64,000 nucleotides of DNA, taken from NCBI GenBank assembly GCA_037042185.1, contig JAXQJY010000024.1, forward strand, positions 868,001 to 932,000, in the 5' to 3' direction. The number at the start of each line of letters is the position of its first letter. Within the stretch, counting starts at the first letter, position 1. This document shows positions 1 to 64,000 of the stretch, piece after piece. The translations under genes were made by a program, and so were the position numbers. Origin of the DNA: Sordariomycetes sp. S80-01Y. Lineage: Eukaryota > Ascomycota > Sordariomycetes. The notes beneath the pieces are model-generated. The model had not been told where the DNA came from. It did not search any database and saw nothing but the letters and a program-made list of their open reading frames with translations.

Positions 1-50
1 CCAGCGAGACCGCTTGCTCGCCTGGTCTCTCCCATTCGATAATCTGCGTC

Positions 51-3000
51 TCAAGACGACACTTCCGCACTGCTTCCTACGCTTGAGCTTCCCACTCCGC
101 CCGCAGTAGCCAACGAGCTTTGATCGGTACGACCAGCAACCTCAACGCTGGCGCTCTTGCTCCTTCCCCTCGCACTCGTCCCGGCAGCAGCTTCAGCGCT
201 GCTCTGTCTCCTGTTGCCCACCAGCAACACGGGGCGTTCCTCGTCGACGTACATGCCATTTGTGTCAGGCTCATCGTCGGGATCCTCGCCATCCTCATCC
301 CCGCTCGTCAAATCAACTCCGTCGGGATATCCGTCGCTGCGCTGTCCGTCGGCGCGCCTCGAGGATGTCTGATCGGACTCCAGTTCATCATCACCCTCGG
401 ACCCCAACAAGTCCTCATCTGACGAGGAGCCGTCGGAAGAGAAGGGGGGGTAGAAGATGGCTGGCGGGGGGAGGCGGACAGGGGCGAGACGCTTGATGCG
501 CCCGGAAGAATATTCGATCTCCAAGCCGGGAGAGGGGCCTCGGGAGGAGGCGGTGCTGTTGAGCGGGCTAGGAGATGAGGTTGTCATGGAGGCGAGACGG
601 GAGATGATGTTGTCGGTCGTGACCTCGGGCCCCAATTTTTGAGGAGCGCCACTCATCTCTGCCTTGGGTCGCTTCGTGGTCACTACAACCATGAAATGAT
701 CCTCCGGCATCACGCCACCCAACCCGCAAGGCTCGAGCGGGTGCACTTCAATGTACTGCTGTTCATCGGACCAGGCCATATCGAGATCAACATCGTCATC
801 TGACTCGTTCCCGGAGTCGGCGGACAGACCGGGTGGTTCAGTGTCCAGGTCCATCTTTGAGCTCGGCTTAGGGAAGGGGTGCTTCTGGGCCAGAGGCCTG
901 TAACTAAGCGATGAACCCGAGGGAGTGCGCAGGGCGCTCGGGCGAGCGAACTCGCGCTCTTGATCCTGGCCAGAAGACATCATGTATGTCATTGGCGAAG
1001 TGTCGCCGGGGTCGCCGGACAGGTCGGTGCAGAACGGGGCACCGCTGTAGTATATGATGGCGCCATCACGGCGGCGCTTCTTGCGGCCAGAAGTGTTGCC
1101 CGACCCAGAGTTGCCCCATTTTGAATCGTCGACGTTGCTGTCTTCAACAGGGCCGAAAGAGGAAAGGGTCTCGTCCATGGAAGTCTGCTCGTAGGAAGAT
1201 CCCTGGTGCACAAATAAGGGCTTGTAGTGGAAACTCTCCGATGATCCGGTGGTGCCATACCCGAGTTTCGATGCATTTTTGCCCATGCTGCCGGAGTACC
1301 CCTCGTCACCAGTCGAGTGACCCGTTTTCTGACGCTTACTAGACGCACCCTTGTTGGAACCATCTGTGTCGTCAAGTTCGGGGCTGGTGTGCTGTGCGTT
1401 GTCGCCAGAGCTATCACTGCTGAATCTCGTGCCCTCGGTTCCACCACGCCAGCGGATCTTGCGTCCGTCGGGCGAAAGTTGGAACTTGGTACTCATTCCA
1501 GACACGGCCGCACGAACAAAGTCGGGTGTGACGTTGATCATGTGCAGTTGTGCCAAGTTGCAAAGCAAGTTGAGGTAGACCCAACCGTCAGCGTCGGGGT
1601 GAACATCCTCAGTGGGTTGGTTGAGGAGCTCAGGAGGTACAAGACCGAGATGCTTAATGTATTCCATGTTCTCGGCTGGTACCTGCGCGCGGTCGGGGTC
1701 GAGGTCCTTGAGTCGAGTAGGTCGCTGCTCAGGGAGCGTAGGATCTGGCGGCGAGGTGTTGGCGCCACTGTGATTGCCACCGTGGGTGCCGCCGGACTCA
1801 GTCTGATCACCGCCAGAGTTGGAGGCGGAGCCGTTGTCGCGAGAACGGCTCTTCTTTCCTGACTGCTGCTCAGGGGGTAGAATGCGGGCCTCGCGGGCAG
1901 GCTCTCCGTCGCCGGTTGTAGTTGTGCCTCGCGTCTCCAAAGTGGGTGGTTGATGAACAAGGGGGTGCGTCTGCTTAGCCTGTCCCTCCCCCACGACGGC
2001 TGCCAGAGGAGCAGCATTGCCACTCTGTGGCTGCTTTGGCTGCGGCTTGCGAAGACCTCGTCCGGTAATTTTGCCGGTGAAAAGCTGCTCAAGACGCTTG
2101 ACGATCATCTTTTTCTTGTCCTTGTCTGTCATCAGGACATGTCGTGGGTAGAGACCCTCAGGAATGTCCCGCAGATAACTCTCCACCTTTTGCTCCGAGG
2201 ACTTGGCCCTGGAGCTCATGGAGGGCTTGCTTAGGGATGCACCGGATGAGTGCGCACCAGTCGACATGGAAGCATACGCCGAATCAGCCGGGCGCGTGTT
2301 CGAACCAGAACTCGAACTCGCATGTTTCGACATGGACCCAGAGTTTGAGTACATGCGGTCCCGCGTGTTTCCCTTACTCGAAACAGGATTCTTTCTACTT
2401 CCGCTCATCCCGGTTGGTGAGCTACCCAGCCCCGAAGCGAAGTCCCGTAGTGTTGACTCGAGCTCGCGCTTCTTGCGCTTAGGCAGGCTGTGGATCTTGA
2501 TCTCGAACAGCTTGTCCTTCCGCAACATGTCGGGGCCTTTTTGCTTATGGCGCTTGAGCTCGTCCTTCAATTTCTGAATTTCCACCGTGAGATCATCAAT
2601 CACAGAGCGATATTCATCTGCTGAGGATGATTGAGCTGTGTTAAGTTTCGGAGGAGCTGGCATCCGATCGTGATAGTAGGACTTGCCACCTTCGTTGGAT
2701 GAGTCGGTTTCTTTTTGGAAGAAAGGGGGATCGACTGTCACGAATCAGTCAAATGCTCACGCACGGTAGTCATCTCCGTCGCTTACCATCCATCGTATGG
2801 TTGTCAAAAGTAGCAGTCGGGTTCTGGTTGCTCTGGTCAAACCACCTATTCGGATCGCTCTGGCCGGTGTCGTGGCTTTCACCGCTCGAGTTCCGCCTCG
2901 GCGACGACGTCGCATTCGAGTTTATCCTGGACGCTTTGGACACCTTGGATGACGAGTCTCGCGCGAGCCGATGATGTCGCAATGTTACCGAATGCTCGGG

Positions 3001-3096
3001 GGATGTTCTTCGTGGGAGGGGATGCCCTCTGGGCCCAACCGTCCCGCCTCCTGGCGGTGGTTGAGTGCCCTGCGACTTGGGCTCGGTGGCAGGCAT
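51..3096 (-). CDS. frq: FREQUENCY circadian clock protein (FRQ), 997 aa, one intron
   Basis: Negative element of the fungal clock. FRQ binds FRH helicase and casein kinase I and represses the White Collar complex that drives its own gene. Exon 1 is 3096..2787 and exon 2 is 2734..51; the 52-nt intron (2735..2786, GTAAGC...CAG) joins codons to read MDVDPPF. The N-terminus ([27 protein letters not shown]) is classic FRQ. It is followed by a coiled coil at about residues 144-168, a conserved block around 180-200 ([16 protein letters not shown]), a block near 490 ([17 protein letters not shown]), and the segment [19 protein letters not shown], which holds a basic NLS-like stretch. PEST-like acidic, Ser-rich regions fill the C-terminal half. 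The length is close to Neurospora FRQ (about 989 aa). Met102, just before the intron, lies where Neurospora starts its short isoform. No breaks are seen. Confidence 0.96.
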
Positions 3097-3412
3097 AGTC
3101 GCATAGGCCTCTCGTCGTACGGATATGTCGTGGACGTCGTGGGAAAAGTGTTAACAATAATTGTCGGGGGTCAGGTATGGCATCCTTGGGTGGGAGGGTC
3201 CAAGGGTATATCCTCAGGTGGCAGCCCTTCCGCGGCCCTGTCCGGTGACGTAGGTGCAAATGAAAATGCTACCCCGTAATATGAATACGCTCTGTTAAAG
3301 AGGTAATGGGGGAAATATTTTGGTGATACAAACGCAGATAGCGGGGCGTCTGCGCTATAACGGGGAAAATGGGTCCCTTTCCTGTGATGTGATTGGCTGT
3401 GCGACGTCAATG

Positions 3413-3436
3413 AATCGATCGATCGAGACCGAATCG
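3413..3436. promoter_or_regulatory. GATCGA cluster, candidate proximal light-response element
   Basis: Overlapping GATCGATCGA followed by GACCGAATCG, about 320 nt upstream of the frq start codon. The White Collar complex recognises paired GATC/CGAT-type sites. Binding here is inferred from sequence and position only. Confidence 0.45.
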
Positions 3437-3791
3437 CCCAGCTGAGGTAGAGCGGCTCAAGAAACTGTCAACAGAGCAGAGGCACGGGTACCGCCTTCGA
3501 GCACCGTCTCAGTGACCTTGACGATCTGTGATCACTCTGCTTTGGCCACTAAGAGCGTACCTGACGGCTTTGTCTGGACCCTTAAAAATGGTTGCGGCGC
3601 TGGTTCAGTGGTTCCTGCTGCTGGCCTCGCGGAGGGGGGATCTCGATTCTCGTCGAGGCTGCTGGGGTCGGGGCGCGATGGTTGGTTTGATTTGGCCGGT
3701 GCGTGCTGACGCCGAGTTTGTCCAGGCAATTCTGGGCGGGAAGGCTGGAAGACGTCAAACTCTCGCAGTGCACGGCGTTCTCTCCGTTGCG

Positions 3792-3805
3792 GTCGATCGA
3801 TCTCG
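3792..3805. promoter_or_regulatory. GATCGATC motif upstream of frq
   Basis: GTCGATCGATCTCG, two overlapping GATC cores about 700 nt upstream of the frq ATG. Candidate White Collar complex site, inferred only from motif and position. Confidence 0.35.
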
Positions 3806-3927
3806 CCTCGTCGTGACGGATGTCGTCGGTTGCCGTCTGGCGAACACTGTTCGCAACTTAATGGATCGCCAATGTCGCGGCCTTGCCGGTTCGTGCGCTG
3901 TGGTGGATGGTCCGCTAGTCTTGCTCT

Positions 3928-3949
3928 GATCGATGTGCGATCAGGCGAT
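3928..3949. promoter_or_regulatory. Paired GATCGA / CGATCA sites, candidate clock box
   Basis: GATCGATG and GCGATCAG lie within 16 nt, followed by GCGAT. Two GATC cores spaced by about one helical turn resemble the two-site layout of the Neurospora C-box (distal light-response element). It lies about 830 nt upstream of the frq ATG, closer than in Neurospora, unless a 5' leader intron changes the distance. Confidence 0.4.
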
Positions 3950-6038
3950 TGCGCTCCAGATAAGTCACCAGTCGCATACGTGGGCAGGTCGCTACTTCGG
4001 TGCCACTGATGATGTCCGCGAGAGCTGGTTCAGGATTCGTTCCGTTCGAGAGCGCTCGTATACTTGCTCCCAGATCGTACTTCCCGGTGCCGTGGTGCTT
4101 GTCGTCGATTTACCGTCGTGGCGAGGCAGGGCAAGGAGAGACAGAAGAGGAGCAAGAGTTGGAGGGCGGAGGACGCGGCGGTGATGTTGGTGGCGCACAG
4201 GCAGGGCAGGCCAGGACCTGAAAATCCGGGCTCAGCTGCAGGTCGTAGTCGTGGTGGTTTCAGTGGATGAGCTTCGTACAGCGCTGCCAGCTCGTCGTAG
4301 TTGATTTAGCTTAACTCGAAGCAAAGCTATAATTGCTATGCGGTACAAACTGTTGTTTCGAGGATGCAAGATAGTTTTGTTGAAGCGACAGACCCCAGCG
4401 CTACCCTGGATCGGCCCAGGTACCGGTACCTGAAGCATCCCGCGATGACCAGCAACAATTCAAGATCGCGGCGTCCTGGACTGGCTCGCGAGATCTCAGC
4501 CAGTCATCGGGCGAGCTCCGTCCGTTGGTAGCGTCCGGCTGTCACATTCTGGCTGCGGGTCTGGGCTCCATCCATGCCTCGAGCGTTGCAAAGTCCTTGG
4601 TACTTGGGGACGTCGCCGCAGACGCCACTCGTGGGCCATCTTCAAATGCTTCACGCTTTCCCTTGAAAAAGTGCATTCGCCACCAAAATTTCGATTCACC
4701 AGGAGATGCAGGCTAGGATCGGATTTCTTATTTCGCCCTCATCGTGGACCCAAGAATCTGGATGGCAGCACGGCTGTTGAGCCGCCCTCTGACCCTTGGT
4801 CTGTGGGGATTGGCAGCTTCATCCAGATGGGTCGAGATCAAGGGCAGCCCGGATGTCGACGCCCCGGAGAACTAATCGCTTGGAAAACAGTCTACTGCGG
4901 TCTCGTCTTCTTGTCAAGCAGCTGCTCGTCAGCAGACGGTGAGCATTGCCAGCGACGCCGCACGGGGAGGAAGATGGCGGAAACTGCAACCTCTTCACTG
5001 CTGTAGTCCCTCAGCCCAGCACGTCACGCCGATCACCCTATTATTCCCCGATCCTGCCCTCCTTGCTGCTCCTGCACTCTACCGAACCATTCACGGGGGC
5101 AGCAATACAGGCTCCGCATTGATGCTCATCCTGCCGACTTGGACTCGCAACGCCGTGATAACTCCCCAGGCAAGCGGAGGCAAGCGCAGGCAAGCAAGCC
5201 GATTGCTATCATCGTCGCCACTGGACGTGGTTACCACATCCTACTGCACCTGTCAGCCCAGTCACGCGACAGGTCAGCTTCGCTTCCAAGACGCTGGGGC
5301 CCTGCAGCCACGGCGTGGGATTGTCAAGACAGCCGAGTGTCGCAGTCGCCGGGTCTAGACCGACCCACCGGGACACCCACCACGGCCCACCATATCTGCT
5401 GATCTCTACCCCGAATGTGCTGGAGTGGCTGTCGAGGAACTGTCAGGGTCCAAGGGTCCAATCTGGGTTTTTGGAGTATGACTGAGGTACATTCGCTCGG
5501 TTGAAACCCAGCTGTTCAATGCATTCAATTCTGTTCAGAGGGCTGCCACTGTTGGAACATGTACGGGATATGTGCATGCGAGTCGTGGTGCAAGGCAAGC
5601 GCGCGGCGGCCGGAGACGTGGAGCCCCATCCGGGAGTCGTTAGAGCCGTCGACAGACGGTGTGGCTGATGGGACGTACGGTTCCACTCGCTTCTAACTAC
5701 ATATTGCCAACAACGCATCTCTTCACCCATAGAGATGCTGAAATGGTGGGTGTCTTAACGGACATATGTTTCAACCCCTGAGAAGCTTTAAATGTCACGT
5801 TTTCGAGCCGGGTGGTGACGGGCGACCATTATGCATCACTCGGGGCGCGATGGCAATCGATCTCGACTGCCCGCTACCCCGTACGTCGAGCCAACGATCT
5901 GGCTCCTGACGCCCCACACTGCATTTTCCTGTGGCTGAGACCCTGCATGTCAGCCACATCCTGCGGGGCGACCCGTCGCCTCTCGCCAGATCTTCGAGAT
6001 ATTGCAGGTCAAGACGACGGTTGGATCTCGGCTCGCTT

Positions 6039-6051
6039 GTCGATCGTCGAC
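6039..6051. promoter_or_regulatory. GTCGATCGTCGAC motif, distal candidate site upstream of frq
   Basis: A nearly palindromic site with a GATCG core, about 2.9 kb upstream of the frq ATG. That distance is comparable with the distal clock element of Neurospora, but a single core is weak evidence. Confidence 0.25.
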
Positions 6052-6887
6052 GGCTGGACGTTGCCTCCGGAGCCGGGGCTGTGATGGGGGGTGGGAGAGT
6101 TGTTCACGATCTTTGGTTTTGGGAGCGAGGATGGAAATCGGCGTCTTTACAGGGAGGTGGTTTTTTTTGGAATCTGGGATATGCAAAGCGCACGTTGGAT
6201 TTGCCACCGGCAGATCGGTATCAATATTGAGATCTGTTTGAGATTCGGCACGTGGAGCGTGGACACCTGTGGTGCCGCAACTTAATGATTAAGATTGAGC
6301 CTGCTTGGATCCGTGCCTAGCTGCTTTCGTGCTGTGGCACACGTTGACTGTGCCGGAGCTTGCAAACACTCAACGTCAGTCGTTCACTTCCCACCGTCTC
6401 AGCTAACCGCACCAACAATGATTCAACAGGGCATTTCCTCAACAGGGCATTTCCTCCACACACGAGGAGCCCATGTCTGCCGTTTCCTGAGCCCACACAA
6501 GTCCGTATGCTGAGGCTGCACCCAACTACATTGCGCACCACCGGGTAGCTATGGGTATTAGTCGGAAGCACGCTTCACGACTCGTAATCCACCTTGCTCA
6601 GCATCCTCTCCTGCAGGCGCAGCGAGAAGTGTTGCGGAGAACGAGGCTGTTATTTCAAAGGCTGTGACCAAATCGTTGCACCGCCTTCGCCTCGGCCAAA
6701 GATGGCTTGCCTCCCTGAGCCATAGCTTAGAGAGCTACCCGACTCTCCAAGTGGCTCTTCAAGTGGCTTGAATCCGCCGAAGGGCGCACGAGTCTCTCAG
6801 TGTTCAGGGAGTGCTCTTCCAGCAGTAGACATCCTCTTAACGCAACTCTTGTTCGAATTGCCGTCGAGTCAGCCTCTCACTCAAAGC

Positions 6888-7199
6888 TCATCTGACGATA
6901 TCCCCAATGGGCTTTCCGTAGCTCCTCCACAGAATCATGACCAGCCATGCCACCTCGAGATACACGAGCATGTAGCAGCAGACGAGGAACCAATCCGGCC
7001 TCTTCGGTTTCTGTCCCGTCAGGAACCTCGAGGGCGCCGTGTGGGAGCGGCGAGGCGAGGGACGGTCGCTTTCGGGTGAGGATGGTGGGTCGGCCGGCGC
7101 AAAGGAGATGCTTGATCGATTGGGGTCTTTGTGCAACATCATCAGTGCTGTCGAGGTGAAGGTGTATAGTTCTGGGGTTGGATTGGCATTGCTTTTCAT
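6888..7199 (-). CDS. Possible small single-pass membrane protein, 103 aa
   Basis: An open frame from ATG (7199) to TGA (6888). The N-terminal two-thirds is polar, rich in Pro, Ser and Arg (RPSPRRSHTAPSRF). Then comes a KRPDW boundary and one strongly hydrophobic stretch of about 20 residues at roughly 71-90 (WFLVCCYMLVYLEVAWLVMI), ending WRSYGKPIGDIVR. This layout of a soluble basic N-terminus plus a C-terminal anchor is unusual for chance translation. The frame runs divergently from med9 across 272 bp, a plausible shared promoter. I do not recognise a family. It could still be a chance frame in the frq upstream region. Confidence 0.42.
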   Translation of the reverse strand: MKSNANPTPELYTFTSTALMMLHKDPNRSSISFAPADPPSSPESDRPSPRRSHTAPSRFLTGQKPKRPDWFLVCCYMLVYLEVAWLVMILWRSYGKPIGDIVR

Positions 7200-7471
7200 G
7201 TGAAATTTGCTTTGTTGTGATCAGGGTGAGGTTGAAGAGCTTGACGCATAGGTAGCGGCGTGGGGCGGTGGCCGGCCCAAGCTCATACAGGGATAGTGCG
7301 CAGCGCTAGCGGCACTGTTCTTGGTGGGGGACGGTTCGCGTATTTGCACAGTCTGGCCCAGGCGGCGCAACAGCCGAGCACCATCAAACAACCACCGCGA
7401 CGACCACGACAACAACCACCACTTCGCGCCGACTCACAATTAAATCGTGACCCCAATCAGGATAATCCATC

Positions 7472-7891
7472 ATGTCTCAACCCTCCCAGACACATGCCCT
7501 CGCCTTGCCGCCAACCTTCTCCCCCGACAACCTCGACGTCCTCTCCCACCTGTCCACCATCCTCTCCGAGGTGCGCTCCACCCTCCAGACGTCCACGGGC
7601 ATCGACCCGTCCGACCCAAACAGCTCCGACGCCAACACGGGCCAGCCGCAGCAAGGCCTGTCGTTCAAGGACGTCGCGCGGGCGAGCGACGGCCTCAAGC
7701 ACAAGCTGCAGAAGGCGAGGGAGCAGGTGCGCGCGCTGCCGGACATGAAGCGCGGGGTGGAGGAGCAGGAGGCTGAGATCGAGATGCTGGAGGCACGAAT
7801 TGAGAGGCAGAGGAAGCTCCTGGAGAGGCTGAGGGAAGGGGAGTTCGGGAAGGCCGAGATTGACGAGGGGGACAAGATGGAGACTTCGTGA
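7472..7891 (+). CDS. med9: Mediator complex subunit 9 (Med9/Cse2), 139 aa, single exon
   Basis: Subunit of the middle module of Mediator, the nuclear complex that links transcription factors to RNA polymerase II. The N-terminus has LPPTFSPDNLDVLSHLSTIL. A helical segment around 66-90 (KDVARASDGLKHKLQKAREQ) is followed by RALPDMKRGVEEQEAEIEML, a long coiled coil to about residue 128 that matches the fungal Med9 layout and length. ATG at 7472 is preceded by ATC and follows an in-frame-poor leader. The gene is convergent with tubulin cofactor C, whose stop lies 110 nt downstream. Confidence 0.78.
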   Translation: MSQPSQTHALALPPTFSPDNLDVLSHLSTILSEVRSTLQTSTGIDPSDPNSSDANTGQPQQGLSFKDVARASDGLKHKLQKAREQVRALPDMKRGVEEQEAEIEMLEARIERQRKLLERLREGEFGKAEIDEGDKMETS

Positions 7892-8001
7892 GAGACAGGA
7901 TGCGCGACGGTGTGGTGTTGCGTTCTGGCGAGGCGTCGCGAACGAAGTCATTGCATTACATGGCGCTAAGATGTTGTACAAGAAGGGCGGAAACACGACC
8001 T

Positions 8002-9112
8002 CTACTTCCGCCCCGGCAGACCGACCTTGGCCAACGTCTCCTCCACGCTCGCCCCAGGACGCCCTGGCACAACCTCCGTCCAGACCTCCTCCGGCAGCCT
8101 CTCCGCCTCGGGCATAACGCTCCAATTTGGACTCTCGCTTGCCTTGAGCCACTTGAAGTCATCGACCTTGTCCCACTGATTATCGGCCGCCTTCTCCGCC
8201 TCGGTCATCTGAATGGTTAGCATGTCGCTCGCAGATATGGGAGGTGAAACTCACATAACTTGCAGGCAGCGGCGCGAACCGCATTCCCTTGCAATCCTCA
8301 ATGATGGGATGGCTCCCGCACCAGAGGTAGACGTCGACGTCCTCGCACTCATGGATCCTCATCTGCCGCGCGCTCACCACGAGCGTGCTCCTCCTGATAC
8401 CGGTGATGTGGCACGGGCCTGACACCCTGCCGGCGACGATCAAACAGTCATCGATCCCCCGCATGGCCAGGCTCGGGAACGGGGCACCCCCGGTAGGAGC
8501 CGACATGTCGACGATGCAGTTCTTGAGGTTGGTGAGGGATCCGGCGGCGGTGGCCTGCGCGGCCGTGTGCGGGAGGAGGATGTGCAGACCCGTCTGGCCG
8601 TCGATGCCGATGTTGCGGGCTGTCGAGAAGGAGGGCTTGCGGATGGACGTGCTCGAGGGCTGGGACATTTCCAGGTTGTAGTTCTTGCCAGGCTGAACGG
8701 GGAGGTCGGTGATGACATCGTCCTCCGTCTCCGGCTCCGGCTCCTTGGGGGCGCTGCGTAATGGGTGACTGCCGGGATTAAGGCGCGGATCATTCTCAAC
8801 CTGGCCCATATCGACGTGCGTCCTCTTCTTGAACGTGAACCGCCCCCTCGGCTGAGCCTCCCTCGTCACGGCATTCAGCTCCCCCTTCAGCTTGTCAATG
8901 CCATCCGAGTACTGCTTGCGATCGTAAGCAGGCGTGAAGTCAGCACTGTCCGCGACCTCGTTCTGGAGCCTGCTGATGGCGGCGAGGATGTGGTCCGTGG
9001 CCTCCTGGCGCTCGCCGGCCACGGTGCTTATGGACGGGATGAGGGCGATGCGCTCCGAGATGTCGCGCTGCGAGGAGAGGAAGTGGTTGTAGAACTTCTG
9101 CTTGGGATCCAT
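8002..9112 (-). CDS. Tubulin-specific chaperone C (cofactor C), 354 aa, one intron
   Basis: Cofactor C acts with cofactors D and E as the GTPase activator that releases folded alpha/beta-tubulin dimers. Exons are 9112..8255 and 8208..8002; the 46-nt intron (8209..8254, GTGAGT...GCTAACCATTCAG) is in phase 0. The N-terminal helical domain starts FYNHFLSSQRDISERI. The C-terminal beta-helix (C-CAP/TBCC domain) spans roughly 165-300 and contains the arginine-finger motif RQMRIHECEDVDVYLW and IIEDC. The second exon supplies the usual tail (WDKVDDFKWLKASESPNWS). An upstream in-frame ATG at 9190 would add 26 residues; I chose 9112 because the family normally begins near MDPK. Confidence 0.92.
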
Positions 9113-10598
9113 GGTCGACGGGGGGTAGAGGACCTTTGGGCCGGCGAGGGGATGGTTCCGGAAGTGAGGGACCGGCGCTTGGGTCTCCATGTTAGCTATA
9201 AGCAAATTCTCACGATGAATCAATCGACGTCGCTCCAATTAATCAACGCTGTGCATCCTCTCGCAAGAGAGAAACAGGCAAACGCAATCAAATGCAGTCC
9301 TACTCACCGGGAACTACGAGGCGCTGCCGGAAGCGATCTTATGTAGTGCACCACCACCACCCCGTGCGGGACCCGCCGACTGTTGACGTCAATGGCTCTG
9401 GGGGTTTGCTTCGCACAAGGAGGAAAAAAGGCGAGGCGGCTGGTCGATCTGCGGGTGAGGGGGGAATGGCCGGGCGGACGAGGTGGTGTGTTGGTGTTGC
9501 ATGTGGTGGCTTCCAAGGTATGTCGTGTGCGGGCTTCAGACAGCGAACGGGTGAAAGCTGGGGTAGTGAGGAAGAAGATCTGAAAGAGGGGGCGAGGACG
9601 GGTGGTGATTGGTTGGAGCGGAAAAGGGGGGGAGGGGGATGGCAGGTGGGCGGGTGACGCTCTCGGGAGTGGGAATGAACTAGTCTGGATGAGGGCATCG
9701 GGGGATTCGCTCTCAGCTGTGGATTGGAAGAAAAGGTTGCCATCGTGACGCTGCTGTGGTGGTTGGTTGTGGTGGAGGCAGCGTGGTGACGGACCAGTTC
9801 GCCGACTTACACCACCTCGTCAGGCAGACATGATGGCACCGTGAAATTGAATGTTCTGGACTACGCTCAAGTGCTGAAAGCATCTAGCGACTTGAAGTAG
9901 TCTGGGGTGTCTTGAACTGTGACCAGGCTGCGTTTCTCGTTCATTGCTTCCGCCCTAGTCAGCAGTCGTCTTGCATGAACCTGTCACCAGACGGATTCAG
10001 GGAAACATAAAAGTCGTGGTTCCGGTCTATGATCTCTTCTAGCTGAGCCACTCATAACATAGTCATAACGAGATCATCAGAGAAAGCATAGCACTGCGCT
10101 CCTAAGCTAGTGAGGACCGTTGAAATAGCACCGACATCTGCACCCATGAGCGCGTTCTGGATCAATCGTAACAAGCGTCTAGGCTGCCGCAGGAAACCCA
10201 GTCAGGTCTGCACGATATGAGTGCAAGGCAAGAATATACGTTCGCCGGACTGGTGGTTTCGCGGGAATAGGCGCTTTGGAAATCGTGGTGTTCTAAAAAA
10301 GGGGTAAACATCAAAAGGGGTTCGTGGAAGCTGGTCGGACTGCTGGAGCTTCACATCGCACACGTTAGAAGGGGCGTTCATGAATACACTGGGAAAGTTC
10401 TGTTCACGGTCAAAGACACGAGCGCCTGCTCAAGTTGTTTTGTAGCGTTTCATTGATGAGTCTATCTAATCTTTCCAATCGCTTGTAGTAATTTCAATCC
10501 CTCAAGGTACCCTCTAAAGTGCGCCCAACGAACGGTCAAACGAAGGACCGTCTTCTAAAAGTCTCGCGTATCCCCTGTAACGGCTGCCCAACCGGCTC
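9113..10598. other. Gene-free stretch between tbcC start and the polyQ gene
   Basis: About 1.5 kb. The first 600 nt upstream of cofactor C are purine-rich and GC-rich, with short runs such as GGGGGGAGG, and likely hold its promoter. The remainder shows no coding-like frame, repeat or RNA gene that I can support. Confidence 0.5.
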
Positions 10599-11651
10599 CT
10601 AGGCGAGCTGCTGGGCCTCGTGTTGGGCGTCAGGGGCCTTGTTGGTGGCCCTGGCCTTCTGCTTCTCGGTCTCATGGGGCTCGTGATCGTTCAGGAGAGC
10701 AACGAAGTCTGGCGGCAACGGCCCGAGCAACTTGTTCAGGGCGGTGCAGGTCAGCTTGTCATGGTACAGCTCGACCCTTTTGGAGACCTTGTTCTCACCG
10801 GACCCGGCTCGGCGACCCCTTCCGAAGCGAGGCCTCCATCCGTCGAGCTTGTTCGCCGCGCGCCTGACCTGCATCCCGATAGCTTTGGCATCGAAGATGC
10901 CCGCACGCAGAGCAGAGGGCTTTTCGCTGTCGGGAAGCGCCTCGTATATATCGATGAGATCGCCCAGCAGCGGCCACGAACCCTTGTTCTTGTACCTCTC
11001 GCCCAGGCCGGTGGGGTTGTTGTAATAAGCCCGCGTTTGAGCCAGAGCCGTGAGGTTGGGGAAATTGTCGTCCATCTGCGGCTCTTGCTGGGGGCGCGGC
11101 TTAGGGTCTTCGCAAGGCTGCTGCTGCTGCTGCTGCTGCTGCTGAGGCTGAGGCTGCTGGACGACTTGAGGAGGGATCTGCTGAGAATCTTGCTGCTCAG
11201 ACGCCTGGAGAAATGGCAGCAGCTCATTCACCACCCGCTCCTCAGGATTCGGTGCCACCTGCTCCATGGCCACGTATGGATGAGGCACCACGTTGCGGTC
11301 TGCCGAGTTGGAGGACAGCGCTGCGCGGAACGCAGCGCTTCTTAGCCCGGGCGTGCTGGAAAGGGGAGTGGGGAAATAGGGGCCGCCCGTTTGGTTTGTA
11401 GCCTGAGGCTGGATGGGCTGCTCAGGCTGTGCGAGCTGCGGAGGCTGAGGCTGGGCAGCGGGTTCCTCGTTCATGAAGCTGGGCATGAGCGATGGCGGGT
11501 CGTCGTCCATGAAGCTAGGCATGGGCGGTGGCAGATTGTCGTCCATGAAGCTAGGCATGAATTGTGGCACATTGTCGCCCAGCGGCCTCAAGTATGGGTC
11601 GGAAGCATCCGCCCAGCCATGAAAGCCCATGCGAAAGTTGTAGTCGTCCAT
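10599..11651 (-). CDS. Unknown protein with MPSFMDD repeats and a polyglutamine tract, 350 aa
   Basis: I do not recognise a family. The N-terminus (residues about 30-65) carries three tandem copies of a PxFMPSFMDDxxPP-like unit, an acidic-hydrophobic pattern reminiscent of transactivation segments (inference only). A Pro/Gln-rich middle follows, with nine consecutive Gln at about residue 175. The C-terminal third (about 200-330) looks folded: NFPNLTALAQTRAYYNN, LLGDLIDIYEALPDSEKP, AIGMQVRRAANKLDGW, then a basic Arg/Gly patch and a final helical part. A probable 5' UTR intron lies at 11714..11769 (GTAAGT, branch AGCTAAC, ACAG), which supports transcription of this strand. A TATATAA at 12125..12131 could be its TATA box. 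Nuclear location is a guess. Confidence 0.72.
   Translation of the reverse strand: MDDYNFRMGFHGWADASDPYLRPLGDNVPQFMPSFMDDNLPPPMPSFMDDDPPSLMPSFMNEEPAAQPQPPQLAQPEQPIQPQATNQTGGPYFPTPLSSTPGLRSAAFRAALSSNSADRNVVPHPYVAMEQVAPNPEERVVNELLPFLQASEQQDSQQIPPQVVQQPQPQQQQQQQQQPCEDPKPRPQQEPQMDDNFPNLTALAQTRAYYNNPTGLGERYKNKGSWPLLGDLIDIYEALPDSEKPSALRAGIFDAKAIGMQVRRAANKLDGWRPRFGRGRRAGSGENKVSKRVELYHDKLTCTALNKLLGPLPPDFVALLNDHEPHETEKQKARATNKAPDAQHEAQQLA
11118..11144 (+). repeat. CTG/CAG trinucleotide repeat, nine units
   Basis: Nine perfect CTG units on the plus strand encode Gln9 in the minus-strand polyQ gene. Interrupted GCTGAGGCTGAGG units continue on the 3' side. All the glutamine codons in the pure tract are CAG, so the tract is prone to slippage. 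Confidence 0.95.
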
Positions 11652-13178
11652 CTTTCCAGATTTTAAAAAGCTGGCTAAGCGAGATGGACAGTGGAAGACA
11701 CAAGTCCTGGATGCTGTAAACTTCTGGGGTTAGCTTTGGCAGTTGGCGGGACGGGGGAGATAAACTTACTGTCTGCTGGAGACTTTGGGATGTGTTGTGC
11801 TGTTGACCTTGGAGGTCTTCTGCGGAGGGCAGAAGATGTAGTGAGGGCAAAGGGTCCAAGGCGGCTTGGAGTTTGCGATGAGGGCTATCGAAAGAAGATC
11901 TTAGAAGACCGGACCAACAACGTGCAAGGCGAGAATCTGGCGAGTGCTTGATAGAGATTTGCTTGGAGGCTTCAGTTGGCAGTGACTGGGAGATCAAGAA
12001 GACAGATAGAGAGCAGTAGTCAAGATGTATCACATATAGTGGTAGCAGCTTTGACAGTAGCGAAGTTCTGAAGTTCGATGATGGAGAAGAAGAACAAAGG
12101 ATCTGAGACGGGCCCTCGGGCTGGTTATATAGGTCAAGGGACGAGCTTAAACGCAGCCAAAACTAGAACTTGTCGACACAGAACACGCTGTCTCCGCGAA
12201 CTCCCCGCAATACCACCGATAGACTCGCGAATATTCGCAATTTCCATGAACCTAGAACAGGGCCGTCCAGCGAGGCATAGAGGGCCTCCAGGGGGCAACA
12301 GAGGGCGTAGATGACACTGTTAGGCCTGTCCTCGACCGCGTAGAGTTGCGTTGTCTTGACTTAAGTTATCCTTCCGAGGGAAACAAGAGACTATTGCGAG
12401 TCGCTGGCGATGCCGGGCCGACTGCGACATAGGTAAGGTTGGATGTTTTGACCTAAGTTACCTTTCTGGAAGAAAACAGAAGTCAATTGCGAGTGAACGG
12501 CCGTAGCCGGGCTCAGGGTTTCGCATAGGAGCGAACCTAAGGAAGTTTCGTGAACTCTCGTTGACCGGCAAGACCGCGTTGGGAGATCCGTGCGCCAGTA
12601 ACCGTTGCGGAGGACACGTCTCGGTGTCAATGTCGAGGCTCGGGGACAGAGAGGAACACGGGCGAGGACGCGATGAGCAGCGTTCAGTGTCCCTGACGGT
12701 GATCACGACTTGCTGAGGAAAGGCTTCGAGCGGAAGGACGACCCTGAGCCCTGCGGATGATCGAACAGCCCTGATCCAACAACACACCTGGCGGACCTGT
12801 TTCCATCGTGTCTGGGGTGCAGCAACATCGTGACTTGAAGTTACCAAGTTACTGGACCTGCATCATGACACGATGCATCTTGCTGAGAAGAGACGGGCCG
12901 ACCCGAGTTCCCAATTGCCAGCTGTCTGGGCGTGTGGGCGTGCTGGCCTGAGACACATCACTATTAGACTTTGCTATGTTTTGAAAAGGAGTGGCGCAAA
13001 CCTTGTCGGTCAACTATGTTGCATGATGATGGATCAGCCAGGAAACGCACCATGGGCAGACGAGAATGTGTGATGTAACCCTTTCATTAATCCTACGTCT
13101 ATGGAGGACAAGACAACCCATGTCATTGGAATCATAGTCGGTGTCTTGCCATGCAAATGCAAATACCCGGGCCTGCCG
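11652..13178. other. Gene-free stretch upstream of the polyQ gene and downstream of gpi1
   Basis: About 1.5 kb. It holds the probable leader intron of the polyQ gene (11714..11769), a TATATAA element at 12125..12131 on the minus strand, and a diverged tandem duplication (listed separately). Several short frames on both strands lack protein-like composition. Confidence 0.5.
12356..12540 (+). repeat. Diverged tandem duplication, about 92-bp unit
   Basis: Copy 1 starts TTGACTTAAGTTATCCTT at 12356 and copy 2 starts TTGACCTAAGTTACCTTT at 12448, a 92-nt period. Both continue with GGAAACAAGAG / AGAAAACAGAAG, ATTGCGAGT, GCCGGGC and GACATAGG / GCATAGG in the same order. Similarity is clear by eye but many substitutions separate the copies, so the duplication is old. 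No coding role is visible. Confidence 0.7.
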
Positions 13179-16100
13179 TTATAATCCTGTCCTGACTCTG
13201 CCATTACGCTTGCCACCATTGGGTAGGGGTGGGATGTTCGGCAAGGGAAAGGGTATTTGACGCTGCGGCGCAGCCTCAACCTTGAGCGCACGCCACATCT
13301 CCCCTACCGTGGCTCTTCGGGCGGGCAGCATGCTGTACTGCAGGGAGTAGAGATTCCGACGATCGATTGGCGGAACGAACTTCCCGGTGAGCAGACAAAG
13401 AAGCACGCGCGGCGAAAGGTAGTGCTTTCGAATGCGATGCGCCATCTGGAAGTACTGATGGAACATGGCTTGGAAAGGTAGCGGAATGGACTGTGCACTG
13501 GGTCAGTCTGCGAAAGAGGCACGGACACGTAGGAGGCTACCTTTAGAAAGATGACAGAGGTCGGTGGTTCGTTAGGGTGACCAATAGGCGTCTTGTGGTC
13601 GTGGGTATCTCGAAGTTCAAAACGTATGCCGCCTGCCAGTGCATTAGCCATCGTTGTCCTGACCTTGGTTGCGGCCCAACAGCGTTGCCCTTAGGACAAG
13701 GGGGCGCAGCGGGCCGTCACGTAGAAGCAGGACTTACCTGGAAGCCGCCTAGGGTCCTTGATGCGAAGCATGAGCGCGAAGAGAGGAAAGTGGTTGAGAC
13801 ACGAAAGCAGCGTATCGAAACCCGCCTTCAGCGCAATGATGATCATCCTCGCGACGGCGAAGTTGAGGTAAAAGACGATGACGGTGGGCAGTAGGAAGAA
13901 CAGCAAAGTGAACAGGATCGTGCCGACGAGCAACTGGTCGAGATCGTAGTCGCAAGAGTCGATACGGTTTCGCAGCACGTTCTGCTTCTTGCCGCGAAAA
14001 AGGTGGAACAGCGACCGCAGGATGGTCAGCTGCCAGTGGTATATCCGCGCCGAGGCGAGGTAGAAGGAGTAGATGTGAATGGTGAGGGCAGAGAGGAAAT
14101 CGGACACCATGGCGATGGGCAAGCTGGCGCCCGCAAATGACGAGAAGCCGACGAACCAGACGATCTTGGGCAGGGCGGGGCCGAGCGCTTCCACGCAGTC
14201 TAAGCAGTTAGCGACAGCTCTTGTGGATAGAACAGAAGGAGGAAGGGGCCGCGGCTGAAACAAGATCAAGGCAACAAGGAGGATCGGCGCCTAGGCCGAC
14301 TAGCACTCGGACGTGATAGAAGCGAGGGTTTGATGGGAAAGAGAAGAAAGCTGCAACGACGCGGAGAATGACGACAAAGTATGGAAACATCCAGGCCTGA
14401 ACACCTAGACGGAAGGGGAGGATATTCGACAGCGCCAGAACGTTCTGTTTGACAGGGATTGTCGCAGGCGAGGGATGGACGGTAGGACGATGACTTCGAG
14501 ACGGGAGGCTATTATCGAGGCCGGCGGGCTTCGTCGCGGGTGGGAGGGTGCATCGACAGACGACGACTTCGGGGGATAGCAGGACCATCCAATGTCAATA
14601 TCATCTAGGATGAGCTGACATCAATGCTTGTACTCCCGACCAGCCCGCGGCAAAGACTTGAAGGATGCCAGAAGAGATTTGGGTAAGATGAAAACAAAAA
14701 AGCAGATTGGTCGAGCCCCAACGAGCGGCGCCAACTGTATTGTCGGACCTGGATGCGGCCACGATGATTGTTGTAAAATTGACAACTCAACAGCAGCCTT
14801 GTTTCCTTATTCGTCCCGAGGCCCGAGCCGTCCATGGGATCTTTCCTCAAGCGTGTTTCGAGATCGCATGTCGAAGGAGACAGAAGCGATGGGCCGTCCA
14901 TTGTCCTTGCCGCGCTAGCGGTAGTCTCCCGAAGATCACGGTCCTTGGTGACCTTCGCAGGCGGTCTTCGAGAAGAAGACAAGGAATGGATTGAAAAGTC
15001 GGAGAAGTGATCGATTTTATACGACCGGATGAAAAATTTCACGCGGAAACTCTTCCAGTGTCCCGGCAGCGTGTTCCTCTTGCTCGTCTCTATGCGCTGG
15101 CGCTGGCTTTCAAGTGACGAAGAGGCGCAATGATTGGCTCTCCTCAGCCCGGGAGAGTATAAAAGCAGTGAAAACACAGTGTTTCGAGACAAGCCGCATC
15201 CGAGGCTCCCTGGTGCCTTGTGAATCTTATCAAAGTTTGCCTCGCTGCTGTCGAGTGTGGGCTTGAACCGCCCTATCAAACACCGCTTTGGCGAACATTT
15301 TGCCTGTGGAACTCCTAGACTTTTGGGCTTCATCAGGACAGCCAGAGCTTTCCAGAATGATCCCGAAAGATCTATGATGTCGAAAGCAGCGAGTGTGGCG
15401 TTTCCAAGAGGACACAGCTGGAAACACGACGGCGACTGAATGCAGGCCGGAGTGCTACAGATACACCCAGGAGAGTTCTCGCGAGCCCGATTTCATAGGC
15501 TCGTCTGACCGAAAGTTTGAGTTCGCACCACGAATGTCGAAAGAAAGTCAAGACGAGGTGTACTTGCACTTTGACCTCCAGGGACGAAGCGAAGGGCAGA
15601 TTCAGGATATTTCGGAAACGAAAAGAGCCTTCGATCTTGACTTTGCAAGCGCTGTATATGGAGAAAAGACATAGCGAGATGGCGAGTAAAGCGCGAGGTG
15701 TAAATCGGGAGGTCGAGGCTGTAGTGGGGAACAAAAAGGGGCGGAAAAAGGGGGAGCTGACTTCAGTGCCAAAGAGAAAAGTGGAGAAGCAGGAGACGCA
15801 GCCCTGGGCGACGGCATCGAACAGAGGAATTGGAATAAAAACTTACTCGACCAATAGTCAATGACCCACAGGAATAGATCTCCCAGAAACGCCGCCAATT
15901 CGCCGTTCAACTTCAATCCTGCCGGCCATCCCATCAGCCAACTGATGCTTCTCTGGAGAGCGTCCACCGAGTAAGTTCGCAGCAGATGGTTCACCTGCCA
16001 CGACACCCAGTCGGCATTATCTATTATGTACGAGCCGAGCGCGAGGCCGATGATGACGTCGTTGGCCACGAGCCACAGCGAGTTGTAGAAGCGAATGTAG

Positions 16101-17113
16101 TCCGGATGGGACGTGTTGATGCTGGCCCAGTTTCGCTTGCGGTTCCGGAGGGTGACGTACTGCATGGGCCAGTAGCAGAACTGTTGTAACCTTATTTCAA
16201 TCTGTTGTGCTGTGGCCGAGACGTCTTTGAGGGCTTTGGCGCCGGGCTTGATGCGGAACTCGAGCAGAACGAGGAGTGCTTCGGCGAGCAGACGATGGCC
16301 CATGAGAAAGAGCACAAAAATCTTGCGGATGGTGGGAAACAGGTAGAGGATGAAGAAGTCGAGAAGTTGTTGGAGGACGTAGTTTCGCACGGTCGTGGCT
16401 GATTCGACCATGCGTTCCGACACACTAAGACTGCGCTTTGGTCGCGGGCCCAGGCGGCCGACATTTTTCTGCAGGGTTTGCTCAAGCTCCCATGACCAGT
16501 TGACCTGGTTCACGATCTTGGGAAGGGCCTTGTCGCGGGCTGAGGGGACGCGCTTGACGATTGTGTGTTGCTTGAGTTTCTCGACAAGCTTGCGATGCGC
16601 TTCCTTGGACTCGCGCTCCTGCCTCTCTTCTATGCTTTCGATGCCGCCGATTCTGGTGTGTTCTAAACCGGCGCTTTGCTCGCCGAGAGCCAGCGCAATA
16701 GGATCGAGGGAGATGTACTGCATCCCCTTCGGCCTCGGCCGGTCGTAGAGAATCAACTGGACGCTGGAGGCCTTGGCGCAGGTAATCCGCGGGACACGCA
16801 GCGGTGGTTTCGTAGTGGCGCAAACCCACGACGGGTCCGCAGCCGAGGGGTCGATGGGATTCGCGACTCCCAGAACGTGCATGCCCGGATGGCCGCAGAG
16901 CTCATACGCCGGCGCAGGGGCGTGCGGGCTCGACCTGAAGAAGGTCCCGGCCCTGAGGTGATATTCCACATTCCTCGCATCCACGTCGTCCAGTATGGCC
17001 ACCACGAAGACATCCAGGTTCGAGTTGCGCCATCCCACCACGACACCTGGACGATCAGACTTGGGCACGTCCGTCGGCCAGAACACTCTCATGAGCCCAT
17101 CATGCTCTATCAT
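13179..17113 (-). CDS. gpi1: GPI-GlcNAc transferase subunit Gpi1 (PIG-Q family), 710 aa, three introns
   Basis: Multi-pass ER membrane subunit of the complex that adds GlcNAc to phosphatidylinositol, the first step of GPI anchor synthesis. Exons: 17113..15847, 14199..13738, 13632..13541, 13490..13179. Frames agree at every junction: ..DYWS|NCVEALG, RLPG|GIRFELRD, IFLK|SIPLPFQAM. The N-terminus has MRVFWPTDVP and VVVGWRNSNLDVFVVAIL. The membrane core includes IVWFVGFSSFAGASLPIAM, LFHLFRGKKQNVLRNRID, SCDYDLDQLL and LFFLLPTVIVFY. The C-terminus has FHQYFQMAHRIRKHYLSPRV and RNLYSLQYSMLPA. ATG 17113 is the first in frame; Met8 is a second candidate. The first intron (14200..15846) is 1,647 nt, far longer than any other here. 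Confidence 0.93.
14200..15846 (-). other. Unusually long 1.65 kb intron of gpi1
   Basis: Donor TCGA|GTAAGT at 15846 and acceptor AACTGCTTAG at 14200, with a GCTAAC branch-like site just before the acceptor. Inside lies a 242-codon ATG-started frame on the same strand (15333..14605), Ser- and Arg-rich without recognisable motifs, and a TATAAAA at 15159 on the plus strand. No terminal repeats or transposase-like frames were seen. It may be an intron with inserted DNA or may host a nested gene. Confidence 0.7.
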
Positions 17114-17152
17114 GTCCAACGTAGGGTATCGGGCGAGGTCTGGGGTCGGGTT

Positions 17153-17479
17153 CTAAAAGGATCCGCGTCGTCGCAGCTGTTCGCGGGCCGAAACTCCTAA
17201 GCCTGGAGCCCGGGGGTGCAAGGTCCCCTCTGTCCTAGCGAGGAGGACAATAGGGATGAAGATGGTTAGGAAGAGCGTAGTCAACAGGGCGAAGCCTCGA
17301 AGCGCGCGTGTCTACAATCGATCAGCAGGTGCCCTCGTTCCGTATATCGGCGAACATACAACTACTCCGTTCTCCCAGGCGAAGATGGCGAGCTCATAGA
17401 GTCGGGTGACAAGATCCCAGCGTGCGGTGATGTAGCCAGCGACGAAGATGCCGACGGTGAGGACGGAGAAAGGGTGCAT
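17153..17479 (-). CDS. Small two-segment membrane protein, 92 aa, one intron
   Basis: Exon 1 is 17479..17360 (40 codons) and exon 2 is 17311..17153 (52 codons plus TAG). The 48-nt intron (17312..17359, GTATGT...TTGTAG) is in phase 0. An in-frame TAG two codons upstream of the ATG fixes the start. The N-terminus MHPFSVLTVGIFVAGYITAR is hydrophobic and followed by WDLVTRLYELAIFAWENGVV. A second hydrophobic segment, FALLTTLFLTIFIPIVLLA, spans about residues 47-65, and the tail is short and basic (REQLRRRGSF). The stop lies only 39 nt before the gpi1 ATG on the same strand. I recognise it as a kind of small conserved fungal membrane protein but not by name. A link to GPI-GlcNAc transferase is discussed as a finding. 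Confidence 0.78.
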
Positions 17480-18079
17480 AGAGCGCTATTGCCGGCGACT
17501 GCGCATGACCTCCTCCGACAAAGGGCGACAACTATCAACACGGTGTTGGCGGTCGAGGGGAGCTGGCCGAATCGGGAGGTGGGAGGTGTGGAGATGCGCG
17601 AGGATGATGGCGTCGTAACTACACGTGTCTTGGCGGCGCTCCGACGCTGTCGAGCTTATGAAGGGTCGTAACGAATGTGTCGTAGGTCGTGGCACGTCAA
17701 TTGGGCGTGACTGCAGATTCTGCGAGTATCAGATCACGGGTCGATGCGAGGGTTGTCGAGACGCGCTGCCCCTGGGAAACTGGAGCTCCATCGGTCGAGG
17801 TTCTGGAACGGACAGTATGGCGCGTCATGGTCCAGCCACTGACGTGCCCGCGTCACGTGGAGGCAACGACATCGACATCGACTTCACCGTCACGCAGAAC
17901 TGAGATTGAACAAGACATGGAGGAGAGGTACGGAGGAAATGCTGATGAGTAGTGTTTTGATGCTGAGAGAATACGAGGCCTCCGTAAAATAAGGTGGTGA
18001 GATTTTACCCCAGGCTCAGCCTCACCCTAACCAGAACTCCGACTTGGCACCAGACGCCGTGATGATGTATATGCTCATG
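17480..18079. other. Gene-free stretch between the small membrane gene and mdm35
   Basis: About 600 nt, holding the promoter of the 92-aa membrane protein and the 3' end of mdm35. Short frames on the plus strand have no domain-like features. An alternative, unspliced mdm35 end would reach 18022. Confidence 0.5.
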
Positions 18080-18533
18080 CTACTCTGCTGACGGTCAGTG
18101 TGGGTGTTGCGAAGGAGAACAGGCGACGTACTCTTCGGTGGACTGCTCAAACGCATGTCGTTTTCCTTGTTGTCCTCGCGCGCATCTGCCAGCAGCTTGT
18201 CGATCCCTCGCTCCTTGAGGGCCACCTAGATCTTCAGTCAGCGAGCTGCGAGCTGCGAGCGACCAGGCAGCGACCAGACGTACGTTAAGACACTTCTGGT
18301 ATTTCTGGAAAAGGTCGGCGCATTCATTGTTGTCCTTTTCTGCCCCTCGAAGGTACTCTGTGCGTGTTAGTGATGACCCTGTGCTGCAGGTGTCGAAGAA
18401 CTTACTCTCGCTGTACCACTTCAAGAAGCAGGTGTCGTATTTCCTTGGGCCTGGTTAACTTCATGACCCAGTCGAGGAGATTCCTGACTTACTCTTTGAC
18501 CTCGTTGCACTCTGGCGCTAATGATGCGGACAT
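18080..18533 (-). CDS. mdm35: Mdm35 (TRIAP1 family) mitochondrial intermembrane-space protein, about 84 aa, four introns
   Basis: Mdm35 partners Ups1/Ups2 proteins to move phosphatidic acid and phosphatidylserine across the mitochondrial intermembrane space. Exons: 18533..18493, 18443..18406, 18357..18284, 18225..18132 and probably 18087..18080. The assembled protein has MSASLAPECNEVKEKYDTC, FLKWYSEKYLRG and VALKERGIDKLLADAREDNK. The twin Cx9C signature is complete (C-x9-C at CNEVKEKYDTC and at CADLFQKYQKC), so the two disulphides can form via Mia40. Four introns (43-73 nt or so) for an 84-residue protein is dense. The last splice (donor GTACGT at 18131, CTGAC then CAG) is my choice because it restores the usual length; without it the frame runs to 18022 and gives 118 aa. 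Confidence 0.88.
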
Positions 18534-19026
18534 TTTGGCGAGTTGTTGATGCGAATATGGGGTGCAGAGTTGATCTGGGCCTTGGACTTGAACTGCCAGT
18601 GAAAGCTCCTGTGGAGAGTGACGTTACTGACCGCAAACTCCGCCGATCAATGGAAGCAACAGCATCAACGCCAAGACAATCTCCGAGGCGAATGGTGATG
18701 CTCGAATCAGACTACAAATCATAGTCAAATCTAGAATCTCTTTTTGTCTGTTATAGGCAATTTGAGCACATCTGAGCTGCTCTCAGCTCTTGAACAGGGC
18801 GTTCTGTAATCCGCTATTGGTCGATGGCCGCCCCACCTGAATCTGCTTTCGGCAGTGACGTGCATCGCCCTCATCGCGTCCCTCCATCGCGTCTCGCTCC
18901 TCTACGCGCGACACCCATTGTGCACCAGGACGACAATTCTGACTGTAAAAGACCTGTAAGCTCTTCTGGCCGGTGCATCAGCTCATTGTACCATTATCCC
19001 AATAATTGACGCCTTCACGAACAACA
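18534..19026. promoter_or_regulatory. Shared divergent promoter, mdm35 and histone-chaperone gene
   Basis: 493 nt between two start codons facing away from each other. A CTATTGGTCG stretch near 18814 contains an inverted CCAAT box (ATTGG). No clear TATA box. Confidence 0.45.
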
Positions 19027-20456
19027 ATGGCGCCCTCAGCCAAGAATCTCGAGGCCGCCCTCGTCGAGGCTACGAACAAGGTCTTCCTCGCCGACCCGGA
19101 CAACACGACCGTGAACAAAGTCCGCAAACAGGCGGAGGAGGACTTGGACCTCGAGGAAGGATTTTTTGCCAATGAAGAATGGAAGAGCAAGAGCAAGAGC
19201 ATCGTCAAGGAACACGTGGTGAGTTTCCCCAGAGGGTGGATTCAGCAAAGTGGTATGGGTTGCTAAGATCAGTCGTGAAGGTGAAATTACTTGAAGGCGA
19301 GGTGCAGCCAAGCGCCGGGCCGAAAAACGGAACAAAGAGATCGAGCGACGGTGAAGAGGAAAAACCAGCTAAAAAGAGGAAGACGTCCAAGCATGAGCAG
19401 ACCGAGGAGGAGAAGCCCAAGCCAAAGAGAAAGGCGAAGGCGACAAAGGTCGTGGACTCGGATGAGGACGACCTTGAAGAGGAAGAGGAGGTGAAGCCGA
19501 AGAAGAAGGCTGTACCGAGGCGCAAGAAGGCCAAGACCCCCGAGACCGACGAAGACGAAGAAATGGGAGAGCCGGAGTCAAGCCCACCTAAACCAGTGAA
19601 GCGCCGCAGAAAAGGCAAGGTTGAGTCGGAGTCCGAAGAGGAGGCGCAAATCTCAGACGAATCTGAAGCCAGTGAGCCTCCTGAAGAGGAACCCAGCAGT
19701 CCAGAGCCGACCAAGGATGACGCTGGCTCTGACGAAGATTCCGATTCCAAGAAGCACTCTTCCGCCGGCGGAGTGACGAAAAAGGCAGAGAGCAAGACCG
19801 AGAGTGTCGCAGGGGATGAAACAGACTACTCGGAGGTCCTCGACGACGCCCCAGCACCTAGCCGCAAAAAGAAAGAAAAGTCTGCGGCCAAAGACAAGAA
19901 GCCCGCAAAGGACAAAGCCAAGAAGGAGACCAAGCCTCGAGCCAAGAAGGCTTCCTCCCCAGACGACCCCAACGAAGCTGAGATAAAGAAGCTCCAAGGG
20001 CAGCTCGTGAAATGCGGCGTGCGCAAACTCTGGCACAACGAGCTCAAGCAGTACGGCGACGACGCCAGGGCCAAGATCAAGCACCTTAGGAAGATGCTCT
20101 CGGACGTTGGCATGGACGGACGGTTCTCCGAGGCCAAAGCCAGCGAGATCAAGGAGCGGAGGGAACTCCTCGCCGACCTGGAGGCCACACAGGAGATGAA
20201 CGCCATGTGGGGGGCTACGAGCGGCGGTAGGGCGAGCAGGTCACGGGGCAAGCCGAGAAAGGTACTCAAGGAGGACAGCGACGGCAGCGAGGATGATGGC
20301 GAGGGGAAGAAGGCTAAGCGCGATGACGACGATGAAGAAGCAGACGTCAATGACAAGGGCGACGATGACGAGAGCGAGGAGGAGAGCTTTGCGGCTCGGA
20401 GTCGACGCGCAAGGGGCGACTTGGCCTTCTTGGACGACGATGATGAAACGGACTAG
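19027..20456 (+). CDS. HIRIP3/Chz-type histone chaperone-like nuclear protein, 455 aa, one intron
   Basis: Exon 1 is 19027..19218 and exon 2 is 19281..20456; the intron GTGAGT...GTCGTGAAG is phase 0 and yields KEHV|VKLLEGE. The N-terminal 60 residues (LEAALVEATNKVF, NKVRKQAEEDLDLEEGFF) resemble a DEK-C-like helical fold. A long middle of alternating acidic and Lys-rich segments follows (KKRKTSKHEQ, KPKKKAVPRRKK, VESESEEEAQ). Then a conserved block at about 300-370 (LQGQLVKCGVRKLWHNELKQ, LSDVGMDGRFSEAKASEIKE) resembles the C-terminal region of HIRA-interacting protein 3. The acidic tail ends LAFLDDDDETD, like histone H2A-H2B binding tails. Histone binding is inferred from the family and charge pattern. 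An alternative acceptor further upstream would alter a few residues. Confidence 0.8.
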
Positions 20457-20548
20457 GATCTCACGCTTTTTACGAAACACAATACTGCAGATCATGGAAG
20501 AATCATCATATCATTGCTTACATGACTACCAGACCAGCGTAGCGTCGC

Positions 20549-21577
20549 TCAATCCGACCATCCCTTGTACACGATCCGCGAGCCGTACGTCTGCCCCTTC
20601 TTGACGACCGTCATGCCCCTCCAGTCGGGCACGTTGACGGCGTTGACCCACCGTCCGGGCTCGCAGCAGAAGCCACTCCTGCTGCCGCGCGCGGGCACGT
20701 CGCCCACGGCGTCGACGTCGATGCCGTGGCCCGTGTAGAACTGGAAGGCGGGCTCCGTGCTCGAGACCTCGAGGTGGAGCTTGGTGTCCGGGTGGTAGGC
20801 GTACAGGTTCATCCTCAGGGGCTCGCCGCGCGTGTCGATGGGGATGCTCTTGGGGTCGGTGACGACGGTGAAGCAGTGGTCCACGTCGGGGCCGGCGTCG
20901 GTGCCCGAGAGGACGAAGGGCTTGGTCGTGTCCAGGCCCGGGTAGGGGGCCGGCCCTCCGGTGGGGATGGCGGTGGCGTCGACGGGGAGGTGCTGGTTGG
21001 TGGCGAGGGTGACCTGCGTGCCGGCAAAGGTCTTTGCGTGCGGCGCGCCGGCGAGGTTGAAGTAGGAGTGGTTGGTCAGGTTGATGGCCGTCTCGTCGGC
21101 TCCCTCGGTCAGGGTGGCCTCGTACTCGATGCCCAGGACGACGACGTCCTTGCCGTCCTTCTTCTGCGTGCCGGTCGTGTAGATGATCTTGCCCTCGACC
21201 GTGCCCGGGAAGCCCTCCTCGCCGTCCCTGTCGGTGAGGGTGAACTCGACGCTCTCGCCGCCCTCAAGCCCGTCGACGCCGGGGATCTGTCGCGTACCGA
21301 CAGGCTTGGGCCCGTTCCAGACGCGCTTGCCCCATCCCGCCTTGCCGCCGTGCAGGGAGTTGCCGCGGTCGTTGTTGACGAGGGGCCAGTCCTTGCCGTT
21401 GAGCGAGAGCAGCTTGGCCGAGGAGACGCGGTTGGCGACGCGGCCGACGGTCTCGCCAAAGTAGGGCTTGTTGTGGGTGGTGTACTGCTCCTGGGTGTCG
21501 AAGCCCTGGACGATGTTGGTGCCGTTGATGACGAAGGTCTGGATGTTCCCGCCGAGGGGAAGGAAGGAGAAGGCCAT
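20549..21577 (-). CDS. Aldose 1-epimerase (mutarotase), 342 aa, single exon
   Basis: Interconverts alpha and beta anomers of glucose or galactose; usually cytosolic in fungi. The fold signature is complete: GETVGRVANRV near residue 40, NNDRGNSLHGG with the substrate His near 76, the catalytic acid His in NLTNHSYFNLAG, DVDHCF, and the catalytic base Glu in CCEPGRWVNAVN near 300. No signal peptide is seen. ATG 21577 is used because the sequence upstream is not family-like. A TTTATAAG element about 120 nt upstream (around 21694..21703) is a likely TATA box, preceded by repeated GGGGCAGA units. Confidence 0.93.
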   Translation of the reverse strand: MAFSFLPLGGNIQTFVINGTNIVQGFDTQEQYTTHNKPYFGETVGRVANRVSSAKLLSLNGKDWPLVNNDRGNSLHGGKAGWGKRVWNGPKPVGTRQIPGVDGLEGGESVEFTLTDRDGEEGFPGTVEGKIIYTTGTQKKDGKDVVVLGIEYEATLTEGADETAINLTNHSYFNLAGAPHAKTFAGTQVTLATNQHLPVDATAIPTGGPAPYPGLDTTKPFVLSGTDAGPDVDHCFTVVTDPKSIPIDTRGEPLRMNLYAYHPDTKLHLEVSSTEPAFQFYTGHGIDVDAVGDVPARGSRSGFCCEPGRWVNAVNVPDWRGMTVVKKGQTYGSRIVYKGWSD

Positions 21578-22401
21578 TCTGACTAGGATGCGCTCCGAAC
21601 AAGCACCGTTGGGCAAGATGTTAAAAAGGGTGTCTACGAAAAGTGTAGCTCTGTATAGCTGCTCAGTGAGGGGCAGAGGGGCAGAGGGGCTCGTCTTATA
21701 AAGTGGTGGAATAATGGCCCGACTCCCGAACGCGTGGGAGCCCACAGATGCTGCTCCGGTGGGGGGTTGAGCTGCACTTCAGGCTATAGGCGAGCCACTC
21801 CCCGGGTCGGCCACCTAATGATTTCTGCGCACTATCGCGATTCGCGTCGCCCGTCGCCCGTCGCCCTGTTTCACGGGGTCTGCGCTGCAGGTGTATGACG
21901 ATGCGGGGCATCGGCGGGGTCTTCGGTGAGGAGAAGCCCCCATGCGCGCCAGTCGGGGCGACACTCCGCGATGGGTAAATGGAACGGTGCGATATTTTCT
22001 GGATTCAAGGGCAGACTTGGGTCTTACTAGTTATTTCGTTTCCCGCTCGCTAGTTGACGGTGTAATCTCAAGCACATGGTATGAACTGTTGGGATTCGTC
22101 CCTGGTCCTGACATCGCAACTTATGGGCCATCGACCGACCAATGTTCCATCGATTGCTCGTACTTATCAAAGCGCATACCACTCTGACGTCTCATTTTTA
22201 ATTTTCTCTTAGTATTTGCTAGGGGCCAAATCTAATGACGTTCCATCTATGTCTATAGTACTCTCGCAGCTCCCATGTCTATGTGAATGCGGTGGTGAAG
22301 CCTCACCTGCCCGCATCACGATCACCAGCACTCAGAAGTTTGTCGCACGGACGTCCACTTCCCAATGTGGCCCTGGCGCGATGTGACCGTTACTGCGATG
22401 C
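21578..22401. other. Gene-free stretch upstream of aldose epimerase
   Basis: 824 nt. It includes the epimerase promoter (TTTATAAG around 21694..21703 on the minus strand, with tandem GGGGCAGA units just upstream) and the 3' flank of the reductase gene. No other gene seen. Confidence 0.55.
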
Positions 22402-23387
22402 TTATGAGTTCTTCCCGAAATACATCTTCAAACCGTCCCGAATCTGCAGGGTCTTCAACTCCGGGAACAAGTCGTTGACCACCGTCCCCTCCTTGTCCAA
22501 GGGCAGGTCCATTCCCCCGTTAATGATCTGCAGCCCCAGACCGCTCATTATCTGCTTAAAAGGCATTCCGTTCGCCTCGGTTAACTTCTGCATCGACGGT
22601 ATGGCCTTCACCTCGCCCTTCTCCATGTCCTCCTTGGAGTTGTACAGCCTCTCGAACTTGACGCCCTTGACCTCCTCCGCCGCGTCCACGAACTGGTTGT
22701 AGGTGAGCCGGTTGCCGACGAGGAAGTACCGCGTGTCCCACTTCGGCAGGTCGAGAAGCTTCATGAGGAACGGAGCGATGTCGTTGCAGTGGGTCGTGAC
22801 GATGTAGTTGTTGCCGTCGCCGGGCAGAGACGCCACGTTGTTGTCCAGGTCAATATACGAGAACTGCATCTCCGGCATCACAGAAGGCACACGCGGGGAC
22901 AAGGCGTAGTCGAGGAACATGGCGTTCGAGAAGAGCGTGTACTCCAGCCGAGACGCGGCCAGGCGATCGATGGCATCGAACTTCCACTGGTAGGTTGGCA
23001 TAACCTTGATGTGGCTCGACATTGTTAGCTCACTGCTCGGTGATTTGGTTCCAGAGTCTCTCACTCTCTAGTGTAGCGCGCGCCGAACTCGCTGGGAACG
23101 AAGCGCTGGACCGTCTTGGACGCAACAGCAGCGTCGATTAGGTTGAGCTGTGCCTTGCCTTGCTCATCGCCGGCGATGGAGACGGTGCTGATCACAGTGT
23201 GGATTTGGTGCTCGTCCAGCACCTTGGCCATCTGCTCGATATTGGAGTAGTCCACGGCAACGGTGCGGCCATCATCCTTGGCCGTGCGGCTCAGGACGAT
23301 GTAGTCGTACCCTTCATGTTCGAGGAGGTAGTTGTGGATGGCCTTGCCGACGGTTTTGCCGGCCCCCGCGAGAGCAAACTTAACCAT
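22402..23387 (-). CDS. NmrA-like / isoflavone-reductase-like NAD(P)-dependent reductase, 311 aa, one intron
   Basis: Atypical short-chain dehydrogenase with an N-terminal Rossmann fold. Exon 1 is 23387..23065 and exon 2 is 23014..22402; the 50-nt intron (GTGAGA...GCTAACAATGTCGAG) gives ARYTRD|HIKVMPTY. The dinucleotide-binding loop reads ALAGAGKTVGKAI, followed by YIVLSR at the end of beta-2 and VISTVSIAG. The conserved FVPSEFGARY and the lysine of YQWKFDAIDRL match the catalytic region of the phenylcoumaran/isoflavone reductase group. The C-terminal part binds substrate and is variable, so the substrate is unknown. Not part of an obvious cluster. Confidence 0.86.
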
Positions 23388-25179
23388 TATGATAATGAGG
23401 ACGAAGAAAACGGAATAGAGCTGATGAATGACAGGAATTCAATTCTGAGAGAGGTCAACGACGAAATTTGTAGGCAATACATGCCCTTTTGTATGTAATT
23501 CGGTCCTTGAACTGTCAGTGCACCCGATGTTCGTCCGTATACCGGGTCGTCGTATGGCGGAGTCCGCAAGTCCGCACCCGCCCCTAGTGACGACAAACAG
23601 CTGATCTACTACAATCCAGATTTACGAGGACTGCATAATGTAGCGATCTACGTGCCGGCGTATTCCCGTGGAGGGCCGTAGAGGACGAAGTTGCGAGAGC
23701 CGACGAATCGGACGCTTGCGACCCCAACTGAAGCTGGTGGAGCCTCACGGGACCTAGGCCACGTTCTGCAATTTTACGGCCCTTGCACCGGCGAGTGGCA
23801 GGACTCTTGATTCAGGAGCATGAAAAGGCATAGGTAAGCGGCCATTTATGACGCCAAAGCATCGGCTTCGGTGCGTCTGCGGGCTCCGAACATCTTGAGC
23901 GCGGCGCTAGGGCGCCGCTGAGTAGCCCAACGAGAACGGCTCTGGCTGTCGCTTCCAGAAGAACGCGGTGGAAGCATTGACGAAGGCGTAGCTCTTTGGT
24001 TCAAAAAATGTACATCAACTCATTCGGCCGATCTGTAGCATGTCCCGATGAGCTACAGACTTCAATCACGGAAGTAGCTTATCGATACTGGCGTGCCTCC
24101 ACGTCCAAATCTGGAGGAACACGAAATTTCCTGAAGCAGTAGAAAAGGTATCTCATATTCCCATACTTCCGGCATGTGGTTCTAACGAGTCACTGTTGCT
24201 CAAAGAACAGCTGCTTTACGCCTTTCCTGTTGTTCGTGTTGGGCATTCACTACCACATATTTGGTAGTCAGAGCTGCATGGTCTATTTTCTATGTGCTCC
24301 ATTCTTGATAGAAGTCTGAAAAGGCCGATCGATTTCTCAATAATCACGTTTGACAATGCAATCTCCTGGTGTGCGGACATATAAGCCCCGGAAAAGCTAC
24401 TGTATCAGACCACTATTCGTAAGCTTCTCAGGCGATAGAGAAAAGTGATTTTGCACACTGGTTTGGATTGGGAGCCGAATTATGTCGACGGTGCCGGGTC
24501 TGGCATCCTGACGTTAGCGATCAACGGGCATGAATTACCTATGAGAGCTTGCGGGAAAATGACTTGACAGCTGCAACCGCGAGCCTTACACGCGTCACCC
24601 CATTTTTGGCCAGGTGACCAGAGAAGCACATCATGCAACCAGCCACAGTTGATAAGGCTGACCTGTAGGCGCACCGAACCGTGGACGGATGGCCTCCCTT
24701 CGCTGGAAGCCACACCAACCTACGAGCAATGCAGGAGAAAAGAAAAGGAACTGCGCTTATCGAGGAGATTCTATACTTGACAATTTCTGTGCAACTTGTA
24801 ATGCTTTTACCACAACAGAGACCAGCCTTCTATCGCGGCGCTGGCACCGCGTGTGGCGATTGTAATTGGGCAGAGTTGGCGGCTAGCCCTCCTTCCCACC
24901 CCCGGCTTTTAAGATGCATGTTGGTGGTGGCTGCGCAGAGCAGCGTGCAGTGGTCAGATTCTTGCTCCCAGCCTGATCTCAATTCTTCCTCCTTCATCAT
25001 CTTACCTACGTACTGCAAGGCCCCAGACAAACTGAAACGTCCAGCCTTTGAGCCAGCAATGGTCACGTCGATTGGGACGACCTGTGTGCACCCCACTGCC
25101 AACCCATCTATCACACGATCAGGCTGCGGAGAGGTCTCGAATGTCGCCTTGCGCCTAGTGCCCGAGCCCACCAGCAGAC
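23388..25179. other. Gene-free stretch between the reductase and the NLR gene
   Basis: About 1.8 kb with neither a domain-like frame nor recognisable repeats. It is more AT-rich in its centre than neighbouring genes. The last 250 nt are the likely NLR promoter; pyrimidine-rich CCTTCCCACCCC near 24890 is the most distinctive part. Confidence 0.5.
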
Positions 25180-28100
25180 ATGGACCTCGGGACAACGTCT
25201 GACGCCGACAGCGACGTCTCTCATCGTCCTTCAAAGCGGAAGAAGACCGAAAACGGAAGCGTGAAGAGGGTCTTGGCCCACGATCGCTATAATGTAGCCT
25301 GGATCTGTGCGCTGCATGTTGAGATGGCTGCAGCTATGGCCATGTTGGATGAGATCCATGGCGAGCTACCGAGACGCGGGAACGACAACAACGCCTACGT
25401 GCTAGGGAGCATTGGAAACCACAACATCGTCGTCGCATGTTTGCCACTGGCCCAATACGGAAATACCAACTCTGCACATGTGGTGACGAGCCTCATGCAC
25501 ACATTCACCTCCATCCGTCGAGGCTTGATGGTCGGAATTGGCGGCGGAGCTCCCCTTGAAGTAGACGTCCGCTTAGGGGATGTCGTTGTTGGCACGAGAG
25601 TCATGCAGTCCGATTTTGGCAAGATTGTAGCCGGTGGAGAAGTACAGCGGACATCAGTCCCCAAGCTGCCAGACTATTCCCTCCGTACTGCCGTCACCAA
25701 CCTGCGAGCCGTGCACGAGCTCCAGTCTAGTCGGATCCCGGCTATTCTCCAAGAGAGACTTGCCGGGAACGAGGAATATGGTCGTCCTAGCACGCCTGAC
25801 CGTCTGTTTCACTCGAGCTATCCGCACCAAGCGCCGGTGCTGGACTGCTCAGATTGCGACCCCCTGCATCTGATAGAGCGGAAAACGAGAAGATCCCGGG
25901 ATCCGATGATTCATTATGGCGCCATTGCCTCGGGGAACCAAGTCGTCAAGGATGCTTTGACGCGCGATAGGATCGCCCGGGAACTAGACGCCGTGTGTTT
26001 CGAGATGGAGGCTGCGGGACTAATGGATGTTCTGCCATGCCTTTCGATTAGAGGCATTTGCGACTATGCAGATTCTCACAAAGCCAAAGAATGGCAAAGG
26101 TATGCGGCAGCAGTAGCCGCCGCCTACGCCAGGGAGTTTTTGGAGAAGCTCGCCGCCCAAGACAACTCAACGAGAAACATCCTTGACTCTGATGTGCTCG
26201 TTACTCGCACCTCTAGTAATTCAAACAACGATCTGATTCGCGCCAACCCTGCAACGCAGGATGGCCAAATCAATCGTCGAGAGCAACTGTTGAATTCCTT
26301 GAAATTCGACCAAATCGACTCGCGCAAGACTGATATCAAAGCTGCGTATTCGAAGACATGCCAATGGTTTCTGAAACATCCCGACTACCTCGAGTGGCTT
26401 GACCTCGAGAAGCAAGCACATCACCACGGATTCTTGTGGATCAGAGGCAAGCCGGGGGCCGGTAAATCCATCATTATGAAGTTCATATACAGGAGATTGA
26501 AAAACAAGGATCGGTCAAATCGCGTTCTCACGTCATCCTTCTTCTTCAATGCAAGAGGCGACTGCCTTGAGAAGTCGGTCTCCGGGATGTACCGGTCGTT
26601 GTTGTTGCAGCTTTTGGAGGGGTTCCCCGACCTTCAACAGGTCTTGGATGACCCTGAGCTGGTACCTCGAAATCAGGCAGGGTGTCCATCCGTGAACGTA
26701 CTCAAAGAACTGTTTCGGAGCGCAGTGCTGCTTCTTAGAGATCGCTCCTTCACTTGCTTTGTCGACGCGCTTGATGAGTGCGACGAGCAGCAGGCGAAGG
26801 ACATGGTCGAGTTCTTCGAAGAGATAGCAGAATTGTGCACAGAGCAAAAGCTTCGGTTGCGGATTTGCTTCTCAAGTCGCCACTACCCTTACATCGATAT
26901 CCAGTACGGGATTCGGCAAATTTTGGAAGACCAGCCTGGCCACGCTGAGGACTTGAGCTGTTACATCGAAAAACACCTGAAGATTCGGCATCCTCCACTG
27001 CTCCAGGAGCTCAGACTAGGGGTGCTTGAAAAGGCCAAAGGTGTTTTCCTCTGGGTTGCCCTGGTGGTGGATGTTCTCAACAAGGAAAACAACCGCGGTC
27101 GACTGGCTCTACGAAAGCGACTTAAAGAGGTGCCGAGCGGGCTAAGCGAGCTTTTCAAGAATATCTTGACGCGCGATCAGGAGAATATGGGAGAGCTACT
27201 TCTATCCATTTTGTGGATCCTCTTTGCACAACGACCTCTAAAGCCACAGGAATACTACCATGCTCTGTGGTTCGGCCTGTCCCTGGATGAAGAGGATCTG
27301 AATGATATCGAAGCACCAGAGGTCGGCATGTCGGATGCGAAGGATTGCTTCCACAAGTGCGTGGTCAGCTCCTCGAAGGGGCTTGCTGAAATCACTAAAG
27401 CCAAGCAACCAACAGTGCAGTTCATACACGAGTCTGTGCGCGATTTCCTCATCAGGGACAAAGGCATTCTAGCGCTGTGGCCAGAGCTCGGAGCCGACTG
27501 GGAGAGCCGCAGCCATGAAACACTCAAATCCTTATGCCATGCGTACATCCAACTTCGACAAGTTCAGAAGTTGGTCACTGTTCAACAACCGGACGAGACA
27601 TCGCGCCTCCAGGGCTATCTCGGGTCGAAATATGCATCACAGCTGGAACAGAAATACCCTTTCACAGAGTACGCCGTTGAGTCTGTGCTCTACCATGCGG
27701 ATTCTGCCGCCGAAGCGATTGTCCAGGAAAACTTTCTCGCTCAGTTTTCCGTCCCTGCTTGGACGCGCATATACAACATCTATGAGAAACATACAGTTCG
27801 CAAGTATGGAGAGCTGGATGACATACTCTACGTGCTCGCAGACAGAGGACTCACTAGACTTATCCAGGCGAGGCTCAGAACAAACCCCAGCACTGAAGTC
27901 CGAGGAAGCAGATACGAACATCCTCTCAAGGCTGCAATGGCCCAAGGTCACAAGGAGAGCGTTGTGGTCCTTTTGGGGTTGACTTCGCGGGTTCATAACG
28001 GAGTTGACATTACGGAAAGCCTGAAATCCGATATAGACTCATGTCGGAAAAATCAAACACCTCTTTCTTGGGCTTGCGAGCATGGCCATCTTGGGATAGC

Positions 28101-28911
28101 CAAGATTCTGGTCGGAAAGGGAGCTTCGACACAAGAGGTGGATTTGTTTCGAACTGTGAAGAATGGCCATTCTGAAGTTGTCGAGTGGCTGATTAATAAC
28201 GGGAGGGACGTCGAGGCTACGAACAGAAAAAACGAAACGCTGTTAGTAATTGCCGTTTCTAACGGAAGAGACACCTTGACGCAGATGCTGCTCGATCAAG
28301 GGGCTAATATCGAGTCGAGGGATAATATCGGCCGGACGCCGCTATCGTGGGCTTCAACGACTAGCAATTCCTCCGTGGTACAGCTCCTACTCAATCAAGG
28401 GGCTAATATCGAGTCGAGGGATATCATCGGCCGGACGCCGCTATATTGGGCTTTAAAATATAGTAACTCCTCCGTGTTACAGCTCCTGCTCGATCAAGGG
28501 GCTAATATCGAGTCGAGGGATAATAACGGCCAGACGCCGCTATCGTGGGCTTCAGATGATAGCAGTTCCTCCATGGTACAGCTCCTACTTAATCAAGGGG
28601 CTAATATCGAGTCGAGGGATAATATCGGCCGGACGCCGCTATCGTGGGCTTTAGATAATAGCAGTTCCTCCGTGGTACAGCTCCTACTTAATCAAGGGGC
28701 TAATGTCGAGTCGAGGGATAATATCGGCCGGACGCCGCTATCGTGGGCTTCAAGGACTAGAAATTCTTCCGCGGTACAGCTCCTACTCAATCAAGGGGCT
28801 AATGTCGAGTCGAGGGATAATAACGGCCAGACGCCGCTATCATGGGCTTGGATAAACGAGGACTACACCGTATCGCAGCTTTTGCGCGAGAAGGGGGCGG
28901 CTGTTGCGTGA
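25180..28911 (+). CDS. PNP-NACHT-ankyrin NOD-like receptor (fungal NLR), 1243 aa, single exon
   Basis: Three-part fungal NLR. Residues about 33-325 form a nucleoside-phosphorylase-like sensor/effector domain (RYNVAWICALHVEMAAAMAM, VGIGGGAP, RLGDVVVGT, AVCFEMEAAGLMD). Residues about 370-700 form a NACHT NTPase with Walker A GKPGAGKS at about 424-431 and Walker B FVDALDECDE near 527; a helical region follows. The C-terminal third is ankyrin repeats ending in six nearly identical 33-residue units. Fungal NLRs of this plan are thought to trigger heterokaryon-incompatibility or immune-like cell death after recognition by the repeat domain (family knowledge). The PNP-like domain may bind or cleave a nucleoside or nucleotide. 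All key NTPase motifs look intact and the frame is uninterrupted, so the gene appears functional. Confidence 0.94.
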   Translation: MDLGTTSDADSDVSHRPSKRKKTENGSVKRVLAHDRYNVAWICALHVEMAAAMAMLDEIHGELPRRGNDNNAYVLGSIGNHNIVVACLPLAQYGNTNSAHVVTSLMHTFTSIRRGLMVGIGGGAPLEVDVRLGDVVVGTRVMQSDFGKIVAGGEVQRTSVPKLPDYSLRTAVTNLRAVHELQSSRIPAILQERLAGNEEYGRPSTPDRLFHSSYPHQAPVLDCSDCDPLHLIERKTRRSRDPMIHYGAIASGNQVVKDALTRDRIARELDAVCFEMEAAGLMDVLPCLSIRGICDYADSHKAKEWQRYAAAVAAAYAREFLEKLAAQDNSTRNILDSDVLVTRTSSNSNNDLIRANPATQDGQINRREQLLNSLKFDQIDSRKTDIKAAYSKTCQWFLKHPDYLEWLDLEKQAHHHGFLWIRGKPGAGKSIIMKFIYRRLKNKDRSNRVLTSSFFFNARGDCLEKSVSGMYRSLLLQLLEGFPDLQQVLDDPELVPRNQAGCPSVNVLKELFRSAVLLLRDRSFTCFVDALDECDEQQAKDMVEFFEEIAELCTEQKLRLRICFSSRHYPYIDIQYGIRQILEDQPGHAEDLSCYIEKHLKIRHPPLLQELRLGVLEKAKGVFLWVALVVDVLNKENNRGRLALRKRLKEVPSGLSELFKNILTRDQENMGELLLSILWILFAQRPLKPQEYYHALWFGLSLDEEDLNDIEAPEVGMSDAKDCFHKCVVSSSKGLAEITKAKQPTVQFIHESVRDFLIRDKGILALWPELGADWESRSHETLKSLCHAYIQLRQVQKLVTVQQPDETSRLQGYLGSKYASQLEQKYPFTEYAVESVLYHADSAAEAIVQENFLAQFSVPAWTRIYNIYEKHTVRKYGELDDILYVLADRGLTRLIQARLRTNPSTEVRGSRYEHPLKAAMAQGHKESVVVLLGLTSRVHNGVDITESLKSDIDSCRKNQTPLSWACEHGHLGIAKILVGKGASTQEVDLFRTVKNGHSEVVEWLINNGRDVEATNRKNETLLVIAVSNGRDTLTQMLLDQGANIESRDNIGRTPLSWASTTSNSSVVQLLLNQGANIESRDIIGRTPLYWALKYSNSSVLQLLLDQGANIESRDNNGQTPLSWASDDSSSSMVQLLLNQGANIESRDNIGRTPLSWALDNSSSSVVQLLLNQGANVESRDNIGRTPLSWASRTRNSSAVQLLLNQGANVESRDNNGQTPLSWAWINEDYTVSQLLREKGAAVA
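28321..28911 (+). repeat. Tandem 99-bp ankyrin-encoding repeats, five full units plus a diverged last unit
   Basis: Units begin at 28321, 28420, 28519, 28618, 28717 and 28816, each encoding D(N/I)(I/N)G(R/Q)TPLxWA...QLLLxQGAN(I/V)ESR. Stretches such as CAAGGGGCTAAT and GAGTCGAGGGAT are unchanged between units. Most differences cluster in about 10 codons after TPLSWA. This is the pattern of recent duplication with variation at the exposed loop positions. Confidence 0.95.
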
Positions 28912-30776
28912 ACATATATCAATGACCAAGTGGCGGTATTACAGCGGTCGAAATGAATTTACATAGCCTATAAGAGCATTATGTACACCAAGGATTCTCG
29001 GCCAGCGTTGAAGCATCTTGAGAGGCTAGCGGTCGCATGGTTTTGTAACTCCTCATTTTGGTCACTTTAACCGAAAAAACCGCAGTGAATCTCCTATTAG
29101 ACGGCGATTGACATTCTCACTCTAATCTTCATTGCCAACTCGATGTTCAGTCCATTGCAGATGAGCTCGTGAATCACCTGTGTCCGAACAGAGTGAAGTC
29201 AGTGATAAGGTGTCGTAGACTTTTCGTCAGGCTGGTAAGGGAACAAGATTATTCTTTGCTATTGTTTTGAGGGCATCAATGGCACTGCCAACTACGATAC
29301 TGGAAAGTAACTTGCTAACCACGAGACATTATTGCACCATGCGCTGCCCCAAAGGGTGTCCATGCATACGGAGGTGAAGGACACGAGCTTCCAATCCACG
29401 AGCTACGTGAGAGGCGATGATGTGATGTAGGCCATCACACAGAGCGCTATAGAGCTCATAGTCACTGCTATCCCACGCAGTGTAGGTCATGGGCCCCTAG
29501 AAGTATAACTGCAGTCGCAACAACGCCAGGCGGTGGCTGACAGAGTGAATCATAGTGAAGTTGTAGGAAGAAGCCTATGAGAGCGAATGGAGACACCTCT
29601 CGCGTTCCGGGCTAAATGATATATAAAAAGAGACGTCCCAAGATTTGAGAAACAGCTTCAAATACATAGAAATGTGATGTCAGATAAGACAATGAGCTGG
29701 TCAATGTTCGGTAGCAGGTGCTGCAATCTGAGTTAATGCCGCCGCTAGCCACCGCAGGGAAGACAGTATGTCTTGCGACTAAATGATGCAGATTAATCGA
29801 GGATGTATCTCTCATCTTTTGTCTTCACTTCGTCTCTCAACCCTCCCCCCGGTGTCTTTTTTTCCTTTTTTTAAGACTTTATATTTTTTGTCCCTCTGCT
29901 GTGAGCGAGCTTGTCTCCCATTTAAGCAGGCAACAGAAATGAATTGAAGCTGATTTGTTGCTGAAAGTTGCTGAAGTTTAAAGACACAAGACTTGCACGT
30001 AGGCTTCGCTAATGGTACAATTGGATTGGACATATTGTCAGTCCCAACAATGTTGATATGAAAATATGTCTCGAGCCTGCACAGATTCGCTCGAGCGGGT
30101 TGTTTTGGCCTTATTGGCGAATGTCATCTTACCTACGTGTTCAATGTCGCCCACAAATGCTGTCAGTTATGAGAAGCACGAGAATAGCGCCACTTAGGCT
30201 CGTCAACCATGACGACGGAAGCTTAAAGAATCAGGTTCATGGTGTCCAGGACGCACTTGGAGCTTCGCGCGTGCAATTTTCTGCGAAAGGTTATCCCCAG
30301 ATTTCTTCTATAAGATTCTGGTCGATACGCCATCAACAAATTACACCAATGGCCCTACGAAGTCCGAAAGAATGGCTGAAACGATCACCCGATTCATAAG
30401 CATCATGACAATGCGTGTCTTTAGCTATGTTACTGTCGACGTGTAATATTGTTCTAGCTCCTGTCACATCATCGCTATTTGCAACTACCTAGAAATACTG
30501 AATGTGTTGTTAGTGTGATGCATCGCGGTTTGAGATGCTGTGACGTGAGTATAAGTCGACGCTACAACTTGCCCACGCTCACAGCCATGCGTCTCACACG
30601 AACAATCGCACCTGCCCAGCGTCCCCCAAACAGCGACCTCAACACATCACCCTCGATCAACGCAAACTTCATCGGAACATCATCACTCCATTGCCTTTAC
30701 GCAATTTCCATCACCATCTGCTTGCCTTGCACGCCGCGTCCCACTCTCCACTGAACGCTCACTGACCCGGCTCACG
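28912..30776. other. Gene-free stretch between the NLR gene and the next gene
   Basis: About 1.9 kb, AT-richer than the genes. It has homopolymer runs near 29868 (T-rich, CTTTTTTTAAG-like) and short unsupported frames. No repeats, tRNA or transposon parts were recognised. The last 200 nt are C-rich and probably the leader of the downstream gene. Confidence 0.5.
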
Positions 30777-31667
30777 ATGGCCGATCCCACGGCAACACCC
30801 GCCACCACACCAAAACGCAAGCGCGGCGACAAACCGCTTGTTCCACCAATTCAATTCTCCTTCAGTCCCTCGCAGACCCCTGAAGACGGCAGCAACAGTC
30901 CCAGGTCGAAAGTTGCGCACCGATTTCGTGGGCTCGGTATCACGGGCGGGGGCGGGGTAGAGGCAGACAATGGAGGCTCAAACTCAGAATCCGAGACGCG
31001 TGGCAAGCGACAGCGACCGGATGAGGAGATGAAGGATGCTGCGACACCGACATCAGGGGAGAGACCTGGCGAGGCGACGCAGGCGGCGGTTGCAGCGGAC
31101 GCTGATGAAAAGGCTGTGCCTCAGCCCGAGATTGGCGAGGAGGTGCAGCCAGGCGGTCTACAATTACCAGAAGGGAGCATACGACGAGTTTATCCATCTA
31201 TCAATCGCCTGTCTGAGTCCAAGTCCCGGATGAAGAAGAAAAAAAGATCAGGCACCCCGCCGCCCCGGCGTAGGAAGAAGGCCTCTGGGTCAAAGGACGG
31301 CGACGAGGACGAAGAGATGGAAATCGTCGAGCCCGTCCGCGCAGCACTCACCTGGCGTGAGGACGAAATCACCATCTATGACCCCGAAGACCCCGAGGAC
31401 GACGGTGAAGGAATCAATGGAGTCGGGTTCAAGCCAACACACGCCCTGAATCAGGCACGCATCATGAAGCGCAAGCAGCAGATGGCGGAGTACCGTAAGA
31501 GGGAGGAAATTGAAGCTCGCGCGAAGAGGAGCCAGCGCCGCAGGAAGGAGGAACGTAAGGCAAATGCATCGTTCGAAACTCCAGGGCGAAAGGTGCAATT
31601 CAACGAGGAGCAGAATGTGTCGTATGACTCGAGTCCAGCGGCCCCAGAGGCTCAGGAGGCGTCATGA
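30777..31667 (+). CDS. Conserved-looking nuclear protein of unknown function, 296 aa, single exon
   Basis: I cannot name the family. The N-terminus is basic then low complexity (TPKRKRGDKP, FRGLGITGGGG), with a bipartite-like basic stretch in the middle (RMKKKKRSGTPPPRRRKK, about residues 150-170). The best-ordered block is at about 190-265: LTWREDEITIYDPEDPEDDG, NGVGFKPT, then a long charged helix IMKRKQQMAEYRKREEIEA. I recall this block from uncharacterised proteins of other filamentous fungi, but that needs a search. Composition and basic clusters suggest a nuclear location. ATG 30777 follows CTCACG and opens the frame. Confidence 0.75.
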   Translation: MADPTATPATTPKRKRGDKPLVPPIQFSFSPSQTPEDGSNSPRSKVAHRFRGLGITGGGGVEADNGGSNSESETRGKRQRPDEEMKDAATPTSGERPGEATQAAVAADADEKAVPQPEIGEEVQPGGLQLPEGSIRRVYPSINRLSESKSRMKKKKRSGTPPPRRRKKASGSKDGDEDEEMEIVEPVRAALTWREDEITIYDPEDPEDDGEGINGVGFKPTHALNQARIMKRKQQMAEYRKREEIEARAKRSQRRRKEERKANASFETPGRKVQFNEEQNVSYDSSPAAPEAQEAS

Positions 31668-31875
31668 GGAACGGCGGATTCTGAGTATCCTTTGCCACGA
31701 CTTGATGATGCCGTGGAGTTTGAGATTCTCTGAGGAGTCGTGGAGTCAGCATATCAATTAGCCGTTGTCAGTGATTATTGTGATTCATATACCCTCAGCA
31801 ATGCAACCAACTCAACATGCCCCAACCCAGCGTCATACATGTATTATACAGACTGTACACATTCAGACTTGCCAT

Positions 31876-32417
31876 CTACCAGAACTTGTACCAGGGCTTC
31901 TGTTTGAGCTTCTCCTCCGCTTGCTGTCTTTGTTCCCACTTCTGTTCTTGTAGTTTTTGCGCATGCTCTTTCCGCCCTTGGTTGATGACCTCGACATGCC
32001 TCTTCATCTTCCTCTTCTCCTCCCGTCTTTGGTATTGACACCACTCGTACGACGCCATGCTTCCCGCAATGAAGAAGCCCACTGCCCAATTTGTTACCGA
32101 GCCAATTGTTCCTGCATGCAAGGTTAGCTGCGGACTCTGACGACCAATTCGGTGAACCAACCGCCAACGATGAACCTCAAACCTCCCATCCCAAAGCCAG
32201 CGCCTATCCCCTGTAGGAATCCCGTGCGCGCGCAGGGGTACGTCGCGATGTTCGCAAAGTCCTCCGACTTGATCATGCCCGCTGCCTCGGATATCGATGG
32301 GCGTTGATTCGAAAGGTCGCCCTCCTTCATCGGCTCAGCCCACAGGCTAAGCTCCTTCTTCTGCGCATTGGGGTCTTGGGGGCCAGTCGGTGGCCCTGCA
32401 TTTGGATTAGATGCCAT
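31876..32417 (-). CDS. cox20: Cytochrome c oxidase assembly protein Cox20, 163 aa, one intron
   Basis: Inner-membrane chaperone that holds newly made Cox2 for processing and copper insertion. Exon 1 is 32417..32162 and exon 2 is 32111..31876. The 50-nt intron (32112..32161) has an unusual GTTGGT donor but a good GCTAAC branch and GCAG acceptor, and joins FIVGG|TIGSVTNWAVGFF in frame. Family marks are the segment GIGAGFGMGGLRFIVGG (first membrane span), NWAVGFFIAGSMASYEWCQY (second span, with the typical YEWCQY), then a highly charged coiled tail (RREEKRKMKRHVEV). It is divergent from the DNA polymerase epsilon gene. Confidence 0.88.
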
Positions 32418-32845
32418 TGCGGCTACCGGCGCTGCGCAATGGGACTCGGGATCTGGGGGAGTTGTATAGCAGCACAGTCGAAGGGTGGTCACGAACGATG
32501 ACGATGAAATGTTTCGACATGTGGCTGAGGTCAGGAACGTGGCTGATGGGCTGTGGCGCCCAGACACGCGAAATCGATTAAAGTGGTGGGGCTTTGTCGG
32601 GATCGTGTCGCGGTGCGGCGCGTCTCAACGCGTCTTCCCTGCTGGCAAAGCAGCCCTTGCTGGACACAGCCAACCCACCTCGACTTTCCAACTTTGTTAA
32701 TCAACCGCTATTTTAAACATTCCGACCTGTCCTCTCTTCGATTGAACACTTCGTTTGTCCATTACCAGCAGCACACAATCCATGACGGCTGCATCGCTCG
32801 ATTAACCCAACAACACAACCGGAGGGCATCCGGCACGTCCTCACC
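32418..32845. promoter_or_regulatory. Shared divergent promoter, cox20 and pol epsilon
   Basis: 428 nt between the two start codons. GGTGCGGCGCGTCTCAACGCGTC around 32612-32634 contains an ACGCGT-like sequence (AACGCGTC) resembling an MluI cell-cycle box, as expected for a replication gene. That reading is inference from one site. Confidence 0.45.
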
Positions 32846-35800
32846 ATGCCCAACACATCCCTCCGTCAGCCCCAAAAGGGCGTCCGCCGTGGAGGCAAAG
32901 CCGCCTACCACGGGAAACGCCAAAAAACCTTTGCAGCCTCCTCCCGTGCCGAGGGAACATCAGCGGACGAAAAATGGGAACGAACGCGCTTGGCGCACAC
33001 CATCGACGAGAACATGGGCTTTGCGCGCTATGAGAGCGGGAAGCGAAGAGAAGGCTGGCTTGTCAGCGTGCAGCCCACTGCGATCGAGGATGAGCGGATA
33101 CCGAACGGACGTGCGGCGCTGGACTGTTACTTCATTGAGGAGAACGGGACGACCTACTTCAAAGCCACCATAGAGTACGAGCCGTACTTCCTGATAGGCG
33201 TCAAAAAAGGTCACGAAAGCGAAGTCGAGGAATGGGTCAAGCGTGTACCCGGCGATGGCTGCGTCAAAAGCGTTCGGCGGATAGAAAAGGACGACCTGAA
33301 CATGCCGAATCACCTGCTGGGGTACAAGCGGACATTCCTGGAGCTCAAATTTGCAAATGTCAACGATCTAATGGGTGCGAGGAAGGACATTATGCCGGTG
33401 GCGGAAAGGAACAAGAAGAACATGAACGCTATGGATGCGTACGCTGAGGTTGCTACGTAAGTTTCCCTTTCGTTGAGGAAGAAGCCCGGGCTGATTGAAC
33501 TAGGGCAAACGGCGAGCTCGACCTATTTGATGACTTACGAGATGACGAAAGATTAACAAATACTACCCTTGACGCGAGCGACTATGTTGTGGACATTCGC
33601 GAGTACGATGTCCCTTACCATGTACGAGTAATGATAGACAACGGTAAGTATCTCCTGCGTCACAAGTGACCTTCGACTAACAGGTTCCAGATATCAGAGT
33701 TGGCAACTGGTATTTTGTAGAGGCCAAGCACGGAGTCACCAAGATCTTGCCAAACGAGGAAAGGTCACTGCCAGCAGAGCCCGTGGTTATGGCCTTTGAT
33801 ATCGAGACCTGCAAGGCGCCCTTGAAGTTTCCTGACGCCGCGGTCGACGAGATTATGATGATTTCGTATATGATTGATGGCCAAGGGTTCCTTATCACAA
33901 ATCGCGACGTTGTCTCCGAAGACATCTCGGATTTCGACTACACGCCGAGACCTGAATATCCCGGGCCTTTCCTGATCTTCAACGAGAAGAACGAGAAAGC
34001 GGTTCTCGAACGCTTTTTCGAACACATTAAAGAAGCTCGACCAACTGTCATCGCCACATACAACGGTGACTTTTTCGATTGGCCATTCGTCGAGGCAAGG
34101 GCTAGCATCAACGGCATCGACATGTACCAAGAAACAGGGTGGAAGAAGGACAACGAGGATATCTACAAGTGCACCTATGGTGTCCACATGGATTGTTTCC
34201 ACTGGGTCAACCGCGACTCGTATCTGCCCCAGGGCTCCAGGGGTCTGAAGGCGGTCACGGTGGCTAAGCTTGGGTATGATCCTGATGAGCTTGATCCTGA
34301 ACTTATGACACCGTATGCGCAGGAGCGGCCCCAGACCCTGGCGGAGTACTCCGTTTCTGATGCGGTGGCGACGTATTATCTCTACATGAAATACGTCCAC
34401 CCTTTCATCTTCTCACTCTGTACCGTTTTGCCGTTGAGCGGCAATGAGGTGCTGCGAAAGGGAACTGGCACGCTTTGCGAGATGTTGCTCATGGTGCAGG
34501 CCTACCAGAAGAACATTGTTCTGCCGAACAAGCACATTGCACCAAGAGAGGCGTTCTGGGACGGCCATTTGCTGGACTCTGAAACATATGTAGGCGGTCA
34601 CGTCGAAAGTATTGAAGCTGGCGTCTTCCGTGCCGACATTCCCGAGCAATTCGCGGTCGAGCCAGGGGCCATCGACGAGCTTCTTCGAGATCTGGACGCC
34701 GCCTTGAAGTTCGTTGTTGAGGTCGAAGAGAACAAGAAGCTGGAAGACGTCGAGAATTACGACGAGGTCAAGGAGGCCATCACCAAGAAATTGCTGGATC
34801 TGAAGGAGACGCCAAACCGTCTGGAGCGGCCGCTGATCTACCATTTGGATGTCGCATCTATGTACCCGAACATTATGACAACGAATCGGCTGCAACCAGA
34901 TTCCATGGTTCAGGAGTCCGACTGCGCGGCGTGTGACTTCAACCGCCCAGGAAAGACGTGCGATCGAAGGCTGCCCTGGTCGTGGAGAGGAGAATACATC
35001 CCTGCTAAACGCGACGAATACAGGATGATTCGCAACGCTCTCGAGAATGAGCGCTTCCCCGGCAAATATCCTTCGTCACCTATGCGAACCTTCCAAGATC
35101 TGAGCCAAGACGACCAAACTGCCCTCATCCGCAAGCGCCTGCAGATGTACTCCCAGAAGATCTACCACAAGATCCACGACTCGACGACTATTACCAAGGA
35201 GGCAATCATCTGCCAGCGCGAGAACCCCTTTTACGTCAACACCGTCCGTGATTTCCGTGATCGTCGATACGACTACAAGGGAAAGACCAAGGTATGGAAG
35301 GGCAAGACTGCGCAATTGCAGTCGTCTGGTGCGCCTGCCAACGAGGTCGACGCGGCGAAGAAGATGATCACGTTGTACGATTCGCTGCAACTGGCGCACA
35401 AGTGTATTTTGAACTCCTTCTATGGTTATGTCATGAGAAAGGGTTCGAGATGGTACTCTTTGGAAATGGCTGGCGTGACCTGCTTGACTGGCGCCACGAT
35501 CATCCAACTGGCGCGATCGTTGGTTGAGCGTCTTGGACGACCTCTCGAGCTGGACACTGATGGTATCTGGTGCATGCTGCCCGCTACCTTCCCCGAGAAC
35601 TTTGCTTTCAAAATGAAGGGCGGCAAGAAACTCAACATTTCGTATCCCTGCGTCATGTTGAACCATCTCGTCCACGGCAAATTCACCAACCACCAATACC
35701 AGACTCTGGTCGACGAGCGCAAACTCAAGTATGAGACCCACAGCGACAACTCCATCTTCTTCGAAGTCGACGGCCCGTACAGGGCCATGATTCTGCCTAC

Positions 35801-38800
35801 CTCCAAGGAGGAAGACAAGAACCTGAAGAAGCGATACGCCGTGTTCAACGACGATGGCAGTCTCGCGGAGCTGAAGGGCTTCGAAGTCAAAAGGCGCGGT
35901 GAGCTTAAGCTCATCAAGATCTTCCAGCAACAGATCTTCAAGTTCTTCCTTGAGGGATCGGATTTGACACAATGCTACGGCGCTGTAGCCAAGGTCGCAA
36001 ATCAGTGGCTTGATGTACTTCACAGCAAGGGTTCCACGCTTGCTGATGAGGAACTCATGGAACTGATTTCAGAGAACCGAAGCATGAGCAAGACGTTGGA
36101 GGAATATGGCTCGCAGAAATCAACGAGTATCACGACCGCAAAGCGTTTGGCAGATTTCCTTGGTGAGCAAATGGTCAAGGATAAGGGGTTGAATTGCAAG
36201 TTCATTATCTGCGCTCGCCCGAGGAATGCGCCTGTCACAGAGCGCGCCGTCCCTGTTGCGATCTTCTCAGCGGATGAGGCTGTCAAGAGGACATACTTGA
36301 AGAAGTGGCTCAAAGAGGAGCCGGCGGATACCGATCCCCGTGCTCTGCTTGACTGGGACTACTACCTCGAGCGACTTGGCTCTGTCATCCAGAAGCTCAT
36401 CACTATCCCTGCTGCACTCCAGAAGGTTCGCAACCCGGTGCCGAGAGTGCCTCACCCGGACTGGCTGCAACGCAGGATCAACATCAAAGACGACAAGATG
36501 AAGCAACGCAAAATCACCGACCAGTTCACCAAGGGGCCTCTTGAAGACATCACCAACCTCAACAACCGAAACATGGGCGACATGGAAGACTATGGCAGCA
36601 AACTCTTGCAGCCCAAGACCGTGGGGTCTGCCATTGCTTCGTCGCAGCCTGCACCAACAGTTCAGAAGCGCAAGTCTCCTGAGCCTGTGGAGAATGCCGA
36701 CCCCATGGCCGCGTTGCCAAAGATCATGCCCAAGCCTTCTGACGACTACCCGGCTTTCTTGGAGTACCAAAAGCAGAAGTGGAAGATCCAAAAGACTGCC
36801 CGCGCTCGCAGACGACAGCTGTTCGGTGACCGAAGAGGTCTGGTCGGTGGTAATATCCAGCAGACGTTCATGAAGCAGGCTCACACTACGTTGATGAACA
36901 ACTGGCAGCTGCTGCATCTGAAGCATACCGACAGCCCCGGTCTTGTCACGGCGTATGTCTTGATTGATGCAAAAGTTCACACCCTCAAGATCAAGGTGCC
37001 ACGCCAGGTCTTCCTCAATTTGAAGAGTGACGATATGCCTGACGTCGACATCTCAGGCTGTGAAGTGGAGAAGGTCAACTACACACTTCCTAATGGCCAT
37101 CCTTCCAGTCACCTCTTCAAGCTGTCGGTGCCAGAGGACATCTACTTCGCAGAGGCGGAGAAGTTCTCATTGCTTTTCAACCATCCCAGCGTTGAAGGTG
37201 TCTACGAGCGGCAACTGCCCCTGAACATGCGCGCTGTTCTGCGCCTGGGCAACCTCTGCACCGTCGATGAGAAGCAACAAGGCGTCCTCGGCAAAGGTCT
37301 CGAACACGGATTCGACCTCGATGGCCTCAAGCGACCTATCAAAGCCCGCACTTACCTGGAGTCATCTCCCCTAGCTTACATCTACATCTCGCACATCACA
37401 GCTGGCGAGCGTCAGATCTTCGGTATCTTCTCCACAACCAACGACAGTGCCCACATTGTCATCCTTAACAAAAGCCGGGACTCAAGTCAAGATCTGCCCA
37501 ATGTCAACAAGATCTACGCCGACATGCTTGCCCAGCGAGAAAAGGAGGCTGCTGGTACGAATTGGCAGGACTGCTTCCCGTACCAGGAGCGGGTGAGCTT
37601 CAAGATCTCGCAGGTGACGACCAGGAGAAAGGCACATCTCGAGATTGGCGACGTGGTGAAGAAGCTGAGGAAGGACGAGAACAGGCCGCAGATGATGGTT
37701 GTCCAGTCAAGTCAGAGCAACCAATTGGTGTACGACGTTCCGATCTTGGGCGAGTTCCCGGTTCTACCCTTGAAGTATGATGCTGCCGACAGCTCGCTTC
37801 CTCCACTAGGCTGGCAGTCTGTCGTGGCGAAGAGGCTCGTCGGTCACTACCTCGGCCTAGGCTCTTGGATTCTGCATCTCACTGCTCTAGCACGATACGG
37901 CGATGTGCCGCTGTGTAACCTGGAGAGGGAAGACCCACGCTTCCTCATCGACATTGCATACGCTCGGCGGCTGCAGGCTAACGGTGTTGTCCTGTGGTGG
38001 TCGCCTGGTGCACGCCCTGACCACGCGGGCTACGAAAACGACGACCTCCTTGGTCCCCTCGATACAGTCAAGCTGCCCAACGTCAACAACCCCGGCACAT
38101 TCTCTTCAGTGTGTATTGACATCGACGTGCGCAACCTGGCTATCAACACGATCCTCACCTCGTCCCTCATCAACGAGCTGGAAGGTGCAGATTCAATCTC
38201 TTTCAACCCCACAGCTGATGGCTCCGAAGTACTCGAGTCAGAATCCGCCTTCGCCAACGCTGGTGTGGTCGTCCTGAGGGAAATGGTCAAGGCATGGTGG
38301 GGAGAGGCCTGTCGGGGCAGCACTATGGCTGATATCCTCGTCCAACACCTCGTTCGCTGGGTTGAGAGCCCTGACAGCTTCATGTACGACCGTGCTCTCC
38401 ACTACTACGTACAGATGATGTCCCGCAAAGCGTTCCAGCAGCTCATGGCCGACTTCCGCCGCGTGGGCAGCCAAGTCATCTACGCCAGCGCGAACCGTCT
38501 CATCCTGCAGACCTCGAAAGCTGAGGTCGGCACTGCGTTTGCGTACTCTCAATACGTGATCAAGAGCATAAAGAGCAAGCCTCTCTTCCACTTCATTGAC
38601 CTCGAGATCAAGGAGTATTGGGATTACTTGGTTTGGTACGACGAGTTCAACTACGGAGGTCGGGCGTGCCAAGAGGTCCAAGAAGCGGACGAGCAAGACC
38701 TTGAGACCGTTATGAATTGGCAGATGGCGAGCTTCTTACCTGTCAGATTGCAGCCGTTCTTCCAGGAATGGGTTGTCGAGTTTATCCAACTCATGCATGG

Positions 38801-39596
38801 CTTGAAACGGCAGAGCAACGATCCCGACTCCACGCCGCGCCTTACGCAGCTCCCAAACAACAATACCGAAAACATGGAGGGTCAGATCATCACCGGGAAA
38901 GCCTTTGAGAAGCCCCTGAAGAAGGCCGTCGCCGGTCTCATCAGCCAGCAGAAGCGCGAGCTCCTCCATCCAGAACTGGCGGAAGACTACAGCTTCCCCC
39001 CTCTACCGGGCTCACATCTCTACGGCCCGAATCGCAACCCGATTTTGGAGCTTGTGAAGACGCTGATGCAGGTGTTGTCGCTGGACAAGAACATTACCAT
39101 GGAGGCTCGCATGCTAAGGAAAGATCTGCTGGCCATGTTCGATGTCAGGGAGTTTTCGAAGGACGGCACATTTGCCAACCCGTCAGAGAGCTTGCAGCTT
39201 ACTCAGTACTCCTGCGACAGCTGCACCATGGCGCGTGATCTCGACTTCTGCCGCGACTCCGACCTGTTCGGCACCGAAGGCGAGAAGGGCGAAGACGCCG
39301 TCTGGCGCTGCACCTTCTGCACGGCCGAGTTCGACCGCATAGCTATCGAGGAGAGGCTCATTGCCCGAGTCGAGAGCTGGGCTGTCGAGTGGGCGACACA
39401 GGACCTGAAGTGTCTAAGATGCGGTGCGTTGCGGGTGAACGACTTTATGGAGCACTGCACTTGCAGTGGGGAGTGGGGGTGCGTTGTGAACAAAGTAGAC
39501 ATCGTGAGGAGGTTGGGCGTGATGAAGAGGGTGGCAAAGTTCTATGGGCTGAGACTGCTCACTGATGCTGTTGAAGGTCTCATGAGCGGATTGTAG
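32846..39596 (+). CDS. pol2: DNA polymerase epsilon catalytic subunit A, 2218 aa, two introns
   Basis: Leading-strand replicative polymerase with proofreading. Exons: 32846..33456, 33504..33643, 33691..39596; introns are 47 nt each with GTAAGT donors and frames agree. B-family motifs run in order: exonuclease motif FDIET near residue 286, YNGDFFDWPF, YSVSDAVATYYLY; polymerase motif A DVASMYPNI near 636, motif B KCILNSFYGYVM near 820, motif C ELDTDGIWC near 870. The inactive second polymerase-like half follows, and the C-terminus has two Cys clusters: CDSC...CTFC near 2090-2120 and CLRCG...CTCSGEWGC near 2155-2175. These bind zinc and the accessory subunits in the family. Length matches the family (about 2200). 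Catalytic acidic residues are present. Confidence 0.98.
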
Positions 39597-40045
39597 AGTG
39601 TGAAATACATTGCATGTTTGAGAAACATAGGCGCTGGGATGGACATGGTTGGCGTTCTGGGCGAATCACTTACACGGAGTTGGCGGGCATCTTTACATAG
39701 CGAATTACAGACTCAATGTTTATAAGATCAACTGTCCGTACTCGTCTGTATCTTGCAGATATCTGAATTACTCATCCGGATTCACCCCTGCGTGGTCAGC
39801 AGCATTCGGTGGTTCGCATTCCCATCTGCAAGGCATATTGGCGATCGATCCTCCACGCTGCGCCGCAGTCTGCCTTGCGACGTCGCGACACCCCTCTCGT
39901 CCTAGACTCGAGCAGACCTCGACCTGGAATTCTATCAATTCCTGTTGTTGTCGAATGTCGATCGCACGGAAGAGGTAAGTTCATTCAATTCGTTTTGAAA
40001 CATTCGCTAAGACAAAATGTAGCGCATCTTCCGTACGACCTCACC
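39597..40045 (+). promoter_or_regulatory. Promoter and leader of the C2H2-protease gene, with a 5' UTR intron
   Basis: 449 nt. A clean leader intron lies at 39975..40022 (AGAG|GTAAGT, CGCTAAGAC branch, TGTAG), ending 23 nt before the start codon. The rest is promoter plus the 3' flank of pol epsilon. Confidence 0.65.
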
Positions 40046-42611
40046 ATGGACGTCCCGCAATGGCCCTCGAGCGACACCCCGCAGGCGGGACAGCAGTGGT
40101 TGGACGCCTCGTCCTCGTCCACCTCATTCCAGACACCGAAAAAGCTGCACATGCAAAGCCAGCGCGACCCGTGGCTCCAGTGGATGGGGCCCCTCGATGG
40201 CAGCTTTACATTCTCCTCCGTCCCTATTGAGGAGGAGCCTGAGCTCGTGCACAACGGCCACCCCATCGAAGGGTTCAGCAGCATCGACACGCGCCTCGCG
40301 CAGTTTGACGGCGACAAGCCGCAGTTTGGTGGCGAGGACAGGAAACTGCCCAAGGTGGGATTCGGGCCGCGCTCGAGGCCGCTGAGCATGATCTCGCTGG
40401 CCAGTGCCACGAGCAGCGGTTCCTGTCTTTCGTCTGTCCAGACTGATGTAAGCGATGCGAACACCGTCATTGGTATGTCCAGGGAGGCAAGTCCGCAGAA
40501 GGCCTTTGCTGTTCCGACGCCGCAAGCCTATCCGGAGCATGGATGCAACTGGGGTGGCTGCGCGGCTGTATTCAAGACGCACACTGCCCTGAGCTGGCAT
40601 GTTAAGGCCGAGCACCTCCTCATTTGCCCGGCTGCCGGGTGTGATGAGGGGCCCTTCTCGAGCGCGAAGCTCGTCGGTGCACATGTCGATGTGGTGCACC
40701 TGAAGAAGGAGAGGAGTGTCAAGGAGTGGTCCCTCGAGGTGGGCCAGAAGACTGTGAACCATGATGCCGAGGAGGTCGTTGTGAGTCGCGAGAAATGCAG
40801 GGAGAGGACGCCGGTCCAGATGGGAAGTGTCATCGAGGCCAAGAAGCGCAAGTGCATGGATGATCTCGACAAAGCTGTCGAGCGAAGAGCGAAAAGGGCG
40901 AAGAAGTTGACCGGTGAGCAACCCCCTGATGTCAACATCGTCGGCCGTGCGCTAATGAAGCTAAGGCTCAACTCCAACCTCCAACACGTCAAAGCCACTG
41001 GCCGAAGCGCCCAGCTTCCCCATGGTTTGGGAGCACTCGGTCCTCCCGTTCCTCACAACCCTCATACCAAAGCTCTCATCTCCTCGCCACATTATCAGCA
41101 CCACACGGGGGCGGACGCCAGCCCATCGCAGGATCAACATCATCACCCCCATGGCCCTCTCCTTCTCAAAGAAGCTCATCGTCGGAAAACACGTGCGTGA
41201 CCTGCTGCCGCCGCCATACAAGGAGAAGACCTCTTTCGTCTTCTCAGTTGGCCAGATCGAGCGAACAACGTGGGCGAGAGGCCTGGGCAAGGGAATACCG
41301 GACGATGTCTGCTCGCCCCGCAATCCGTACAGCTTCACCACGCCGGCCATGGGCGACAGCATCGGGATCCATGCGGGAGAGAACTTTGACGAGAGCACCG
41401 CCACGCTCGGGCCCTGCATCACCGTCGATGGCGGGAGCTACTGGCTCGGCAACTTCCATCCTTTCCTCGACGCCTACGAGTCTTTGGACACGGTGGCTGT
41501 AGAGCACCCTTCTCCGCAAGATCGAACGCGCTGCACGGAGCAGGACCATGATGCCATGACTTCCGGATCGGACTTCAAACTCGGCGACTTGATGGTCACG
41601 TCGGGCCTCAACCTCAAGACCACGCGTGTCTCCCATGATCCCTACTGGGAGGATCTCGGCAAGGACCCGCCCCTTGTCGTCACGGACTGGGCTCTGATAT
41701 CGTCGGCTTCCTCCCGCGCCAACATCCTGCGTCGCTTCCCCTCAGACACGCAAGCCCTTGGCAAAGAGCCTCTCATAATATCCACTTCGGCCGTCGAGCC
41801 CGGCGCTCCTGTTCTCTCCTCGGGTCGGACATCTGGCTACCAGAAGGGCCAGGTCTGCGAGATCCCCGCCTACGTCTCTGGCGAGGAGAACGGGACCCAG
41901 AAGGCGACGCGCGAGTGGTTCATCGAGGATCCCTTGGACAACGAAGAGGCCTGGATCCGGGGCGGGATCGGCGTCGAGGGGGACAGCGGCGCACCTGTCG
42001 TGGACGCCGAAACGAACGACCTGGTCGGCCAGGTTTGGGGGAGGAACAAGTACTGGGGTCCTGGACCGAGACATACCTTCTTCACACCCATCGCCGACAT
42101 CTTCGACGACATACAGGAGAAATGCGGTCAGGACGCTCGTCCGAGCCTGCCTCAGCACAGGGATGAGGCGGACCGCTTCCCCGTGTATCCGAGCTGCCGT
42201 CAGTGTTACGATCTAAAGACGTATCTCGACAGCAGACGCTCGTCGCGCATGTCGCTGCAGAGCATGATCATGAGTCCCGAGGAAAGGGTGAATGGGGATC
42301 TGACATCCATTGAGGCTGTTTCTGAGCTAGCTACACCGCGGGACTCGGGCTACAATTCGCTCCCGAGGGGCGTGGGCATAGGCGTTGAAGAGGCCGGGAG
42401 CAGCTTCAACATCGCTTCGGCCTTTAGTCCGGGCGTCCTGAGCACATCGGCTTTCAACGACGTGAAGAGTCCGTACGCGCAGACCTTGGACTTGTCCGAT
42501 CTGCCACAGGCTGGTGTCGAGGACTGCAAGAAGAGAGCTGCGCCGGACGGGCTCGATGTCTTGAAGCAGACGGGTGCGTATCGGGTGAAGAGATCGCGGG
42601 TTGAGGAGTAG
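40046..42611 (+). CDS. C2H2 zinc-finger protein fused to a trypsin-like (S1-type) domain, 837 aa, one intron
   Basis: Exons are 40046..40913 and 40966..42611. The 52-nt intron (GTGAGC, GCTAATG branch, CTAAG) is phase 1 and joins KKLTG|STPTSN; without it the two halves are in different frames. Residues about 163-215 hold two C2H2 fingers (CNWGGC...HVKAEH and CPAAGC...HVDVVH). After a basic, nuclear-signal-like region (KKRKCMDDL, ERRAKRAKK), the second half looks like a chymotrypsin-fold domain. A candidate His is in YWLGNFHPF, a candidate Asp in FKLGDLMVTSG, and the nucleophile Ser in GVEGDSGAPVVD near residue 630. The triad therefore seems complete. The tail is Ser-rich and ends in basic KRSRVEE. 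Function unknown; proteolysis is inference. Confidence 0.8.
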
Positions 42612-42618
42612 AGCTCGC

Positions 42619-44616
42619 TCAGCCGGGGAATCCTCCACGCGCCATCTTCCTGGCCCGCCCCTCTCGTCGATTGTGGTTTGCCCGCGAGCCCTTGTTGGCT
42701 TCCTTGTGCTTTCTGGCGTTCTCGGTGCCCTTCTCGCCCGTCTGTCCGGCGACGTCTCCTCTCCCTCGCCCGCGACCACCTCCTCCACGCCCCCTGCCGC
42801 GACCTCTACCCCCTCGGGACGACCCTCCAGCGGCATCACTGTCTTCCTGTCCAGAGCCAGCGGGACTGGCTCTCCAACTCGTGCGTTCAATCTGCGCTTG
42901 CTCACCACTGAATGCGTACCTCGCGTCCAGCCTCCTCTTCAGTGCCGGTGTCCTCGCGAGCATAACCGCCCATCCTTCAATGGTCTCGTCCGTCATCCCC
43001 GTCTCCTCTCTCAGTTTGGCCCGCCCAGGTCCGCGCCTAGTTGCAGCATCCCGCGCGAACACCTTCTCGTCCATCTGGTACGCCCTGAACAGGACTTCCT
43101 CGTTGCCGTTGCTGACCCCGTCAGCTTCCTGGTTCGAGGAGTCGACCGTGCCGCCGACGTCAGCCGCATCGTAAGTGTCGTCGCGCTCGTCGTCGTCAGA
43201 GTCAAATGCTGCGAGGGCGGACATGATCGCCGACTTGCTCGGGGCTGTGGAGTTGAGGGCGTTGGCGGTCTTGTCCTTGTTGCGACCGAAGGAGATCTTG
43301 GAGACGTCGTGGGATAGTCGATCAAATTCGTCGTCGTCGTGAATGTTCTTCCTTGTTGGGAGTTGGGGGGGTGTGGAACGTGGCGCCAGGTCTTTGTGTT
43401 TTTGGGTTGGCGATGATGATCTAATCACGTTAGTTATACGCACGTTGAACGTCAATACATGAACATACAATGCTTCGCTCCGATCTGCCGTGGCGAGATG
43501 AGGCGGTAACGACTCTCCAAGCAGATTCGCAACGACCTGCTCAACGTCGTCCTGGTACTCATCCAGGCACTTAGACACGAAGCCAGCGCCAAGATCGGGA
43601 AACAGATCTTGAATCTGGGTGATCTGGCTCATCTTGTGCACATGCATCTCGACATCCACCTCGTCCGCCGTTTGCCTCCCCTTGCCTTTATCCACCTTCC
43701 TCTTGATTAGCCGCTTTGGCTTGACCATCGGGCCCTTCTTAAACTCTTGTAGAGCCGATATTCTCTTCTTGAAATTCTCACTCGCAGCATCCGTCGCCTC
43801 TGCTCTCCGCAGCAACGTCTTCAGTATCGGCGTCGACGTGACTAGCTCTGCCACCAGCGAATCATTGACGTTCAGCGGCCCAACCTTGTGCGCATCCGCA
43901 GCCGTCTTGAGCGCGTAGAGCTGATCATTCAGCATCGCCCACTTCGGCGGCTCGGCCTCCGTGAGCCCAATAAGACATAGATACATCGTCGAGATGATGG
44001 CTTTTCGCAGTGGCGGGTTCATGACCTTGAAGCACATAACCAAGGCGTCGAAGAAATCCGAGCCGGCGAGGAAGAGGGTGCACGCTTGGGGCGAGGCGTG
44101 GAGGAGCGGGTTGAGACGCGCGAGCTTGGCCTCGACTAGGTTGAGATCTCCCTTTATTCCGGCGTCCATCTGAGGGATGAGGAGTTTCTTGACTGAGGTG
44201 AGAGACCCCTCGATGGGCGTGGGTTGGGTGTTGAAGACTGCTGACAGGAGGGGTGTGGTGAGTTTCTTTGGGTAGATTCTCGTGAGACTTGAGAGGAAGT
44301 CAAAGTTGAGAAGTGAGGATGGTGGTGATAGAGTCAGGACTCTGTTTGTGAGCTGAAATGCCGACTTCAGGAGTGCTGATGAGTTTGGTCCAAGAGGCGC
44401 TATCCCTGACTCTGCCGTCTCCTCCATGAACGAGCTCAAAAACACCGTCAGAGACTCGTCTTCTGCCACCTTCTTCTTGAAATCCTTCTCCTCCAAACTG
44501 ACGCAAGCTTGTGAGAGAAGCAGCCATGCCTCCAGCAGCGAGTCCCAGTCTGACGCGCTGAGGTGACCCCTCCATGACGCTTTCGGGAAGGGCGCAAAGG
44601 GTGGTAGTGAAGCCAT
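42619..44616 (-). CDS. cue3: CUE-domain protein Cue3/ASCC2, RQT-complex subunit, 649 aa, one intron
   Basis: Cue3 (Rqt3; ASCC2 in animals) is a ubiquitin-binding subunit of the complex that splits ribosomes stalled by collisions. The N-terminal 300 residues are the helical ASCC2-like domain (WRGHLSASDWDSLLEAWL, FFDALVMCFK). The CUE domain lies at about 335-380 (MSQITQIQDLFPDLGAGFV, EQVVANLLGE). The C-terminus is a long RG-rich stretch (GGRGRGRGRGGGGRGRGRG) followed by a basic tail, suited to RNA or ribosome contact. A 48-nt intron at 43421..43468 (GTATGT, AACTAAC, TTAG) is a multiple of three and would otherwise be read through as 16 odd residues. It is tail-to-tail with the C2H2-protease gene, only 7 nt between stops, and divergent from rps20. 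Confidence 0.88.
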   Translation of the reverse strand: MASLPPFAPFPKASWRGHLSASDWDSLLEAWLLLSQACVSLEEKDFKKKVAEDESLTVFLSSFMEETAESGIAPLGPNSSALLKSAFQLTNRVLTLSPPSSLLNFDFLSSLTRIYPKKLTTPLLSAVFNTQPTPIEGSLTSVKKLLIPQMDAGIKGDLNLVEAKLARLNPLLHASPQACTLFLAGSDFFDALVMCFKVMNPPLRKAIISTMYLCLIGLTEAEPPKWAMLNDQLYALKTAADAHKVGPLNVNDSLVAELVTSTPILKTLLRRAEATDAASENFKKRISALQEFKKGPMVKPKRLIKRKVDKGKGRQTADEVDVEMHVHKMSQITQIQDLFPDLGAGFVSKCLDEYQDDVEQVVANLLGESLPPHLATADRSEALYVHVLTFNVRITNVIRSSSPTQKHKDLAPRSTPPQLPTRKNIHDDDEFDRLSHDVSKISFGRNKDKTANALNSTAPSKSAIMSALAAFDSDDDERDDTYDAADVGGTVDSSNQEADGVSNGNEEVLFRAYQMDEKVFARDAATRRGPGRAKLREETGMTDETIEGWAVMLARTPALKRRLDARYAFSGEQAQIERTSWRASPAGSGQEDSDAAGGSSRGGRGRGRGRGGGGRGRGRGDVAGQTGEKGTENARKHKEANKGSRANHNRREGRARKMARGGFPG

Positions 44617-45052
44617 GTCGGACGATGCTTTAAGGTGTCGCCTTTTCAGCTCTTTGAGTCTTTATAACAACAGGAAAGAAGTCTTAAGCCTCGCGGGCCA
44701 TGCTGGTGCTTTTGTTTACTCGCCCGCCCTCATCGCCGAATGAATCATCGTGAGCACTCGCCGCAGCCGCAGGCCCGCAGCATTGAAGTCAGTCGGTACG
44801 TACCGTCCCAGCGCCCCCCGCATCTCCGCCAATGACAGGCAAGCCCTGCTCGTCAGGCTGACGCTTATCTTATCCGGGTCTAGCGCGCACACATCTCGCA
44901 TCTTTTCCAACCCCACCAAAAATTCCACGATTCTTGCGACCGCCTCTATTCTTGATTTCTCTTCCCAACAACCAGAACGCACCGCCCCTCTTCATCACTT
45001 TGCCGCAACGCCAGTTCGAGTCGTGAAGAGACTTGTCCCAACATTCGACAAA
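44617..45052. promoter_or_regulatory. Shared divergent promoter, cue3 and rps20
   Basis: 436 nt between start codons. The rps20 side has a pyrimidine-rich stretch (CCCCTCTTCATCAC) just upstream, normal for ribosomal protein genes. No TATA box seen. Confidence 0.6.
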
Positions 45053-45490
45053 ATGTCTTCCTACAACAAGCCTGAGAAGGACCAGGGTGGCGAGGCTCCC
45101 GTACGTGTCCCCCTCGTCGCTGTGCTCGCAAAGCCATGCGGCGCCAGGCCTGCTTGAAGCTCAATGCTAATGCCCGGACAGAAGAGCCACAAGATCCGCA
45201 TCACCCTCTCCTCCCGCAAGGTCCAGACCCTCGAGAAGGTCTGCTCCGAGATCATCGACCGCTCCAAGAGCAAGGACCTGCGCTTCAAGGGCCCCGTCCG
45301 CCTGCCCACCAAGACCCTCAAGATCACCACCCGCAAGACCCCTTGCGGTGAGGGTTCCAAGACCTGGGACTGCTACGAGATGCGCATCCACAAGCGCCTC
45401 ATCGACTTGACCGCCCCCACCGAGGTCGTCAAGCAGATCATTGTCAACATCGACGCCGGTGTTGAGGTCGAGGTCACCATTGCTGCTTAA
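45053..45490 (+). CDS. rps20: 40S ribosomal protein S20 (uS10), 118 aa, one intron
   Basis: Small-subunit protein of the head, next to the site where collided ribosomes touch. Exon 1 is 45053..45100 (16 codons) and exon 2 is 45182..45490; the 81-nt intron (GTACGT...GCTAAT...ACAG) is phase 0. Typical uS10 sequence: [39 protein letters not shown], then [18 protein letters not shown] and VEVEVTIAA at the end. An intron near the start codon is common in fungal ribosomal protein genes. The flexible N-terminal tail has lysines at 6 and 9, comparable to the lysines (6 and 8) ubiquitinated on yeast uS10 during ribosome quality control. Confidence 0.97.
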
Positions 45491-45680
45491 GTGCAGTGAT
45501 TGGATCGGACATCAGCGGAGGAAAATCAGGCAGTCCGTGCCAGGTACCAGGCTGGGCTCAAATAAAGACACTTAGGTGCATTTCAATTCCGTCGTGATGT
45601 TCAATGATGCCATGTCCACAAACTATGAATATAACAAGATGTACTCAACGCCGTGGGATGCTACGCACTCAACCCGTCAC

Positions 45681-47797
45681 TTAGAAATTCCATAATGTAC
45701 AGTCCCTCGGCGGCGGCAACTCAGGCATCAAGCCGTCAACGAATTCCCCCGTCTGCGCAAATTTCTCCCACCGCTCCTTCGATTCCTGGTCATAATCCTC
45801 CACGGGCAAGGACGTATCCTTGTTGTATGCTGGAGGCCCGTTTGGGAACCATATCCGCTGCCACGTACCGTCAAATTGCTGGATGCCCGGCAGTCCGTCC
45901 TTGTAAGCAACCTGTTTATCGCGGAACGAGGCAAGCCTGCCGTCCATGCCCTTTGATGCATACGATGAGACAGGGGGGTGTTTCCTCGTGCTGTCAGGAG
46001 GATAGGGGTTGTTCTCCCCATCTGCCTGCGCGGCATTCGCTGCGCCGGGTGCGCTGGCGAAGGCATTGTTTTGGGCTGCCTGTTGTCCAAAGCCGCCACT
46101 GGGCTGTCCTGGTGGTTTCGACGCGAAAGGATTGGCAGCATTTTGAGAGTTGTTCGTGGATGCGAAGGGATTGGGTTTCGCCCCGGGTTGACTTGGCTGG
46201 CCAAAAGTCGACGTCTGCCCGGCTGGTTGAGATGGCTGACCAAAGGGATTTGGTTTCGACTGCTCCTGGTTGCTGCCGCCAGAACCAAATGGGTTAGGTT
46301 TCGACTGCTCCTGGCTGTTGCCCGCGGAACCAAATGGGTTTGGTTTCGCGTTGTTCTGCGCTGTCTGACCAAAAGGACTCGGGGCGTTGTTGCTACCATT
46401 GTTTGCGGCACTCGCGAATGGACTCGCGTTGCTATTGTTGCTGTTTGCTGCTGAGGCAAAGGGGCTTGCGTTATTGTTCGTGCTGCCGGCATTTGATCCG
46501 AAGGGATTCGGCTTTGCGCCCAATTGGCTTGGTTGGCCAAAGGCAGAGGTCTGCGGTCCAGGTTGTGATGGCTTCCCGAAAGCTGAGCCGCCGCCACCTA
46601 ATTGTGAAGGCTGGCCAAAAGCTGATCCTCCTGTGTTTCCTGGCTGCGAGGGCTGGCCAAACGCAGAGCCACCCGTGTTCCCTGGCTGTGATGGCTGGCC
46701 AAACGCAGAACCACCCGTGTTGCCTGGTTGAGAAGGCTGGCCAAACGTTGAGCCTTGGCTCTGCGAGGGCTGGCCAAAGGGGTTCGGCTTTGCTCCTAAC
46801 TGAGTTGGCTGCCCAAAAGCGGAAGTGCTCCCAGGTGCCGATGGTTGCCCAAACGCAGAGCCTGTGTTGCCTGGCTGGGAGGGCTGTCCGAAAGTCGACC
46901 CTTGGGTCTGTGATGACGCGCCAAAGGGGTTGGGCTTTGCGCCTAGTTGACTAGGCTGACCAAATGCAGAACCTCCGCCTCCTAGTTGGCTGGGCTGCCC
47001 GAACGCCGACCCCTGCGTCTGTCCGCTCGGTTGGCCAAAGGGGCTTGGTTTTGCGCCCAGTTGACTCGGCTGTCCGAAAGCACTCGGGGTCTGCTGCGCT
47101 CCTCCGCCGAACGGGTTGCTCGTGCCCGCAGCACTCCCGCCTCCGAATGGGTTGCCCGCGGCTCCCGTCTGCCTCTTCCCAACCTCAAACACCCCAAACG
47201 GCGCTCCCTGGGTGCCCTGCTCGCATATGTCGTGTCGATTCGGATGCTGATTCTCCTGGCCCACGATAAACTCAATAGCACCCCGCAGGTCCTTGACCGC
47301 ATTCTGCATCTGTGACTGGGCGTTGGCGTACAGGTCCTGCGCTTCCTTGATAGCCTGCTGCTCCGTGCCAGCCGCAACGCCGGCGATGTGGTGAAGCCGC
47401 ATCTCCTCAAAGCTCTGCTCCCTCGGGTATCCACCAAACAGCTGCCCTGGTGCGTCTCGGCCGGGGGCGTATGCGCTGAGGATCCATGTCGGCGGGTCGG
47501 AAACCAGGTCTGTCTCGATGCCTTCAGGTGTGATTCTGTACTTTTCTGGGGGGCTGTCAGCTGGATGCTCTTGCTGAGAACGGAATAGAAGAGGGGGGGT
47601 AGGTACCTGCTCCCTGGGGCTGAGCTCTGCTTCCGCCCGAGGAGTTGTTGGCGAGGGCGCCGAAGCGGGAGCCGCCGCCAGTGCTGTGTTCGAAGCGGCA
47701 GTTGTCTGGAAAGTCAGTTACGGCGGGCGCAATTTGGGGGGATGTACGTACTTCCGAACTTGCAATTGCCCTGCTGGTAGAACTTGCAGAGCGTCAT
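45681..47797 (-). CDS. nup42: FG nucleoporin with CCCH zinc finger (Nup42/Amo1), 669 aa, two introns
   Basis: Cytoplasmic-face nucleoporin that helps Gle1/Dbp5 in mRNA export. Exons: 47797..47752, 47705..47607, 47545..45681, with in-phase joins. The N-terminus MTLCKFYQQGNCKFGNNCRF is a C-x7-C-x5-C-x3-H finger split by intron 1. A conserved block (GIETDLVSDPPTWILSAYAP, LFGGYPREQSFEEMRL) and a helical segment precede about 340 residues of FG repeats (AFGQPSQ, NPFG). The C-terminus carries the Gle1-binding-like segment (FRDKQVAYKDGLPGIQQFDG, WFPNGPPAYNKD) and ends DCTLWNF. Order and length fit fungal Amo1/Nup42. Confidence 0.9.
46140..47160 (-). repeat. FG-repeat coding region with tandem near-identical DNA units
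   Basis: Roughly 25-40-nt modules encoding (S/T)AFGQPSQ(L/P)G(A/N) and KPNPFG recur more than a dozen times. Three adjacent units encoding GNTGGSAFGQPSQP at about 46625-46735 are almost identical in DNA. Suits slippage and unequal exchange; boundaries are approximate. Confidence 0.8.
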
Positions 47798-48248
47798 TCT
47801 GGCGGCTCTTTATCGATGGGCCGCGACCGTCGTCGTTTGGGAGAATTGGGGTTGAACAAAGCTTGTCGGTCGCACGGAGGCTAAATCATGTCGCAATCGA
47901 ACACTGGCGACGGTCGTCATTCGCAGCAGTCATTAATTGATTCGTGGTGTCTTCGGATGGGTGTCGTCGGTCCTGGAACAATGGGTTCGCGGTGGCTTGA
48001 GGTTGAGAGGTTCGCTATTCAGCCCGTCAACAACCCAATGCATTGAACCTTCGACGCGTAAAAATTAAGTGGGCTGTTCACCTATCGCGCCTAGCCTCAA
48101 CTCTCAGCCTTCCCTTGCATCATCACGTCACAACAAGACCAGCGTCGATGTAACATCAACATTTTGGGTGCTCATTTTTCAAGTGTCATTCGAGTTTATC
48201 TTTTATGTACTTCTGATTTCTAGTAGTGCCATCTTGGCGATATCCGCT
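47798..48248. other. Intergenic, nup42 promoter and 3' flank of the GH5 gene
   Basis: 451 nt. AAAAATTAAGTG near 48060 and T-rich sequence near 48175-48215 probably belong to the 3' region of the upstream glycosidase gene. No gene recognised. Confidence 0.5.
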
Positions 48249-49536
48249 TCAGCTCAACGTCGCCTCAATCGACGGCTTCATCACGCCCTCAATGTACTCC
48301 TCGTTCCTCCAGGCCGACCAGTCATGGTTGTACAGACCCCAGGTCTCGTCGTAGTCCTGCTCGCCCGACCTCATGTAGTAGCTACCCACGACAACCCACT
48401 GCATCCATCCCGCCGTGTTGCCCGGCATCCACTCAGCGAGGCACGTCGAGTACACGCCCTGGTACGTATCGTCCTCCATGTTGAAGCCGAATTCCGTGAT
48501 CAGCACAGGGAATGTGTTCACTGTGGTCTCCTCGTCGGGGTTCATAGCCTGCGCGCCGCCATTGTAGAGAGAGCCTTGCAGACCGGGGCAGTCGTCGGTC
48601 TCGGTGTTGTAGTTGTGCAGCTCGATGGCCAGCTTATCGGCGTAGCCCTCGAAGTCGTCAAACGAGAAAACCGTGTCAGAGGGCGTGAGGGCCTCGCCGC
48701 GTACGACGGGCTGCATGGTGGTGTCGAAGTTGAGGCCCGAAAGGATGACGATGGGGTCTGGGTTCGCGGCGTTGACGGCGTCCGCACCGCGGCGCACGTA
48801 GTTGTACCAGACCTCCCAGGTGTAGGGTTCGACGGTGTCTGGGCCGTTGCTCGGCTCTCGCAGCTCATTGCGGATGGACATGGACATGAGGTTGGGCCAG
48901 TTGGCGGCCTGGCTTGTCAGCATCACCAATATCAGATAAGGGGAGTTGACCTACGTGCTCAGCCATGTATCCTAGGCCGCGAACCCAGTTGTCCGCATTG
49001 AAGAATTCATCTCCCCACCAGCTGTTGCCATCATCTGTAGAGCAGCACCATTCTCCGCTGGACATGTGGTTGTCGAGATTGACGTAGATCTCCTGCGCGT
49101 TGAGCTCCTCAACCACAGCGTCAAAAATCTCCAGTCTCGTGCTCTCAGCCGTGAATTGGGGGTTGTTCCTCAGAACGTTCTCCAGAATCACTGTTGCATT
49201 CTCAACTCCCAGAGCATCCTCGAAGGCTGTTTGAATGGAGACGTCCTGGCCGTCGTTGGCGTAGATCTGGTCGATCATTTCGATGGCGTAGGTGAGACGA
49301 ACGACATTCATGCCGAGGGACTTGATGTCGCTGACAACCTTCTCAATTGAGGTGTACTGGAGTCCCTCTGGGATCATCACATCATTGTGGCCCGGCCAGT
49401 TTGTGCCGGCCGTCTTGACGGAGTTGCCCTCGGAGTCGAGGATCAGGGGACCGTCGACGGTGAATGGGAGGTTTGGGAAGGCCTGGACAGCCTTAAGGAT
49501 GGCACTGATGCCAACGAGGGAGCGTAGAGACAGCAT
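48249..49536 (-). CDS. Secreted glycoside hydrolase family 5 (cellulase-like), 413 aa, one intron
   Basis: Exon 1 is 49536..48955 and exon 2 is 48908..48249; the 46-nt intron (GTAGGT...GCTGACAAGCCAG) joins GYMAEH|AANWPN. A signal peptide covers about residues 1-19 (MLSLRSLVGISAILKAVQA). The (beta/alpha)8 barrel shows NVVRLTYAIEMIDQ, the acid/base Glu209 in SIRNELRE, a conserved ELHNYN, and the nucleophile Glu333 in LITEFGF. These make it an active-site-complete GH5 retaining enzyme. There is no cellulose-binding module. The exact substrate (glucan, mannan or other) is not decided by what I can see. A TTAAAAGG element about 75 nt upstream may serve as TATA box. Confidence 0.9.
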
Positions 49537-50822
49537 TTTGGAAAAGATCTGATTGGAAAATGGCGTGCTCTGGGATCACGGGTTCGTGGCAAGGGGATCG
49601 TGGTCCCTTTTAAGTCCCTCGACGCTCGCCTCCCCAGCGCCAGCAAGGGACCACTTTCTAGAACTCAATAAGCTATCTGCAAGACACTCAGAGAAGTCGA
49701 CGCACATGCTACAGTCGTCATTGACCCCTCCATCCCAACGGCCTTATTTCCAAGTTCACTTGAGGAACATAGCCGAATGGACGACGCCACTGGGCCGCCT
49801 ACAAAAGGGGTCCTCCTCTCGGCAAGTGTACCGCAGCGGGCATCGGACGAATGAGCCGTGAGGGTCTCGGCATTTCTTTGCTGCGAACTACGATCCGCTT
49901 GTGATGGCCATGAGAGCCGGTGGCTGGACGTCACAGCACGTCGATCTACCGATAGGCCGCCAGCAATTACCCCGGACCCCGCATCGTCGGAAAACAAGCT
50001 TGGCTCCCCGCGCACCTTCACATGGGTTCTCCGGAGTATTGGCTCATTACGAGGCAGGCCCGGCGCGTCGTGGGGATCTGCACGGCCGCTTGGGTGGCAT
50101 CGTGGAAAGTTGGCGATTTCTGACTGGAGCGCATGTTTGAGCTGGGCTAGTGCGTCCGGTCACGGGCGAAGAATGCACCCGATGGGGAACACCAGTGGGA
50201 TAAGGCAGCTTAGAAGGAAAATACTTGATTCGACATGTCGAATGATACTGCTTCATTGCTGGGCCTTTGGTCCAAAGCCGTTCAAGCTCTCTGACTAGCC
50301 TTTTGTACATGTGCACACATGACCACCGCTTGGCGGGTAGCAGATGCCTCGCTGGGAGGTTCCCGTGAAGACCCTGACACTATGAATGATGTACCAAGCT
50401 CCTAATCTAGTCGCAGCAGCCGCATTGCGAATCAACTACTATATTAGTAAGCCTGTTCGAACCAACAAGCGGAAAAAGTAAATGGAGTTGCATGACCTTG
50501 CTCCTGATATAAACTAAAAGCTAAGCACAAGATAGTATCTGCTAAGTGTTTCCACGCCAGCACTTCCAGCACTTCAGCTTTAGGGTATAGCACGGCAAAG
50601 TCGGTGCGCGGGATACCATGAAACTTACACAAGCGTCGTTGGGGGCTCAACATATCCTGGGATGTCCTGACGATCGCAGCTTTCGTTGAGGCCAGTCCAG
50701 ATAATGCAAAGTGCCACCGATTCCCAAGAAGTCAGAAGATCGTGACAGTAGAAGCGCAACGCCGGCTTTAGCAGAAGCTCGCTCAAGGTACCTGGGCCAG
50801 CGCTGCCTCATGCAGACTTGCT
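49537..50822. other. Gene-free stretch between GH5 and the CocE-type hydrolase
   Basis: About 1.3 kb; GH5 promoter at the left end, 3' flank of the hydrolase gene at the right. GACAGCTTAG-type and short frames only. Nothing else recognised. Confidence 0.5.
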
Positions 50823-52490
50823 TCAACTGATTAACGCCGTGACTGGAAGCACCAGCTTCGACATGTGCCCCACAGAATGATGAACCGTGTGAACCGCTGG
50901 CCTCGTTGTCGACCCTGTCCCCGGGTGTTCCCCTGTCCCCAAATTGCGGATATAAGCAGGATGTGCACTTCCCGCAACGATGACGCGGATACTTGAGCCC
51001 TGACGGAATAAATGACCGCAGTCTTTGAGGTGCAACTGCAGCGGTCCCGGACCCCGTGCAGGATCCAGGCGCTTATAGATATCGCTGATGCGTGTAGATT
51101 TGCCTTTGCTGTTGACCTCGCTGAGACGGACGAGGATATCTACGTTGGGGTTATCGCTGGAGTGGTTGAGCTCGATGAACGGCTGGCCGCAGACTTCTAA
51201 ATCGGTGTCTAGTGGTTTCGAGGTAAAGGCGACGACGTCGGTACGTTGAGCGAGCGAAGTGTCGTCGTAGCTGGCAGGGATCATGTCATCAAAGGGTCGA
51301 GGCATGCCGGTGTGAGGCGTTGGTTCCGTTGGGTCGAACGTGAAAGATGAGCTCGAGACTTGGTCCAAAGGCTTTTGTGAAGAAAGGCCCTTGCCTGGAG
51401 CCAAGTAAAGCTCTTGCTTCGAAACGGGGGTTGGTGGCCAGCTTTGAAGCTCCCGCCATTGTTCCGCCCCGGTGACAAAAGCTCGGCAAGGTTTCGTTGG
51501 GAAGCCTTTTCCTCGACCGGCAAGGTGTATCTCGATGAAGCGAAAGGCATTTGCAATGGTAACTCCTCGCTGCGCGCCTAGATGCGACCACGGTCCTATA
51601 ACCAGGTATGCCTCGATGCCTCGTTCAGCCAAGATGCTATGTTGATCAAGAATCATGGGCATAACGCTGTCATTCCACCCTGTAACCTGCAAGATGGGTA
51701 GGTTGGCACGGTCCAGCGCCTCACGTTGGTTCATAGACTTCGATAGCGACCCCGACAAATGATCATCCATGACGACTTCCTCGAGCCAAGGAGGAGCATG
51801 GTCCTGAAAGTGCTCCCTAATACCCCCTACCAATGGAATACTGTCGTAGAGCGGCTTGAGCGTCTGAGGTAGCTGCTTAATGTAAGAGATACCGGGCGTG
51901 AGGCCACGCTTGGGCGCTGTCATGAGATCGGCCCAAGCCAATAGATGCGACTCCATCGCTCCATTACCCCAAGTGAAGGCCCCGAAATCGTGAGGACCAG
52001 TGCTGATGACGGCGGCTTTCATGTCGTCAGGCGGGTCAGAGAGGATAGCCCATTGTGTGAAGCCGAGGTACGAGCCTCCATAGGTGGCAAAGGAACCAGT
52101 GTACCACGGCTGCTCGCGCATCCAGGCGACGGTTTCCAGCCCATCCTCAGCCTCGTAGGCTGCAACGACCACCTCCTGGCCGTCCGAGGGATCCGTCCCA
52201 CGACAGGCGGCCAGCAGGACCTGGTAGCCCCGAGAGGCAAACATGCGCGCGTGGCCCAACGCCATCATGGGCCCAATTCCATACGAGGTGCGCACGAGAA
52301 TAGTTCCATGAGGTGATGCTATTCTGGGCCGATAGAGGTTGGCGGCAAGCTGGATGGCACCGTGGCTCCCGACCGGAATGCGCAGGCTCTCAACGGTGTA
52401 GCTGCAAGTCTCCCCGGAAAGCCCACACCACCAGCCGACAAGTCGGTCGACAAGTAGATTTATCCAGCCTCGTTCAACGGGTGGGGTCAT
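50823..52490 (-). CDS. CocE/NonD-type X-Pro dipeptidyl-peptidase-like hydrolase, 555 aa, single exon
   Basis: Alpha/beta-hydrolase of the S15/CocE group with a C-terminal jelly-roll domain. The nucleophile Ser140 is in ATYGGSYLGF. The acid Asp274 is in VTGWNDSV. The His303 of the triad is in VIGPWSHLG. Oxyanion-region residues lie in RTSYGIGP. The C-terminal domain (about 385-555) includes FTSKPLDTDLEVCGQPFIEL and VDILVRLSEV, typical of the family. No signal peptide or membrane span is seen, so probably intracellular. Related enzymes act on acylated drugs, peptides or esters, and the natural substrate here is unknown. A TATATAT at 52576..52582 lies about 86 nt upstream of the start codon. Confidence 0.88.
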   Translation of the reverse strand: MTPPVERGWINLLVDRLVGWWCGLSGETCSYTVESLRIPVGSHGAIQLAANLYRPRIASPHGTILVRTSYGIGPMMALGHARMFASRGYQVLLAACRGTDPSDGQEVVVAAYEAEDGLETVAWMREQPWYTGSFATYGGSYLGFTQWAILSDPPDDMKAAVISTGPHDFGAFTWGNGAMESHLLAWADLMTAPKRGLTPGISYIKQLPQTLKPLYDSIPLVGGIREHFQDHAPPWLEEVVMDDHLSGSLSKSMNQREALDRANLPILQVTGWNDSVMPMILDQHSILAERGIEAYLVIGPWSHLGAQRGVTIANAFRFIEIHLAGRGKGFPTKPCRAFVTGAEQWRELQSWPPTPVSKQELYLAPGKGLSSQKPLDQVSSSSFTFDPTEPTPHTGMPRPFDDMIPASYDDTSLAQRTDVVAFTSKPLDTDLEVCGQPFIELNHSSDNPNVDILVRLSEVNSKGKSTRISDIYKRLDPARGPGPLQLHLKDCGHLFRQGSSIRVIVAGSAHPAYIRNLGTGEHPGTGSTTRPAVHTVHHSVGHMSKLVLPVTALIS

Positions 52491-52575
52491 TGCGGTTGAT
52501 TTATTGATAGGAAGAGCGAAATGTGAAGAATTAATGGAGGTGATAGCGACGCTTACGCCGTAAATGCTACTTTGG

Positions 52576-52582
52576 TATATAT
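52576..52582 (-). promoter_or_regulatory. TATA box of the CocE-type hydrolase gene
   Basis: TATATAT about 86 nt upstream of the start codon at 52490, read on the minus strand as ATATATA. Position fits a fungal TATA box; the element is palindromic in part. Confidence 0.5.
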
Positions 52583-53713
52583 GAGGCGATGCAAATAGAG
52601 GTGGGGGCAGAGTCCGTGCCGCCTCTCCCCTGCTGACCTACAACATGTTGAGATGCCGCCTTAAATCAGCTGTGGTGTTGGAATTGAGATGCCATAGGAT
52701 AGCTTCGCGCTCGGTGGAATAAGATGACTTTCCGTACCGCCCTTAGTAAGTATGCTATTGCAAAGGAAATCGTAGGCGACTCCCAAGCTAGAGCTATAGG
52801 GACTCGTAGCCTGTACTAGGCTCCTGGGCAGACAGCACTGAATGACGATGATGAGAGATGAAAGCATTCGTTCAAACTCTTGGGGAAGTCAGGTTTCCTT
52901 TCGAACCCAAGTAAGCTCGTGGAATTTGTGTACTACATAAACACGTTCACTTTCTTAACGAGAATCCATGTGCTCCAATACGAGGCTAGCAGGGATAATG
53001 GTAGGATCTCAAAAATCTAGTCGTCGGCTTGGGGCGCGCTAGGCCAAGACAGCGTGGATCCCCTCCGAGGTAGATGCAAATTAAAGCGAGATCGGGTCCC
53101 GAAATCATGGCTACAAATGATGAGCTTAATGTTATGTGACTTTGTCTACCTTTGACAGGGGCGACGCGATGCCTGAAGCTTTTCCCAGATATCTTGCCAT
53201 TGGACCGACCTATCTGACACCATTGCGCACTCGACGAAGAACAATTCTCTCTTTGTTCCTTCTTCTTCTACATACTACTATTTGATCCTTCGATAGGTGC
53301 CCTGACATGGACGTGGTCTAATCAGGTCAGGCAATTGCAACCAAAGGAAATCGGACGCTCGATATAGATCAAGACACAGGGCGAACGAGTTCCCATCAAT
53401 CTTGTCCACGGGAGACCGTGCGCTCTTGGCACTAGCCGAACATCGCGCCCTGACTTCAACCCATGATACGATACCTTTACAGGCTTCCAGTGATGAGCGG
53501 TGGCACTTTGCATAATCTTCTCTAATTTGATGTTATTCGCTCGATCTATTCAAGATGTCGCACTTGGGTACTCCGGCATTTTTTAGAAGTCCGTAACGGC
53601 ACGGTATAGCCGACTGTCCGACCCACGGACAAAACGGAACTCCAACAGCCATTCTGAGGGCTTCGGACAATCTCAGAAACGCGTAAAGTGCGAAGACGGC
53701 TATTTATTAGGCT
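52583..53713. other. Gene-free divergent region, CocE hydrolase and FAD monooxygenase
   Basis: About 1.1 kb. Both genes point outward from this stretch, so both promoters lie here. CTTTGTTCCTTCTTCTTCTAC near 53252 is a notable pyrimidine-rich run. No gene seen. Confidence 0.5.
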
Positions 53714-53720
53714 TATAAAA
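53714..53720 (+). promoter_or_regulatory. TATA box of the FAD monooxygenase gene
   Basis: TATAAAA 110 nt upstream of the start codon at 53830, in the normal window for a fungal TATA box. Confidence 0.6.
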
Positions 53721-53829
53721 CTGGACAGAATGGCTTGCTCTGTCCTCAGTCGACCCTACAGCAACACGTTACAGCATCCCTGGTCGAAGTGCGTCTATCT
53801 GGCATTTGGGACACAAAGCAACGGTCAAG

Positions 53830-55113
53830 ATGACGTTTAGTCCACTGAGAATTGCCATAGTAGGCGCTGGCCCAGGTGGTCTCACTATGGGAGCCCTGCT
53901 ACACCAAAAAGGGATACCCTTTACAATCTTTGAGCTCCGCTCACAACCTACGGAGAAAGAGTCACAACAACCATCGGGGTCACTTGACCTACACGACGGC
54001 AGCGGTCTGGCGGCGATTAAGCAGCTGGGGTTGTTCGAAAAATTCTGCGTTTTGGCCAACGATTGCACGCAAGTCTACAAGTTGGCGGATAAGGACGGCA
54101 ATGTCCTCTACAGTGGATCAGATGACATGTCAGTGGCGGAAAGGCCAGAGATTGCAAGGAATAAACTGAATCAACTACTTTGCGACCAAATACCGCCAAG
54201 TTCTATCCAATGGCAGCACAAACTCAGCTCGGTGCGTCGTGTTGGCCAAGGTCCGCAATCAATCGAGCTTGACTTTGGACGAAGCAACGGGAAGAAGACG
54301 TTTGACCTGGTCATCGGTGCTGATGGTGCCTGGTCGAAGATTCGCTCACTGGTAACGGATGTCAAACCCAAGTTCACAAACCAACATTACATCACTACCA
54401 GCATACGCAACATTGGCTCCAAGTATCCGCACCTCGAGAAGTTGGTCGGAAGTGGAACTTTCATGGCCCTCGGCGACAAACATGGCATCATAACGCAGCG
54501 AGCGGCGAACGACACTGTTAGGATATATACCCACATTCACAGCCCTGATGAACAATGGGCCTCAAAGCTCGATCTCCCCAAGAAGACTCCCGCCGAGGTG
54601 AAGTCAATACTCCTCGACGGAAAGTCGGCTCCCCTCAGGAGGTTTGGCCCTAAGATCAAAGAGTTGATAACTACTGCTTGCGAAGATCAGACCGTCATCG
54701 AACCCGATGCATTTGTCGACACACGACCGGTGTATACCCTTTACGGTACACCAGAGGGACACTCCTGGAAGAACCAGCCGGGCGTGACACTGCTAGGTGA
54801 TGCAGCCCACTTGTTGCCTCCCAACGGCGAAGGCGTCAACATGGCCATGCAAGATGCAATGCGTCTTACAGAGGCTATCAGCACTGCACAGGAGACAGCA
54901 ACTCAAAGAGATGTCTCTGTACTGGACGCTCTTGTTCCTCTGCTTGAAGCATACGAGGCAGACATGTTCGTCCGCGCTGACAAGTTTGCGAAGGAAACAG
55001 GACACATTACCCGCGCGATGTATGGATCCGATCACGGGGCTGAGGATTTATTCAGGTTCTTCAAAGAAGTAATGTCGGCCTCACACGCGCCGGAGAAGCC
55101 CTCAAACCCATGA
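53830..55113 (+). CDS. TetX-like FAD-dependent monooxygenase, 427 aa, single exon
   Basis: Group A flavoprotein hydroxylase, resembling fungal TetX-like enzymes and salicylate-hydroxylase types. The FAD fingerprint IAIVGAGPGGLTMGALLH begins at residue 8. A glutamate/arginine ribose-contact strand reads FTIFELRSQP, the middle motif is DLVIGADGAWSKIR near 160-172, and the third, phosphate-binding motif LLGDAAHLLPPNGEGVNMAM starts near residue 321. The C-terminal helix runs to residue about 420, without an evident membrane anchor. The frame continues upstream of ATG 53830 only through non-ATG codons, so that ATG is chosen. Substrate unknown. Divergent from the CocE-type hydrolase. Confidence 0.9.
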   Translation: MTFSPLRIAIVGAGPGGLTMGALLHQKGIPFTIFELRSQPTEKESQQPSGSLDLHDGSGLAAIKQLGLFEKFCVLANDCTQVYKLADKDGNVLYSGSDDMSVAERPEIARNKLNQLLCDQIPPSSIQWQHKLSSVRRVGQGPQSIELDFGRSNGKKTFDLVIGADGAWSKIRSLVTDVKPKFTNQHYITTSIRNIGSKYPHLEKLVGSGTFMALGDKHGIITQRAANDTVRIYTHIHSPDEQWASKLDLPKKTPAEVKSILLDGKSAPLRRFGPKIKELITTACEDQTVIEPDAFVDTRPVYTLYGTPEGHSWKNQPGVTLLGDAAHLLPPNGEGVNMAMQDAMRLTEAISTAQETATQRDVSVLDALVPLLEAYEADMFVRADKFAKETGHITRAMYGSDHGAEDLFRFFKEVMSASHAPEKPSNP

Positions 55114-56467
55114 ACGAGTGAAAGGATGCAAGTTTGAGGTTGCTGTGGGCATGGGCGTGCAGAAAGTCACGATGTTATTGGGATGCGCTCTGTGGCTATG
55201 TGTTTGCCGGCTTTTTGGTTCCATGTTTGATCTTATAGTGTTCTGTATGTACAACAAACTTAGAATCCACTCTTGTTAGATAGGGTACAGTGCCTGTTTG
55301 CACCAGCTGAAAGTGGCTGCTTGTGAGTGACGCTTCACTGGATACATATCCAATTCTGCGATGCAATCTGCGCTCGAAACTGAGCACACATCACCTGACC
55401 AAGTGATCGGTGATTTAAACACTGTCTAAGAACGGAAGAGTAGCGCTCACCTGAGACGCTCGCACCAAACATCTGGGACTGGCGCGTCGTTTGCACTAAA
55501 CCGATCACAGGGCCGCTTGAGCCGTCGCGGGCTTCGTTTCAAAGCCGAAAGCCGACATCCGCAGACATTGATGCCGCGACTCTCCGCTGCTCTCCGCAAC
55601 GCTGCATCGGCTGTAGAGTGGAAACGTCAACTGTGGACGCAATATCGGGGCAGATATGTCATTTTAAGTGATTGTCTGCGCGATTTGAGTCGGGCGGTCG
55701 ATTTGTCGTGAGCAAAAAGCCTTGGTTGTGTGCTGGGCGTGTTCAAAGCCGGTGTAAGTGGTGCTACAGCGGTCAATATCCATGAGCTCCTGGGCAATAA
55801 GATGCACGCAAGGAGCTGCGACCATGTCAAGCCAACAGAGTGGACATATCCGTCATTGCACTTTCCTCGAGATACTAGAAAATATAGATCCAGACAATAC
55901 GAAGCACTGGCGGCGTCGTCAGCTTATTGCATTGTGCTCCCCAGCCCAGCTCCCCAGCCCAGCCCTCCGGCTCCAAACCCCGAATGCAGCCCCACCGACG
56001 GCTCCGGCTCCCCGCAGCGAACGGCTCCAGGGCTTTGAACTGCGCTCTGCCCGTCCCCCAATGACAGAAGACGCCCGTCATGAAAAGTCTCGTGTGCGAT
56101 TCCGCCGTTGGTTCCGCTTACCTCTGTCTCGTATCTCATTCGTCCCCCTTCGATCTGACACTTTTCGTTCCCGACCCCGAGGGGCCCGAAGGAAGCCGCC
56201 CCTCCTCCCGATAGGGCAGCGCAGGGGTGGGGCGCCGGTGTGTGCCGCGCAAAACCGAAGGGGGTCATGGCTTGGAGTCTGTTTGTGTCGATGGCAGGTC
56301 AGATGAATGATGGAATTCTTATCAAAGCGTTGGTTTAGCTTAGGTTGGGGGGAGAGGTCGGTGGGTGCTGCGGATGCTTAAGAGAGGCTGCTCGACGTCG
56401 TCCTGTGTTGCGCCTCTCTTCTCTTCATTGTTGCCTGTACATGTGAAGACTGGTATCGCCTCACACG
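55114..56467. other. Gene-free stretch between the monooxygenase and P450 genes
   Basis: About 1.35 kb. A tandem GCTCCCCAGCCCA pair lies near 55936-55961. Short frames only. The last 100 nt form the P450 leader. Confidence 0.5.
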
Positions 56468-58143
56468 ATGCTTCACCTACTCACCCTGGCAGCCGCCCTT
56501 CTGGGTGCTGGCCTCGCCTACGTATGCCATATCCTGCATTCTGACTGTTGTATGAAGACAAGCTGACCCTCGCAGACCCTCGCGCTCTGCGTCTACCGCA
56601 TCTTCTTCCACCCGCTCGCCAAGTACCCCGGCCCCGTCGTCGCCAAGCTCACCGACGCCTACCAGCTCTACCACGCCTACAAGGGCGACCGGCACCTCGA
56701 GTTCTGGCGCCTCCACCAAAAGTACGGCCCCGTCGTCCGCTTCGGCCCCAACTGCGTCTCCTTCAACTCCAACGCCGCCCTCAAGGACATCTACGGCTTC
56801 AAGACCAACGTCCGCAAGGCCGAGTTCTACGATGCCTTCGCCCACCCCGTCGCCAACACCCACAACACCAGGGACAAGACGCTGCACGCGAGGAAGAGGC
56901 GGGTCCTGAGCCAGGCCTTCTCTGACTCGGCCATGAGGGGCATCGAGCGCTACATCCTGCAGAATGTCAGGACCTTCTGCGAGCAGATCGGCGCGCAGGA
57001 TGGCGGCGACGAGAAGAAGGGCTGGACGGCGCCGCGGGTCATGAGTGACTGGTGCAATTACCTCGCCATGGATATTCTCGGCGATCTGTCCTACGGAAAG
57101 GCCTTCCACATGCTGGAGAAGCCAGACAACCGCTTCGCTCTCGGTCTCGTCGAGGCTGCCACCACTCGTCACCTCATCGTAGGTTCTACCACTTGTGTTC
57201 ATTGAGCAAAAACTGACACATCCAGTGCGGCACCATGCCCGTCGTTAACAAGCTCAAGCTCGACAAGGTCCTCTTCCCCAAGCTCGCCGCCAACCGCGCC
57301 CGCTACATGGCCTACTCCAAGTCCCAGCTCACCGAGCGCACCAAGCTCGGCGAGGACACGGACCGCCGCGACTTCTTCTACTACCTCCTCAAGGCCCGCG
57401 ACCCCGAAACCGGCCAGGGCTTCTCCATCCCCGAGCTCTGGGCCGAGTCCAACCTGCTCATCATCGCCGGATCCGACACCACGTCCACCGCCATGGCCGC
57501 CACGCTCTTCTACCTCGTCCGCAACGAGCTCGCCCTGAAGAAGGTCACCGAGGAGGTGAGGGCGGCCTTCAGCGACGTCGAGGAGATCGTCCAGGGCCAG
57601 GCGCTGACGGGCTGCACGTACCTGAGGAACTGCATCGACGAGGCCATGCGCCTGTCGCCCTCGGTCGGCGGCATACTCCCCCGCGAGGTCCTCTCCGGCG
57701 GCACCACCATCGACGGCAACTTCATCCCCGAGGGCACCGTCGTCGGCGTCCCGCACTACACCATCCACCACAACGAAGCCTACTACCCGAACGCCTACTC
57801 CTACGTCCCCGAACGCTGGCAGGCCGGTGCCAAGAGCTCGCTCAACGGCGCCGTCACCACGGAGGACGACGTGCACCGGGCCCAGAGCGCCTTCTGCCCG
57901 TTCAGCGTGGGACCTCGCGGCTGCATCGGAAAGGGGCTGGCGTACGTTGAGATGTCCACCACGCTGGCGAGGACCATCTGGCTGTACGACATGAGGAAGG
58001 CCGTGGGCGTCGCTGACCCGGGCGAGGGCCGGAAGGACATGGAATGGGGACGCCACAGGGAGAGCGAGTTCCAGCTCATCGACACCTTCACCAGTGCGAA
58101 GACGGGTCCCATGGTTGAGTTTAGAAAGGTCGACAGGGCGTGA
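56468..58143 (+). CDS. Cytochrome P450, 524 aa, two introns
   Basis: Exons: 56468..56521, 56576..57178, 57226..58143; introns of 54 and 47 nt, both phase 0. The N-terminal anchor is MLHLLTLAAALLGAGLAY plus TLALCVYRIFF, followed by HPLAKYPGP. The oxygen-binding I-helix motif AGSDTT is near residue 300, the ExxR motif EAMR near 358, and the PERW motif is in VPERW. The haem loop FSVGPRGCIGKG has its Cys near 452. All canonical residues are present. Overall wording (DILGDLSYGKAFHMLE) recalls fungal CYP65-type enzymes used in secondary metabolism, but the family call is only a guess. No terpene synthase, PKS or NRPS gene is in the window. Confidence 0.94.
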
Positions 58144-58604
58144 GACCAGATTGACGAAAAGAAACGATGGATATCATGGAAAGCATTTTAGGAGCATCTA
58201 CGGCGTCGGCATTTAGTTCATCATTGAAAACCTATGGAATTGACACTTCTTCAAGACCCTCTTCTCTGCCCCTACGTTGCTGGAAACACGAGGAGGATTC
58301 ATGGATGCATCGCCAATCCACATCATCTCCCAGCACATGGCGATGCTTGACGTGGCAGATATCTCGCCTAGGCTAAAAAGGTATCTGTCAGATCAGGAGA
58401 GGGTTAACAGACAGCAAAGGAGAGAGTCAGGGTGAGACTCACGAAGCACATGTTACAGGGATTAATCAACGAACTGTTGATCTAAAAGCCGCCCAACAGA
58501 CTCTCGGTAGTTGAGTCATACCTAATTACAAAGACAGGCAAACGGAAGATGAGCTTTCATTGTTGTTCCCCGCAGGATCAGCTTCGACGTGCCAACGACA
58601 TCCC
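58144..58604. other. Intergenic between P450 and the first MYND gene
   Basis: 461 nt between two convergent genes (P450 plus strand, MYND minus strand). Nothing but 3' flank is seen. Confidence 0.55.
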
Positions 58605-60168
58605 TCACTCGGCGGCCCACTGCTCGGCCAGCACTTTCGCGTCATTCTTCTGCTTCCAATCCGTCATATTCTTCCACGTCATTTGTTTCATCGCTTCCAG
58701 GCGAGGAAAGTCTGGATCTACCCATTCGCGAGCTTTCTGACCGGCCGAGGCCTTGGCTTTGGCCAGAAACTCCGCCCACTGCTTGTTGCCGCATCCAAGG
58801 TAATCGGCGAGCTCCTGCTCACTGACCTTGGCCTCAACATCGCTATGAGGATCTTGAACTTCCAGGCTCTTCTTGAGGCTCTCTTGATTGTCCTCCGAGG
58901 AGTCAAAGTCGTCCTTTGTAGGCAGGTCCAAGGCGTCATTGTAGTCGTCGATACACTCGCGACGGTTGTTGGCCTCTTCCATCACGGGCTGTACATACTC
59001 CTGTACGAATCGAGCCATTATCTCGACATCGCGGACAGAAAGAGGTTTGCTGTCCACCCTGGACGCGATGACATTGCCGACGTTGTTCTGCCAGCCGAGG
59101 GGAGCCTAGCCCCAAGAGTCCGAACCAACTTCGACATCCATCATCATGAGCGTGGCGGCGGGGTTGCAACTGGCAGTCATGTGGTCTTTCCAGCCTGCGG
59201 GTGGATGGGTGTACTCGTGGATCCTGTCTTTCCAAAGTCGGAGCCCGAGGCCGAGCTTCGTAGAGATGGGGCTGACGTTTCCCTCGTCCTTCTTCCAGTA
59301 GAGGGGATGGTTGAGCGGTACGTGGACTGCGGTAAAGGCGGGAGATCGCCCCAGCTTGATTTCGCCATGGCATGAGATCTGGACAGCGCAGATGGGTGCA
59401 CCCATCCTGTGCCTCGGGGGGGCCTTTCTCGGGTCGTGAACGTCGATACGAGCTCCCTTGTACACTTCTACATGGTAGCCTTGGAGATAGTCGATCGCCT
59501 GTCGTAGACAATGTGCCGTGCAATCAAGCTGATTCTCCTCCTTGTCATGTTTGATCAACAGGAAAGGCCCGCTCAACGGATAGAACACGTAGACGCCAGC
59601 AGCTCGAGCTGCCACAACTAGACTGCGGTTCATGGGCAAACGCTTCGCCATGAAGAAGTCGTCGTGGAAGAGAGTGAACATGTACTTATCCAGAACATAC
59701 TTGCGGATCGCGTTGATTTGGACCGGTCCAAGGATGCCGATGTAATCAATCTGGAGAACCTTTTTGATCTCGCCAGAGCTGTCACTCGGGATCCAAACAA
59801 GCTCGGGCTTGTCCTTGTCGACCGAAAATTGCATGGCCAGGTTGTGTCCCTCGGAAGGGCGCTCACTCAGAGTGGCAAAAGACTGGCAGGCGAGTTTGTG
59901 CAGCGCCCAGTCGTTCTTCTGACAGGTCTTCGAGCAGTAGCAGATGCTGTGGCAGCCAGCGCATCGCTTGCCTTTTTTGTTGGTGCACATGGCACACGCG
60001 TCCTCGATGCTTCGACCCAGTCCCTTGTTTTCTACCTTATCAAGCTTCGCAGGACTAGGCTCACTGAGTCGTTAGCGATCTGAACTGCAGGTGTGTAAGG
60101 ACGGAGGCCGAATGGACGTACCTGATGCTTAGTCCGCCTAAGTATTCGGCCACGTCTGTTGCCTTCAT
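58605..60168 (-). CDS. MYND zinc-finger protein interrupted by an in-frame TAG (501 codons, stop at codon 335)
   Basis: Exon 1 is 60168..60122 and exon 2 is 60063..58605; the 58-nt intron (GTACGT...GACTCAG) joins GLSI|SEPSP. A complete MYND finger is present at about residues 40-77 (CAMC, CAGC, CYCSKTC, then H-x3-C). The middle domain (KPELVWIPSD, FFMAKRLPMNRSLVVAARA) continues to SDSWG, then TAG at 59106..59108. After it the same frame reads on for 166 codons (APLGWQNNVGNVIASRVDSK... ends AEQWAAE). Its sister at 61273..62640 reads WGQIPSNWQ where this gene reads WG-stop-APLGWQ, so the stop sits on a Gln (CAG to TAG). It makes a 334-aa truncated protein, is a recent null allele, or is read through. 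A 42-nt in-frame intron (GTTGGT...GCAG) would remove the stop but also the conserved WG. Confidence 0.82.
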
Positions 60169-61272
60169 ATTGAAAACCCGTACGGAATGAAGGTTTTTCG
60201 TAGAAGAGTCAATTCTTGTTTCGAGAGGTGATTTGACGAGCGAAGGAAGATGAAGGGCAAGTTCAGGCGAAGAGTTTTCGCACACCAAGGGATTTCACGC
60301 AGGTCACGCGTTCAAGGCACCCTCAGGCAGCAGCCTCTGATGACGTCTCACTTGCCTTTGTGCAGCTGCCCTGAAAACTATAGGGAAGCAAGGCGTCTGC
60401 ATGAACGCGCCTCCAACATAGGGCGGGTGGCCGCCTACCTAGGAAGCTCATACAGCGTGCTGCACGCCCGAAACCTCATAAGCTGTCACTCCAAATGACA
60501 GAATGCACTGTTTCTGTCAGCACCTCTCCCCTAGGATTTGGATTAGCCACAGAAATATTCGATGTTGGAGATTGAAGCAGTCCGATGTGCTGTGGTTCAT
60601 CCCAACTTCTCCTTCAAGTTCTCCTCAACTTTCCTCTGACTTGTAAATACTCCAAGTAGCTCTTTCTCGGAGACTTTTCCTTCAATCACATATGACAAGA
60701 ACACAGTGTTGTTCTTTGCAGAGCTGCTCACTATCGCACTTGGAACTTGTGGCGTGTGCCAGGGCGGACTATGTGGCAGAAGTGGGGCTGGATGAAAAGG
60801 GGTAAATTTCTGGGGCTAGGGAAGATAGTACTCGCAGGATTCGGTGCCTCAATTGCTGCCTCATTTGCTGCAAAGATTCGGTACATGCAGCTGAAATGAA
60901 GGCTAATTCATGCCCTAAAAAGTTCGATGTCGGCGAGAGGAGCTTATGAACACTTTCCGAGCCTCGCCAAAACTAAGTGCGACCGTTACACGCTTCGTCA
61001 GATGATCCTACTACCACTGAAGACCTCCTTCTGAGTGTCAAGTCGCACACATGCAGGTCCTTATACACTAATCAAATCTAAATGTATCACCTTCTTCATT
61101 GCTGGTCGCTTCTCGGACTTGGAAGAAGATCTATGTCTTCCTGTTGGAGTCGTATTGAACGACACCAGTATCTAACAAACATGACCTTGAGAACCGGCGC
61201 AGCCCTGCATCGAGCACATTAATGGACCTTCGTTCCCATCCACCAGGATATTGCGTGGATCTTGCTCAAGTG
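60169..61272. other. Gene-free stretch between the two MYND genes
   Basis: About 1.1 kb, containing the promoter of the first MYND gene and the 3' flank of the second. Frames are short, no repeats seen. Confidence 0.5.
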
Positions 61273-62640
61273 TTAACCTTCTACATCCTCCTGATCAAAC
61301 GTCGCATTGTCGTGCGGCAACACGAGCTTGAACCTCATCATGTTTTCCCACTTCATTTGATTCAACGCGGCCTGTCGCGCCACCCTGTCCTCTCCAATCA
61401 CTTTCTCTTTCTCGATGACGCATTTGAAGAGACATGGTACAGTGTGCTTCGCATACCGGAGCATGCAAAACAGGACTTGTGGATCAATATCCTCGCCGTC
61501 GTTTCGAACAGCCAAGACATCACCCAATTTCCTCTGCCAGTTGCTTGGGATCTGGCCCCAGGCCTTGCTCTTGATTCTAGAGGCCACCTGGAGGAATCTT
61601 GCACCTTCTCTATAAGCGGGACGTCTCCTTGCGTCCTCCAGTTCGCCGGAGGCTGCAGGCTCGCTAGCATTGGGGGATCCCCCTCCCTCTGCGCTGCTGA
61701 CGATGTCGTCAGATCGATCATTGCGCATGTTTTTTACCATTGAAAGAACTGAATCAGGTGCTCTCATCATAGTGACTGGTAGTCCCAGGAGTTTAGAGAT
61801 GGACGAGACGTCTCCAGCACCATTCAATAAGGGGTGGCACTCAGGGATGAGTCGAGGAGCTACAGGGACGCTTCCCACTCCCGATGCCCCATCCCAGCAA
61901 TTGATCAATGCTCCCATCACAGGTGCTCTACCCAACTTGGCGTAGCTCAGGCCCTCGCCGTCCTCTGTTCCGTGAAGTCGCAAGTAGTCGATCACATCTC
62001 GGAAGTCTTGGAGAGTACAGTTGCGGAAAAGGCCGTCGGATATTTCCTCCCGAAGAACGAGCAGAGGTCCTCGGAGGGGCGAGGGGAACTCGAAGCCGCA
62101 AGATTTAGAGCAGGCTTCCAATGCCTTATTGACCGGAAGCTCGTCGCGATCCTTCCTCATGTACAGCACCAAGGAATGTCCCGGATAGATCTCAAGCTCT
62201 TCAATTGCTCTCCCAGAGCCCCTCAGATCACGGCGACGTAGAGGGTTCCGGGTGATCCGCAGAGCTTCAACGTTGTCTCGAGTGAGGTTCACGTGATCCT
62301 GTTCAATGCCCAGAAGAGTTGGCCAGCCTGTGACCTCTAGCCGCCCAGTCGAAGCATCAGCCTGCAGAGGAGCGATCATTGGCAAAGGCCTGTCCCTGGT
62401 TCCCCCGAACAGAATGCTGCGGACCATGTTGGCTGATGTTGCGAACAGGTCGTATGACTGACAGCAGAGCTTGTGGAGAGACCAGTCTGACTTCTGGCAG
62501 ATCTGAGAACAATAGTGCACGCCTTTGCACACGGAGCAGAGAGAGGTCGTCGGGGTGTTGCACATGGCGCAGCGATTGTCGAGCTCGGCTTGAGGTGTGC
62601 TCTCGAAATGGGTGGTGATCTCTGTCTTGCTGTAGTGCAT
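61273..62640 (-). CDS. MYND zinc-finger protein, intact paralogue, 455 aa, single exon
   Basis: MYND finger at about residues 24-60: CAMC, CSVCKGVHYC, CQKSDWSLHKLCC. The order of the remaining blocks matches the neighbouring MYND gene: a conserved segment with SLVLYMRKDRDELPVNKALE, CGFEFPSPLRGPLLVL, LQDFRDVIDYLRLHG, PVMGALINCW, then a Ser/Pro-rich insert and WGQIPSNWQRKLGDVLAVRN. The C-terminal helical end has ALNQMKWENMMRFKLV, paralleling LEAMKQMTWKNMTDWK in its sister. The zinc finger probably mediates protein-protein contact; cellular role unknown. No intron, unlike the sister. Same strand, separated by 1.1 kb, so likely an old tandem duplication. Confidence 0.86.
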   Translation of the reverse strand: MHYSKTEITTHFESTPQAELDNRCAMCNTPTTSLCSVCKGVHYCSQICQKSDWSLHKLCCQSYDLFATSANMVRSILFGGTRDRPLPMIAPLQADASTGRLEVTGWPTLLGIEQDHVNLTRDNVEALRITRNPLRRRDLRGSGRAIEELEIYPGHSLVLYMRKDRDELPVNKALEACSKSCGFEFPSPLRGPLLVLREEISDGLFRNCTLQDFRDVIDYLRLHGTEDGEGLSYAKLGRAPVMGALINCWDGASGVGSVPVAPRLIPECHPLLNGAGDVSSISKLLGLPVTMMRAPDSVLSMVKNMRNDRSDDIVSSAEGGGSPNASEPAASGELEDARRRPAYREGARFLQVASRIKSKAWGQIPSNWQRKLGDVLAVRNDGEDIDPQVLFCMLRYAKHTVPCLFKCVIEKEKVIGEDRVARQAALNQMKWENMMRFKLVLPHDNATFDQEDVEG

Positions 62641-63589
62641 TCTATAGGGCCTGAGGACCGATTCAGTTTCTCATCGAGGCAAGAGCAGAAGTGGAAAGGC
62701 CTCACTGCGCACCTCCAGCGTCGTTGTCAGATGGTAAGGCTCGCCCTTGGTCTGCCATATTGCCGTTTGAAGTGACTTGGGGGATGTCAGACCGTTATGG
62801 CAGTAGCTAAGGTATGTAAGAAACTGTGAGCCTGAGGAAAACAGACGAAGGTCACACCAAAGGAGGATCTTTTGGGGGTTGGATGCAGGGACATAGGGGC
62901 CTGGCAGCTGTAGTAGCGTCGTGCCTAAGGGGTCGGCAAACTAGCATACGCCTCCACCAGGCTGCGTCACAGTCTGGACTACTTGAGTCCAACTCCCCTC
63001 TTGTTCCAGCACAAGCCCGTCTTATATATACAAGCTTGTTTGCATACAATGCGATAAATCAGCATCAAGATGGCTTGCGGTGCGCTGCATTGCACTCCCC
63101 AGGGGCCTCGCCTCGGGGTTAATGACATTGCATCTCCTCACATGCATCAGATACGGGCACCCAAGTGCACGGACATGATCACCCTTGGTACTTCCAAGCC
63201 GACAGTTGCTGAAGCCTTTAGTAATGTTTGGGCAGCGTTGGGTTTATAGCTGTTTGACAACCTTCCGTCGGGCGTCCAGCTCTCAAGCACGCAAACTTCC
63301 AGAGCATCTGCCGCACCAATAATATTGAAGGTGGGATGGAAAGGCTCGACATGCGACCCAGTGACGAAACAAACAGACTTGCAAAGTCGCGCTCCGCAGC
63401 TACTATAGTACTGATTCCCGACAGCCTGCGGTCCGCACGAAGCACCTTTGCTCGCCGCCTCAAGCGACTTGAGCGAGAAGTGAAGGATTGTGTCAGTGGA
63501 CAGATAAAGCATGTCATTACATAACAACATAAATCAATTACTCGACATATTACACCATATATCCCTTTCCACCATCCATTTCCCCCCTT
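62641..63589. other. Gene-free stretch downstream of the partial gene
   Basis: About 950 nt, holding the promoter of the intact MYND gene and the 3' flank of the partial gene at the window edge. Minus-strand frames up to 127 codons here lack any protein-like pattern. Confidence 0.45.
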
Positions 63590-64000
63590 TTAGTGGTTGT
63601 AGTACCTAGGCTCGTTGAAGACATGGTACCTGTGCCCCCGGACACCCTGGCCCCTGAACAACGCAGGGAACCTCCATCCCTCCGGAACCTGATCCTCGTT
63701 GACCCTCCGGTCACGCGTATCCGCCTCCAACGCGAATTGCGTCTTGATCTCTTCCTCGCTCTGCGGCACGTAGAACTTGGCGACCTGCAACTCCGTATCG
63801 GTGATGGTGCTCCGGCTGAGACGGGCGTAGCCGACGCGCTTGAGGCCCTTGAACAGGATGTACTCGCACCAGCGGTCCCAGTCCGAGGGGTCGACGTCGT
63901 GCATGCCCGAGGTTTCCGACACATAGGTGTTGTAGTTGCCTTTGAGGGGCTTGGTCACGAGGTAGGAGAGCAGGATGGAAGGACGCGGGGATGAGCCCAT
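63590..64000 (-). CDS. 3' part of an unrecognised gene, running off the window edge
   Basis: The frame is open to the end of the window and reads 136 codons to TAG at 63590. It has protein-like composition: [19 protein letters not shown], then [40 protein letters not shown], and the end FNEPRYYNH. The first codon at the edge is ATG, but the frame may continue beyond it. I do not recognise a family. The region is Tyr/Trp-rich and lacks transmembrane segments. Confidence 0.6.

Follow-up and report, generated by a model that had tools for sequence, protein, structure and literature searches.

Yeast Cue3, of which human ASCC2 is presumably the counterpart, belongs to the RQT system, as do Slh1 and Rqt4. 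The N-terminal helical part of Cue3 and ASCC2 binds Slh1 and ASCC3, respectively. By the naming convention for S. cerevisiae loci, we take YGL110C and YHL015W to lie on chromosomes VII and VIII. These loci are CUE3 (PMC5386856) and RPS20 (PMC1557866), respectively, and the two genes are thus apart in S. cerevisiae, since their locus names place them on different chromosomes. Their products are biochemically linked: yeast uS10 accepts ubiquitin at K6 or K8, and K63 chains are bound by Cue3 and Rqt4 (PMC12583759).

Divergent gene pairs with a ribosomal-protein (RP) partner are known from a gene-order study of 64 species, which describes S16/L13, L21/S9, L11/SmB and L28e/UPF0357 among the conserved fungal pairs; short gaps are typical of them (PMC2871058). 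Fungal bidirectional promoters, such as those of histone pairs, sor1/sor2 and the penicillin genes, likewise serve divergent genes across a short gap, and sor1/sor2 was assayed with reporters in both directions (PMC9604776).

The cue3-rps20 locus

A pair of similar geometry lies in the window, that is, the whole 64-kb stretch of DNA analysed here (C7:868001-932000 in a 30.87-Mb assembly of 16 contigs). The genes cue3 (minus strand) and rps20 (plus strand) are arranged head-to-head, with 436 nt, thus less than 1 kb, from ATG to ATG. Unlike sor1/sor2, this gap is known from its sequence alone; unlike CUE3 and RPS20 of S. cerevisiae, the two genes are adjacent. The features of the locus are as follows.

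42619..44616, minus strand: cue3/ASCC2-like gene (open frame 44616..42619, 665 codons; Pfam and PDB matches)
43421..43468, minus strand: probable in-frame cue3 intron of 48 nt (GTATGT donor, CTAAC branch, TAG acceptor; predicted from splice signals)
43513..43632, minus strand: CUE (ubiquitin-binding) domain, residues 329-368 (coordinates computed from residue numbers)
44617..45052, no strand: gap between the start codons of cue3 and rps20 (436 bp, 54.6% GC)
44911..44924, plus strand: CCCCACCAAAAATT, a run of words common to other RP upstream regions (word comparison)
45053..45100, plus strand: rps20 (uS10) exon 1, a 16-residue tail with Lys6 and Lys9 (ATG at 45053)
45101..45181, plus strand: rps20 intron of 81 nt, phase 0 (full-length alignment of the spliced protein with PDB chain 7r81_V2)
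45182..45490, plus strand: rps20 (uS10) exon 2 including the stop codon (Pfam, NCBIfam, PDB)

The identities that the initial annotation had given to both genes are established by profile and PDB matches to CUE/ASCC2 and uS10/RPS20. Its divergent orientation and 436-nt distance agree with the frames and exons, and the tail lysines 6 and 9 that it had pointed out are found in the translated exon 1.

Within the cue3 frame, the CUE domain (PF02845) scores 38.4 bits against a cut-off of 21.1 (Pfam), and the human ASCC2 CUE domain 2di0 is the sole PDB match of the product at E up to 0.1 (E 1.1e-9). In this likeness to ASCC2 the protein resembles the Cue3 and ASCC2 of the known systems. At E up to 0.05, the genome has five places with a CUE match. 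Residues 384-399 of the cue3 frame probably represent a 48-nt intron, whose removal would yield a protein of 649 aa. Compared with the PDB at E up to 10, the N-terminal part gave three unrelated matches, with no ASCC2 chain among them; a solved ASCC2 N-terminus presumably exists among the known structures. Residues 1-372, predicted without an alignment, came out all-helical with a mean pLDDT of 44.7, and the model was set aside. Searches with Cue3 for fungal contamination returned 12 pattern matches and no relatives in a prokaryote contig collection; the same query found no pattern match in a viral contig collection.

The rps20 product matches Ribosomal_S10 (Pfam, PF00338) and, as cytosolic uS10, the NCBIfam profile uS10_euk_arch (128.7 bits, cut-off 96.25). 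Its closest PDB chains are 7olc_SU and 7r81_V2, which we take to be from Chaetomium thermophilum and Neurospora crassa, and the alignment with 7r81_V2 spans residues 1-118. Exon 1 encodes exactly the N-terminal 16-residue tail with its two lysines; those of the 7r81 chain lie at the same positions, 6 and 9, and those of the 7olc chain at chain positions 5 and 8, with the same spacing. A tail with two lysines is shared with yeast uS10, whose acceptors are however K6/K8, and ubiquitination of the protein described here is predicted only. The only other uS10-family match in the genome is a 222-aa frame at C12:2313082, taken for a putative mitochondrial member of the family. An in-frame ATG at 45164, within the rps20 intron, opens a 108-aa ORF that would give uS10 without Lys6 and Lys9, possibly by chance. 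An RNA motif in the 3'-UTR of rps20 has been described in budding yeasts (PMC5640933).

Several further genes were noted in the window; an Rfam scan of all 64 kb gave no match at gathering scores. On the cue3 side, two overlapping frames of 384 and 529 aa (40046-42611, plus strand) match no Pfam family above cut-off, and the second stops 7 bp short of the cue3 stop, so that the two are convergent and almost touching. On the other side, and convergent with rps20, lies an FG-repeat nucleoporin-like gene (45681-47402, minus strand) with many SAFGQPSQPG-type repeats; its PF13634 score of 29.7 bits is below the cut-off of 32.2. The clock gene frq (51-2741, minus strand; FRQ, 1306 bits), some 42 kb away from rps20, is apparently truncated where the window begins. 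POL2 (Pfam) is also present, as is an NLR-like protein with a phosphorylase domain, an NPHP3/NACHT-type NTPase and ankyrin repeats (25159-28908, plus strand). Together with the closest PDB chains of uS10, frq and POL2 suggest that the DNA comes from a filamentous ascomycete, probably a sordariomycete.

Other quality-control genes and divergent RP pairs

As in yeast, homologues of Slh1 and Rqt4 accompany Cue3 in this genome. Rqt4 is encoded at C13:2448.6k (PF06221; best PDB match yeast RQT4) and Slh1 on C11 at about 922-925k (best PDB match SLH1, 1994 bits); a Slh1-like gene on C12 is presumably Brr2, judging by its N-terminus. A Hel2/ZNF598 candidate, with a match just at cut-off, lies at C15:493.6k, and the substrate genes eS7 and uS3 at C8:531k and C9:1016k. 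Among the 12 possible pairs of four ribosome quality-control (RQC) factors with three substrates, cue3/rps20 is the only adjacent one, Slh1, Rqt4, the Hel2 candidate, uS3 and eS7 all being located on other contigs.

Under random gene order, head-to-head adjacency would arise with a probability of about 5e-5 for one pair named in advance and about 6e-4 for the 12 pairs, assuming about 22 genes per 64 kb (our own ORF count) and hence, by extrapolation, about 10,600 genes. These odds overstate the surprise, because the pair was picked after the sequence had been read, when each of some 20 pairs of neighbours could have offered a relation of any kind.

Head-to-head RP genes also occur elsewhere in the genome. 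The genes for uL30 (RPL7) and uS11 (RPS14) diverge at about 692.1 kb on C12, with 308 bp between the starts, that of uL30 being deduced from a short first exon. On C10, at about 3077.5-3080.1 kb, uL4m (minus strand; probably mitochondrial by its leader) faces mL38/YmL35 (plus strand; PDB 6ywe). When the 5' neighbours of eight RP genes (seven cytosolic and uL4m) are compared, two face another RP gene, uS10 faces cue3 and uS3 faces a myotubularin-like gene; for eS4, eS7, eS8 and uL4 the nearest long upstream frame is on the strand of the RP gene and, in the case of eS7, eS8 and uL4, matches no Pfam family. Divergent pairs with related functions thus occur in this genome, and it is not unusual here for an RP gene to face a meaningful neighbour.

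Retention of the pair in other fungi

In Aspergillus fumigatus, Afu2g02140 is a CUE-domain gene (PMC10512406) and Afu2g02150 is listed as 'Ribosomal protein S10', gene S10a, with the orthologues An07g06760 and AO090011000490 (PMC3569664, PMC4869263). Their locus tags are consecutive. SNPs in Afu2g02140 are reported at 534,384-536,173, a span of 1.8 kb, and a variant in the 5'-UTR of Afu2g02170 is given at 541,570 (PMC10512406); going by their numbers, Afu2g02150 and Afu2g02160 lie between these two genes.

The neighbourhood could still be a lineage-limited product of chance, in which case the A. fumigatus S10 would be eS10, or its CUE gene would not be Cue3. A 64-kb window with about 20 neighbour pairs offers a story in any of them, Afu2g02150 is named only S10 or S10a in these papers, S. 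cerevisiae is without the pair, and S20/CUE is absent from the 51 pairs in Table 1 of the 64-species study that contains the other conserved divergent pairs (PMC2871058). Against this, an A. flavus table gives 'S10b' (AFLA_034340), taken for eS10, as distinct from S20 (AFLA_043150) (PMC6468572), and the 1.8-kb SNP span within Afu2g02140 fits the size of Cue3. The eS10 gene of the present genome, at C13:1476.7k, is near none of the five CUE places; the closest one on C13 is about 1.06 Mb away. Chance of this kind is unlikely. Because S10b and S20 are separate in A. flavus and eS10 here is far from the CUE places, the Aspergillus neighbourhood is most simply the same pair. That Afu2g02140/Afu2g02150 correspond to cue3/rps20 is very likely, even though the name 'S10' is ambiguous and could mean eS10, and the tags alone are silent on strand.

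Judging by these locus tags from the literature, the adjacency is probably old and not a local accident. The initial annotation had held that a pair confined to a few close relatives would be a matter of chance; the A. fumigatus tags probably speak against such confinement, and the separation of the genes in S. cerevisiae speaks for a limited range. A pair restricted to Pezizomycotina could have missed the cut of Table 1 in the 64-species study (PMC2871058). A published Cue3/RPS20 gene pairing was not found among open-licence PMC papers. The main text of a fission-yeast collinearity paper (PMC8537764) mentions neither ribosomal protein, divergent, rps20 nor ubiquitin. S20 of Knufia is CF317_001861, and the text that gives this tag does not name the genes adjacent to it by number. 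The loci adjoining AFLA_043150 in A. flavus did not turn up among open-licence PMC papers.

Sequence words in the gap

Measured from the rps20 ATG, the run CCCCACCAAAAATT begins 142 nt upstream, and its distance from the cue3 ATG is 295-308 nt; within the gap, CCCACCAA stands at -141 relative to rps20 and at -303 relative to cue3. Words were compared between the upstream regions (309-500 bp) of seven cytosolic RP genes (uS10, uS3, eS7, eS4, eS8, uS11 and uL4) and 59 control ORF upstream regions, drawn from the window and 20 other loci (21 stretches in all), with cue3 excluded. The start codons of the controls were guessed by frame, and some control frames overlap genes on the opposite strand. 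CCCCAC occurs in 7/7 RP regions and 16/59 controls, AAAATT in 6/7 and 6/59, and CCCACCAA in 4/7 and 3/59; because the seven scored regions had also served to select the words, and because of the control frames opposite other genes, the Fisher values are rough and optimistic. In eS10, the sole RP gene held out, CCCCAC and CCCACC are present and CCCACCAA and AAAATT absent. A GGATTAGGGC stretch is present in the uL30/uS11 gap. A repeat search of the 436-bp gap gave nothing telling, nor did a promoter scan, which is bacterial and inapplicable to fungi.

The presence of the words in the gap is established. Under functional coupling, a bidirectional promoter would tie Cue3 output to ribosome production, and RQT reader capacity would scale with the number of uS10-marked ribosomes. 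The biochemical link between the products and the probable retention as far as A. fumigatus favour such coupling, as does the tendency of conserved fungal divergent pairs towards related functions, which are enriched among them (PMC2871058). The words point the other way: upstream of rqt4 and of the slh1 frame (start by frame), only CCCCAC is found, without CCCACCAA or AAAATT. The scatter of Slh1, Rqt4, the Hel2 candidate, uS3 and eS7 over other contigs and the separate genes of S. cerevisiae also count against coupling, and we consider it rather improbable.

Expression in Aspergillus

Published Aspergillus data add to these objections. For Afu2g02140, no significant up-regulation was reported under any of the conditions examined, which include iron depletion, oxidative stress and drug exposure, and its level was given as lower than that of Afu2g02220 (PMC10512406). 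The S10 gene showed ratios of 15.5, 20.0 and 12.7 between 1-h-grown and resting conidia in three species, 15.5 being the value for A. fumigatus, and appears in Table 4 of that paper among the common genes with a ratio >10 (PMC4869263). Afu2g02140 is unmentioned in the main text of PMC4869263, including this list. The biofilm paper lists S10 with 2.32 and 2.40 (PMC3569664), and its main text names no other AFUA_2G021xx gene, and so not Afu2g02140. S20 of A. flavus increases during germination (log2 2.87; PMC9412981). These lists are selected, so that the absence of the CUE gene from them is weak evidence; taken together, the scattered values lean against co-regulation of the pair.

The same data bear on an antagonistic form of coupling, in which the strong rps20 promoter would interfere or compete with cue3, and Cue3 would rise when RP transcription is switched off in stress. 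The short shared gap would suit it, and anti-regulated divergent pairs are mentioned in the 64-species study (PMC2871058). The A. fumigatus CUE gene was, however, not significantly up under the three stresses named above, and antagonism of this sort seems very improbable.

Why the two genes are neighbours

We regard it as moderately probable that cue3 and rps20 are an old head-to-head pair, with two core promoters sharing a short gap, and that they stay together mainly because breakage would harm an essential gene. Each gene would have its own core promoter, at opposite ends of a gap that is probably nucleosome-poor. The RP words, about 140 bp from rps20, would be part of a strong rps20 promoter; cue3 would be transcribed at a low, housekeeping rate starting from the opposite end, with open chromatin perhaps of passive benefit to it. 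This arrangement would be retained in some filamentous ascomycetes mainly through the cost of a break in the promoter of an essential RP gene, and a need to make mark carrier and reader together would not be the cause of retention.

Several observations from other fungi are consistent with such an old pair held by its promoters. In yeasts, whether gene order is retained is predicted best by gap length (PMC2258174), and co-expression of neighbours in yeast has no noticeable tie to shared transcription factors (PMC2045684). Given a mean fungal divergent gap of 1343 nt, a gap of 436 bp is short but ordinary, and Table 1 of the 64-species study includes RP genes whose neighbours have no obvious function in common with them, for example L28e/UPF0357 (PMC2871058).

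The initial annotation had suggested that a shared promoter could couple the supply of mark carrier and reader. Coupled supply is not supported by the adjacency of the genes: words of the RP type are nearer to rps20 than to cue3, S. cerevisiae does not have the pair, the other located RQC factors adjoin no substrate gene, and the A. fumigatus CUE gene was not significantly up under the conditions examined, while S10 has a ratio of 15.5 between 1-h-grown and resting conidia. Moreover, one uS10 is produced for each ribosome whereas RQT factors are rare, a stoichiometry that disfavours simple supply matching. It is quite improbable that filamentous ascomycetes have a conserved bidirectional promoter by which Cue3 is scaled to uS10 production, and thus a cis-encoded mark-and-reader pair. 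If such coupling were true, gene order would report the matching of quality-control capacity to ribosome number. If the genes are uncoupled, the locus would be a clear example of tightly linked products whose genes are neighbours through promoter geometry.
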